IMG/VR virus record: IMGVR_UViG_3300044971_000698
Span: 1-42,431 of that record
DNA length: 42,431 nucleotides
Origin: a virus
Direction: 5' to 3' (one strand)
Shown: positions 1-42,431 of the stretch, piece by piece
Position numbering within the stretch: position 1 is the stretch's first letter
How the letters are laid out: each line of letters opens with the position of its first letter
Notes under the pieces: generated by a model
Seen by the model: the letters and a program-made list of their open reading frames with translations, nothing else
Told to the model about the DNA's origin: nothing
Database searches by the model: none
Translations under genes and position numbers: made by a program

Positions 1-685
1 CTTCGATTACGCCGACTGCACCAGCCACGAATGGTGTGCGATCTACGTACTGTGTCAAAGCCTGGAATCCGCCGGTGCCTGATTCAGCACGGAGGTCAGC
101 TGCCTGACGTGGGTGTAGGTATGCTGCATACAAATCATTGATACGTGGCACTGCCTTGTTTGTGCGGAGCTGTGTGACAGCCTCACGGATAGCAGCTACT
201 GACATAACGTCTGTTGCTGTGATTCCGTTTGTTGTTGATGCTGTTGAAGTTCCTGCGTAGATGACGTTTGAGCCACCTGTGAGAGTTGTTGCAACTACAG
301 AGTCAATCGAATCTGCTGCGTTGTAAGCGATGATGTCAGCAAGTGCTGAGTCAACATCGTTGAACGAAGTAAGGTTCAACTTCTTTGTTGTTGTTACGGC
401 TGATCCGTACTCTTGAAGAGTAACGGTAACCTGGTTAGGGTTGCCGAGAGCGATTGATGAAACATCTGACTCTTCTGTGAGAGTTGATGTTGCTTGTGCT
501 AGGTCAGAGTAGATTGAGAATACTACTGATGATCCTGGCATTGCTTGCTGTACTGGCTTAACATCTGCAAGACCGCGCATAACAGGGATGCTACGAAGAG
601 CCATACGAACATATTGATCGTATGCTGTCTGTACGAGTGCAGTAATGTCAGCTGAACCAGTGATGGAACCGCCTGGTAGTGCCAT
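1..685 (-). CDS. Major capsid protein, N-terminal part (cut by window edge)
   Basis: This is the start of the same capsid gene found complete at 41164-42105, covering its first 228 residues before the window edge. It starts at an ATG 27 bases after the scaffold stop. It is not a second capsid gene: it lies wholly within the terminal overlap. Confidence 0.95.
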   Translation of the reverse strand, partial: MALPGGSITGSADITALVQTAYDQYVRMALRSIPVMRGLADVKPVQQAMPGSSVVFSIYSDLAQATSTLTEESDVSSIALGNPNQVTVTLQEYGSAVTTTKKLNLTSFNDVDSALADIIAYNAADSIDSVVATTLTGGSNVIYAGTSTASTTNGITATDVMSVAAIREAVTQLRTNKAVPRINDLYAAYLHPRQAADLRAESGTGGFQALTQYVDRTPFVAGAVGVIE

Positions 686-1011
686 TATTTTTGCCTTTCG
701 TTAGTGGTTAAATTACATTCCAGATTCGGCAATGATGGCATCCAGTTCTTCCTTTGAATTGGCGTTCATCAAGCGACTCATAATGTCTTGTCCACGTTCA
801 GGTGATATACCTGCGTTAGACGCTGCACTTAGTCTCTTGTACGCCGCTGCATCGGCTGGATCTACATTTGCTGTTGCCTGGTTTTGCTCAAGATCAATAC
901 CGAAAACATCGGCATATTCTGTGAGCCATTTAGACACAGACTCCTCTGAAGGGTCTATATCCTGTGGGATAAATGAAGCGATCTTCTGATTTACCCCGCG
1001 AGCTGCGAGGG
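1..1011. repeat. Left copy of 1,011-bp terminal direct repeat
   Basis: This stretch is the same sequence as 41421-42431. It begins inside the major capsid gene and ends inside the scaffold gene. Physical phage termini rarely cut a capsid gene, so I infer the overlap of a circular or circularly permuted assembly with a unit of 41,420 bp, not a biological duplication. Confidence 0.95.
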
Positions 1012-1186
1012 TGTCCTTGATTGCTCGTTCACGCTGGCCCTTGGTCAAGGTTTCAAACTGGGAACGAAGTTCCTGTAGTTCTTTATCCTTTTGCTTTGCG
1101 GCTTTGCGTAGTTGTTTTACAAGGTCATTCGACGTATCGTTTGTTGTGACATCGTCGTCGTCATCCTCGTACTCATAATTGGACAT
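713..1186 (-). CDS. Capsid assembly scaffold protein
   Basis: 157 residues. The N-terminus is very acidic (run of D/E, residues 5-12), followed by a Lys/Glu/Gln-rich predicted coiled coil at about 20-55 and a helical C-terminus. Size, charge pattern and position directly before the major capsid gene are those of phage scaffolds, which guide prohead assembly and then leave or are cleaved. No protease gene lies next to it, so removal by exit is as likely as cleavage. The assignment rests on context and composition, not on a recognised motif. A second, truncated copy at 42133-42431 is the terminal overlap. Confidence 0.75.
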   Translation of the reverse strand: MSNYEYEDDDDDVTTNDTSNDLVKQLRKAAKQKDKELQELRSQFETLTKGQRERAIKDTLAARGVNQKIASFIPQDIDPSEESVSKWLTEYADVFGIDLEQNQATANVDPADAAAYKRLSAASNAGISPERGQDIMSRLMNANSKEELDAIIAESGM

Positions 1187-1308
1187 AGTCCACTCCCTAT
1201 CATTTAGTTGATTTACGCGGGCCTCATATCCGTCTGGGGAAACGGTATGGCTCCCACTCCTGGTCTTAGTTCACTCCACTAGGCCAGTCGTTCTAGTGGC
1301 AGGCTTAT
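1187..1308 (-). other. Intergenic gap with a 7-bp hairpin
   Basis: No convincing gene. A perfect inverted repeat CCACTAG/CTAGTGG (1276-1282 with 1293-1299, 10-base loop) lies just after the stop of the 447-residue gene in the minus direction. No T-run follows, so it may be an mRNA-stability or attenuation hairpin and not a full terminator. A short open stretch ending in VGAIPFPQTDMRPA is also present but has no good start. Confidence 0.4.
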
Positions 1309-2652
1309 TTAGATTGAGCCAGCGCGATCTCTGGCTAGTACTCCGCGACCTGATTGTCCGGAGAATGAGGCAGTCTCAAGCGCAGTTAATTTCTCACGCT
1401 TCTTCTTTGCCTCAGCAGATCCTGCAAGTCCAAAGACTTCTGTTTCTGCTGTCTGTTGTGTGTAAGGATCTTGTCCGTACATTGCCGCAAGTTGTCCACC
1501 ACGTGGTGCGACACCAGCAACGGTTTCAAAACCTTGCTGTGCTGCTGCCTTAGTAACGCCGTATCCTGCAAGTTCTTCTGCTCTACTTGCTGCGGTGTTA
1601 AGACCTTGAGCGATTGCTGCTCCACCGATCTCAGCTGCTGTTACCTTGCTCTGGATATTCTTAATAGCGTTCTTTGAATCAAGAGCATAGGCCAAGATAT
1701 CGCCATTGGTAATGTCTGGATAAAATCGTTTAAGTGCTTGCAATACCTGTGGATTAGATTTAAGAACTCGATCCTGCGCTGTAACAATACGCTCTTGTAG
1801 TTCTTCTGAATCAACATCGTTAGCAATGAGTTGCTCAAATCCTACCTGCTTGCCTGTTGTATCCTTTGAATAGTAAGACTCTGGTAGATCGTAGTTACGC
1901 ATAACATTTTGGTACTGATCTTCAAGGGCTACATACTCTGCTGGACTTAAGGCCGTAAGACCTTTGGAAATTCTGGCCTCGTTAGCCTTAAAGCGATCCT
2001 TGTACTCTTGGGTATCGCGTAAGCGTAGAGCAAATTCTGCTGGTGGGGTTCCGTCTGTAAGTAGGTTGCTGATCTTATCAACAAGGCTTCCTAGACCGTA
2101 TTGCTGGAACTCCATCTTGAGGATATTAAATGCGCTTTGACGCTCAGCAGTCTTTTGATCTTCTGTTAGTTTATCGAGGTAAGACTTGGTATATTGTTCA
2201 ACGTTAAAATCTGTGCCGTCTACTACCTGCTGGGTATCACTATCTGATCCACCAAAAGTTTTATTCCCATCAACGTTACTTGTAGTACTGTTTTCTTGAA
2301 TAACAGTAGTACCAGATGCTTGAATCGGAAAGTTGCCACTTTTATCTTGACCAGCAAGTGGACCACCTGTGTAAACCATAACCTTTTCACCAGTAGTGGT
2401 TGCAATTTCTTTCATTGGATATTGCTCTGGTGCAAGTACTGCTCTATTTTCCCCCTTTGCTGCATTGATACGATCAATCTCAGCCTGAACTGGGTCAATA
2501 GATGTTGTTGGCCTAGTAACGCCAGCAATAACTCCAGCAGGAAGACCACCTGATGGTCCAACTTGTTTAATAGCACTTGCATTGGTTGCAGCCTTTGCCT
2601 TTGCCTTTGCTGCCATTTTTGCATCGTACATAGCGTCTTTTGATGCCATCAT
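1309..2652 (-). CDS. Putative virion-associated protein, 447 aa
   Basis: No known domain recognised. The N-terminus (about 1-150) is low-complexity, rich in Ala, Thr, Gly and Gln. The middle is helical and charged, and the C-terminal third is Ala/Gly-rich with a helical run around 345-420. It starts at an ATG that overlaps the stop of the upstream gene as TAATG, so it is translationally coupled to the 303- and 1571-residue proteins. Lying between portal and scaffold, the trio plausibly forms the internal core or ejection proteins of a podovirus. Function inferred from position only. Confidence 0.55.
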   Translation of the reverse strand: MMASKDAMYDAKMAAKAKAKAATNASAIKQVGPSGGLPAGVIAGVTRPTTSIDPVQAEIDRINAAKGENRAVLAPEQYPMKEIATTTGEKVMVYTGGPLAGQDKSGNFPIQASGTTVIQENSTTSNVDGNKTFGGSDSDTQQVVDGTDFNVEQYTKSYLDKLTEDQKTAERQSAFNILKMEFQQYGLGSLVDKISNLLTDGTPPAEFALRLRDTQEYKDRFKANEARISKGLTALSPAEYVALEDQYQNVMRNYDLPESYYSKDTTGKQVGFEQLIANDVDSEELQERIVTAQDRVLKSNPQVLQALKRFYPDITNGDILAYALDSKNAIKNIQSKVTAAEIGGAAIAQGLNTAASRAEELAGYGVTKAAAQQGFETVAGVAPRGGQLAAMYGQDPYTQQTAETEVFGLAGSAEAKKKREKLTALETASFSGQSGRGVLARDRAGSI

Positions 2653-3563
2653 TACCTCATAAATCCGAAGTCTTTGAGCACTGTAGTAGCGATGCTTGCT
2701 GCATCATTACGTGCATTATCTGTGTACTGCCAACGTGGGTCCTTGCGTAGTTCTCTTTCAAATTCGTAGATTGATCGAGTTCCGATCTTGCCATCTGGCA
2801 ATGTATAAGCCATAGCATTACGAATCTTTGGGTCAAACATATCAATACCAGTATCTGGTATCTCAAGTATGCTACTCATTGACTGGATATAAGGATCAGC
2901 CAAAGTCTTAAGATCTATGCCTGCCTTTATCTTATCTGCTAGCGCAGGGAAGGCTTCTGCTGCACTCTCACGAATTGTGTTGTAAGCAGTATCTTCATCT
3001 ATTTTGCCAGCGACAATACCGTTGGCATAGTCTGTGGCTGCGCTATCTGAAAGCATAATTCCATTTCTAGCAGCTACATTCTTAAGGGCTACAAAGTACT
3101 TTCCTGATGGGCCTTCTGGGATTGCAAGAGCATTAACATCTTGCTTACCAGCAAGAACATCTGCCTTGACCTTATTCTCAATCCATAACTTAGGATCTTC
3201 GCCATTGGCTGTAAGGTATTCCGTCTTGAGAAGTTCACCGTTTTTATAGGTGTACTTAATGGTGCTCTTGCTCTTACCCTTTTCAGACTTGTACTGGGCA
3301 GTTACTGCCGGTAGCCAAGTCTTTAGTTCTGTAGGGTTAGCATCTCTACCCTTGTACTTCTGGAATACTGTATTGATATAATCTGCCAAAGTAGAAGCAG
3401 GTGGGATGTTGGATGAAACCTGTGTGCTGACGTAAGTGCCTGACTTCTTTGGCTTTTCCGCAGTTGCCGCTGGAAGACCTGCTAATGCTTCCTTGAGATC
3501 CTCTGTATCCACAATTCCACTTAGCTTGTCTAAGATACTAGACGGCTTTTTTTCATCTGCCAT
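2652..3563 (-). CDS. Putative virion-associated protein, 303 aa
   Basis: No domain recognised. Residues 1-60 are a charged and Ala/Ser-rich linker; residues 60-300 look globular and mostly helical. There is no signal peptide or TM segment. The start overlaps the stop of the giant gene upstream (TAATG), and its own stop overlaps the next start in the same way. It belongs to the coupled three-gene set between portal and scaffold and is likely packaged in the capsid or needed to assemble the internal core. Function is inferred. Confidence 0.55.
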   Translation of the reverse strand: MADEKKPSSILDKLSGIVDTEDLKEALAGLPAATAEKPKKSGTYVSTQVSSNIPPASTLADYINTVFQKYKGRDANPTELKTWLPAVTAQYKSEKGKSKSTIKYTYKNGELLKTEYLTANGEDPKLWIENKVKADVLAGKQDVNALAIPEGPSGKYFVALKNVAARNGIMLSDSAATDYANGIVAGKIDEDTAYNTIRESAAEAFPALADKIKAGIDLKTLADPYIQSMSSILEIPDTGIDMFDPKIRNAMAYTLPDGKIGTRSIYEFERELRKDPRWQYTDNARNDAASIATTVLKDFGFMR

Positions 3564-6500
3564 TACTTAGGCTCCTTTGGTGTTAAATACTTATCAACGA
3601 CAAGGTCTTGGCTTAAGAATCTTTCATATAAAGGCGCAAATCCAATAGGATCATCAGTCTTTAATTTCTTAACCATCAAGTCGTACATTATGCGGATGTC
3701 AATGTTTGACTTAGCATCAATAGACTTTGACTCTCTGCCCTGTAATTCTTCAGCAAACATTTTGCGAATATCAAAGTAAACTTCAACACTCTTAAATGTT
3801 GAAGAGTTCTTATTATCTTTACGATACTCTGGATCATTGAGGATCTTCGAGAAACCATAGATGACTCTATTAGTTTTAGATCCATCTGAATCTAGGTAGT
3901 CGTCATACCACGCAGTCTGGGAATAAGTTCCAGTCTTAGGGTTGACTATGTACTCACCCTTTGCATCCTTCTGACGTGAAAGACCTAATACAACAGTCTC
4001 CTTGATTACCTTAAGATCTTCTGCACCTTTTTGGGTAATTGATGATAACTTTCTATTAGTAAGTTCCTCATCAATAATATCCATTACTTGGTTGTATTTA
4101 ATCCATCCAAGTTCAGCCTCGCTCTTCTTCCGTGATTCTGCTGGACTCATAGGTCCAAGAAACTTTTCAGGAGAATCGGGTGAGATCTTTTTGTTGTATA
4201 GATACTCGTAGGCAGCGTCTGAGAACTTATAGCCTTCCTTTTCATTGACAACAAAACCGATAAGTTTTGGCTCAATGTTGTAAAGTTCACTGATAAGCCC
4301 ATCATACTTCTTGATGTTTTTAACAGCTGCAACTGTGTAGTCTACCTTGGCAGGGTTCTTAGAAGTGCTTGCTGTAAAGGCAAAGTACTCTGGGAAGTCC
4401 TTAAGGAACTTAGCATCTGCATCCATACCGTAGAGTTGCTTATACTCACGAGACTTCTGGATGTAGTACTGATAAGGGCTATCAAAGCGTGGAGCAAACG
4501 GTAGGATAAGGTTTGCTGCAATACGCAAGTTCCAGTAATCCTTCGTCTTGCTCATAATCTCTTTTGCGGTAGGCATTTTAGTACCATTGAGTTTGGCATT
4601 AGTTGCTTCTGTAGCAAAGATAAGAGCATATGACTTAGCAAACTGAGCGTCATCCAACTCTTTGTTTGCTGCAATAGCCTTCTGTGACCAAGCTGGGATA
4701 AAGTTAGATACGACATTCTTTGATGGACCATATGGCAATGCCCACTTAAAAGAATCTGCTAGTTCAGGCTTTTCTTTAACGATCTCAGAAATTGGAGCTG
4801 CAACATATGGACCTACCGGAAATAGATCACCAAAGATGTTTGGATTACCCTTATTGTAAAGGACATCCATACCACCCTGGAAGATAATATCCAAGGATTG
4901 CTTTGGAATACCTAGTTGAGTAAGCGAATCCATACCTGGAATACCACGCATACCACTTGGAACTGAAAGCCAAATTACATCACTACCGGAAGTCTGACCT
5001 TCTGGGACTGGATTACCGTCCTGATCTGTAACAAGACCTGCACGGTTCGGTGATTGCCAGACCATATAGCCACGATTGACAATAGCAGGGTTTGCTACAG
5101 ACATCTTAAGCCAAGTCTTGTAAGCGTTCTCTTGCGCTGAGAAGAATGGGCTAATAAACTTCATTGCTGCTGCAAGATTGCTTCGACGCTCAATGTTAAA
5201 TAGAATGCCCTTCATTTGACGCAGTGCTACCTTGTGGGAAGCAGCCATCACAGCCTCTTGATCTGCTGTTGTAAGTTTGCCACCCTTTAGGCCACCAACA
5301 ATGTCAATGCGACGACGTGCTTCTTGTCGGTAGAACTGGATGTACAGTGGGTTTCTAGCCCAAGCATCTTCAGGAAGTTGAGCAAGGAACTTAAAAGCCC
5401 CGTTGATAAGGGTTCTAATTTGCAACTTTGAAGTATTAGATACGGCCTCTTCAAGTACGTGACCGTGAATTGTAGGAAGAGTCGTTGGATCTTTGAACGC
5501 TCCGCGTAGGTCGTTTGCTGTAACCTCACGTATGCTTGTGCGTAGACCTGATGATTCTGGCAAATAGTTATCCAAGAACCGGCTGATACGTGTGACGTAT
5601 TCAGCTGAATCGTCAATAGCCAAACGCTTGCGTAGGTCACGACCAGCAGGTGAACCTGCAAGCCATCGAGTAATATCTTCTACGCTTTCACCTGTAACAA
5701 GTCGTTGTACAACTGCTGAGTTACCAAACTGCTGGCGTAGTGTTTGCGCCCACTGTTCAAAGTAACCAGGATCTGTTGGCTTTACAATACCGTAACCCTT
5801 AGATTGTAGAGCACGTCCGAACATATCAGAGTTGCTCTCTACCATACGCTGGAACGAGTTAGCAGATGATGCAATCGTCCGGAACATCTCACCTAGAGGA
5901 CCACCGAAAGCATCATATAGAACGTATTTGCTACCATCGCTGGCAGTAACTTCAAAGGAGCCAGTGCCAATACGCTTCTTTGGGTCAACTGTTCCTACTC
6001 GGTTAATCGTTTCTGTATAGTGATTGTATACAGCAAGTTTTTCTTCCTGAAGAAGTTTAAGTGTATTGATCTCACCCATTGCATCAAGATCATCTGGCTT
6101 AAGTGATAAGCGTGCTTCAGCTTCTGCTATCTTTGTCTTGATCTCGTTAAGTTCACGAGTAACCATTGTGGCTGACTGTTGAACATTCTTGATTGTCATA
6201 CCATCAAACTTAGGTAGGTAGCGATCAATAAGTCGAGCAGGCTCTTTTACTGTGTTATAGACAAAGTTTTTAACACCAGGACCTAGATGGCGTAGCGTTG
6301 TCATAGAACCGACTGATGCAGCGATACGAAGTTGAGAATCAATACCGTTACGGATTGTATAACCTAGGCGAAGCAGAACTGCTGCCTTAAATAAATCTTG
6401 GAAGAGATCTAACCTGTCAAGGGTAGTGTTTACGGTAGCGCCTTTAAGGGCGGAAAGAACGCTTGAGTTTTCACGAAGGAGGCGGTCTAATACCTCAAAG

Positions 6501-8278
6501 TCCATAATAGGCAAGAAGTTGCCTGTCTGTGACTCAAGTTGTGGGACCTTTAGGATTGAACCGTCAAGGTCTACCATAAAGCCTTTGTCTTTAATAGAAG
6601 CTAACGCAGATGTGCGACTGTTAGCGTAGTTCTTGTAAATCTGATCTGCTGTCTCTTCGTCAACTCCGTGCTTTGCAGCAAGGGCGCGTACCGCTTTGCT
6701 TTCGATATTGATAGAGGCAATCTGTCGTTCTTCAGGAGTTGCTGCTCTGATGTAATCATCTAGCAAAACATTGGCTTCATCGTCTGTAATAGCACCAAGG
6801 CGACGGATATTTGTAGGTGTTCCTGGAACAACTGAATCAGATGGACGTAGACGCTCTAGTGTCGCTACTACTTCACGGTATGAATCTGCATCGTTAAAGT
6901 CAACAAGACCTGCTGGACGTTCTCCAAGACCCCACGAGATCTTCTGGTAAAGACGGTGGAATGGTGTTGGCTGAAATACTTCAATGTTTGCACTTCCGAC
7001 CTTCTTGTCATAGAAGCGTAGTGAGCGTGACTTAGCAACAAAATCCTCAACACCTTGGACACCATATCCGGTGGTACGACTTAGTGCTCCACCACCTTCG
7101 CCAAGAGTCATCATCTTTGCAAATGTTTCATCTGAGCGTAGAAGTGCGTTGTAGTTTGCTAAAGCCTCATCCATAACAGCAGGTGATTCGGTGAGGAATG
7201 GGATCATTCCTGTTCCGTCTGGAGCAGAAAAGAGTTTCCACTCATCAACTGCTGACATATCTCCACGAGCAACAGCAAGAGCATCTTTCATATCAGCACG
7301 ACGTAGTGCTAGATCGTCCATAGCCTTTGGATCACCCATTGCTGAGCGAAGGATAAGAGCTGTCTGCTCACGTTCTGCTGACTCACCAAGAAGGTGGGCG
7401 AGAAGTCCTGGTTGATTTGATGATCGAACTAAAGGATGGTTCAAAGCGTAGACTGAATCATTAGCAGTAAAGTCATCAAGTACCTTGGTGAAACGATTGT
7501 CTACACCGTACTGAGCCTTAGTAATATCTTCTGCTGCCTTGGCAACGTCATCTGCTGTTCTAAGTGCTCCTTTTGCAAGAGTGCTAGCTGCTGCAACTTT
7601 ACCAACCTTGGCAACGCCAAGTGTTACATCGCCTGCAAATAATCCAGCAACATCAAGGAGTCCAGACTGTGTCTGTCCCCAAGCACTATTGTAAAATGCC
7701 TTTTGACGTTCACGTGGATCATAGATATTAAACTTTGGATCAAAGATAAGTCGAGTATTTTGAGCAATAGCCTGACCTAAAGAGATAGGTGGGACTACTG
7801 TTACTTCACCAGTTATTGGATCAACGATTTCTTGCTCTTCGTTGACAGCACGATAGGCTTTTTTCCAGTCATTAGGATCAAAGAAACTTGCTGTTCCACC
7901 AACAATACCTGATTGGACAAGGTTAAATGTTGCGGCAGGTTCACGGATGTACTCTTGGTTAACCTCGTTAACCTTTTCAAGAGCAGTCTGAAGTCCTGGG
8001 ACCTTCATAATTGCTCCACCGGCTGAGGCCAATGGGCGGATTACATTCTCTTTGCTATCGTTCCAAGCAGACTTAAATGGTTTGACAAAACCGTTATAGG
8101 CATCTTCATCATTCCAAGGAGCAGTACCAATATCGTAGGCCATCTTAGCCACACCTACGCCACCAACTGCTACATCTTCAATAAACTTACCTAGGTTAGT
8201 AAGACCTGTTTCTGATGCTTTCTTTACGCTTGTGGCAACGTCACCGATTCTGTTCCATATGCTCACGTCAACCGCCAC
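3563..8278 (-). CDS. Giant putative internal virion (ejection) protein, 1571 aa
   Basis: The largest gene in the genome, about 11% of it. The product is mostly helical, with Ala/Gly-rich amphipathic or weakly hydrophobic stretches near residues 30-60 and 210-250. A conserved-looking segment, FISPFFSAQENAYKTW, lies near residue 1100; similar segments occur in very large virion proteins of other podovirus-like phages. I see no polymerase, nuclease or peptidoglycan-hydrolase motif. Size and position between portal and scaffold match internal core/ejection proteins that leave the capsid with the DNA and may line the envelope channel, as T7 gp16 does. The first ATG overlaps the upstream gene by 16 bases. 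Confidence 0.6.
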   Translation of the reverse strand: MAVDVSIWNRIGDVATSVKKASETGLTNLGKFIEDVAVGGVGVAKMAYDIGTAPWNDEDAYNGFVKPFKSAWNDSKENVIRPLASAGGAIMKVPGLQTALEKVNEVNQEYIREPAATFNLVQSGIVGGTASFFDPNDWKKAYRAVNEEQEIVDPITGEVTVVPPISLGQAIAQNTRLIFDPKFNIYDPRERQKAFYNSAWGQTQSGLLDVAGLFAGDVTLGVAKVGKVAAASTLAKGALRTADDVAKAAEDITKAQYGVDNRFTKVLDDFTANDSVYALNHPLVRSSNQPGLLAHLLGESAEREQTALILRSAMGDPKAMDDLALRRADMKDALAVARGDMSAVDEWKLFSAPDGTGMIPFLTESPAVMDEALANYNALLRSDETFAKMMTLGEGGGALSRTTGYGVQGVEDFVAKSRSLRFYDKKVGSANIEVFQPTPFHRLYQKISWGLGERPAGLVDFNDADSYREVVATLERLRPSDSVVPGTPTNIRRLGAITDDEANVLLDDYIRAATPEERQIASINIESKAVRALAAKHGVDEETADQIYKNYANSRTSALASIKDKGFMVDLDGSILKVPQLESQTGNFLPIMDFEVLDRLLRENSSVLSALKGATVNTTLDRLDLFQDLFKAAVLLRLGYTIRNGIDSQLRIAASVGSMTTLRHLGPGVKNFVYNTVKEPARLIDRYLPKFDGMTIKNVQQSATMVTRELNEIKTKIAEAEARLSLKPDDLDAMGEINTLKLLQEEKLAVYNHYTETINRVGTVDPKKRIGTGSFEVTASDGSKYVLYDAFGGPLGEMFRTIASSANSFQRMVESNSDMFGRALQSKGYGIVKPTDPGYFEQWAQTLRQQFGNSAVVQRLVTGESVEDITRWLAGSPAGRDLRKRLAIDDSAEYVTRISRFLDNYLPESSGLRTSIREVTANDLRGAFKDPTTLPTIHGHVLEEAVSNTSKLQIRTLINGAFKFLAQLPEDAWARNPLYIQFYRQEARRRIDIVGGLKGGKLTTADQEAVMAASHKVALRQMKGILFNIERRSNLAAAMKFISPFFSAQENAYKTWLKMSVANPAIVNRGYMVWQSPNRAGLVTDQDGNPVPEGQTSGSDVIWLSVPSGMRGIPGMDSLTQLGIPKQSLDIIFQGGMDVLYNKGNPNIFGDLFPVGPYVAAPISEIVKEKPELADSFKWALPYGPSKNVVSNFIPAWSQKAIAANKELDDAQFAKSYALIFATEATNAKLNGTKMPTAKEIMSKTKDYWNLRIAANLILPFAPRFDSPYQYYIQKSREYKQLYGMDADAKFLKDFPEYFAFTASTSKNPAKVDYTVAAVKNIKKYDGLISELYNIEPKLIGFVVNEKEGYKFSDAAYEYLYNKKISPDSPEKFLGPMSPAESRKKSEAELGWIKYNQVMDIIDEELTNRKLSSITQKGAEDLKVIKETVVLGLSRQKDAKGEYIVNPKTGTYSQTAWYDDYLDSDGSKTNRVIYGFSKILNDPEYRKDNKNSSTFKSVEVYFDIRKMFAEELQGRESKSIDAKSNIDIRIMYDLMVKKLKTDDPIGFAPLYERFLSQDLVVDKYLTPKEPK

Positions 8279-8685
8279 AACTGTTTAATGATTGCGCGAG
8301 TTTCTGGAGATGTGTTTGGTTGATCCATAACAAATGCTAATACTGGCTTTGCTGCCTGTATTGAAGCACGAAATTCTAGGTCTGTATCTTTAGGCCCATT
8401 TATTACTTCTGATCCTGCACCAGCACCCATATCAATACCGTTAGTAACGGGACGATCTTTGTACTGTGTTTCAGCATATAGCGAAGTAAGTGGAGCACTT
8501 GGCTGCATTACTTCTGAAGGAGCCATTGGTGCGGATTTAGCAAGTGGAGCACCAGCCTGAATAGCAGCCGTCTCAACACCTTCTCCGTATGCAATAGAAC
8601 CCATCTTCATCTCTGGCGTTCCGATGTCTGTACGCTTTGAGTATGATCCAGGACCTGAAACTCCAGCATTTGGGTTTTTAGCCAT
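8263..8685 (-). CDS. Hypothetical late protein, 140 aa
   Basis: The N-terminal 90 residues are disordered, rich in Gly, Ala, Pro and Ser. The C-terminal 40 residues form a helical segment ending in KQLWRLT. No family recognised. The ATG lies inside the end of the upstream gene (8-base overlap) and the stop runs 16 bases into the giant gene, so it is coupled to both. Possibly a linker, capsid-decoration or internal protein. Confidence 0.6.
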   Translation of the reverse strand: MAKNPNAGVSGPGSYSKRTDIGTPEMKMGSIAYGEGVETAAIQAGAPLAKSAPMAPSEVMQPSAPLTSLYAETQYKDRPVTNGIDMGAGAGSEVINGPKDTDLEFRASIQAAKPVLAFVMDQPNTSPETRAIIKQLWRLT

Positions 8686-8899
8686 CTGTTCCCTCCTGTA
8701 ACTGTTCTAGGTCTGTGGTCATTTCTTCCCACGCTTGCATTGTTTTTGTCTTTTGGTTTGAATGATAAATACTAAGTTCAAATAATTCTGAAAAGAATGT
8801 TTCTAACACTTGCGATAAATTGTAAAGAGCACCTGTAAATATAACAAGTAGATCTGTTGGGCGTACAGGGCGTGGAACCCTATCGTTGTGATTCAGCAC
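8678..8899 (-). CDS. Hypothetical small late protein, about 73 aa
   Basis: Helical and charged, with a hydrophobic stretch near residues 15-40 and an acidic C-terminus. Two in-frame GTG starts exist, at 8908 and 8899. I chose 8899 because a GAAGG Shine-Dalgarno lies about 9 bases upstream of it but directly abuts the first. No family recognised. Its stop overlaps the next gene by 8 bases. Confidence 0.55.
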   Translation of the reverse strand: MLNHNDRVPRPVRPTDLLVIFTGALYNLSQVLETFFSELFELSIYHSNQKTKTMQAWEEMTTDLEQLQEGTDG

Positions 8900-8919
8900 C
8901 CTGTACACCCTTCAGTAAA

Positions 8920-9048
8920 TTAAGCCTTCTTGCCTTTGCGAGCAGCTGGAGCGTAGCCAAACTTGACTTCTCCACCCTTAACTGAACCAGCCTTTGTATC
9001 AACCTTAACTGGCTGTACTGGAGCCTTTGCGTGTGTTCCCTTGTTCAT
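8920..9048 (-). CDS. Small basic protein, 42 aa
   Basis: Begins MNKGTHAKAPVQPVKV and ends in a Lys-rich tail KGKKA. An excellent Shine-Dalgarno (AAAGGAGG) sits 6 bases before the ATG, the best support that this short frame is real. It lies directly after the portal gene in the same direction. Basic composition suggests DNA or nucleoprotein contact in the head. No family recognised. Confidence 0.65.
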   Translation of the reverse strand: MNKGTHAKAPVQPVKVDTKAGSVKGGEVKFGYAPAARKGKKA

Positions 9049-9065
9049 AGTGCGCCTCCTTTCCT

Positions 9066-10829
9066 TTATGCTGCGCCAGTTATACCGGCTAGTAGTTGTG
9101 CTATATCGGGACGTTGACCAGCAGCAGGGGCCATACCACCTTGTTCTTGTGGAGGTTGCGCTGAGGCTGGGGCGGGGGCCGCACCTGCTGCTGGAACTTG
9201 AGGAGGCATACCTGCCATTGCCATCTCAGGCATAGCAGGAGCTGGAGGTGGAGGTTCTGGCGCAAACGCCTTTTCCACGATTGACTCTAACGACAAACCT
9301 TTTTGACGACCCGCGATGACTTCAGCAATGCGAGTAACAGCCTGGGAAGGATCTTGACCTTGCGATGCCATCGCAGGGATGGTTTGAGCGTACTGAGCAA
9401 CAGCGATACGTAAAGAGTCGCGTAACTCTTCGATATCAACTCGCTGTTCTTCTTGTGTAACATTGATCTCCACTGGTAGTTCACGGCGTACATAGTCGCG
9501 GGAAACAAGTTTATCTGAACGCATTTGTAGTAATGCGATAACTGCACGGTTAGGGTCCATACCGGACATAATTCCGTAGCGTACATCTACTCCGTACTCA
9601 CCCTTGATATCACGGGAAGGGATGTACTTGAGTACATAAGGTGTACCGTCATCGGTTCCCTTAATTGTTTTCTGGAAAGATCCGAAGATCTTCTCATCTA
9701 CTTCAAAGCAAAGACCAACAAGATCTTCAAAGAGGCGTGCAAACTGTGCTTGTGCTGCCTTGATCTGTGTATCAAATCCTGCTTGTAGTGCTTGTACACC
9801 ACGTCCTGTAACAACAGATGCGTTGATCTCACCAGAGCGTGACTCTGGATAACGAGCACCAAGGCGTAGTTCACGCTCAAGGACACCGGACTCAGTAAAG
9901 ACTCCAGGTGGTAGATCTAGTCCTACACGACGGATGTTTTGCGGATTAGCAGAACGCATAATTGCATCAGGTCCCAAAGCAAGTTCTTGCACATCCTGTG
10001 GGATAGCAATAGGTGCTTGGATAGACTTCTCTGCTGCTTGGATCTGCAAGATAGCAAAGCGAGCACGAGCAAGTTGTACTGAGAGTACATCATCGAACTG
10101 ACCACGAGCTTGCTCATCCAAAGATGGACGGATATAGACTCGTGCTAAACACTTACCTACTGGGTTAGGTACACGTGAGAGTACCAAGTTATTACGCTGA
10201 GGCAGATAGATAAGATCTTGGTCTGCATCGTGATAGCGCACAATAGTCATATAAGGAGATCCTGGTTGGAAATTATTCTTCTTGAGGATCTGCTCTGCAT
10301 ACTCTGGGTATTGGGAAGCGATTGTGTCGGCATCAGAAACAATTAACTGAGTCAGCGATGTAGTACGACCAAAGCGGTCCATCTCTGGGTAGCAACCTGT
10401 TGGATCAAGTAGGCGCATACGAGGGTTATTATCCTCATAGTCCATCTCTACCATACCGATAGTCATACCGTAGGTGTTGTACCAGTCAGCGTTCTTGTAG
10501 TTCTGTAGTGAAAGGTTAGAATAAGATACGTAGTAGTTGGCAATACGAGTGCGGGTATCTGCTGCCTTACGCTGAGCGTCAGAAACCATATTGTTTGCAG
10601 AGCAGTTAAAGGAAGGTAGAGGAGCACCGGCTTCTGCCAAGTCACGTGCTGCTACGTCAATGAAGTTGGCAACGAGTGGCTTTGGGTAATCCTCGGAGAA
10701 CATTGATGGGAATACTTTAGACAAGTCTCCCTGACGTACAGAAAGAACGTCGCGCATACGCTGGTCGCGGGGTGCGTACTTGGTACGCAAACGCGCTAGC
10801 TTGGCGTCAATCTCTTTAACTGATAACAA
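9066..10829 (-). CDS. Portal protein
   Basis: 587 residues. The dodecameric portal forms the DNA entry and exit channel at one capsid vertex and docks the terminase. Residues 1-480 follow the SPP1 gp6-like/actinophage portal pattern: an N-terminal helical region with a KPLVANFIDVAARDLAEAG segment near residue 50, an alpha/beta core with an LLDPTGCYPEMD segment near 140, and a long helical stem region. The last 80 residues are an unusual Pro/Ala/Met/Gln-rich flexible tail. Position just after terminase and before scaffold and capsid supports the call. Confidence 0.88.
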   Translation of the reverse strand: MLSVKEIDAKLARLRTKYAPRDQRMRDVLSVRQGDLSKVFPSMFSEDYPKPLVANFIDVAARDLAEAGAPLPSFNCSANNMVSDAQRKAADTRTRIANYYVSYSNLSLQNYKNADWYNTYGMTIGMVEMDYEDNNPRMRLLDPTGCYPEMDRFGRTTSLTQLIVSDADTIASQYPEYAEQILKKNNFQPGSPYMTIVRYHDADQDLIYLPQRNNLVLSRVPNPVGKCLARVYIRPSLDEQARGQFDDVLSVQLARARFAILQIQAAEKSIQAPIAIPQDVQELALGPDAIMRSANPQNIRRVGLDLPPGVFTESGVLERELRLGARYPESRSGEINASVVTGRGVQALQAGFDTQIKAAQAQFARLFEDLVGLCFEVDEKIFGSFQKTIKGTDDGTPYVLKYIPSRDIKGEYGVDVRYGIMSGMDPNRAVIALLQMRSDKLVSRDYVRRELPVEINVTQEEQRVDIEELRDSLRIAVAQYAQTIPAMASQGQDPSQAVTRIAEVIAGRQKGLSLESIVEKAFAPEPPPPAPAMPEMAMAGMPPQVPAAGAAPAPASAQPPQEQGGMAPAAGQRPDIAQLLAGITGAA

Positions 10830-10860
10830 TGTAACTCCTAATAACGGGGACTAAAACTAA

Positions 10861-11211
10861 TTACTTCTTTGGCTTCTCAGGCATTGGCTTGGTTGTTCCA
10901 ACCTGGCGATACAGTTTCTTAGGCATTGGCTTGATTGTTCCAACTTGACGCTGTGTAGCGCGAGGGTCCTTAACCAAAGCTTTAAGACCAGCTTTAGTTG
11001 CTTTGCGAACTACATCTCCTGGAAGCGCTGCTGTTTTTAATGTAATTCCCACAGCCTTTTTAGCTGCTTTAGTATCAATAGGAGAAATCGCTGATAGTGT
11101 TTTTTTAATTTTAGATACTGCTTGCTTCTTTGCTGCGCGAGTAGAAGCAGTCTTCTTTGCCTTTTCAGACATAGGTGCTGGTGAGTATGATGTTTTCTTT
11201 GCTGGCTTCAT
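10861..11211 (-). CDS. Lysine-rich basic protein with C-terminal tandem repeat, 116 aa
   Basis: Very rich in Lys and Ala, with no acidic cluster. Two near-identical copies of RQVGT(I/T)KPMP(K/E)K lie at the C-terminus (about residues 87-114). Histone-tail-like composition suggests DNA binding, perhaps helping packaging between terminase and portal. No family recognised. A spaced Shine-Dalgarno (AAGGAGATAT) precedes the ATG. Confidence 0.6.
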   Translation of the reverse strand: MKPAKKTSYSPAPMSEKAKKTASTRAAKKQAVSKIKKTLSAISPIDTKAAKKAVGITLKTAALPGDVVRKATKAGLKALVKDPRATQRQVGTIKPMPKKLYRQVGTTKPMPEKPKK

Positions 11212-11220
11212 TATATCTCC

Positions 11221-13080
11221 TTAGATGAATGTTTTGTTTTGCTCTGCGATGAGTTCATCTATGTTGACGACTACTCGCTTGCCCATTTCTTTTCTGGACA
11301 AAAATGGATTCTTCATATGGTGGCTTGCATACTGACCATAGTTGAGCATCTCGCGTGCTCGGATCTCACAGAACCACAGGGCCATTACCAAGTCGGTCTT
11401 ACCCTTAGTAGTAGGTGTCCACGTAATCAACTGCTCGATTAGCGCCTTGACGTTTTCAGTCTGGTCACTAGGTAGGTGGATCAAATTATCGCGGTGGTGC
11501 TTACCATCGGACTGCTTAGTTCCAAAGAGTGTAGCCATTGATGCAACGCCGAAGCCTGCATCCCACTTATTAGAACCAGTATGGTGCTCTTTAAGAAGTA
11601 CACCTCTAGTAGCAAGGTGCTGACGGATTCCTTCATCTTGGGTAAGGAAGGCTTGGAAAGCGTTCTTCTCTACTACCCATTCAGAGGGACTATAAATGGA
11701 AGTCCAGTTAAAAATTAACTCGCGGATTTGCTGCGGAGACGGACCAGTGATCTTGATAGCATCAACAATATAACGTTTATTGGTACTTCGATCAATAGCA
11801 TAGCAGATCGCAGCAGTATCACCGACCATAGCAGGATCAAGACCACAGATAATACTAAAGCCAGAAAGATCTTTTGGATGGCCTGGATAACCTGGTTCAA
11901 GACGACCTGACTTTCTCATCCCGTCAATAGAACCTTTAACACAGACGGGATCAAAAGCTGCGTTCTCAGATATATCCTGTTGCTGGTAGACCAGCGCCCA
12001 GGTAGATGTATCCATCGCTTGGCGTTCGTTGTATAAGTTACGACCAGACCAACGTGGGTATAAACCTTCTTCGTTCTTGTCGGCTTCTTCTTGTCCATCA
12101 AATGGCATATCCGAATAAGGCCAAAGCGTAACCCACTTGTCAGGGTCCTCATCTGCTTCTAAAAGCGCCGGCATAGCCAAGTACTTCCAAGGAACTAGCC
12201 CACCAGGGTAGCGATCCTCAGAGCGTAGCTCGCGGTAGAGATCTACCGAGGCTACACGGGTACCAATAACGATCAACTTACCTGTAGGGTTCAAACGGGA
12301 TCGCACGTCTTGGGTCAACCAGCGGATCTGCTTCTCAAACTCATTAGCGTTCTTTAAGGTCACAGCGTCGTCTACGATAATCATATCTGCACGCTTACCG
12401 TAGATCTGACCACCGATACCGACGGCTTCGATGTTTGGGTCCTTTTCAGATGACTCACGAAGTTCATCACCAAAGGTGACACGGGTAGCCTGCCACGAAG
12501 CAGACTTAGAGTTAAACCCTACGCCAGCAGCATACGCAGTCTGTAACTCTTGGTACATTGGGTGCGTCAGACGTTGCTTGATGGCGTAGAGAAAGTCGGC
12601 AGCTAACTGCTGCGTTTGGGATACGATAAGAACTCTAAAGTTAGGATTCCTACATACCTGCCAGGTGACGTAGTCCACAGTGATCGTGATGGACTTGGCG
12701 TGGTTTGGCGGGATGTTAATAAGTACACGGTTTGCTGCCAAGCCTGGTTCAAACTTCATAGAGGGGTGTAACCACCCTGGTTCACGTCCTTCAATCACAT
12801 CTACGATGTTCTGCTGATGTGGGAAGGTACGGCTATGGAGGAACTGCTGGCGGAACTCTGGAAAGGTCATATCGTGGACATCGGATGAGGCAAAGGACTT
12901 ATCCTTCAAACCTAGCCGTGTCCGGTCAATCTTGTCTGCAAAGATCTTATCAGTGCGACGGTAATACTCGTAGGTCTTAATAGACTTACCTGCGCTGCCA
13001 CAGGCAGCTTCAATAGTCATACCTTCTGAGACACAACCTAGGATGATTCTCTTTGCTATGTCAGCCGAGTTGTCAGCCAT
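11221..13080 (-). CDS. terL: Terminase large subunit with N-terminal HTH-like segment
   Basis: 619 residues. The ATPase-nuclease motor that cuts concatemers and packs DNA through the portal. A Walker A-like PPNHAKS is at residues 124-130, Walker B MIIVDD at 233-238 and a coupling motif GTR at 273-275. The C-terminal RNase-H-like nuclease shows GLDPAMVGDTAA (D415), VVEKNAF (E471) and TDLVMALWF near 580. Residues 8-55 resemble the HTH of small terminases, so DNA recognition may be fused to the motor. No separate small-subunit gene was recognised, though the 112-residue gene upstream is a candidate. Confidence 0.92.
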   Translation of the reverse strand: MADNSADIAKRIILGCVSEGMTIEAACGSAGKSIKTYEYYRRTDKIFADKIDRTRLGLKDKSFASSDVHDMTFPEFRQQFLHSRTFPHQQNIVDVIEGREPGWLHPSMKFEPGLAANRVLINIPPNHAKSITITVDYVTWQVCRNPNFRVLIVSQTQQLAADFLYAIKQRLTHPMYQELQTAYAAGVGFNSKSASWQATRVTFGDELRESSEKDPNIEAVGIGGQIYGKRADMIIVDDAVTLKNANEFEKQIRWLTQDVRSRLNPTGKLIVIGTRVASVDLYRELRSEDRYPGGLVPWKYLAMPALLEADEDPDKWVTLWPYSDMPFDGQEEADKNEEGLYPRWSGRNLYNERQAMDTSTWALVYQQQDISENAAFDPVCVKGSIDGMRKSGRLEPGYPGHPKDLSGFSIICGLDPAMVGDTAAICYAIDRSTNKRYIVDAIKITGPSPQQIRELIFNWTSIYSPSEWVVEKNAFQAFLTQDEGIRQHLATRGVLLKEHHTGSNKWDAGFGVASMATLFGTKQSDGKHHRDNLIHLPSDQTENVKALIEQLITWTPTTKGKTDLVMALWFCEIRAREMLNYGQYASHHMKNPFLSRKEMGKRVVVNIDELIAEQNKTFI

Positions 13081-13096
13081 TAGACTCCTAGTTTAA

Positions 13097-13435
13097 TTAT
13101 CTATTCGCCTTGTTTAGGCCGCCACCGCCACCAAGACTTCCACCACCACGTAGACCACCGCGAGGTTTAGGTTTTGTATTAAATGTAGAAAGTTTCCCTG
13201 TGCTTCTGCTACGAACTTTAATTTCATCTGGCTTAGCTTGTTTAGCAGGCTTATTTACTTTTGCTGCCCGTGATGCTGGTTGGGATTTTTTAATAGCGCT
13301 GGCTAAAGTGGCTTTGCTTGCTGAACTAAGACTATCCAAGGTCTTTTGCAAATCTCCTGGCTTCCCTGTTTTTTTAACACTTTTAGCAAACCTAAGAGTT
13401 TCTTTTTCAATGGGAGTCAGTGGTTTCTTTGCCAT
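13097..13435 (-). CDS. Basic Gly-rich protein before terminase, 112 aa
   Basis: First gene of the late block. The N-terminal 60 residues are helical and Lys/Ser-rich; the tail is Arg/Gly-rich (residues 88-108, with two GGG-type runs). It could bind DNA. It sits where a small terminase normally lies, but I see no clear HTH. An AAGGAA Shine-Dalgarno precedes the ATG. The opposite frame is also open, but it is Pro-rich and arises from the Gly-rich stretch. Confidence 0.6.
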   Translation of the reverse strand: MAKKPLTPIEKETLRFAKSVKKTGKPGDLQKTLDSLSSASKATLASAIKKSQPASRAAKVNKPAKQAKPDEIKVRSRSTGKLSTFNTKPKPRGGLRGGGSLGGGGGLNKANR

Positions 13436-13499
13436 AGCAGTTCCTTAATCTTAGACGGGCCGGAATCAGATTCTCTTATGGTGGGTTAAAGCGATTCGA

Positions 13500-13535
13500 T
13501 TTAGTGGTGGGCTAAATATAACTATCCCCACTAAA
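13500..13535. promoter_or_regulatory. Inverted repeat, operator-like
   Basis: TTTAGTGG at 13500-13507 and its exact complement CCACTAAA at 13528-13535 flank a 20-base AT-rich core. It lies 65-100 bases upstream of the first late gene, where a late promoter or operator would be. No clean -35/-10 pair was found here. Confidence 0.4.
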
Positions 13536-13630
13536 AGGTGCCGACCAGCGACGGGCTTGACGCCCGAGCGAAGCCACAGCGAGTGAGGGGTAAGTTGGAA
13601 CTCGGCCTAGGGGCCTCGCCAGAGGACCGC

Positions 13631-13659
13631 GTAGGGGCTATCCACACTGCCGCCCCTAC
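13631..13659. other. Perfect 8-bp hairpin
   Basis: GTAGGGGC (13631-13638) pairs exactly with GCCCCTAC (13652-13659) across a 13-base loop. No T-run follows on either strand, so it is not an obvious terminator. It may be a protein-binding dyad. Confidence 0.45.
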
Positions 13660-13670
13660 TATATATAAGG

Positions 13671-13698
13671 CAGGAAAAAAACCCGATTTCCTGTTTTT
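13671..13698 (+). terminator. Possible weak rho-independent terminator
   Basis: CAGGAAA (13671-13677) pairs with TTTCCTG (13687-13693) and is followed by a run of five T on the plus strand. The stem is only 7 bp and AT-rich. It could stop antisense transcription entering the rightward operon. Confidence 0.35.
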
Positions 13699-13822
13699 AC
13701 GGTGTGACGTTGCTCACATACTATAAAAGTCCTGTTCAGACGGGGTTTCACTTTAGCAAATATATTTTTCTGGGGAGTATAGGTGCACGCTCGATCAAAA
13801 TTAACAACGGGGGGTAGACTTT

Positions 13823-14086
13823 CGGTCTAGGATTGCGGTCTAATTGCCTGCGGTCTGCGGTCTGCGGGGTGATCTGCGGGGCAATAGGGGTAAACGGGAT
13901 GGGTGACTCTACTACCGGCGCGGTTAAGGTCTAACTATCTCCCTAAGATCCTGCACCCTTAACATCTCACCTGCCCGGTTAGATCAACCTTCAGACCCCT
14001 GCCGGTATGAGGCAAGGTAACCCGGCGCAACGTCAGACCGCAGAGATCCTCACCCATTACGGGCTAGACCTAACCCGGCAGACCGC
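13823..14086. repeat. GCGGTCT/AGACCGC repeat cluster (iteron-like)
   Basis: GCGGTCT occurs at 13835-13841, 13850-13856 and 13857-13863, with a shortened CGGTCT at 13823. The inverted form AGACCGC occurs at 14035-14041 and 14080-14086. Related GGTCTAAC and TAGACCTAAC elements lie between them. Repeats in both orientations in a non-coding divergent gap suggest binding sites for a replication initiator or regulator. Confidence 0.5.
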
Positions 14087-14150
14087 TAACCGGTGACCTA
14101 TCGCCCGGCCTTTCGTGGCTGCGCCGGGCTGCGCCATAGGCAAAATAGCC

Positions 14151-14180
14151 TTGATTATGGGGTATAGGTAGGTATACGAT
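14151..14180 (+). promoter_or_regulatory. Candidate promoter of the plus-strand operon
   Basis: TTGATT at 14151-14156 and TATACG at 14173-14178 are 16 bases apart, close to the sigma-70/SigA consensus. The first operon gene starts 40 bases downstream. An alternative -10, TACGAT at 14175, gives an 18-base spacer. Confidence 0.55.
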
Positions 14181-14218
14181 TAGCCTTGCAATATCAACCA
14201 CTACCGAAAGGCAAGACT

Positions 14219-14395
14219 ATGAAAGAGTACAAAATTGCTGCAACGCTTAAGCAAGATCTAGAGATTACGATTAAGGCAGATAGTTATGAAGAAGCGTTAC
14301 GTATTGCAGAGTATGACCTCATCACCGATGATTTCGATGTAATCGGTGCGGAATTTATTCTCGGAGATGTAACCGAAGTTAAGGCAGGTAAGTAA
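14219..14395 (+). CDS. DpnD/PcfM-like small protein, 58 aa
   Basis: First gene of the rightward operon. A beta-alpha layout (MKEYKIAATLKQDLEITIKA, then SYEEALRIAEYD) resembles the small DpnD/PcfM-like fold seen in phages and mobile elements, whose role is unknown. I chose the ATG at 14219, preceded by GAAAGG. An upstream TTG at 14186 has no ribosome site. The stop overlaps the next start as TAATG. A shorter relative lies at 17818-17991. Confidence 0.65.
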   Translation: MKEYKIAATLKQDLEITIKADSYEEALRIAEYDLITDDFDVIGAEFILGDVTEVKAGK

Positions 14396-14625
14396 TGCCT
14401 ACCTATCACGGAATTACGAAAGCGATCTGCATAAATTGTGGCAAAATCACAATAGATGAGATGCAGTTAGAGATCCTTAATGACCTTGATCCTACCTGCA
14501 TAAGTTGTAACACTCACGCAGTTGCGTGGCACTCTGCCGGTGGAATTGTAATCACCGCGCAAAAAACAATAGATGAAGATTCCGATATTGAACGCCTAGC
14601 AATTCTAGAGACCGGAGATAAGTAA
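14395..14625 (+). CDS. Zinc-knuckle microprotein, 76 aa
   Basis: Two Cys pairs, CINC near residue 12 and CISC near residue 37, form a likely zinc ribbon; a short alpha/beta tail follows. TAATG overlaps on both sides couple it to its neighbours. Function unknown. It is one of several CxxC microproteins in this operon. Confidence 0.65.
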   Translation: MPTYHGITKAICINCGKITIDEMQLEILNDLDPTCISCNTHAVAWHSAGGIVITAQKTIDEDSDIERLAILETGDK

Positions 14626-14957
14626 TGAGTATTAAAGTGACCGATTTTGACGGGATAAGTACCGGCAATACGTACCCAATACATCTGATCCAACACGAGA
14701 TCACACTTACCGCGCCTGCCGGCGTCAAGGTGAATTGGGAATATCCCGGATACGTCTCTATCGTGTTAAGTAATGGCACCGAGATCGCCTTCGGTGAATC
14801 TCTCGAAAGTGATAGCGGATACTCTTGGAATGACTTCGACTCCGAAGGCAATAACCGCTTCGCAGATTCTTTCGAGGATCTTAAAGACATTAAGGCAATA
14901 GTCGCAAAACTATGGGCGCAGGTCGCACCCGTACTAGAAAACAAGGGAGATAAGTAA
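14625..14957 (+). CDS. Hypothetical acidic protein, 110 aa
   Basis: Acidic, with a beta-rich first half (residues 1-60), a Ser/Asp/Gly loop, then a helix near 82-104. No family recognised. GGAGATAAG precedes the ATG, and both ends overlap neighbours as TAATG. Confidence 0.65.
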   Translation: MSIKVTDFDGISTGNTYPIHLIQHEITLTAPAGVKVNWEYPGYVSIVLSNGTEIAFGESLESDSGYSWNDFDSEGNNRFADSFEDLKDIKAIVAKLWAQVAPVLENKGDK

Positions 14958-15085
14958 TGCCTAGAATGACCGCGCAAGAGATCATAGAAAATAATCAGAG
15001 AATAATCGTTGAAAATAATCTTATGACGTGGCAAGAGATCCACGATTACACGCTTAAAACACGCCTAGAGAATAAAGGAGAATAA
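14957..15085 (+). CDS. Hypothetical microprotein, 42 aa
   Basis: Short helical protein rich in Glu, Asn and Ile. Its ATG overlaps the preceding stop (TAATG) behind a GGGAGA ribosome site. A second in-frame ATG is at codon 4. No family recognised. Confidence 0.55.
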   Translation: MPRMTAQEIIENNQRIIVENNLMTWQEIHDYTLKTRLENKGE

Positions 15086-15089
15086 AGAG

Positions 15090-15527
15090 ATGACTACCGA
15101 TAAGGCTCTAACTATCTACCCTTGCACCTGCAACGGGTGCCGGAATTACCCAACCCGCCCGGCGGAGATCTGGCACGAGTCGCAGATTGCTAGCAAGGCG
15201 CAGGGGTACTACTTCTCACGCGAGACTATGCGCTTCTTCAATTCTCGGGTCGCAGACTTTAAGCCGGTAGGCATTACCTCTCGCGCTGATAGTCTTATGG
15301 TTATCGTATCGAGCAAGCGCGGAGATGATGCCCGTGATTATGAGATCGTCACTCTCTGCCCTTATGGGGAATTAGGGCGTGAATGGCTCAAGGATAGTGA
15401 TGGCTCACCTATTGCACACTATAAGAGCCTAGCCCTAGCCCGTAAGTCTGCCCGATGGAATTGCACAATAGCCCCGCAAATTTGCGACTGCCACGGGTGC
15501 GCTCTAGATCGTGAGGGCAGAATATGA
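15090..15527 (+). CDS. Double CxCxxC zinc-binding protein, 145 aa
   Basis: The cluster CTCNGC near residue 12 and the matching CDCHGC near residue 135 may together bind one or two zinc ions, bringing N- and C-termini together. The middle is alpha/beta. An AAAGGAGAA ribosome site lies upstream of the ATG. The stop overlaps the next ATG (ATGA). No family recognised. Confidence 0.65.
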   Translation: MTTDKALTIYPCTCNGCRNYPTRPAEIWHESQIASKAQGYYFSRETMRFFNSRVADFKPVGITSRADSLMVIVSSKRGDDARDYEIVTLCPYGELGREWLKDSDGSPIAHYKSLALARKSARWNCTIAPQICDCHGCALDREGRI

Positions 15528-15670
15528 GGCTCAACCGGCGCGGGCGTATTGTGCGGGCGTTGCTCATCGTATCCGGGGCTATTGCCCTTCTATGGCTAAT
15601 CTCTGCCCGGATCTGGTACACGCCTACCGGCTATTGCTTCGGATCTATGGCTAAGTGCCTAGGGCTATAA
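15524..15670 (+). CDS. Small membrane protein, 48 aa
   Basis: Arg-rich N-terminus (MRLNRRGRIVR) followed by one hydrophobic span at about residues 12-28, then a short tail with two Cys. By the positive-inside rule the N-terminus is cytoplasmic. The ATG overlaps the upstream stop by 4 bases. It could be a membrane-targeted host-takeover or superinfection-exclusion protein; that is a guess. Confidence 0.55.
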   Translation: MRLNRRGRIVRALLIVSGAIALLWLISARIWYTPTGYCFGSMAKCLGL

Positions 15671-15686
15671 CACGCTCATAATCTAG

Positions 15687-15707
15687 GGCGCAGCATAGAT
15701 CTGCGCC
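15687..15707 (+). other. 7-bp GC hairpin upstream of leader 1
   Basis: GGCGCAG (15687-15693) pairs perfectly with CTGCGCC (15701-15707) across a 7-base loop, just after the membrane-protein stop. No T-run follows. It may shield the upstream mRNA end or act with the leader that follows. Confidence 0.45.
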
Positions 15708-15770
15708 GGCTATTGGTTATCTCTTGCCCTCTCTTGCGATCTCGGAGAGGGTAAGGGGGAGCAAATAGCT
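15708..15770 (+). promoter_or_regulatory. Structured mRNA leader, copy 1
   Basis: An outer stem pairs GGCTAT (15708-15713) with ATAGCT (15765-15770). An inner 13-bp stem pairs 15721-15733 with 15745-15757 around an 11-base loop. It ends 26 bases before the next start codon. Sequence and fold are shared with copy 2 at 16110-16174, and the inner stems show compensatory changes, so the RNA structure looks selected. Confidence 0.65.
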
Positions 15771-15796
15771 CTGAATGTATGAGAGGGAGAGAATCT

Positions 15797-15988
15797 ATGA
15801 GTATGAGTAACGGAGTAAAAAATCTGCGCTATTACCGGCAGCTAGACGGAGCAACCTTATTAGATAGCGATGACCGATATTATCGCCTAGATGATAAGGG
15901 TGAGAGAGTATACGGATACCGCACTCACTTTACCGGCTCTTACGTATGCTATAGCTGCGGTCACTTATGCGACTGCGGGGAAGAGTAA
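15797..15988 (+). CDS. Cys-rich microprotein, 63 aa
   Basis: C-terminal cluster CYSCGHLCDCGEE (about residues 49-61) is a probable zinc site. The N-terminal part is Tyr/Asp/Arg-rich. I chose the ATG at 15797, behind GAGAGGGAGAG; 15803 is an alternative. The stop overlaps the next ATG (TAATG). Confidence 0.6.
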   Translation: MSMSNGVKNLRYYRQLDGATLLDSDDRYYRLDDKGERVYGYRTHFTGSYVCYSCGHLCDCGEE

Positions 15989-16101
15989 TGCTCAAGGTGG
16001 ATAGTATCGGGCAAGAGTATTGCCTACCCTGCGGGGATAGGTTAGAGATAGAGGGCGTAATAGTAGAGCGTGAGGGCTATTGTATAGAGTGTAGGGTATA
16101 G
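15988..16101 (+). CDS. Minimal zinc-ribbon microprotein, 37 aa
   Basis: Two Cys pairs (CLPC near residue 12 and CIEC near residue 32) with about 16 residues between, the minimum for a single zinc ribbon. Its ATG overlaps the upstream stop. It is the smallest of the operon's zinc-knuckle proteins. No family can be assigned at this length. Confidence 0.55.
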   Translation: MLKVDSIGQEYCLPCGDRLEIEGVIVEREGYCIECRV

Positions 16102-16109
16102 TAAGGTAA

Positions 16110-16174
16110 GGCTATAGGTTATCTATCGCCTTCTCTTATCGGTAGTGAGAGAGGGCGGTAGAGGGCAGGTAGCC
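16110..16174 (+). promoter_or_regulatory. Structured mRNA leader, copy 2
   Basis: An outer stem pairs GGCTAT (16110-16115) with GTAGCC (16169-16174), with one G-U pair. An inner 15-bp stem pairs 16122-16136 with 16148-16162 around an 11-base loop. It ends 27 bases before the start at 16202, nearly the same spacing as copy 1. C-G/A-T and T-A/C-G swaps relative to copy 1 keep pairing. Confidence 0.65.
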
Positions 16175-16201
16175 CTAATAGATACGAAAGAGAGAGAGAA
16201 T

Positions 16202-16552
16202 ATGAACGCTATACACGAAAACTTCGTGAATGAGATCACTAGAAAGTGCGTAGATACTTACACGCTAGAAAATAACTATCGCGTAAAGGTATCTACCTAT
16301 TACGATAAGGTGAAGAAAGTGTATTGGAGTACGATTAGCGAGTGCGTAGTAGAGGCTAGCGGCACCGCCGGCTTCTACTTCGAGAGGCATACGATGTATA
16401 CCGACTTCAATCGTCTAGCCGGCAAGGTTGAAGCTCTCCGATATAACCCGGAGAATATGAAGAAGGCTCACGGCCTAGCCCTAGATAGTGTGCGCGGGCT
16501 GATAGATCAGCTACTAGAGGCCGGTAAAGAGAGAGAGAAGGCAAGCGCGTGA
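16202..16552 (+). CDS. Hypothetical protein, 116 aa
   Basis: Alpha/beta, with a Tyr-rich beta middle (about residues 20-60) and a helical charged C-terminus. No domain recognised. The ATG at 16202 follows a purine-rich GAAAGAGAGAGAG ribosome site and leader copy 2. A longer form from 16145 would run through the leader hairpin and is less likely. The stop overlaps a GTG start (GTGA). Confidence 0.6.
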   Translation: MNAIHENFVNEITRKCVDTYTLENNYRVKVSTYYDKVKKVYWSTISECVVEASGTAGFYFERHTMYTDFNRLAGKVEALRYNPENMKKAHGLALDSVRGLIDQLLEAGKEREKASA

Positions 16553-16695
16553 GTACCCGGGCTAAGCGTCATACAATAATCAAGGATGCGTATACGGGAG
16601 AGATCCTAGCCGTGTGCGAGTTAAGCGAGGCAAGGGCAAGGGCTATCGTTAAGGCGTACCTATTAGCCGGTCTACGGGTAGAGGCGATAGCTTAG
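16549..16695 (+). CDS. Basic microprotein, 48 aa
   Basis: GTG start overlaps the preceding stop by 4 bases. Product is rich in Arg, Ala and Lys, with a beta hairpin then a helix (SEARARAIVKAYLLAGLRVE). It could bind nucleic acid. No family recognised. Confidence 0.5.
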   Translation: MSTRAKRHTIIKDAYTGEILAVCELSEARARAIVKAYLLAGLRVEAIA

Positions 16696-16770
16696 ATAGT
16701 GGCGTACTATCACACTTTACCTACGTATGGGGTAGAGTGCGGTAGTATCTTACTAAGAGGTAGTGAGATA
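16695..16770 (+). promoter_or_regulatory. Leader with three consecutive hairpins
   Basis: GATAGT/ACTATC (16695-16700 with 16706-16711, 6 bp), CACTTTACC/GGTAGAGTG (16713-16721 with 16731-16739, 9 bp with one G-U) and TATCTTACTA/TAGTGAGATA (16746-16755 with 16761-16770, 10 bp with one G-U). The last ends 22 bases before the ATG at 16793. It differs in sequence from the other two leaders but sits in an equivalent place. Confidence 0.5.
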
Positions 16771-16792
16771 GATAAGAGGGAGAGGGCAAGTA

Positions 16793-16927
16793 ATGAGAGA
16801 GTCTATTGAGAAAGAGGCAGAATTTATATTTGAGAAGATGAGAGAAAATATAGGCGATCCCTATTGGCAAGGTCGTCTTGATTCTCTTGCGTGGGTACTA
16901 AAAAATCTAGTGAGAGAGGGTAAGTAA
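16793..16927 (+). CDS. Hypothetical microprotein, 44 aa
   Basis: Acidic helical protein (MRESIEKEAEFIFEKMREN, then a Trp-containing amphipathic helix). A GAGAGGG ribosome site precedes the ATG; the stop overlaps the next ATG as TAATG. No family recognised. Confidence 0.55.
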   Translation: MRESIEKEAEFIFEKMRENIGDPYWQGRLDSLAWVLKNLVREGK

Positions 16928-17019
16928 TGACCTATAAAAAATTGCAAGAGCTAGACGATTACTTATATGAGCGCGAGCTTGTATGGAATTACCGTGTATA
17001 CGATAGAGGGAGAGAGTAA
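16927..17019 (+). CDS. Hypothetical microprotein, 30 aa
   Basis: The smallest frame kept here. It is supported by TAATG overlaps at both ends and a GAGAGGG ribosome site. The product is one charged, Tyr-rich helix. No function can be proposed. Confidence 0.42.
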   Translation: MTYKKLQELDDYLYERELVWNYRVYDRGRE

Positions 17020-17183
17020 TGCAGCTACAAGAGATAGATACCTTGCAAGACCTGAAACTATGGGTAGAAGAGAATATGGCGGGAGCTACGGTGGAAGAGG
17101 GTGAGGGAGGGGTAATTATCCGTACCAATCTGATCTCCACTATGGGCGGATACTTACATCCAATAGAGAGTGAGGCAGAGTAA
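17019..17183 (+). CDS. Hypothetical microprotein, 54 aa
   Basis: Acidic N-terminal helix followed by a Gly/Glu loop and a short beta region. Start and stop both overlap neighbours as TAATG. No family recognised. Confidence 0.5.
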   Translation: MQLQEIDTLQDLKLWVEENMAGATVEEGEGGVIIRTNLISTMGGYLHPIESEAE

Positions 17184-17326
17184 TGAATGAGCTAGGCATA
17201 TGCGCTAAGTGCGAGACCGGCGAATATCTAACCCTGAGTATCACTATTGGAGACATAATCTGCCAAGGGTGCGGGGAATGGCAAGAGGCTATTCTCAATG
17301 ACGTATATGCGAGGGTAGATCTATGA
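17183..17326 (+). CDS. Zinc-ribbon microprotein, 47 aa
   Basis: CAKC near residue 7 and CQGC near residue 27 frame a short beta hairpin, as in a zinc ribbon, with a C-terminal helix. TAATG start; the stop overlaps the next ATG (ATGA). It is similar in plan to the following gene. Confidence 0.6.
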   Translation: MNELGICAKCETGEYLTLSITIGDIICQGCGEWQEAILNDVYARVDL

Positions 17327-17517
17327 GCGACTACCGGTACGCCAAAGATCCGGCGTTTGATCGCGGGAATTGGTACACGTGCGCTAAGTGCCTACAAGAT
17401 TATGAAGATGACGATATTCTATGGGCAACCATAGATGGAAAATTAGAGGGAGATACCAAGCCGTACTGCGTAACTTGCGCTCCCGAGCAACCACACTATG
17501 AGAGAGGGGGCAAGTGA
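17323..17517 (+). CDS. Zinc-ribbon microprotein, 64 aa
   Basis: CAKC near residue 20 and CVTC near residue 49, with an acidic loop between (YEDDDILWATIDGKLEGD). The CAKC pair is shared with the preceding gene, so the two may be diverged duplicates. ATGA start overlap and TGATG stop overlap. Confidence 0.6.
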   Translation: MSDYRYAKDPAFDRGNWYTCAKCLQDYEDDDILWATIDGKLEGDTKPYCVTCAPEQPHYERGGK

Positions 17518-17660
17518 TGAATGATGTAATTGAGTGGAGTGAGCGGGTAGAATTGACTCACGCTGCACAAGTAGAGCAATTCGGGTGGTGTATATGCGAG
17601 GGTACCGATGGTCAAGGTCATCTATCTGATGACTGCCCAGTAGAGGGAGAGGGCAAGTAA
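17517..17660 (+). CDS. Cys-containing microprotein, 47 aa
   Basis: CIC near residue 25 and one further Cys near residue 40, in an acidic protein. TGATG start, TAATG end. It could bind metal with only three Cys plus a His, or with a partner. No family recognised. Confidence 0.5.
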   Translation: MNDVIEWSERVELTHAAQVEQFGWCICEGTDGQGHLSDDCPVEGEGK

Positions 17661-17818
17661 TGAATCTATGGGATGAATGGGAATTTAAGACCGGAGATAT
17701 AGAACACGATAAAGAGGGTAATGAGGTGGTAAGAATGGAGCTGATCCTTACTATCGCTTCAAGTCGAGGCGATGTAGTCAATGCAATAGCCGATTTTCTA
17801 GAGAGAGGGTTGAAGTAA
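17660..17818 (+). CDS. Hypothetical microprotein, 52 aa
   Basis: Acidic N-terminal region rich in Trp and Glu, a short beta strand (VVRMELILTI) and a C-terminal helix. Overlaps at both ends are TAATG. No family recognised. Confidence 0.5.
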   Translation: MNLWDEWEFKTGDIEHDKEGNEVVRMELILTIASSRGDVVNAIADFLERGLK

Positions 17819-17991
17819 TGAAGGTATACACATATAAATTAGAGCAAACTATTGAAGTATCAGCTAATTCTGAAGAAGAGGCTATACGTTTATTGCCTAT
17901 GTACCCTAGTGGGTTCGATGGCAAGAAGTATTATGTAACCGAAGAGGTTGTCGAGCTAATAGATGAGAGCGAGGGAGAGAATAATGAATAA
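17818..17991 (+). CDS. DpnD/PcfM-like small protein, 57 aa
   Basis: MKVYTYKLEQTIEVSANSEE followed by EAIRLLPMYP has the same beta-strand/SxEEA-helix plan as the first operon gene at 14219. The two look like diverged paralogues. The start overlaps the upstream stop; its end overlaps the next gene by 8 bases. Confidence 0.55.
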   Translation: MKVYTYKLEQTIEVSANSEEEAIRLLPMYPSGFDGKKYYVTEEVVELIDESEGENNE

Positions 17992-18154
17992 AGAATATCT
18001 GGCAGCTAAGGCTGAACTATGTAGCAATTTAGCGCAGGAGCAATTAACCAACGGAGATACGGAAGAGGGAGTGAAGAACCTCAAGCGTATGATTCGTGCG
18101 CTAGAGGAGATCAACCTTATCAACTACCTAGAAGAGAGAAGAGGGCGAGAGTGA
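17984..18154 (+). CDS. Helical microprotein, 56 aa
   Basis: Two amphipathic helices (about residues 3-21 and 25-50), TPR-hairpin-like in appearance but too short to assign. I chose the ATG at 17984, behind GAGGGAGAG. It overlaps the gene before by 8 bases and the gene after as TGATG. Confidence 0.55.
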   Translation: MNKEYLAAKAELCSNLAQEQLTNGDTEEGVKNLKRMIRALEEINLINYLEERRGRE

Positions 18155-18255
18155 TGTGCGATACCAGCAAAGATTGGTGTGATAAGTGTTCAGTAGAAAG
18201 TATCTGTTGCGAGGAACAACTTTGTGATCTATGCAAGGAGGGCGAGAATGAGTAA
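18154..18255 (+). CDS. Cys-rich microprotein, 33 aa
   Basis: Seven Cys in 33 residues: MC, then CDKC, a CC pair and CDLC. This is dense enough to hold one or two zinc ions or another metal. TGATG start; the stop runs 8 bases into the next gene, whose ribosome site (AGGAGGGCGAG) lies inside this frame. Confidence 0.55.
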   Translation: MCDTSKDWCDKCSVESICCEEQLCDLCKEGENE

Positions 18256-18478
18256 CTTCTATTCAACCAATGAGAAGCTGGTCTACCTTTATGAAGTCAC
18301 CGATCCGCAGGGTGTAGCTCTATGGGGTGGAGAGAAGATTGAAGATATGTTCGACTGGTTCCGGCGATCCCCGCAGGGGGCGAGAGTATTTATCTCCACG
18401 TGGGAGAGTGATGAGGAGGATGCTCACCTAATGGGTACGCCTATCGAGATCACCTCTATTGTAGGAGCTAAACTATGA
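18248..18478 (+). CDS. Hypothetical protein, 76 aa
   Basis: Small acidic alpha/beta protein (beta strand with LVYLYEV, helix with EDMFDWFRR, strand with RVFISTW). A strong AGGAGGG lies 9 bases before the ATG at 18248, which I prefer over upstream alternatives. The stop overlaps the next ATG (ATGA). No family recognised. Confidence 0.6.
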   Translation: MSNFYSTNEKLVYLYEVTDPQGVALWGGEKIEDMFDWFRRSPQGARVFISTWESDEEDAHLMGTPIEITSIVGAKL

Positions 18479-18564
18479 CCTTTACTTTAGGAATACTGGC
18501 AATTCTGCTGATAACATATGCACTTATAGTAACGGAGGATAAGTTTAACAATGGAGATAAGTAG
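18475..18564 (+). CDS. Single-span membrane microprotein, 29 aa
   Basis: Almost all hydrophobic from residue 3 to 19 (FTLGILAILLITYALIV), followed by a charged tail. ATGA start overlap, and the end overlaps the next gene by 14 bases. It could be a membrane anchor or toxin-like peptide; no family is assignable. Confidence 0.45.
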   Translation: MTFTLGILAILLITYALIVTEDKFNNGDK

Positions 18565-18847
18565 AAGGATCGAGTCTGCTAAGCGCAGCGCAGTAGGCTA
18601 TCGCAATTACCGGAGGGCAAGGGATAGAGCTATGACGCGCCTATCCAATGCTTACCCTGAGACATACAAAGAACTGCTCGAACAGGAGAAAATTGTAGAT
18701 GAACAGATGGGTAAGAAGTGGGTTGATATTGACGGCAGTACTAACCAGTATATGGATACTAACTCCGATACATCACCTACGGGTGGAAGAGAAGGCGACC
18801 AAGCCAGCACCGGTTCAGACCAAAGCAACGATGGAGGAAAAGCGTGA
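18551..18847 (+). CDS. Hypothetical charged protein, 98 aa
   Basis: A basic helical N-terminus (SAKRSAVGYRNYRRARDRAM) is followed by an amphipathic helix (YKELLEQEKIVDEQMGKKW) and a disordered Ser/Thr/Gly/Asp tail from about residue 55. The helical part resembles small proteins common in actinophages. ACGGAGGA lies upstream of the ATG. The disordered tail is just the part overlapped by the transglycosylase N-terminus in another frame. Confidence 0.6.
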   Translation: MEISRRIESAKRSAVGYRNYRRARDRAMTRLSNAYPETYKELLEQEKIVDEQMGKKWVDIDGSTNQYMDTNSDTSPTGGREGDQASTGSDQSNDGGKA

Positions 18848-19118
18848 AAACAAGGCACTTATCGTTAGTTACTTACGAGCACTCGGTTACGATCAGAAGC
18901 AGAGAAAGTGTGCCATCACCTTATGGACCCGTGAGAGCAGGCTTGACCACCTCGCCGATAACCCAAGATCAACGGCTTTCGGAATTGCTCAGCTCCTTAG
19001 AGAGCGTAGTAGAAAACCTGAACTACAAGTCCTTCACGCTATACGATATGTTGAACACCGCTATCGAGGAGATTTCTGCGGTGCTCTCCGGCACTCAGAC
19101 CGAAGAGGATGGTACTGA
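18699..19118 (+). CDS. Lytic transglycosylase-like protein with N-terminal membrane anchor
   Basis: 139 residues. Cleaves, by family resemblance, the glycan strands of peptidoglycan. A hydrophobic anchor or signal lies at residues 8-25. The catalytic-type segment WTRESRLDHLADNP (E79) is followed by STAFGIAQLL and a C-terminal YVEHRYRGDFCGAL...GWY, as in short phage SLT-type enzymes. A shorter start at 18831 would lose the anchor. Its TGA overlaps the methyltransferase ATG (TGATG), which supports this frame. It shares DNA with two other frames, 18551-18847 and 18844-19134. Placed in the early operon, away from the lysis genes. Confidence 0.7.
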   Translation: MNRWVRSGLILTAVLTSIWILTPIHHLRVEEKATKPAPVQTKATMEEKRENKALIVSYLRALGYDQKQRKCAITLWTRESRLDHLADNPRSTAFGIAQLLRERSRKPELQVLHAIRYVEHRYRGDFCGALRHSDRRGWY

Positions 19119-19134
19119 TGCTAACGGGAGTTAG
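18844..19134 (+). CDS. Overlapping-frame protein, 96 aa (possible)
   Basis: A GTG start overlaps the stop of the 98-residue gene by 4 bases and has a good GGAGGA 6 bases upstream: the standard coupling seen throughout this operon. The C-terminal half is a likely coiled-coil helix (LSELLSSLESVVENLNYK onward) with an acidic end; the N-terminal half is unstructured. It lies almost wholly over the transglycosylase in another frame. Either both are translated or one is a decoy; the transglycosylase has the better family evidence. Confidence 0.45.
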   Translation: MKTRHLSLVTYEHSVTIRSRESVPSPYGPVRAGLTTSPITQDQRLSELLSSLESVVENLNYKSFTLYDMLNTAIEEISAVLSGTQTEEDGTDANGS

Positions 19135-19744
19135 TTTATTTGCCGGTATCGGAGGCTTTGATCTAGCTATGCAACGCCAAGGAGTGAAGGTCGTAGCCTC
19201 AGTTGAGATAGATAAGAAGTGCCAGGAGGTATTGGCACACCGCTTTCCAGAGAGCAAGATATTTGATGATGTAACTACAGTAAAAGGAAGTGACCTAATT
19301 GCAGCAGGATTTATACCAAGCACAGGAATTATTACAGGAGGATTTCCCTGCCAAGATCTCTCAGTCGCTGGCAAAAGGGCTGGTCTTGCTGGCGCAAGAA
19401 GCGGGTTATTCTGGGAGATTGCAAGAATTGTGGACGAAACGCAAACAGAATACTTCGTCATCGAAAACGTCCCTGGTCTGCTATCCAGTAACAACGGCGC
19501 AGATTTTGGAGTCGTCATCGGGACGATGGCCGACCTCGGGTATTCTCTCGGATGGAGGGTGCTTGATGCTCAACACTTCGGAGTACCCCAGCGCCGGAAG
19601 CGTGTCTTCATCGTTGGCAGACGTGGTTCAGACTCAACCAGTCCAGCAGAAGTATTATTTAACAGTCAAGGCAGCAGAAGGAGTACTTCGCAGAAGCAAC
19701 AGGAACGGCAAGTTGCTGCCGGATCAACTACAGAAAGCATTTGA
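19118..19744 (+). CDS. Cytosine-C5 DNA methyltransferase, catalytic part
   Basis: 208 residues. Transfers a methyl group from SAM to cytosine C5, probably to protect phage DNA from host restriction. Motif I FAGIGGFDLA (about residue 8), motif IV GGFPCQDLSVAG with the catalytic Cys near 78, motif VI ENVPG (about 116) and motif VIII QRRKRVFIVG are all present. Motifs IX and X are missing and lie in the next frame, 19741-20148. I chose the ATG at 19118 because it overlaps the upstream stop and follows AGAGGA. The two-part plan resembles the natural split enzyme M.AquI. Confidence 0.85.
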   Translation: MLTGVSLFAGIGGFDLAMQRQGVKVVASVEIDKKCQEVLAHRFPESKIFDDVTTVKGSDLIAAGFIPSTGIITGGFPCQDLSVAGKRAGLAGARSGLFWEIARIVDETQTEYFVIENVPGLLSSNNGADFGVVIGTMADLGYSLGWRVLDAQHFGVPQRRKRVFIVGRRGSDSTSPAEVLFNSQGSRRSTSQKQQERQVAAGSTTESI

Positions 19745-19784
19745 AGATGTGGTACGTAAAGAGCAGGAGAGCACAACACAATGA
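19299..19784 (+). CDS. Nested protein in the +1 frame of the methyltransferase, 161 aa
   Basis: TTG start with AAGGAAG 8 bases upstream. The frame stays open for 486 bases across the whole methyltransferase core. The product is not random in look: a DFPAKIS segment opposite methyltransferase motif IV, WPTSGILSDGG and LMLNTSEYPS in the middle, and KYYLTVKAAEGVLRRSNRNGK near the C-terminus. I recall similar segments next to or over C5 methyltransferases in other phages, so both frames appear selected. Function unknown; a partner or modulator of the methylase is an inference. Confidence 0.6.
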   Translation: MQQDLYQAQELLQEDFPAKISQSLAKGLVLLAQEAGYSGRLQELWTKRKQNTSSSKTSLVCYPVTTAQILESSSGRWPTSGILSDGGCLMLNTSEYPSAGSVSSSLADVVQTQPVQQKYYLTVKAAEGVLRRSNRNGKLLPDQLQKAFEDVVRKEQESTTQ

Positions 19785-20148
19785 AGATCACGAAACTTGG
19801 ATCGAAGGTGGAGTGTGTCCCACGTTGAACGCATTTGATAATAACGCTGAAGTGAGAGCAACAGTTCTTATCTTTGAAGCTACACGAGTAGATGATACTC
19901 GTATCTATGATGGCTACTCTCCGACAGTAGCCACATATTGGGGAACCGGTGGTGCGCGAGTGCCTTATGTAATCCACCAGGAAGTCCCAGTTCGTAGACT
20001 TACACCTATCGAGTGTGAAAGATTACAAGGATTCCCTGATGACTGGACTGAGGGATGTTCTGATTCAACACGTTATCGCCAGATAGGAAACGCAGTTGCA
20101 GTACCAGTAGTGGAATGGATCATTCAAGGTATATCTGATACACTCTAA
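19741..20148 (+). CDS. Cytosine-C5 DNA methyltransferase, C-terminal (target recognition) part
   Basis: Up to 135 residues. Contains the segment before motif IX (GGVCPTLNAFDNN), motif IX RRLTPIECERLQGFPDDW and motif X RQIGNAVAVPVVEW, which complete the enzyme begun at 19118. TTG start at 19741 overlaps the first part's TGA; an ATG at 19747 is the alternative. It could be made as a separate beta subunit, as in M.AquI, or by -1 slippage between 19663 and 19741, where this frame is open. A one-base sequencing error is the third option. Confidence 0.8.
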   Translation: MKMWYVKSRRAQHNEDHETWIEGGVCPTLNAFDNNAEVRATVLIFEATRVDDTRIYDGYSPTVATYWGTGGARVPYVIHQEVPVRRLTPIECERLQGFPDDWTEGCSDSTRYRQIGNAVAVPVVEWIIQGISDTL

Positions 20149-20168
20149 GTGTTGCCTTCCGGCACAAC

Positions 20169-20205
20169 CTAACCCTCGCCGTTACCTCTTTCCGGCGGGG
20201 GTTAG
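20169..20205. terminator. Hairpin between convergent operons
   Basis: A 13-bp stem with one G-U pair joins 20169-20181 and 20193-20205 around an 11-base loop. It follows the methyltransferase end on the plus strand, with a T-containing tail (TGCTTTCT), and overlaps the stop of the minus-strand gene at 20202. It probably ends both convergent transcripts. Confidence 0.65.
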
Positions 20206-20795
20206 TGCTTTCTAATCCAGACTTGTTGGTTTTTTACAAGCAACTTATATTCTCCCTCGTGACGATCTAAGAACATATGGATACCCAACTTAGGTGCGTG
20301 TATATCAACGCCGTCAGGGTGAGTCCATTCATAGTCGTCAATAGCCATCATCCCACCGGAATTAAGTAGATCCCACGATAGTTCACAATCTAGTAGTGCA
20401 GAAGCTGAGGTGTGGTGTGCATCCACATAGATAAATTCAAAGCACTCACCGAGTGGGCGATCACAACCATACTGTGCGAGCAAGTATTCAGTAGTAGTGC
20501 AACGATGGATAGAGATTTTTTTACTATACTCACTTATCTTTTCAAGATAGGTATTGTAAACATCCTCAAAGTCCATCTCAGTCTGGACCGGTTCATTGGG
20601 CGCACCGCGCCACGTATCTACATCAGTAAGGTTAGATGATTGGGCAGTCAAGATATTCTTACACATCCATACACTGGCATCACCAGTGAAAGCACCCAGT
20701 TGTAGGAATCGCATACGATCCTCACCTTGCAGGGGTACCAAGAACTGCTCAAAGTTATGCTGAGCTATCTGCTTAAACCAATTAGGATATTCCAT
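20202..20795 (-). CDS. SAM-dependent methyltransferase (Methyltransf_24/CmcI-like)
   Basis: 197 residues. Class I Rossmann fold: motif I FLQLGAFTGDASVWM near residue 30, an acidic LTDVDTW after beta 2, and FEFIYVDAHHTSASALLDCELSW then GGMMAIDDYEW in the second half. Relatives methylate small molecules or sugars, so the substrate may be a virion or cell-surface glycan; it is not a DNA methylase by motif. The ATG at 20795 follows GGAGGGTAAT, better than an earlier frame start at 20858. Last gene of the leftward replication block. Confidence 0.75.
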   Translation of the reverse strand: MEYPNWFKQIAQHNFEQFLVPLQGEDRMRFLQLGAFTGDASVWMCKNILTAQSSNLTDVDTWRGAPNEPVQTEMDFEDVYNTYLEKISEYSKKISIHRCTTTEYLLAQYGCDRPLGECFEFIYVDAHHTSASALLDCELSWDLLNSGGMMAIDDYEWTHPDGVDIHAPKLGIHMFLDRHEGEYKLLVKNQQVWIRKH

Positions 20796-20796
20796 A

Positions 20797-20970
20797 TTAC
20801 CCTCCAGTAGAGTAGAACCCGCCACCTTTGAAGGTGACACCAGGTGATGACCAGACACGACTCATAGACTGATGGCACCCAACGCAGACGGGTGCGATCT
20901 CATCTTCATAGATAGATCTCTCAATAGTATAAGTGTTGCCACATTTCTCACACTTGTAATCATATGTCAT
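20797..20970 (-). CDS. FmdB-type zinc-ribbon protein, 57 aa
   Basis: N-terminal YDYKCEKCG and a second CVGC near residue 29 make a zinc ribbon, followed by the typical C-terminal SSPGVTFKGGGFYSTGG of FmdB-like putative regulators. The ATG overlaps the upstream stop (ATGA). Role unknown; possibly nucleic-acid binding. Confidence 0.75.
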   Translation of the reverse strand: MTYDYKCEKCGNTYTIERSIYEDEIAPVCVGCHQSMSRVWSSPGVTFKGGGFYSTGG

Positions 20971-21350
20971 AACTTAACTGCTTCCTCGATTGCTAAGAAC
21001 CCTACCAACTTATCTACCTTACGCTTGTTAGCAAACTCTGAGGTGGCTGGCATACGTTGCATCCCCCACTCTGGCTCTGGTAGATCAAGAAGGTCAAAAG
21101 AATAGACCCCTTGCGGGGTCGAGTTTATATAGTAGGGAATCAGATCCCTCTCTGCCGACTGAGTGATGAGCTTGCGATACTTCATCTCCTCAATTAACAG
21201 TGTGGGGTAATGAGTATGGCGACACTTGAGTTCAATGTAGTGACCGGCCTTCTTGCTGATGCAGTCAAAGGAGTCATAGATTCCAGGGCTACGTTCAAGG
21301 TCTGGGTATAGACCCATCTTGAGAAAGTCAAAGAGTATTAGTTCATTCAT
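20967..21350 (-). CDS. Putative PD-(D/E)XK-type nuclease, 127 aa
   Basis: The arrangement DSFDCISKKAGHYIELKCR (D29, then E40-x-K42) is the core of the PD-(D/E)XK nuclease fold, here in a small single-domain protein. It could act in recombination or DNA degradation. It is smaller than most family members. Overlaps both neighbours by 4 bases. Alternative: a structure-specific or inactive relative. Confidence 0.6.
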   Translation of the reverse strand: MNELILFDFLKMGLYPDLERSPGIYDSFDCISKKAGHYIELKCRHTHYPTLLIEEMKYRKLITQSAERDLIPYYINSTPQGVYSFDLLDLPEPEWGMQRMPATSEFANKRKVDKLVGFLAIEEAVKL

Positions 21351-21979
21351 CGGAAGGGTGTATCTCCGCCCAGTTTATTCTGCAACCTACGCAGTGAGGT
21401 CATACATCTACGTTCTGCGGTGGATACTGCACACTGATAGATCTCTGCGATCTGTGCAAGGGTAAGTGATTCGTGGTAGCGATAGATCAGTACTTGCTTA
21501 TCGTAATCTTCTAACTTGGTAAAGCAATTCTTAATGTCAATCAGTGCAGCAAGTAAGTTGCCACCTTCTGCCGGACTAGATGATCCTTTAGGTTGACCAT
21601 CACGTAGCATCTCTTGCGCCTGCTCAAGTACTGTGCCATCTATCACTGATGCAATAACAAAAGGTAATAGCTGAGCCAAGGTAGCAGTCTCATAGTAGGC
21701 TTCATCTACTAGACTGTAACCAGAACGAGTAGCCTTTTCTTTACGAGCATAACGTTCAGCGTGACGTAGCATCTGCCACGCTACCTTAGATTCATTATGC
21801 TGACGTTTCTTAGGTTCTTCCTCACTCAACTCCTGAACAAGCCACGCCTTGCGTGTGATAGCCCACGAGTAACACTCTTGTAGCACATCCTCACGCTCAA
21901 CATAAGCCTTATACCTACGCCATATGGTGTATGCAACCGAAGGTGCAATCTCATAGACGGATGGGTGGAGATCAGTCAT
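21347..21979 (-). CDS. Sigma-70-like RNA polymerase sigma factor
   Basis: 210 residues. Region 2-like helix VEREDVLQECYSWAI near residue 28 and a C-terminal region 4 HTH: LEDYDKQVLIYRYHESLTLAQIA..., then CAVSTAERRCMTSLRRL. The middle linker is long and divergent. It likely directs host RNA polymerase to middle or late phage promoters. I chose the ATG at 21979 (MTDLHPS), which overlaps the upstream gene by 8 bases. Confidence 0.7.
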   Translation of the reverse strand: MTDLHPSVYEIAPSVAYTIWRRYKAYVEREDVLQECYSWAITRKAWLVQELSEEEPKKRQHNESKVAWQMLRHAERYARKEKATRSGYSLVDEAYYETATLAQLLPFVIASVIDGTVLEQAQEMLRDGQPKGSSSPAEGGNLLAALIDIKNCFTKLEDYDKQVLIYRYHESLTLAQIAEIYQCAVSTAERRCMTSLRRLQNKLGGDTPFR

Positions 21980-22355
21980 TAGGCCACTTGTCATCGAGTA
22001 CCATCATCGCAATAGCACTGTAGTTAAGTAGATCTAAGAATGAATCACGCAAGGACTCATTGGAAGGGTTGACTTCAGAGTCAACGAGGTTGTTAATGCG
22101 AGCTATCTTGTCCCACATACGTACACGCAGACCATTAAGTGCTCCACCTGGAGACTGAGCAATGTTCTTTGGACCGTAATCGTGGTGCTTACGAATGAGT
22201 AAGTTACCTGCTGTATCCATAATACGCCAGACATCTGAAATAAACTCAGGGTCTACCTTGTCGGTGTAGGTTGAATCAAGATAGTCTCGGTTGCCATATC
22301 CACTTCGAGGATCTGGAAGCCCATATGCTGCAAAGTCTGTAGAGTCATCTGCCAT
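21972..22355 (-). CDS. DUF1599/nucleotide-modification-associated protein
   Basis: 127 residues. The core KHHDYGPKNIAQ...GLRVRMWDKIARI...DSFLDLLNYSAIAMMVL matches the helical DUF1599/Nmad1-type family, which is distantly MazG-like and often sits in phage nucleotide-metabolism loci. Conserved acidic residues could bind Mg2+ and a nucleotide. The precise reaction is not known. Confidence 0.65.
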   Translation of the reverse strand: MADDSTDFAAYGLPDPRSGYGNRDYLDSTYTDKVDPEFISDVWRIMDTAGNLLIRKHHDYGPKNIAQSPGGALNGLRVRMWDKIARINNLVDSEVNPSNESLRDSFLDLLNYSAIAMMVLDDKWPND

Positions 22356-22361
22356 TCGTCT

Positions 22362-23015
22362 TTACTCACCCTTCGATTCACCCACTAGCAAAGCTCGCGT
22401 AGCATCAGCCCCGTGTGCTAGGTAGTAGTCGTTGATATCCATACCTGGAGGCAATGTTACTATCTGTGAGTTAAGAATCTCAGAGGCGACACGCTTGCTG
22501 AACTCAGCTCCAGGGTTAGTGCCATCTTCCTTAATATCATTGTCTCCCACTATAAATACTGTGTCATAGCCGGTAAATAACTTAGCAAAGTGTGGCTTCC
22601 AAGCCTGCACTCCTGGTATTCCAACGGCTGGTATACCCAGTACCCCGCTAGTAATGACTGTATCTAACTCACCTTCGCAGACCACAATGTGTGGTGACAT
22701 AATCAAAGTATCTTTAACGTTATAGAGGTGAGCCTTCTGCCCCGTAGGGCTACTGTACTTAGGCTTACCATCATCTAACCTACGGAACTTGAAGCCAACG
22801 CACATATCGAGTGCGGTCATATAGGGAATGGAGATCCATCCCTCGTACATCTCGTGTCCGTTAATAGGATCAGTGATAGTTCCTAGTTCAAAGCGTGAGG
22901 CTACCTCTTCAGATATCCCACGTTCTGCTAGGACGACGAGAGCCTCTGGACTTATCTCCTGTGCGTATCGCAGTGCCGCTTCCTTCAGCAATTTCGATTG
23001 CACGTTTGAGGCCAT
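22362..23015 (-). CDS. DNA primase, Toprim catalytic part
   Basis: 217 residues. Makes RNA primers for replication. Toprim motif IVVCEGELD at residues 110-118 (E114 catalytic) and FIVGDND at 154-160 (the DxD). An N-terminal region (about 1-60) with ISEEVASRFELG resembles the DnaG RNAP-basal start. The zinc domain is on the preceding gene, so the primase is split. It overlaps that gene by 107 bases in another frame. Confidence 0.82.
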   Translation of the reverse strand: MASNVQSKLLKEAALRYAQEISPEALVVLAERGISEEVASRFELGTITDPINGHEMYEGWISIPYMTALDMCVGFKFRRLDDGKPKYSSPTGQKAHLYNVKDTLIMSPHIVVCEGELDTVITSGVLGIPAVGIPGVQAWKPHFAKLFTGYDTVFIVGDNDIKEDGTNPGAEFSKRVASEILNSQIVTLPPGMDINDYYLAHGADATRALLVGESKGE

Positions 23016-23292
23016 CCTTAAACTCCAAGTTCTCTAGTATGCAGACTATGTTGACTGCGTTGCCACCCTTACCGCAGGTGTGGCAGAAATATAAGTTATC
23101 TATTGTGTTGATAACGGCAGACCTGCGTGAGTCAGTATGCAAGGCGCATCGAACTGATACTGCCCTACCTTCACGTACTTCCCCGCCATAGTGGGCAATG
23201 ATTGCTGATATGGGTACTGCTTTTGCTAAGGCTGAACCTTTTGGACTACCTGCTTTACGAATCCTGGACCAGTCTTGTGCTGACATACGCAT
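22909..23292 (-). CDS. DNA primase, CHC2 zinc-finger part
   Basis: 127 residues. Zinc ligands C49, H52, C70 and C73 in VRCALHTDSR...NLYFCHTCGKGGNAVNIV are the DnaG CHC2 signature, which helps choose primer start sites. A helix with LKRAIEIAEGSG follows, then a basic tail encoded in the overlap with the Toprim gene. The start overlaps the small zinc protein upstream by 67 bases. Together with 22362-23015 it reconstitutes a primase. Confidence 0.82.
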   Translation of the reverse strand: MRMSAQDWSRIRKAGSPKGSALAKAVPISAIIAHYGGEVREGRAVSVRCALHTDSRRSAVINTIDNLYFCHTCGKGGNAVNIVCILENLEFKDGLKRAIEIAEGSGTAIRTGDKSRGSRRPSRTWDI

Positions 23293-23381
23293 CCTTCACA
23301 CTTCTCGTGCCAATGTGTAGCACGCTTGAGATGGTTTAGTGAGTTCTCCTCACCTGCCTTCAGACAGTTCTCGCAGATCAT
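23226..23381 (-). CDS. Small CxxC zinc protein, 51 aa
   Basis: CENC near residue 3 and CEGCVCQH near residues 28-35, with two His between. I recall similar small proteins, with a C-x2-C-x-CQHK end, in other actinophages. The ATG overlaps the upstream stop (ATGA). The C-terminal 22 codons lie over the primase start in another frame. Confidence 0.6.
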   Translation of the reverse strand: MICENCLKAGEENSLNHLKRATHWHEKCEGCVCQHKTGPGFVKQVVQKVQP

Positions 23382-23629
23382 TTTTCTACTTCTTCTTCTG
23401 GTAGGTACTCTTCTGTTGCAACCTCAGCATCAGCTTCCTTGATTGCTTCTTCGAGTACTTCTTCTACTTTAGATACGTTCGGATCTACTGGACCCGTTGT
23501 TGTACTGATAATTCCTTGTGGTACTGGCATTGTAGTTACCACCTTTCCCCATCTCTGGGCTTGAGTTATAGGTTTACCACGTTGTGCGGTACGCCTTCTA
23601 CGCTTGAGAGGTCTAATAGCAATAGCCAT
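23378..23629 (-). CDS. Hypothetical protein with basic head and acidic tail, 83 aa
   Basis: Residues 1-30 are strongly basic (LKRRRRTAQRGK), the middle is Thr/Val/Pro-rich, and residues 50-83 are almost all Glu, Ala and Val. This polarity suits a disordered adaptor binding nucleic acid at one end. TAATG start overlap behind GGAGAGAAAC. No family recognised. Confidence 0.6.
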   Translation of the reverse strand: MAIAIRPLKRRRRTAQRGKPITQAQRWGKVVTTMPVPQGIISTTTGPVDPNVSKVEEVLEEAIKEADAEVATEEYLPEEEVEK

Positions 23630-23982
23630 TAGTTTCTCTCCTTTAACCATTGTGATAGGTCCTGTATGACCCACGACTTTTCTATACCGGAGTTGCGACG
23701 CTTAACTATGACGTAATGCAGTGGCACTTCCCCAATACCACGAGCCTTAGCATAATTAAGCGCCTCAACTTCGGCTTCGGCCCAGAACTCTGGTAAGGAC
23801 AGGGCCTTTCTATTCTTGAGTTCTAGTATGTAAGTCTTTCCCGCGACCACGCACACTAGATCTCCTTCATCCTTACTGCCAGCCTTGGTTAATCTTTCTG
23901 CAAGAACACCAGGGATTGACCGTAAGAATTTCATTACATCAGTCTCGAACTGAGCACCTTTGCGCCCGTTAGGGTTTGCCAT
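23629..23982 (-). CDS. PD-(D/E)XK nuclease (VRR-NUC/Holliday-resolvase-like)
   Basis: 117 residues. RKGAQFETDVMKFLRS helix with an acidic residue, then DEGDLVC (D41) and YILELKNRK (E54-x-K56): the standard nuclease triad in a single domain of the archaeal-Hjc/VRR-NUC kind. It could resolve branched replication or packaging intermediates. I chose the ATG at 23982 (MANPNGRKG), inside the end of the previous gene. Confidence 0.72.
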   Translation of the reverse strand: MANPNGRKGAQFETDVMKFLRSIPGVLAERLTKAGSKDEGDLVCVVAGKTYILELKNRKALSLPEFWAEAEVEALNYAKARGIGEVPLHYVIVKRRNSGIEKSWVIQDLSQWLKERN

Positions 23983-24136
23983 CAGAACCCGTATCGTAGA
24001 CTGCTTTACCGTTCTCATCGGTAGTTACTTTCAAAATCTTTAGATCTATTAGAACCAAGATAAGGTTACGCATATCGTTACGCAACTGGTTGATTTCATT
24101 CTTTAGGTACTGAATCTCAGTTTGCTGCTTCGACAT
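23969..24136 (-). CDS. Coiled-coil microprotein, 55 aa
   Basis: One heptad-like helix (residues 4-38: LKNEINQLRNDMRNLILVLID) and a polar tail. The ATG at 24136 follows AGGAGCTTAC. It overlaps the ATPase gene by 20 bases and the nuclease gene by 14. Possibly an oligomerisation partner of the neighbouring replication proteins. Confidence 0.6.
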   Translation of the reverse strand: MSKQQTEIQYLKNEINQLRNDMRNLILVLIDLKILKVTTDENGKAVYDTGSDGKP

Positions 24137-24977
24137 TGTAAGCTCCTCCATAACCATAACGTTGATCCTTGGCGAACATACTACCCCAGACCGGATCATC
24201 TGTGATCTGACAAGCTGCATAGTTCACGTAAAGGTTTGCATACCGTGAAGCGTCTGCTGTGTGTGGCCCAAAGCGGTTCTTCACGGCAGCAACCTTTAAG
24301 ATCGCTTGGTTCGGATCGTACCCAAGCGTGAGTATGAGGCTGGGCAACTGGCTAACCTTACCGTGTATAGCGCGACGTGCTGGTGGGTTAGTAGGATTAC
24401 CGTACTCCGATTGTTCTGACACGTGGTGTAATACCAAGACACAAGCCTCAGTCTTACGAGCCATATCGTGTAGTTCCATCATAATTGCACGCAGACCTGC
24501 CCATTCATTATCAGTTTCTGCTGCAACGTTCATTAAATTATCTATGACAATTAACTCTGGAGCTATGCCATAGAGTTCCACATAAGCCTTGATCTCTAGT
24601 TCAATATCATCTAGGGATGGGCTTGAATCGAATACCCACTTGATGTGACCTAAGTTCACAAAGTGGTTATCGTAATGGTGTGTGTTTTGTGCAAGGTTAG
24701 ACTCAACAGATAACTGTTGGTGTCCTGATAGGTGAGAGGCAGCTCTCATCATCACAGTAGTAGTGTCTGTATCTGCTGAAAAGAATAAAGTAGGAACTTT
24801 CGACTTGATCGCATAGACCAAAGCGAACATAGATTTACCGGCGTTAGGTGCTGCTGCAACCATACAGACTTGCCCACGTCGGAACTTGATCTGCTCACTG
24901 GCTAGTGGCTTCCACACGTCCGGTAGTGGTGTTGCTTTGGTAAGCACCCCACCCCAAGCACGTGATAGATCAAGCAC
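24117..24977 (-). CDS. RecA-fold ATPase, DnaB-like replicative helicase
   Basis: 286 residues. Walker A AAAPNAGKS at 41-49, a catalytic-Glu equivalent region SADTDTTTVMMR near 68-78, Walker B ELIVIDN at 141-147, and VLVLHH with a downstream RAIHGKVSQLPSLIL. The layout is that of DnaB C-terminal or RepA/AAA_25 helicases without an N-terminal primase-binding domain. It probably unwinds DNA at the fork with the split primase. The start overlaps the WhiB gene by 8 bases. Confidence 0.8.
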   Translation of the reverse strand: MLDLSRAWGGVLTKATPLPDVWKPLASEQIKFRRGQVCMVAAAPNAGKSMFALVYAIKSKVPTLFFSADTDTTTVMMRAASHLSGHQQLSVESNLAQNTHHYDNHFVNLGHIKWVFDSSPSLDDIELEIKAYVELYGIAPELIVIDNLMNVAAETDNEWAGLRAIMMELHDMARKTEACVLVLHHVSEQSEYGNPTNPPARRAIHGKVSQLPSLILTLGYDPNQAILKVAAVKNRFGPHTADASRYANLYVNYAACQITDDPVWGSMFAKDQRYGYGGAYNVEAAN

Positions 24978-25236
24978 TCTTCTCCTCCTTCAATGTAATT
25001 CTTCTCTGCCTACGAATAACCCTTCGATTACTCTCAGTCAATCCACCCCAGATACCGAAGCCTTCGTTCTGTATTCCCCACTCAGCACATTCTGCTTGGT
25101 GAGTACACTGCCTACAGATTGATTGAGCCATAAGCATTTCGGTACTGTTGCTAATCCCGCCTTCCCTTTCAGGAAACCAGAAGTCGCCCCCCACACTTGC
25201 ACACAATGGAGCCTCGTACTTAGCAGGCTCTCTCAT
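24970..25236 (-). CDS. WhiB-family transcription factor
   Basis: 88 residues. Four Cys (C12, C41, C44, C50) are spaced to hold a [4Fe-4S] cluster, followed by the GIWGG turn (61-65) and a basic DNA-binding tail (RRVIRRQRR). WhiB proteins bind the actinobacterial sigma factor and are confined to Actinomycetota and their phages, so this fixes the host phylum. Phage copies, such as that of mycobacteriophage TM4, can down-regulate host WhiB and block superinfection. Confidence 0.93.
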   Translation of the reverse strand: MREPAKYEAPLCASVGGDFWFPEREGGISNSTEMLMAQSICRQCTHQAECAEWGIQNEGFGIWGGLTESNRRVIRRQRRITLKEEKSA

Positions 25237-25611
25237 TTAGCGCATAAAGATAGGGTCGCACTTGTCTACTGCACCCTTTGGTGCAGAACACATATGCGCT
25301 CTCCAAGGTCCTCGCTGTGATACGCCTTCACGGTAAGCCATCGGTCCGTGCTTACATACTGGCGCGTCCCCTGATACTTGTGTAGCTCCTGGAAATGCTT
25401 GGGTAACGGCGGCTAGACCATTAGAGGTGGGAGCCGATTGGCTTTGCCCGCCGCCAAACTCTTTTCCCGTTGACTTGATGAGACTTGCAACCATACCTAG
25501 ATCTGCAAGACCTGTCTCAAGATCCTTCACATCTGTTGCATAAAGATTGATAAGTGTTCCATCAGCCAACTTGTAGTTAACCTGGAACTTTGTTGATTCT
25601 GGTGCTGCCAT
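25237..25611 (-). CDS. Hypothetical replication-block protein with Cys/His C-terminus, 124 aa
   Basis: The N-terminal 45 residues are beta-rich with a helix; a Gly/Ser/Gln linker follows; the C-terminus has CKHGPMAYREGVSQRGPW, then MCSAPKGAVDKCDPIF, a probable zinc site. The C-terminal module resembles one seen beside Cas4-like nucleases in other phages. Single-stranded DNA binding is possible but unproven. Abuts both neighbours. Confidence 0.6.
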   Translation of the reverse strand: MAAPESTKFQVNYKLADGTLINLYATDVKDLETGLADLGMVASLIKSTGKEFGGGQSQSAPTSNGLAAVTQAFPGATQVSGDAPVCKHGPMAYREGVSQRGPWRAHMCSAPKGAVDKCDPIFMR

Positions 25612-26568
25612 TTACTTGCCTCCACTTGGTTTGATATTGAGTCTTGCAGTTTCTTGTCCAACACTTACCGGAACATAACCGATAAGTTCTATTACTTTAT
25701 CTTTGTCAACTGTCTCACGACCTTTAACCTTTGTCCAGCTGATTTCTATACCACTAGGTGTTACGCCAATGGTTCCCTCGAAAGAAGTCTTGAGTGAATC
25801 TCTTTCAAATTCCATCTCTTTAATCTTTGCATCTAACTGTAGATAGTGCAGTGCGTTCTTGTCAACTTCTTCGTCCTCAATAACTACTTCACTAAGGACG
25901 ATACGTTCTTTTTTTAATCCAGTACAACCCATCATCCCTGACTCATCGTAGTACTGGCAGTAGTTCTTGCAGAAGTTAGAATCCTTTTCTGGTTCTGGTA
26001 ACTCTGTCATTGCCTTGACTTCTTCTAGCCAAGCCATAGCAGTCAGTGCGATCTCCTCAGAGTAATCCTCTGTGTGTACCTTGACGTTCTTCTCATCACC
26101 ATCACGAGCGATAGCGACAAGGTTGACTGTCTTTACTTCGTAGCCATTCTTAGATAGTAGATAGCCATAGAGCTGAACCTGCCAACGCTGTTGCGTTGAT
26201 GGAAAGTATGAAAGGTTCTTAACCTTAGAAGTTTTCCAGTCAATGACTGCTCCGGTGCTAGGGATAAATAGATCCACGTGTGCTTTCATATCACCGTGTG
26301 CAACCTCAGACTCTACAAGGTAGTCCTTGCCTTCTGGATCTAGGTGCTGGATAGCATCTTCGATTGCTGCGTGGATAGCAGTACCCATAATTGCTGCTAA
26401 CTTAGACTGGTTATCGTTGGTATGTGGTTGAGAGTTCAACCGGTACCACACCTTACGACGGCATCCACCTATCTCTGATGGACCTACCTGTGTCTGCGTA
26501 CTACGATCACGACTTGCATCTTTAGCGTGCAGTACTGATAGCAGTAATTCTTTTGGGTCTGTAATCAT
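25612..26568 (-). CDS. Cas4/RecB-like PD-(D/E)XK exonuclease
   Basis: 318 residues. Family motifs in order: C36 in GGCRRKVWY, GTAIH with H66, HVDLF with D99, VIDWKTS with D110 and K112, and QVQLYGYL (QxxxY). A later cluster C200, C204 and C215 with C36 would hold a Fe-S cluster as in Cas4/AddB nucleases. The C-terminal 90 residues are extra and charged. Likely role: DNA end resection in recombination or host-DNA degradation. No cas1, cas2 or array is nearby. TGATG-like overlap at the start. Confidence 0.82.
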   Translation of the reverse strand: MITDPKELLLSVLHAKDASRDRSTQTQVGPSEIGGCRRKVWYRLNSQPHTNDNQSKLAAIMGTAIHAAIEDAIQHLDPEGKDYLVESEVAHGDMKAHVDLFIPSTGAVIDWKTSKVKNLSYFPSTQQRWQVQLYGYLLSKNGYEVKTVNLVAIARDGDEKNVKVHTEDYSEEIALTAMAWLEEVKAMTELPEPEKDSNFCKNYCQYYDESGMMGCTGLKKERIVLSEVVIEDEEVDKNALHYLQLDAKIKEMEFERDSLKTSFEGTIGVTPSGIEISWTKVKGRETVDKDKVIELIGYVPVSVGQETARLNIKPSGGK

Positions 26569-26726
26569 TGCGGGTTCCTTACGATAAATGCAGCCTCTGG
26601 ATAGTTAGCTGCTTCCAACTGTTGTGCTATCTGCTCACGCAGTTCTATCTCCATAAAGACTGGAGCAGCAGATCTACGACCCGACTGGATCGCTTCCTCT
26701 ATTGCATACTGGATAGTCTTTTCCAT
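26565..26726 (-). CDS. Hypothetical helical microprotein, 53 aa
   Basis: A charged amphipathic product (EKTIQYAIEEAIQSGRR, then EIELREQIAQQLEAANYPE). The ATG overlaps the stop of the membrane microprotein (TGATG) and the end overlaps the nuclease start by 4 bases. No family recognised. Confidence 0.55.
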   Translation of the reverse strand: MEKTIQYAIEEAIQSGRRSAAPVFMEIELREQIAQQLEAANYPEAAFIVRNPQ

Positions 26727-26812
26727 CAGCGTTCGTCTCTACGTGTTAGCCAGTAGTCGAAAGCATAGGCTGCGACAAAACCAATTAGCAAACCGAATAA
26801 AAATTTAAGCAT
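26726..26812 (-). CDS. Single-span membrane microprotein, 28 aa
   Basis: One hydrophobic span (residues 3-17) then a short basic tail (TRRDER). GGAGAGATA lies 5 bases before the ATG. The end overlaps the next gene as TGATG. No function assignable. Confidence 0.5.
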   Translation of the reverse strand: MLKFLFGLLIGFVAAYAFDYWLTRRDER

Positions 26813-26990
26813 TATCTCTCCTTGCTATTAAAGTTGCAAAGTGCATACCATTACATAGACCTAAATAAAACTGATAATCTTCAGAAGATTTATCCTCACA
26901 AAGATCTAGGTAAGGCTTGCGCTTTTCCTCTATCTCTTGGGCAATTTCCTCACGAAGTTCTCGTAAGGAATCTTCCAATGTCTGGCTCAT
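26805..26990 (-). CDS. Hypothetical helical protein, 61 aa
   Basis: Acidic coiled-coil N-terminus (LEDSLRELREEIAQEIEEKR), then a short Cys-containing segment. It lies just after the HslV-like gene, and its end overlaps the membrane microprotein by 8 bases. It could be a partner of either; no family recognised. Confidence 0.55.
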   Translation of the reverse strand: MSQTLEDSLRELREEIAQEIEEKRKPYLDLCEDKSSEDYQFYLGLCNGMHFATLIARRDNA

Positions 26991-26992
26991 TC

Positions 26993-27550
26993 CTATCCTC
27001 TCATCTGTGTTTCTAATTGAATCGGTGGACAGGTATTGATGTCAAGAACCGACGCGATCTTTACAGCCTTTTCTGCAACCACCTTTGCGGTGAGTAACTT
27101 ATTGTAGGACTTAGCCTCCAAGGAATACAAGTACCCAAGGGCATAATTTCCACCAGAGCCAGCAGCGAATAGTCCCATCTCGCTGGCGTTAAAGGATAGA
27201 TCTCCGCCGATAGAAAACAGGTAGGCGTTAAACGATAGTAGGTAGCTGAAGTTTGTCTCCTTTGGATCTACCTCGTACCCGTTCTCCTTAAAGGCCGAGT
27301 AGATACTTGGGATGATCTTCTTACCCATAAACTCGACTGGATGGTAGGTGGGTTTATAGGTTGGTGGAGTCCAGTTGTAGGCAAGGATATCCCCAGGTCT
27401 TGAGTCACCAGTAATACCTAGTAGGTACTTGCCTACGCTGACGATCTTCGGTGTCTGTACTGAGATAATACGTTGGTCGTTATCTGTGATCTGACTATCA
27501 GCTGCAAAGACTGTGAAGTCTTTCCCTTGTATACCTACGAGTGTGGTCAT
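26993..27550 (-). CDS. Proteasome-beta/HslV-like Ntn hydrolase
   Basis: 185 residues. After Met removal the product would begin TTLVGIQGKD with Thr1 as the N-terminal nucleophile. D17 lies in AADSQ, a Lys at 34 in PKIV, GITGD near 44-48, and GSGGNYALGYL at 130-140, all at HslV/20S-beta spacing; SVLDINTC near 167 matches the C-terminal acidic site. So all active-site residues seem present, with no propeptide. No ATPase partner is encoded, so it may use a host unfoldase or act alone. First gene of the leftward block, apparently transcribed without a leader. Confidence 0.8.
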   Translation of the reverse strand: MTTLVGIQGKDFTVFAADSQITDNDQRIISVQTPKIVSVGKYLLGITGDSRPGDILAYNWTPPTYKPTYHPVEFMGKKIIPSIYSAFKENGYEVDPKETNFSYLLSFNAYLFSIGGDLSFNASEMGLFAAGSGGNYALGYLYSLEAKSYNKLLTAKVVAEKAVKIASVLDINTCPPIQLETQMRG

Positions 27551-27557
27551 AAGGTGG

Positions 27558-27566
27558 AGTATATCA
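27558..27566 (-). promoter_or_regulatory. Extended -10 promoter, leaderless start of HslV-like gene
   Basis: Read on the minus strand this is TGATATACT, a TGnTATACT extended -10 box. Its end is 7 bases before the ATG, so transcription would begin at or next to the start codon. No Shine-Dalgarno is present. Leaderless mRNAs are common in Actinobacteria. No clear -35 box. Confidence 0.55.
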
Positions 27567-27636
27567 CACGGCGTGTCTTACTCTTCGTGGTGGGTTGGGA
27601 ATGTACAATATGAGCCGTAAGGCGAATAACGGTAAG

Positions 27637-27679
27637 CGGCCCTTATCAGGGCCGAGGCGAAGCCGAGAGGCGACTGACC
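27637..27679 (+). other. Leader hairpin with GGCGAAGCC tail
   Basis: CGGCCCT (27637-27643) pairs perfectly with AGGGCCG (27648-27654) around a 4-base loop, followed by a GC-rich GAAGCC-containing tail. It lies upstream of the lone rightward gene here. A similar hairpin plus tail lies at 13552-13588 in the other divergent gap. Confidence 0.4.
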
Positions 27680-27702
27680 ATAGGAAGGAGCCGTGCCAGA
27701 CA

Positions 27703-27954
27703 ATGCTGCTCCGTCTACTCTCCCTGCAAAAATACTTAGCCAAGCATAGAGCCTACGATACCATTCCTGAGCCTTACGGGGCCGATCTGAGGGCTTTAGG
27801 CCCTGTCCACGCCTGTACTTGTGGCTGTACTATGTTCAACATTATGGCAGCCTTTGAGGATTACGACATAGCTTGGTGGCACCTCGACGGTACCTGTGCC
27901 AACTGCGGTAACTTGGTCACAATTCCTTGTCCTGTGGACAACCCAGAGGCATAA
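27703..27954 (+). CDS. Lone rightward Cys-rich protein, 83 aa
   Basis: CTCGC near residue 36 and CANC near residue 64, with an IAWWHLDG strand between, form a likely zinc ribbon; I recall comparable proteins in other actinophages. A strong AAGGAG ends about 12 bases before the ATG at 27703. In-frame ATGs at 27595, 27601 and 27610 would put the leader hairpin inside the gene, so I prefer 27703. It is a single-gene transcript opposite the HslV-like gene. Function unknown. Confidence 0.6.
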   Translation: MLLRLLSLQKYLAKHRAYDTIPEPYGADLRALGPVHACTCGCTMFNIMAAFEDYDIAWWHLDGTCANCGNLVTIPCPVDNPEA

Positions 27955-27960
27955 TTATAT

Positions 27961-27989
27961 TTGTGCTACATTTTTTTAATTGTGCTACA
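27961..27989. repeat. Two direct repeats of TTGTGCTACA
   Basis: TTGTGCTACA at 27961-27970 and 27980-27989, separated by TTTTTTTAA, so the repeat starts are 19 bases apart, about two helical turns. It lies between the convergent ends of the lone rightward gene and the lysis operon. It may be a protein-binding site. Confidence 0.5.
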
Positions 27990-27994
27990 AATGC

Positions 27995-28037
27995 AAAAAG
28001 AAGCCCCCCACCCAGGATTTCTCCTGAGCAGGGGGCT
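27995..28037 (-). terminator. Rho-independent terminator of the late block
   Basis: On the minus strand, AGCCCCC pairs with GGGGGCT (28031-28037 with 28002-28008), with an inner CAGGA/TCCTG stem, followed by a T-run (CTTTTTG, 27994-28000). It lies about 25 bases after the holin stop. It is the clearest terminator in the genome and marks the end of the late transcript. Confidence 0.88.
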
Positions 28038-28060
28038 GTTGCCTCGCGCTTATGGGTTAA

Positions 28061-28255
28061 TTACTTAGACCCACGACCAAACTCTGATGCCTTTGGGTCT
28101 AGTGCCTTGAGCAATGGACCTGCAATAGCAGCGATACCTGCTGTTGCTAGGGCTTTTGGATCTGTCACTCCGGCAAGGTATAGCGCAATTACTGACGCTA
28201 CTCCTGCACGAAGATATGTTGCGAGCATTGATTTCATCTTTGCATTGATTTTCAT
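28061..28255 (-). CDS. Holin-like membrane protein, 64 aa
   Basis: Two hydrophobic segments (about residues 17-29 and 36-51) around a TDPKA turn, with charged ends; this matches short actinophage holins that permeabilise the membrane so endolysin can act. Last gene before the late terminator and directly after the endolysin. The start overlaps the endolysin stop (ATGA-type). No signal peptide. Confidence 0.75.
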   Translation of the reverse strand: MKINAKMKSMLATYLRAGVASVIALYLAGVTDPKALATAGIAAIAGPLLKALDPKASEFGRGSK

Positions 28256-28707
28256 TTATTCTCTTTCTTCTTAGGTAAAGGCTTAGGGAAGTTAGCCTTT
28301 ACTTTGTTGATAGCCTTTGGCTGGGGCAGCCAAGGGAACCAAGGCGAGGTGTCGTTGCCGCACTCTTCCTTGATAGAAATATGTAGGTGCTTGTTATGTG
28401 GGTTGCTACCGGTGTATTCCTTGTTGCCATTCTTAACAGACCAGATCTTGCCCTTAAAGATTAAGTACTTCACACGTGGATCTGATTGCAGTTTAATAAA
28501 AGCAAATGCACAGTCAACGCCTCTTACTGGATCGTGTGTAATATCTACAGCAAAGCCTGAGTTGTGGTCTGAGTTAGGGTTCTGATGTACGTGTGCTGCG
28601 CTAGGCAGTAGCCCATCTGATGCTTTCTTTCGCTTAGGAAAGTGTGCAGTTGCTTGACGTAGAGCTGCGATAGCAGCAGGGGTAGCCTTCTTTGCTAATG
28701 GGATCAT
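28252..28707 (-). CDS. Endolysin, M15-type peptidoglycan peptidase
   Basis: 151 residues. SDHNSGFAVDI gives the M15 HxxGxAxD signature (H48, D55), and PHNKHLHISI supplies the third zinc ligand (H109) and nearby base. By family it cuts D-Ala-containing peptide cross-links. No separate cell-wall-binding domain: the C-terminus is a short Lys/Pro-rich tail. It overlaps holin-type genes on both sides by 4 bases. Confidence 0.85.
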   Translation of the reverse strand: MIPLAKKATPAAIAALRQATAHFPKRKKASDGLLPSAAHVHQNPNSDHNSGFAVDITHDPVRGVDCAFAFIKLQSDPRVKYLIFKGKIWSVKNGNKEYTGSNPHNKHLHISIKEECGNDTSPWFPWLPQPKAINKVKANFPKPLPKKKENK

Positions 28708-28907
28708 AGTTCCTTCTTCTGTATAAGGATCTGGTAGAGGATCTCTACCTTCTCTTCTAAACGGGTGACTGAATCCTTGAGCGAACTACCTGAGTTAGGC
28801 TTGAGTTCATTGAGATAATGCTTGACCAACCAGCGTACTGCTGTGGCAAATCCACCAACGATGGTCATTACAGATACAGCAATAGCTGCATAGTCTTGTG
28901 CGGTCAA
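28704..28907 (-). CDS. Membrane-anchored lysis-cassette protein, 67 aa
   Basis: N-terminal hydrophobic span (about residues 6-24), then a polar linker and a C-terminal coiled coil (VTRLEEKVEILYQILI). This XhlA/second-holin plan suits a partner of the holin. It overlaps the tail gene upstream and the endolysin downstream by 4 bases each. Confidence 0.68.
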   Translation of the reverse strand: MTAQDYAAIAVSVMTIVGGFATAVRWLVKHYLNELKPNSGSSLKDSVTRLEEKVEILYQILIQKKEL

Positions 28908-31111
28908 GATACACTCCGGATCGTTACTAGTAGGACACCGCCAAAGCCAGTAAATCTTTTATCTGGTGGGGTACGGTTGATGAAGTCCATCTCTTCGATG
29001 AGTCCAATGTAAGACTCACCTGTGCGGAAGTCATCAATTCTGATTGTGTCGCCAACGTTTTCGATAGCTTCTATCTGAGTCATACGATCATAGGCAGATC
29101 CTTCTGAACCTACCTCGTTGTTGAACTTATCCATCTCGTGGTCATAGCACATCAACGGATACTGGATCAATCGCTGACGTGGGATAGCAGGCAGTGACTT
29201 GATTTGATAGCCGGTAAAGAGTGGTCCCTTGGTGCTATCTGTAGATGAACGAGAAAGTAGAAACTTAAAGCCAAGGTACTCTTGTGAAGTGTTTGGGTTA
29301 GATATGTTGATCTCTGGTACTTCATCAGTCTGAGCAAAAGTACCGATAGAGTATTCAAAACCTGTTGAAGTAATTGAAAACAAATCTAAAGATCCGTTGG
29401 TAGTATCTACGCGAGCTTGGATCTGCTTAAAGATTTTCTTCTCAAGAGTGTTGTAACGAATAAAGCCTGTCTGTAGATATCCATTAGGTAGCAGCGTGGA
29501 CTCTGACTCTATGTAGATAGCACCGTCTGCACCGTTGCCAGCGTTGACATAGGCAAGGCGGTTAGTATCTCCAAGGAAAGCACAGGTAGTTGTGTAATGA
29601 CCTAGCGTGTCATCTGGATCGTAGAGATCCCAGGCATAAGGAAATGTCAGCGTGCCTAGATCTTGACCAAGGTTGACGCGTGTAACGCCAACTTGTCCAT
29701 CTACTCCAGTTGCTGCCCAGATATATTTATCACGGAAAGCAAAGTCATAGACTGGTTGATTTGATTCAAAGAGTAATGGTCCATACTGGATGGAGCCGTC
29801 GCTATCAGATACCTGCGCTACACGCATACCTTGGCTGGTGCCAATAATCATATAGCCCAAGTAGTACGAGATCTTGTACGTTTTTTCACCTACTGGTAGT
29901 TCAGCTGCTGTGATAGCGCTAGTCAATGTAGGCATTACACCTGATGTATTAAGTGTGAACTTGTAGATGTTGGATTGGATACCCTCATACCCTGCCAAAT
30001 AGATAGCAACACCTGACGAAGTGATGCTAGTAAAGATGTGGCCGGGATCTCTATGTGTATAAACAGCAGTAGGCATTGATGCTTGGTTGGTTGGGAACTC
30101 GTAGACCTTATCGTTGACGCACATAACGATACGTTCTTTGGTGTATTCCATTACCGCATTAGTTACCGTGATGCCGTTGTCGCTAAACATTAAGGTAGGT
30201 GACACAGAACTATCATCAGATAGCAACTTCTTGTAGACTCTGAGTCTAGGAGTACCAGAGTTAAGTACGTTAGTAACCCAATAGGCAGTAATTCCATCAT
30301 CACAGATTGCGTGTACTGGGTAATCAGTGCCAGATACATAGTCGACGAAGTGAATAACCTCTGCTGTGCCTACACCCGCTGGTGACACTGCCGCAGATGG
30401 TACGTCGGCTGCTGTCTTAGCATAGGTAAAGGTTGTGGTTGTAGGTACTGTAGTGATTCGATACTCACCATTAAAGGTAGCATCTACCCCAGTAATGTTG
30501 ATCTGCATACCTATAGATAGGCCGTGTGCAGCTGATGTAGTCAGCGTTGCTACATTAGATGTCAGCGCCTTATTGGTAATAGATACAGTGATGCGTGGGA
30601 ATACTTTGTCCACGTCATACTCATCTGTTAATAGAATACCGTTATAGAGATTGCTACTCTTGGTCCACTGGATAGATCGAGCGATCTGCCAAGGACGACC
30701 ATCTGATCTGATACCACCAGTAACGGTATGGACGTTGTCGCTATCTTTAAGCAGGGTTGCTTGACCCTTCTCCCAGATGTCAAGTCCTTTAGACTCTGTG
30801 TACTGGAAGCGTAGCGACTCATCCTGAATAGGCTCAAAGAACTTAATGCCTTGCCCAAAGTGGAATGAAGACTGTGAACGTAGCCACCAACCGGTAAGTG
30901 TCTGCTCACCTGGTTCACGTGACTGGTCAATCTGCTGCTTACGATACTGTGCAGTCACACGACGATATGGTTGATCGTCTAGTGGTGAGATAAAGAATGG
31001 CTGTCCTGCGATAGCTACATCATAGGCATAACCACTAGGAGTGTATGTAACACCTGCTGGATTGGAAAGGGTTAAAGGTAAGCCTTCCGAAATATCGTCG
31101 CCGTATGGCAC
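28904..31111 (-). CDS. Large tail protein, 735 aa
   Basis: Beta-rich and repeat-like throughout, as in a propeller or tail-tubular/nozzle protein: successive strands around VKVFPRITVSI-type segments, AHGLSIGMQINITGV near 190 and many Asp/Gly turns. It is the best candidate for a T7 gp12-like tail nozzle given the gp11-like protein at 32562-33458. A host-contact protein is the alternative. No enzymatic motif was seen. Confidence 0.6.
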   Translation of the reverse strand: MPYGDDISEGLPLTLSNPAGVTYTPSGYAYDVAIAGQPFFISPLDDQPYRRVTAQYRKQQIDQSREPGEQTLTGWWLRSQSSFHFGQGIKFFEPIQDESLRFQYTESKGLDIWEKGQATLLKDSDNVHTVTGGIRSDGRPWQIARSIQWTKSSNLYNGILLTDEYDVDKVFPRITVSITNKALTSNVATLTTSAAHGLSIGMQINITGVDATFNGEYRITTVPTTTTFTYAKTAADVPSAAVSPAGVGTAEVIHFVDYVSGTDYPVHAICDDGITAYWVTNVLNSGTPRLRVYKKLLSDDSSVSPTLMFSDNGITVTNAVMEYTKERIVMCVNDKVYEFPTNQASMPTAVYTHRDPGHIFTSITSSGVAIYLAGYEGIQSNIYKFTLNTSGVMPTLTSAITAAELPVGEKTYKISYYLGYMIIGTSQGMRVAQVSDSDGSIQYGPLLFESNQPVYDFAFRDKYIWAATGVDGQVGVTRVNLGQDLGTLTFPYAWDLYDPDDTLGHYTTTCAFLGDTNRLAYVNAGNGADGAIYIESESTLLPNGYLQTGFIRYNTLEKKIFKQIQARVDTTNGSLDLFSITSTGFEYSIGTFAQTDEVPEINISNPNTSQEYLGFKFLLSRSSTDSTKGPLFTGYQIKSLPAIPRQRLIQYPLMCYDHEMDKFNNEVGSEGSAYDRMTQIEAIENVGDTIRIDDFRTGESYIGLIEEMDFINRTPPDKRFTGFGGVLLVTIRSVS

Positions 31112-31120
31112 ATTAACTCC

Positions 31121-31381
31121 TTAGTTGTTTGTTAGTGCTTTTGCTTCTTCTTCTGTCAATCCAAGTGCCTGTAACTTTGACAGAGCAGACGCCTTTGCAT
31201 CAGCCTTAGCGATGATAGCCGCTGCTTCTGCTTCTTCTAATCGCTTAATCTCAGCGTTAATCTCTTGCTGAGTAGGAGTAGTTACGCCTTCTGTATGCCA
31301 GATGACTGTCTGTGGGTCATCATCTGTCATAGTAAATTCTGCATCTGGACGTAAACTTTGAATTGCTACTGAGTTCATCAT
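31121..31381 (-). CDS. Small tail-region protein with KLQALGL C-terminus, 86 aa
   Basis: A short beta region, then a long Ala/Glu/Lys helix and a conserved-looking end SKLQALGLTEEEAKAL. The protein at 35087-35314 has the same plan and end. Small proteins like these often follow fibre genes; a fibre chaperone role is inferred. The start overlaps the fibre stop by 4 bases. Confidence 0.6.
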   Translation of the reverse strand: MMNSVAIQSLRPDAEFTMTDDDPQTVIWHTEGVTTPTQQEINAEIKRLEEAEAAAIIAKADAKASALSKLQALGLTEEEAKALTNN

Positions 31382-32550
31382 ACGAGTACCTCTTCTAGTG
31401 TAACTGTTGCGCCATTAGATGTATTGCTATTTACATAAATAATTCCAGATGAAGATGCTCTGCCAAATTGTAATTTATATGTTGTTGCGGATGTAGTTGC
31501 TGGAGAATCTAAATAAATTAAAGTTACATTAAAGCCATTGTTGGAAGTTGTAACTGAACTACCAGATACAGTTAATCCTAAGTTTACTAATTGATAAAGT
31601 TGTGTTGCTCCCCTGACTATGGCATATTTTCCCCAAGGAAGGTTGGGTTGCTCAATGCTTCCGTCAATAGATGAACAAAAATTCATTGTTACTAATACTT
31701 TACTTGTACTACTAGTTGGAGTAATTGTTGCAGTCATATTTGTCACATCAACATAACTACCAGAAGTCGTACTTGTAGTAGTGTTGGTTACGGTTTGAAG
31801 TACCTGCCCAATACGAGGTGTGGATGACACGGTTCCCCACTTGAGTCCAGTTGCTGTAGAAGAATCAGCAATCAAGACTTGATTGTTTGTGCCTACTGCA
31901 AGTCTTGCAAATGTGTTATCAGCTGTGCCAGCAATGAGATCACCCTTTGCATCAATGGTTGTTGCCATTGAGTTTGTGACTGTAACGGCTCCGCTTGTAC
32001 CACCACCTGAAATTCCTACACCAGCTGTGACACCTGTAATTGTTCCACCGCTAGGTGTGGCAGGGGTAGCCCATTTAAGTCCTGTTGCTGTAGTTGAGTC
32101 AGCAGTAAGCACTTGATCGTTAGAGCCAACACCTAGTCGAGCAGGAGTTGCACTTGCAGTAGCGGTGACAATGTCACCCTTAGTTGTAACCACAGACTTT
32201 TGAATTGCACCATCTGCTGTAGCAACACCTGCTGTAAAGAAGGTTGCATCATCACCGGTAAATACGTGCTTGACGGTAGCACCTGCTGTGTGTGAAATAG
32301 CAGATGTGCCAGCACGAGCACGGACGATTGTAAGAGTATCTCCTGATATCTGAGTAACAGCTACAATCTCTTCATTGTTTGTATCTACATCAAGTGCTAC
32401 AAGGAACTGATCTACGTTGCCTGGGGCAAGTGATACGCCACCCATCAGTAGAGCACCAGCACCTGTAGGTACTGTAATAGTTGTAGTTCCGCTAGCAATA
32501 CTTGCAGTAAGGCTAGTCGCTACGCTGGTAGTCGAGTATTTTCTGGTCAT
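31378..32550 (-). CDS. Tail fibre protein, 390 aa
   Basis: An N-terminal 100 residues with Ig/beta character (TTITVPTGAGALLMGG), then two GDL(I/V)-type repeats (KGDIVTATASATPARLGVG and KGDLIAGTADNTFARLAVG) common in fibre shafts, and a C-terminal beta domain ending VTLEEVLV. Likely host-contact or fibre-trunk protein. It lies between the adaptor gene and a small helper gene. Confidence 0.7.
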   Translation of the reverse strand: MTRKYSTTSVATSLTASIASGTTTITVPTGAGALLMGGVSLAPGNVDQFLVALDVDTNNEEIVAVTQISGDTLTIVRARAGTSAISHTAGATVKHVFTGDDATFFTAGVATADGAIQKSVVTTKGDIVTATASATPARLGVGSNDQVLTADSTTATGLKWATPATPSGGTITGVTAGVGISGGGTSGAVTVTNSMATTIDAKGDLIAGTADNTFARLAVGTNNQVLIADSSTATGLKWGTVSSTPRIGQVLQTVTNTTTSTTSGSYVDVTNMTATITPTSSTSKVLVTMNFCSSIDGSIEQPNLPWGKYAIVRGATQLYQLVNLGLTVSGSSVTTSNNGFNVTLIYLDSPATTSATTYKLQFGRASSSGIIYVNSNTSNGATVTLEEVLV

Positions 32551-32561
32551 TGTCTATTGCC

Positions 32562-33458
32562 TCACTTGCTGTAGTGGATTCGTATTGGATACTTGTCTGA
32601 AAGTTTGAGGGATTCATCCTGTAGACGTTGCTGGTATAGAGCAAAGATGTAACGAGATGAGTTGGCGCCAGCTGCTCCTGGAACCTTGCTATCTGCAAGG
32701 TCAGCCTCGGCTGAGGTAAGGTTGATACGACCTGGATCAACGTATGAAAGTAGACGGTAGGCAGCACCGAGAGTAATAACATCTCGACAAGACTCAGGTA
32801 GCCCTGTGACATCTGAGAAGTCATCTGTGTTGCTATCTAGTGTGTTAGGCATCGCTGAATACCAGACCTGCACTGTACGTCCAGGTTGGATATTAGAATA
32901 AATGTTTACTGTCTTCTGTGTATTAAATGTAGCCGTGTTAGCCATTAGATCCTGACGCCACCTGTTGATAGGTAGCCACTCAAGGCTAGATCCTGTTGTC
33001 TGCCAAGACATATAGAGTACGTTCTCAGCATCATCTGGCAAGGCATATGTTGTCTGGCTTGCGTTAAAGGTAAAGGTGTATGAGTAGATAGACCACAACT
33101 TAGGATAGACCGAGTTGATTGTGTCGTTGATAGCCTGCTTAATCATAGTGCGAGGAAAGGTAGGGGTAAGGACTACTTGTGCATACTGGCTATGTGGTGC
33201 CGGTGCTGTCTTCTGATAGCCACGACCAAAGCCTGGAGCTGCGTTAAGTGTGTTGCTTGCCTTAACAAAGTTATCAATCCAGATAAGTTCATCATCAATT
33301 TCGATAATACCTTTGGCAAGGTTATCGGCAGAACCTACTTGAATAGCTGTGCTTGTAGTCGTTATTGCCGAATTGAGATAAGTAATGCGATCTTGGCGCA
33401 GGGTGTATCCAGCAAGGGAAGATCTAACTTCCTGGACCATATCGTCAAATGTTGCCAT
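32562..33458 (-). CDS. T7 gp11-like head-to-tail adaptor, 298 aa
   Basis: A helical N-terminus (FDDMVQEVRSSLAGY), a central beta region (TFTFNASQTTYALPDDAENVLYMSW) and a helical C-terminus around ESCRDVITLGAAYRLLSYV. This fits the tail-tubular-A/adaptor family that joins portal to tail nozzle in podoviruses. The start overlaps the glycosyltransferase upstream by 14 bases. Confidence 0.65.
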   Translation of the reverse strand: MATFDDMVQEVRSSLAGYTLRQDRITYLNSAITTTSTAIQVGSADNLAKGIIEIDDELIWIDNFVKASNTLNAAPGFGRGYQKTAPAPHSQYAQVVLTPTFPRTMIKQAINDTINSVYPKLWSIYSYTFTFNASQTTYALPDDAENVLYMSWQTTGSSLEWLPINRWRQDLMANTATFNTQKTVNIYSNIQPGRTVQVWYSAMPNTLDSNTDDFSDVTGLPESCRDVITLGAAYRLLSYVDPGRINLTSAEADLADSKVPGAAGANSSRYIFALYQQRLQDESLKLSDKYPIRIHYSK

Positions 33459-34506
33459 CTTTTACCTTTTCCTCATAGAAACGAAGGTTGCTTATCAACC
33501 GTTCTTCGTTTGGACTGATCTCTACTGCTTTCCTACCGTGCTCTACTGCTGTCTTAAAATCACCAAGTTGCCAAGAAGATACTGCTACTAGGTCGTGTGC
33601 CATATGGTTCCACGCCCAGTTCTCTGCTAAGAAGCCCATTGGCTTTTCTGTATATTCCAAAGCCTTCTTTGCTACTAGCAGACATTCATCCCACTGCTTT
33701 TCTATGTAGTAATACTGAGCCAAAGCCAAGATAGATTCTCTGCTGGCATACTCTTCAGTTCCCCTGATGAACCACTCTTCAGTGTTCTTAGGATCTACCT
33801 TGCCTAGTATTCGACAGGCTGCACTACGCTCTTGTGGAAAGATAGATAACTCTAAATACTTCTTGAGAGTTTCTGTAGCCTTCTCGTTCTGCTGATGGTA
33901 GGACTGTTCTCTACCAAGGTAATAAAGGTTACGAGCATCAGGGTTCTCATCTACTGCCATCTCTAGCAATGGTAGGTACTGAGTACGTGATGTACCTTTG
34001 TTCTGGTGATGGTGGATCTCAAAGCCATCTATACGGACTTTGTTCTCTACCTCTTTGCCATACCATTGTGGTACTTCGTGAATCGGATACATCCACCGGA
34101 CATTGTGTCTGCGGTGTACCTTGAATCCATCAAACTCTGTAAGCGCTTCACCTTTATCATCAAAGGATTCTATGCGCCGATATGACGGCCTATCTATACC
34201 TAGCTCGTGTGCCTTCTCCAGATACCAGCGCCATCCTGGAGTAAGTACCTCATCCACATCTAACGCTATGCAGTAATCTGCATCAGATGGAATAATTGCT
34301 AGCGACGCGTTCCTAGCATCGTCGAATCTAAATGGCGAAACATAGATCGGGACAACCGTAATGCCAAGACTTCGTGCAATCTCAACGGTTGCATCTGTTG
34401 ATCCTGTGTCAGCAAGGATGTGGTAGTCGGCTTCTTTACTAGATTCATACCAGCTCTCAACGAACTTCTCCTCGTTCTTGCTAATTGTATAGACTGCTAT
34501 CTTCAA
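33445..34506 (-). CDS. Family-2 glycosyltransferase with TPR-like C-terminus
   Basis: 353 residues. GT-A fold: VYTISKNEEKFVESW at 5-19, a nucleotide-sugar loop LADTGSTDAT at 31-40 and the metal-binding DVD at 83-85 (ALDVDEVLTPGW). After about residue 190 come TPR-like helical pairs (YYLGREQSYHQQNEKATETLKKYLEL, split over several repeats). By family it transfers a sugar; the target may be a phage tail or a host surface glycan. It is coupled to the GT25 gene by a 4-base overlap. Confidence 0.82.
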   Translation of the reverse strand: MKIAVYTISKNEEKFVESWYESSKEADYHILADTGSTDATVEIARSLGITVVPIYVSPFRFDDARNASLAIIPSDADYCIALDVDEVLTPGWRWYLEKAHELGIDRPSYRRIESFDDKGEALTEFDGFKVHRRHNVRWMYPIHEVPQWYGKEVENKVRIDGFEIHHHQNKGTSRTQYLPLLEMAVDENPDARNLYYLGREQSYHQQNEKATETLKKYLELSIFPQERSAACRILGKVDPKNTEEWFIRGTEEYASRESILALAQYYYIEKQWDECLLVAKKALEYTEKPMGFLAENWAWNHMAHDLVAVSSWQLGDFKTAVEHGRKAVEISPNEERLISNLRFYEEKVKDGNI

Positions 34507-35084
34507 AAGTCATTCACCTCTTTGAGTCGTAGATCTGAATAAGAGGGGAACTGTGTTACTAAGTTAGGCTGTGCTAGTAAGGCATTGTAGTTCTCAGAAT
34601 AGACTCTGAGTCCAATATCTATATACCATTCGTACCCATCAAGGTTTTCTATAAAGTGACGCATCCTGACTGGATTAATGCAGTAAGCCTGAGCACCAGT
34701 AGTCATTACTGGCCGGTGCCAATCTTTATTTACTTGTACTATTTTTCCAGTACTCTTAGGTATTAAAGCTCCTAAGTAAAAGATGTCGTAGTTCTTTGGT
34801 AGGGTCTGCATTACTTGATCGAAGCGTTCTGCAAAGTCTTCTACGAATAAAGCATCATCTTCTAGGATTAATACCTTTAGATCTGGGTACTTCTTCATTA
34901 CCGCTACGTGGCTCATAGTCCCAGCAATCACCGGATCTATACCCAACTCTTTGCCATCTACAGCGCTAAAGCGTTCGTACTCAATCCCTAGTTCTTTCAA
35001 CTGGGGATCTAGCTGATCCATACGATCTGCCCTGCGATCTAGGTTGATGACTACTACCTTGTCAAAGTATTCGTTAACTTTCAT
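34503..35084 (-). CDS. Family-25 glycosyltransferase
   Basis: 193 residues. VVINLDRRADRMDQL near residue 12 is the GT25 donor-site start, LEDDA at 74-78 is the acidic metal motif, and GAQAYCINPVRM near 135 the acceptor side. GT25 enzymes decorate surface polysaccharides or, in large viruses, collagen-like proteins. Here a collagen-like fibre is encoded close upstream, so it is a candidate substrate. Stop overlaps the GT2 start. Confidence 0.82.
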   Translation of the reverse strand: MKVNEYFDKVVVINLDRRADRMDQLDPQLKELGIEYERFSAVDGKELGIDPVIAGTMSHVAVMKKYPDLKVLILEDDALFVEDFAERFDQVMQTLPKNYDIFYLGALIPKSTGKIVQVNKDWHRPVMTTGAQAYCINPVRMRHFIENLDGYEWYIDIGLRVYSENYNALLAQPNLVTQFPSYSDLRLKEVNDF

Positions 35085-35086
35085 TG

Positions 35087-35314
35087 CTAAAGGATAGCGG
35101 AAATTTCCTCATCAGATAAACCTAGCGCCTGGAGTTTTGCCATAGCAGATAGTTTGGCCTCAGCCTTAGCTGCTGCTTCTGCTTCTTCTGCTGCCTTCTC
35201 TACAGCACGCGCTGTTGCACTTGCCTCACGCTCTGCAATTTCTTCTTCTGTAAATGGGCGTTCTGTGACTTCGCCTGTTTCGCAATTAACTTCGATTACT
35301 GTTAGTTCTGTCAT
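35087..35314 (-). CDS. Small tail-region protein with KLQALGL C-terminus, 75 aa
   Basis: N-terminal beta stretch with a Cys (IEVNCETGEVTERPF), a long Ala/Glu/Lys helix, and MAKLQALGLSDEEISAIL at the end. It matches the C-terminus of 31121-31381, so the two are diverged copies. It lies after the three short tail proteins. Fibre-assembly role inferred from position. Confidence 0.6.
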   Translation of the reverse strand: MTELTVIEVNCETGEVTERPFTEEEIAEREASATARAVEKAAEEAEAAAKAEAKLSAMAKLQALGLSDEEISAIL

Positions 35315-35328
35315 CGTACTTCCTTTGT

Positions 35329-35826
35329 TTATTGTATGCCGTAAAGGGTAAAGGTTGAGCCTGAAACAAAATTAGACCCACCTGTAGCAATTAATTTTAT
35401 GGAAGAAATCGCTGCTGTTCCAGTCCAAAGCCCTGCTTGCAATCTTGTATATGCAGTTGTTGCATTATTTTCATTTACAGAATCAACCCGAAATGACTTT
35501 TGTGTAGAACCCAAAACATCTGGAATATAAAATTCAACATTTCCAAAAGTGCTGGCCGTAGCTGTTGAACCTGTAATAATTCCTTCGGGATAAATAGAGC
35601 CAGACGAACTTGAGACGGCTGCTCCACTGCCTTGTATTTGTCTCCAACTATAACCAGTTGTTACGCCATTAAATTCAATACTGCAACCATCATAAATCTG
35701 CGCTAAAGAACCTCTTGCGCTTACAAGAACTTTGTAATCAGTATAGATTTGTGGGATTGATGAAAATGTAACATTTGCAGCAGTTGTAGTTAAATTAGTT
35801 GTTGCAATAAGATATACACTTGGCAT
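35329..35826 (-). CDS. Short tail protein, paralogue 3, 165 aa
   Basis: Beta-rich. Contains VTFSSIPQIYTDYKVLV near the N-terminus and ends SGSTFTLYGIQ, both shared with the two genes upstream. The ATG at 35826 overlaps the preceding stop as TAATG. Likely a receptor-binding or fibre-tip module that can be swapped. Confidence 0.65.
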   Translation of the reverse strand: MPSVYLIATTNLTTTAANVTFSSIPQIYTDYKVLVSARGSLAQIYDGCSIEFNGVTTGYSWRQIQGSGAAVSSSSGSIYPEGIITGSTATASTFGNVEFYIPDVLGSTQKSFRVDSVNENNATTAYTRLQAGLWTGTAAISSIKLIATGGSNFVSGSTFTLYGIQ

Positions 35827-36344
35827 TATGCCGCCTTTATTCCGTAAAGAGTGAAGGTAGAGCCAACGCTCCAAGAATCTGCCACACCAGCACCCATTCT
35901 GTCGGAAGCAGTAAATGCAATTATACTGATTGCAGATGTGCTTCTAAATAAATAGGAAGCAGAGTACAAAGCAAGTCCAGCATCACCATAACGCATTAAC
36001 ATAGACTTGTTTGTTGTAGTGTTTGAGTAGTTAATAAAATCATAAATAACTGTAGCGAATCTAGCGGATTGAGGGCTTAATGCAAAATAGGCTCTATCCA
36101 TATTGGTTGTCCTTGAACTTGATGCTGCCGTTCCATCACCATATAGAACTGTTCTACTATAGATTGAAGAACCGTTACCGTTCAATGTTACGAAAGCATC
36201 TGTTGCCGTCGGAGTACCAGTTTGCTGCGCTGTGACTACAACAAATAAATCTGTGTAAGTGCTTGGAATACTTGAAAACTCAACTGCTGCCACAGCAGAA
36301 CCAGTAACCGTTTGTCTTGCTATTCTGTCGTATGTTGATGGCAC
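35826..36344 (-). CDS. Short tail protein, paralogue 2, 172 aa
   Basis: Beta-rich. VEFSSIPSTYTDLFVVV near residue 20 and a C-terminal VGSTFTLYGIKAA match its neighbours. GTG start at 36344. The middle, about residues 60-130, is unlike the paralogues and would carry any ligand specificity. Confidence 0.65.
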   Translation of the reverse strand: MPSTYDRIARQTVTGSAVAAVEFSSIPSTYTDLFVVVTAQQTGTPTATDAFVTLNGNGSSIYSRTVLYGDGTAASSSRTTNMDRAYFALSPQSARFATVIYDFINYSNTTTNKSMLMRYGDAGLALYSASYLFRSTSAISIIAFTASDRMGAGVADSWSVGSTFTLYGIKAA

Positions 36345-36346
36345 AA

Positions 36347-36891
36347 TTACCCTTTTATTCCATAGAGAGAAATTCTTGTTGATGTTGCAAAAGACGAAGA
36401 TTGTAAAATAAAATCAACTCTATTTATTGCTGAGGTGGACATATAGAGTCCAGAAATAAAATTTACTTGACCGCCACCATTTATATCCCATCCAAAAAAA
36501 GTATTGGTAGTTTTATTTTTGCCAGTGTTTGCATAATCTAAAATGTCCATTACGCCAGTTGATGGGTCTGTGGTGCTGCCGCCAATAAAATTATACATAA
36601 TTGATGCTTGACCTGAATTGGTTTGGCTAAACGCTCCACCCCCACCATCACCCCAAAGGCGATGCTGACGGTAATTGGCTGCCGTTGTGTCGTTATTGAA
36701 TCTAGTAAATACCCAATCCGCTGCACCTGTGGATATGCTGTGAATTTTGAATTGAAGATGTTTATAGTTAGATGGGATCGAGGTAAAAGAAATTGTGCCA
36801 CTTGACCCTGTACCTGATAAAGTGGCTATAGAATTATATGCGCCAATATCTGCGGCATAAGAACCAATCAAAGCTCCTAGCGAACCACCCA

Positions 36892-36892
<1 letters not shown>
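36347..36892 (-). CDS. Short tail protein, paralogue 1, 181 aa
   Basis: Beta-rich with a Gly-rich N-terminus (MGGSLGALIGSYAADIG). ISFTSIPSNYKHLQFKI near residue 33 and STRISLYGIKG at the end are the shared signatures. The ATG at 36892 overlaps the collagen-fibre stop as TAATG. Probably assembles on or next to that fibre. Confidence 0.65.
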
Positions 36893-39226
<2,334 letters not shown>

Positions 39227-39227
<1 letters not shown>

Positions 39228-39523
39228 CAAGCACCTTCATCAATACTTTGGAGTGCTGCGTTTGCAGTAAGACCAGTAGTACCAGCGAGGAGATTGCATA
39301 CACCGCTGTAATCAAGATGGGTGTTCGCACTACCCGAAATACCCGCGATATCATTAAGAACTCCTACTGTGTCTGTGTGCTTTGTGGTAATACCACGTGC
39401 TGCTGCCCAGCGTCGAGCAGCTAGCGCTTCATCTACATACTGTGAAATAGGTGGATAGGTGCCACCATTAGCAAGTCTGTTAAGTTCTGCTACTAGGGTT
39501 GAACCTGGATTTCCTGTTGGCAC
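39227..39523 (-). CDS. Hypothetical late protein, 98 aa
   Basis: A helical N-terminus (LVAELNRLANGG), a central helix with AARRWAAARG and a C-terminal CNLLAGTTGLTANAALQSI segment, a motif I recall from head-tail region proteins of other phages. It may be a structural or head-completion component. No catalytic motif. Confidence 0.6.
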
Positions 39524-39531
39524 CTTCTACC

Positions 39532-39690
39532 TCACTTTTTCTTTTTGGCTACTGCTGCGTTATCTACTAGGTTTGGATAAGGACGACCTGCTGCCTTGGC
39601 CTTAGCCTTTGCAGCAGCCTTCTGCTTATCTGTTAATTTCTTAGATGTTTTCTTTGGATTGGGCTTATCCCAAAATGCTGTCTTCTTCAC
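39532..39690 (-). CDS. Lysine-rich microprotein, 52 aa
   Basis: GTG start overlaps the preceding stop (GTGA). Composition is about one-third Lys and one-fifth Ala, ending in KKKK. Likely a DNA-binding or capsid-cementing peptide, by composition only. Confidence 0.6.
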   Translation of the reverse strand: MKKTAFWDKPNPKKTSKKLTDKQKAAAKAKAKAAGRPYPNLVDNAAVAKKKK

Positions 39691-39950
39691 CACTTCACCT
39701 TGTCTGCCCAGTACGCAGCAGACATCTTGCCTTTGGCAATGTTCTTAGCGTGACGGGCTTTGAATGATGCTTGACGTGCTGTTGGCTTCTTATCGCCACT
39801 AACACCTTGCTGACCAAAACGAATGGTCTTGACCTTGTCGCCTTCTTTGGCAACTACAACGTGGGATTTAGTTGGATGGCTTGGAGTCTTCTTAGGCTGG
39901 TTAAAGCCTGATACTCCTGCTCGCTCTAGGCGAGGATCTTTCTTAGCCAT
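39687..39950 (-). CDS. DUF5872-like basic protein, 87 aa
   Basis: The segment KTIRFGQQGVSGDKK...RQASFKARHAKNIAKGKMSAAYWADKVKW matches a small basic family widespread in phage structural regions. No activity known. The N-terminal 30 residues are a Lys/Pro linker. Its ATG directly follows the stop of the preceding gene. Confidence 0.72.
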   Translation of the reverse strand: MAKKDPRLERAGVSGFNQPKKTPSHPTKSHVVVAKEGDKVKTIRFGQQGVSGDKKPTARQASFKARHAKNIAKGKMSAAYWADKVKW

Positions 39951-40109
39951 TTATTTCTTCTTTTTCTTGCTCATCCCAGCTTCGCTCAAAGCGATAGCAA
40001 CGGCCTGCTTTCTATTCTTAACTACCGGACCCTTCTTAGATCCAGAGTGAAGTGTGCCTGCCTTAAATTCTTTCATTACCTTCTTGACTTTGGCTGGCTT
40101 CTTCTTCAT
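39951..40109 (-). CDS. DUF6496-like basic protein, 52 aa
   Basis: VMKEFKAGTLHSGSKKGPVVKNRKQAVAIALSEAG is the signature of this small phage/bacterial family, here with a KKKKK tail. Function unknown. TAATG start overlap. One of the run of basic peptides after the capsid gene. Confidence 0.75.
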   Translation of the reverse strand: MKKKPAKVKKVMKEFKAGTLHSGSKKGPVVKNRKQAVAIALSEAGMSKKKKK

Positions 40110-40240
40110 TACTTCTTCTTGCCCATCTTCTTCTTGGCAGGCTTGACAACCATCTTCTTGCCAGTCTTCTTGGCTTCCATCTTGGCCATCTTTGCACCCT
40201 TAGCTGTGTAAGGAAATTCCTTCATTCCAACTTTTGGCAT
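40109..40240 (-). CDS. Lysine/methionine-rich microprotein, 43 aa
   Basis: Begins MPKVGMKEFPYTAKGAK and is nearly all Lys, Ala and Met afterwards. The N-terminal MKEFPYTAKGAKMA pattern is common in very small basic phage proteins. TAATG at both ends. Likely nucleic-acid binding. Confidence 0.65.
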   Translation of the reverse strand: MPKVGMKEFPYTAKGAKMAKMEAKKTGKKMVVKPAKKKMGKKK

Positions 40241-40386
40241 TATTTCTTTCCTCCGACTCCAGTAGAGATTGACTCGTAAGTCATATACTTACGGTTTGAA
40301 GCAAACTGCTTATCTGCTGATGGGTATGCTGAAACTTCTTCAACATTCTTGACGAGTTCAACGTCGCCCTTCATATCCTTATCCAT
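40240..40386 (-). CDS. Hypothetical late microprotein, 48 aa
   Basis: Acidic N-terminus (MDKDMKGDVELVKNVEEV), then a polar region ending GVGGKK. GGAGTAAC precedes the ATG. The stop overlaps the next ATG (TAATG). No family recognised. Confidence 0.6.
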   Translation of the reverse strand: MDKDMKGDVELVKNVEEVSAYPSADKQFASNRKYMTYESISTGVGGKK

Positions 40387-40388
40387 TG

Positions 40389-40790
40389 TTACTCCTTGTA
40401 TGTTAGTTTGGTTCCGTCGAAAGCCTTACCAGCGTCATTACTGAGTTTGACTGCTGCGTCAATATCAGGTTGTCTGGTAGAACGAGGTTCTATTCCTTGT
40501 CGAACTGCGTCGTAATACGCACCCAACTCTTTATCGTGGGCCTTAGCCGACTGGAACCCACGAGTAGTGGCATCTCCAGTACTTAGTGTTAAGCCTCGTG
40601 CCTTGCAACCAAAGCAAGGACTATCATCACACTTACTGTGATCTGGCTTAGAATACCACTCAGACTTAAACGGCTTATCCGATGTAGCCTCACAGTGTGT
40701 GCATCCATACTTAGATACAAGTTGCTTGACGTCACCGTCTATTAGTTCGTATGACCAGTCAAGGACTTTACTTGTGTGATTGCATTCCAT
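40389..40790 (-). CDS. Hypothetical Cys-rich late protein, 133 aa
   Basis: Four Cys/His sets: MECNHT, CTHC near residue 30, then CDDSPCFGC near residues 54-62; a zinc-binding fold is likely. The C-terminal half is helical and charged. It overlaps the gene upstream by 1 base (TAATG-type). Position after the capsid gene suggests a head-completion or packaging helper. Confidence 0.6.
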   Translation of the reverse strand: MECNHTSKVLDWSYELIDGDVKQLVSKYGCTHCEATSDKPFKSEWYSKPDHSKCDDSPCFGCKARGLTLSTGDATTRGFQSAKAHDKELGAYYDAVRQGIEPRSTRQPDIDAAVKLSNDAGKAFDGTKLTYKE

Positions 40791-41110
40791 TAGGCCACCG
40801 GTGTTAGGTAATCGCTGTAACCAGCGTTAATAAGGACTTGTGCTTCTTGATCTGTAAGAGTGTATGCGTGGCCACCAAGGTAATAGGTGTCAGCATCAGC
40901 CAAGTCATCTTGGCTAGGTGTTCTATTTTCTGTTACAGTTGTACCGTTAATCAGTAGTGTTATTCCACGTGGTACATCTGTAAGTGATACTGGGATAGTG
41001 CCATCATAAGTTCCACCTACAAGACGACGTCCTGCTAGACGAGCATAGGGAGTAGTGTTGTTATCTACCCACGTCTCGTTATTCCAAGGTGTTACTAGCG
41101 TATATGGCAT
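40790..41110 (-). CDS. Hypothetical late protein, 106 aa
   Basis: Beta-rich; PRGITLLINGTTVTENRTPSQ in the middle and TDQEAQVLINAGYSDYL near the end. It is the first gene after the major capsid gene and its hairpin. Could be a decoration or head-completion protein. An AGAGGAGAG Shine-Dalgarno precedes the ATG. Confidence 0.6.
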   Translation of the reverse strand: MPYTLVTPWNNETWVDNNTTPYARLAGRRLVGGTYDGTIPVSLTDVPRGITLLINGTTVTENRTPSQDDLADADTYYLGGHAYTLTDQEAQVLINAGYSDYLTPVA

Positions 41111-41128
41111 ATCTCTCCTCTAAGTGAT

Positions 41129-41152
41129 GGAGGCAGGTTTGACCCTGCCCCC
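41129..41152 (-). other. Hairpin after the major capsid gene
   Basis: GGAGGCAGG (41129-41137) pairs with CCTGCCCCC (41144-41152) over a 6-base loop, with one G-U on the minus transcript. No T-run follows. It may be a leaky terminator or an RNA-end block that keeps capsid mRNA in excess over downstream genes. Confidence 0.5.
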
Positions 41153-41163
41153 ACCGTGCTCAA

Positions 41164-42105
41164 TTAGTTAATTGATGCTGCTGATTCAATACGATAAAGA
41201 GCTGCTTGACGAAGTAGAGAGAAGCCGCCCATATAGTACCAACCGATTGTACGGAAGCGACGGAGCGTATCAATCTCTGGTCCAATGATGGTAGAGATGT
41301 CTTGACCCTGTGCTTCTGCAAGTGCTTCACGACCAGCGATAACAGCCTTGTAGACGTTAACTGCTGGTGACTGTGTGTTTGCAGCGAATGGGATACGTGG
41401 TGTTTCCACTACGAATGCACCTTCGATTACGCCGACTGCACCAGCCACGAATGGTGTGCGATCTACGTACTGTGTCAAAGCCTGGAATCCGCCGGTGCCT
41501 GATTCAGCACGGAGGTCAGCTGCCTGACGTGGGTGTAGGTATGCTGCATACAAATCATTGATACGTGGCACTGCCTTGTTTGTGCGGAGCTGTGTGACAG
41601 CCTCACGGATAGCAGCTACTGACATAACGTCTGTTGCTGTGATTCCGTTTGTTGTTGATGCTGTTGAAGTTCCTGCGTAGATGACGTTTGAGCCACCTGT
41701 GAGAGTTGTTGCAACTACAGAGTCAATCGAATCTGCTGCGTTGTAAGCGATGATGTCAGCAAGTGCTGAGTCAACATCGTTGAACGAAGTAAGGTTCAAC
41801 TTCTTTGTTGTTGTTACGGCTGATCCGTACTCTTGAAGAGTAACGGTAACCTGGTTAGGGTTGCCGAGAGCGATTGATGAAACATCTGACTCTTCTGTGA
41901 GAGTTGATGTTGCTTGTGCTAGGTCAGAGTAGATTGAGAATACTACTGATGATCCTGGCATTGCTTGCTGTACTGGCTTAACATCTGCAAGACCGCGCAT
42001 AACAGGGATGCTACGAAGAGCCATACGAACATATTGATCGTATGCTGTCTGTACGAGTGCAGTAATGTCAGCTGAACCAGTGATGGAACCGCCTGGTAGT
42101 GCCAT
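41164..42105 (-). CDS. Major capsid protein (N4-gp56-type)
   Basis: 313 residues. It builds the icosahedral shell. The N-terminus MALPGGSITGSADITALVQTA, the VKPVQQAMPGSSVVFSIYSD region near 45, TLQEYGSAVTTTKKLNLT near 90, and a long C-terminal domain with IIGPEIDTLRRFRTIGWYYMGG match the N4-gp56 major-capsid family of HK97 fold. The scaffold gene lies just upstream. The gene is cut by the left window edge (copy at 1-685) but complete here. Confidence 0.88.
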   Translation of the reverse strand: MALPGGSITGSADITALVQTAYDQYVRMALRSIPVMRGLADVKPVQQAMPGSSVVFSIYSDLAQATSTLTEESDVSSIALGNPNQVTVTLQEYGSAVTTTKKLNLTSFNDVDSALADIIAYNAADSIDSVVATTLTGGSNVIYAGTSTASTTNGITATDVMSVAAIREAVTQLRTNKAVPRINDLYAAYLHPRQAADLRAESGTGGFQALTQYVDRTPFVAGAVGVIEGAFVVETPRIPFAANTQSPAVNVYKAVIAGREALAEAQGQDISTIIGPEIDTLRRFRTIGWYYMGGFSLLRQAALYRIESAASIN

Positions 42106-42431
42106 TATTTTTGCCTTTCGTTAGTGGTTAAATTACATTCCAGATTCGGCAATGATGGCATCCAGTTCTTCCTTTGAATTGGCGTTCATCAAGCGACTCA
42201 TAATGTCTTGTCCACGTTCAGGTGATATACCTGCGTTAGACGCTGCACTTAGTCTCTTGTACGCCGCTGCATCGGCTGGATCTACATTTGCTGTTGCCTG
42301 GTTTTGCTCAAGATCAATACCGAAAACATCGGCATATTCTGTGAGCCATTTAGACACAGACTCCTCTGAAGGGTCTATATCCTGTGGGATAAATGAAGCG
42401 ATCTTCTGATTTACCCCGCGAGCTGCGAGGG
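41421..42431. repeat. Right copy of 1,011-bp terminal direct repeat
   Basis: Identical to 1-1011. Marks the closure of the circle or the permuted ends; see the left copy. Confidence 0.95.
42133..42431 (-). CDS. Scaffold protein, C-terminal part (cut by window edge)
   Basis: Same gene as 713-1186, truncated at its N-terminal end by the window edge. The codons here match the C-terminal 98 or so residues of the complete copy. Confidence 0.95.
   Translation of the reverse strand, partial: LAARGVNQKIASFIPQDIDPSEESVSKWLTEYADVFGIDLEQNQATANVDPADAAAYKRLSAASNAGISPERGQDIMSRLMNANSKEELDAIIAESGM

Follow-up and report, generated by a model that had tools for sequence, protein, structure and literature searches.

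The virus record IMGVR_UViG_3300044971_000698, whose full length of 42,431 bases is referred to here as the window, is that of a tailed actinophage. Its minus strand encodes the large terminase (11221-13080), the major capsid protein (41164-42105), a WhiB-like protein (24970-25236), WhiB being an actinophage marker, and a sigma-70 region 4 protein (21347-21994) that is the phage's own sigma factor. The nearest named relative by large terminase (TerL) is the Planktophila phage LanE43-AprF5 (F5, OX376641) with 46.6% identity, followed by Streptomyces phages of the Beephvirinae as the next named protein relatives (43% for the terminase). Because these are its nearest named relatives, the window phage likely infects a member of the Nanopelagicales or a similar actinobacterium. 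F5 itself was isolated on 'Ca. Planktophila' LanE-43 (PMC10202952). No terminase relative was found in GTDB genomes, so that the terminase search gave no provirus or host link, and the DNA between 14000 and 18000 showed no similarity to any of 50,697 phage records.

A rightward operon of small genes, divergent from the terminase, extends from about 13.5 to 20.1 kb. Most neighbouring genes in this operon abut or overlap, and the long gaps, of 125, 100 and 98 nt from stop codon to start, are sites of RNA hairpins. The first gap (15672-15796, +) contains hairpin 1 (15708-15770, +) together with a Shine-Dalgarno purine run, and is followed by an open reading frame (15797-15988, +) for a cysteine-containing protein of 63 aa that has no assigned function and relatives in 12 contigs. 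In the second gap (16102-16201, +), hairpin 2 (16110-16174, +) begins 8 nt past the stop codon and precedes an open reading frame for a 116-aa protein (16202-16552, +), also with no assigned function, whose relatives are present in 9 contigs and for which a Pfam search returned no match. The third gap (16696-16793, +) holds hairpin 3 (16697-16755, +), which begins 1 nt past the stop codon and lies 5' of a 44-aa open reading frame (16794-16928, +) whose start, with a purine-rich Shine-Dalgarno sequence, was located by script. All three hairpins are thereby placed between a stop codon and the following Shine-Dalgarno sequence, and they end 26-38 nt 5' of the next start codon, which leaves just enough space for the Shine-Dalgarno sequence. 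A C5 DNA methyltransferase was also observed on the same strand over two overlapping open reading frames (19109-19744 and 19741-20148, +), the N-terminal part being recognized by Pfam and the C-terminal part by PHROGs; this could be a frameshift, a true split gene or an assembly error.

Hairpin 1 is composed of a 7-bp outer stem, mismatches, a 15-bp upper stem and a 9-nt loop, with a minimum free energy (MFE) of -34 kcal/mol (z -3.2). Hairpin 2 is built of a 6-bp outer stem, a 2x2 loop, 3 bp, a 1x1 mismatch, an 18-bp upper stem and a 5-nt loop, and reaches -40 kcal/mol (z -6.3). For each of them, none of 200 shuffles folded equally well. Both are of the type called A below, and hairpin 3, which differs from them in sequence, is of type B, the order in the window being A - A - B. 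Each of the three forms in the sense RNA a helix of about 25-29 layers, with mismatches or wobbles kept in its lower third.

The first-pass annotation had described hairpins 1 and 2 as two homologous RNA leaders ending 26 and 27 bases before a start codon. Sequence checks and folds confirmed their positions and distances (ATG at 15797 and 16202), and the two copies, aligned with their flanks over 114 columns, share a mean column identity of 79%. The two pair swaps that it had pointed out, C15723-G15755 to A16125-T16159 and T15725-A15753 to C16127-G16157, are right by sequence and by fold. On the contrary, the 11-base loop it had drawn corresponds to the apical loops of 9 and 5 nt given above, and its 6-bp outer stem applies to the second copy but is one of 7 bp in the first. 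Both hairpins are real, but the third one had been overlooked, and the term leader is slightly misleading for elements that are intercistronic hairpins within an operon. Finally, covariation between two copies is in itself weak evidence, and it had to hold up in relatives, which it did.

These relatives were gathered as 101 viral loci by protein-guided scans with the two downstream genes and the terminase, and a pattern scan added 21. Six of these 21 type A pattern matches, in L106, L107, L108, L113, L115 and L122, proved to be chance hits in unrelated contigs without the family fold and were dropped. A strict hairpin scan of the loci identified recurring hairpin types, namely type A with the motif GGCTATAGGTTATCT...GGGCAGATAGCC, type B with TAGTGGCGTACTATC...GGTAGTATCTTACTA, type B' with GCGTAC...GTCTGCA, and further types C and D. 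Genomes frequently carry three of these hairpins, arranged as B' - A - B with spacings of about 400-700 nt (L011, L017 and L103 are examples). When types A and B' were aligned separately, RNAalifold returned one common layout with an outer stem of 4-6 bp, a 2x2 internal loop, 3 bp, a 1x1 mismatch, an upper stem of about 15-16 bp and a loop, while type B presents a 2x2 loop and then an uninterrupted helix. The 1x1 and 2x2 interruptions are conserved across the family alignments, as is an invariant G-U. In alignment A4, the invariant mid-stem comprises G7 C8 G9 A11 and U44 C45 U46 G47 A49 (first-row positions), and strongly conserved mid-stem letters were found in type B' (GCGUA/UCUGCA) and in type A (GGUUAUC).

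Covariance models R1 and R2 were derived from the type A and B' alignments, and their search of related viral contigs recovered, after removal of identical hairpins, 83 distinct hairpins. R1, built without any window sequence, matches hairpin 3 at 16696-16756 with an E-value of 1.7e-7. R2 gives 64.1 bits to hairpin 1 and 86.7 bits to hairpin 2, both of which are in its training set. In alignment A7 (type B, 43 distinct rows), two-sided changes with pairing kept were observed in 17 of the 22 pairs, and in alignment A8 (type A, 29 distinct rows) in 21 of the 25. Paired cells amount to 94.7% in A7 and 96.8% in A8, and to at most 48.5% and 60.6%, respectively, once the partners are slid by 1-3 columns; none of the shuffles attains the observed scores. 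A7 and A8 are model alignments fitted to the structure and hence biased toward it, and MAFFT alignments, which are not structure-fitted, agree with them (two-sided changes in 14/22 and 8/25 pairs). The sense/antisense asymmetry described below and the slid partners served as controls for covariation in place of a phylogeny-aware test. The covariation claimed for the two copies therefore persists in 43 and 29 distinct sequences from relatives. Among the 4227 Rfam families, none matched the window at the gathering threshold, and ARAGORN found no tRNA or tmRNA. Sub-threshold matches to mir-320 (E 0.72 and 0.92) were set aside as chance-level matches to a long hairpin. Altogether, it is practically certain that the RNA structure is real, with a fold that is under selection, and that the hairpins form an RNA family outside Rfam.

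Other hairpins were noticed in the course of the scans. In L015, two strong hairpins stand in tandem before one gene (4980-5036 and the next ~60 nt), where a single one is usual. A strong hairpin also lies where two genes of the leftward operon of the window meet (8854-8915, -) and is possibly another processing site; a diverged version that retains the GTACAGGG/CCCTGTAC stem was seen at 3764-3825 of L008. In parallel, a 33-bp hairpin was observed within the gene for a RusA-like resolvase (window 23691-23770, -), and its ends, GTTGAGGCGCTTAA.../...TTAAGCGTCGCAAC, recur in L002, L007, L010, L055 and L094. Near position 6642 of L084, on the reverse strand and close to the start of the small-gene operon, a GGGTTCGATACCC stretch resembles a tRNA T-arm and is possibly a tRNA remnant or an attachment site.

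An inverted repeat can act as DNA as well as RNA, and start-preceding inverted repeats are known in actinophages, where they are taken as DNA signals (PMC3203893, PMC7302621). The present elements could accordingly be DNA-level palindromes without any RNA role, such as operators, recombination sites or start-associated inverted repeats of the ESAS kind. In the window, the sense strand folds more stably than the antisense strand for hairpin 1 (-33.5 versus -19.3 kcal/mol), hairpin 2 (-39.8 versus -22.8) and hairpin 3 (-28.9 versus -17.7). The same was found for all 83 hairpins, with a mean difference of 13.3 kcal/mol; the better model-scoring strand had been retained for each, and this strand is the gene strand in all 83. 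Their helices contain 387 G-U pairs and only 20 opposed A-C cells. Since such an asymmetry has no reason in DNA, these two results argue for selection on RNA rather than on a DNA palindrome, a reading that they mainly refute and that is now hardly tenable.

The closest described actinophage feature is that of the Extended Start Associated Sequences (ESAS) in Cluster K mycobacteriophages. In these inverted repeats next to starts, departures in one arm are not compensated in the other and so give no support for pairing, and their authors favour DNA-binding sites (PMC3203893). The hairpins share with these, with the ESAS of Cluster EF and with the 18-bp inverted repeats of Cluster EG in Microbacterium phages, which are for the most part inverted repeats too, a multi-copy occurrence in gaps that precede starts (PMC3203893, PMC7302621). 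Unlike in Cluster K, the arms compensate strongly and the signal is confined to the sense RNA, and the present family is the opposite case. In addition, the purine runs of the three gaps do not match the 13-bp Cluster K SAS, GGGATAGGAGCCC (consensus from PMC3203893).

A test free of strand choice was made on 37 loci selected by the terminase only, in which strict intergenic hairpins followed by a Shine-Dalgarno sequence and a start were sought over 3.5 kb of the operon. The sense strand yielded 39 hairpins, in 25 of the 37 loci, and the antisense strand of the same DNA yielded none under the strict rule. Likewise, the rule gave no hairpin in 3.5-kb stretches of terminase/late block, for which 22 of the loci were long enough. 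The remaining 12 of the 37 loci have no strict-rule hairpin within 3.5 kb, and the feature is not universal; L041, L049, L063 and L093, negative by the strict rule, are among those with model or looser matches. The proposal of a selected RNA structure is thus strongly supported by covariation, by the sense-strand asymmetry and by independent, terminase-chosen loci.

The placement of the hairpins relative to the genes is also regular across the family. A start codon with a purine-rich Shine-Dalgarno sequence lies 21-65 nt downstream of every one of the 83 hairpins (median 29, mostly 21-40 nt), and the distance to the upstream stop codon usually ranges from a few to a few tens of nt. The median probability that the Shine-Dalgarno sequence is unpaired is 0.74, with values below 0.5 in 9 of the 83. 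Stable hairpins past stop codons may suggest attenuators or transcription terminators inside the operon, and other forms of hairpin-based intrinsic termination have been proposed in bacteria (PMC8355165). This is very unlikely to be their role, as none of the 83 hairpins is followed by the U-run expected after the stem of an intrinsic terminator (T makes up at most 3 of 8 positions), the scan list shows neither promoter-like nor terminator-like matches at the window hairpins, and the 26-38 nt that separate these from their start codons are too few for a new promoter. A better terminator candidate, GGCACAACCTAACCCTCGCCG...CGGCGGGGGTTAGTGCTTTC, is present at the convergent operon junction (20161-20209). 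This terminator-like hairpin (+) ends in GTTAGTGCTTTC, and similar elements were seen in many relatives (for example L002, L017 and L029). Terminators and DNA signals have therefore both been tested and largely excluded. A dedicated sRNA gene, which the first-pass annotation had listed beside cis-regulators and RNase sites, is not indicated either, since a promoter- or terminator-like match is lacking and hairpins 2 and 3 start 8 and 1 nt after a stop codon; among these suggestions, intercistronic RNase III sites fit best.

We therefore propose, with a probability of roughly one half, that the three hairpins mark the places between cistrons at which a polycistronic mRNA of small genes is processed, and that they are most likely substrates of the host RNase III. 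The enzyme makes little sequence demand on a double helix, and internal loops steer its cut. Selection in the family acts on a helix of about two and a half turns, in which the interruptions are retained and the upper part is free in sequence. Host RNase III would bind this roughly two-turn helix and cut it in or close to the conserved internal loop or mismatch, dividing the operon transcript into units. The mRNA on the upstream side would thereby end at a fixed 3' position, that on the downstream side would begin shortly before its Shine-Dalgarno sequence, and each processed unit could then be translated and degraded at its own rate. Upper-stem letters would be free to vary because RNase III reads the double helix more than its sequence, and the mismatches would be retained because they set the position of the cut and the number of strands cut.

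The best-described relatives of such an arrangement are the RNase III sites of phage T7 (R1.1 and others; Dunn and Studier), which share the same anatomy, with an interrupted helix between the cistrons of a small-gene operon on the sense strand. R1.1, from between genes 1.0 and 1.1, is an RNA of 60 nt that contains a 4/5 internal loop (PMC6121014). When the T7 gaps were put through the same scan, sense-stronger hairpins of 9-25 bp were found before genes 0.3, 0.5, 1, 1.1 and 1.3 and none before gene 0.7; with five of six gaps positive, T7 is a fair but imperfect yardstick, the negative gap counting against it. Unlike the T7 sites, the hairpins belong to phages of another host phylum, show no known sequence relation to them and are cleaved only putatively; their upper stems are stronger, and their interruptions are symmetric (2x2 and 1x1) instead of a 4/5 loop. 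Several features that characterize T7-type sites are found here, namely an mRNA-strand intercistronic hairpin of about 20 bp or more, a helix interruption at a kept position, and an RNase III encoded by the host, the latter for Nanopelagicales, to which the host of the window phage probably belongs, judging from the relatives of the phage. Cleavage of a T7-type site by RNase III leaves 2-nt 3' overhangs or consists of a single cut in the internal loop. Each of the six Nanopelagicales genomes that were searched has a gene for RNase III, and Planktophila LanE-43 is one of them.

Cellular precedents exist as well. The RNase III of Streptomyces cleaves a hairpin from an intergenic region at its internal loop, and the rpsO-pnp intergenic hairpin is a substrate of the enzyme in both S. 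coelicolor and E. coli. Like the phage elements, it is a long hairpin with one or more internal loops that starts past a stop codon and precedes another gene. In the rpsO-pnp gaps of all six Nanopelagicales examined (L150-L155, freshwater), we observed a long hairpin in which the 1x1 mismatches are conserved, the upper stem varies freely and the core, GGUAGUGGUUUC / GUGAACUUCGAUC, is invariant. Unlike the phage hairpins, this is a cellular single-copy site with a different mid-stem sequence, and its core was not found in the phage loci. The structure, the strand, the placement, the conservation and the presence of the enzyme in the likely hosts, together with these precedents, are the reasons why RNase III-type processing is favoured.

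Several observations count against RNase III. The mid-stem is more conserved than a sequence-blind nuclease needs, which could mean that a specific RNA-binding protein is involved, the gaps of phage F5 hold weak hairpins only, and there are the 12 negative loci mentioned above. The main rival, although an unlikely one, is that the hairpins stay uncut and serve as stability or insulation elements, which would block exonucleases (PNPase from the 3' side, RNase J from the 5' side) and prevent read-through or the passage of re-initiating ribosomes, each cistron then decaying and being translated independently of its neighbours. Their position right after stops and mostly 21-40 nt before starts, their high stability and the mostly unpaired Shine-Dalgarno sequences are all in line with this role, and the variable upper stems match the need for a stem of no particular sequence. 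Pure selection for stability should mend mismatches and G-U pairs, yet the 1x1, the 2x2 and the invariant G-U persist.

The conserved letters lead to another explanation, in which the internal-loop motif is bound by one particular protein of phage or host, or by RNA polymerase itself as in put-like processive antitermination, so as to control downstream transcription or translation. A single protein or polymerase would then read a shared hairpin before each gene block and set timing or stoichiometry. The put RNA of phage HK022, which mediates processive antitermination, acts near promoters and consists of two hairpins in one or two copies. It resembles the present family as a cis-acting structured phage RNA of early operons, and differs from it in that single hairpins are found here, three per operon and between genes. 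Invariant mid-stem letters within otherwise freely varying helices, several copies in one operon of the same genome and the possession by the phage of its own sigma factor speak for such a recognition site. However, the motif differs among types A, B, B', C and D, and the Streptomyces relatives carry other motifs; moreover, the elements lie between genes and not near a promoter, with no promoter-like match at the hairpins, and no phage RNA-binding candidate was found. We thus regard recognition by a dedicated factor as rather doubtful. If it were true, the mid-stem motif would define a post-transcriptional regulon across a large group of actinophages.

Comparable hairpins were found in cultured phages. 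Of 54 small-gene gaps of at least 55 nt tested in six Streptomyces phages, 46 form their stronger best hairpin in the sense strand and 7 in the antisense strand, with a mean sense advantage of 7.6 kcal/mol and 127 G-U pairs for 21 A-C cells. Gaps that look homologous keep their flanks and exchange their stems, as illustrated by Manuel, a phage isolated on S. lividans, with GCGAGGGTTGCGCTGGGCC...GGCCCAGCGTTTCCTGCC and by Immanuel3 with GCGAGTATGATCCTCAGCC...GGCTGAGGGTCGTATGCC. Models R1 and R2 gave no match in Manuel or F5, and the link to these phages is therefore one of anatomy and not of proven homology. Most gaps of the small-gene operons of L124, L126, L127, L147, L148 and L149 (Streptomyces Beephvirinae and relatives) hold hairpins, one example of their make-up being GGATGGTGC-stem-GCTCCGTCT with a U-U mismatch and exchanged upper stems, and a second small hairpin often follows, before AAGGGGAGAG.

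Full-text searches of the open-licence literature brought up no description of such hairpins for these phages. The family described here is an unlisted RNA structure family of phages that probably infect abundant freshwater actinobacteria, and it suggests that mRNA processing in the style of T7 operates in actinophages too. Comparable hairpins are present in cultured Streptomyces phages, and RNase III mutants exist for the host genus. In addition, the family is a natural experiment in which letters turn over while the fold and its mismatches persist, so that the recognition rules of actinobacterial RNase III may be readable from evolution.
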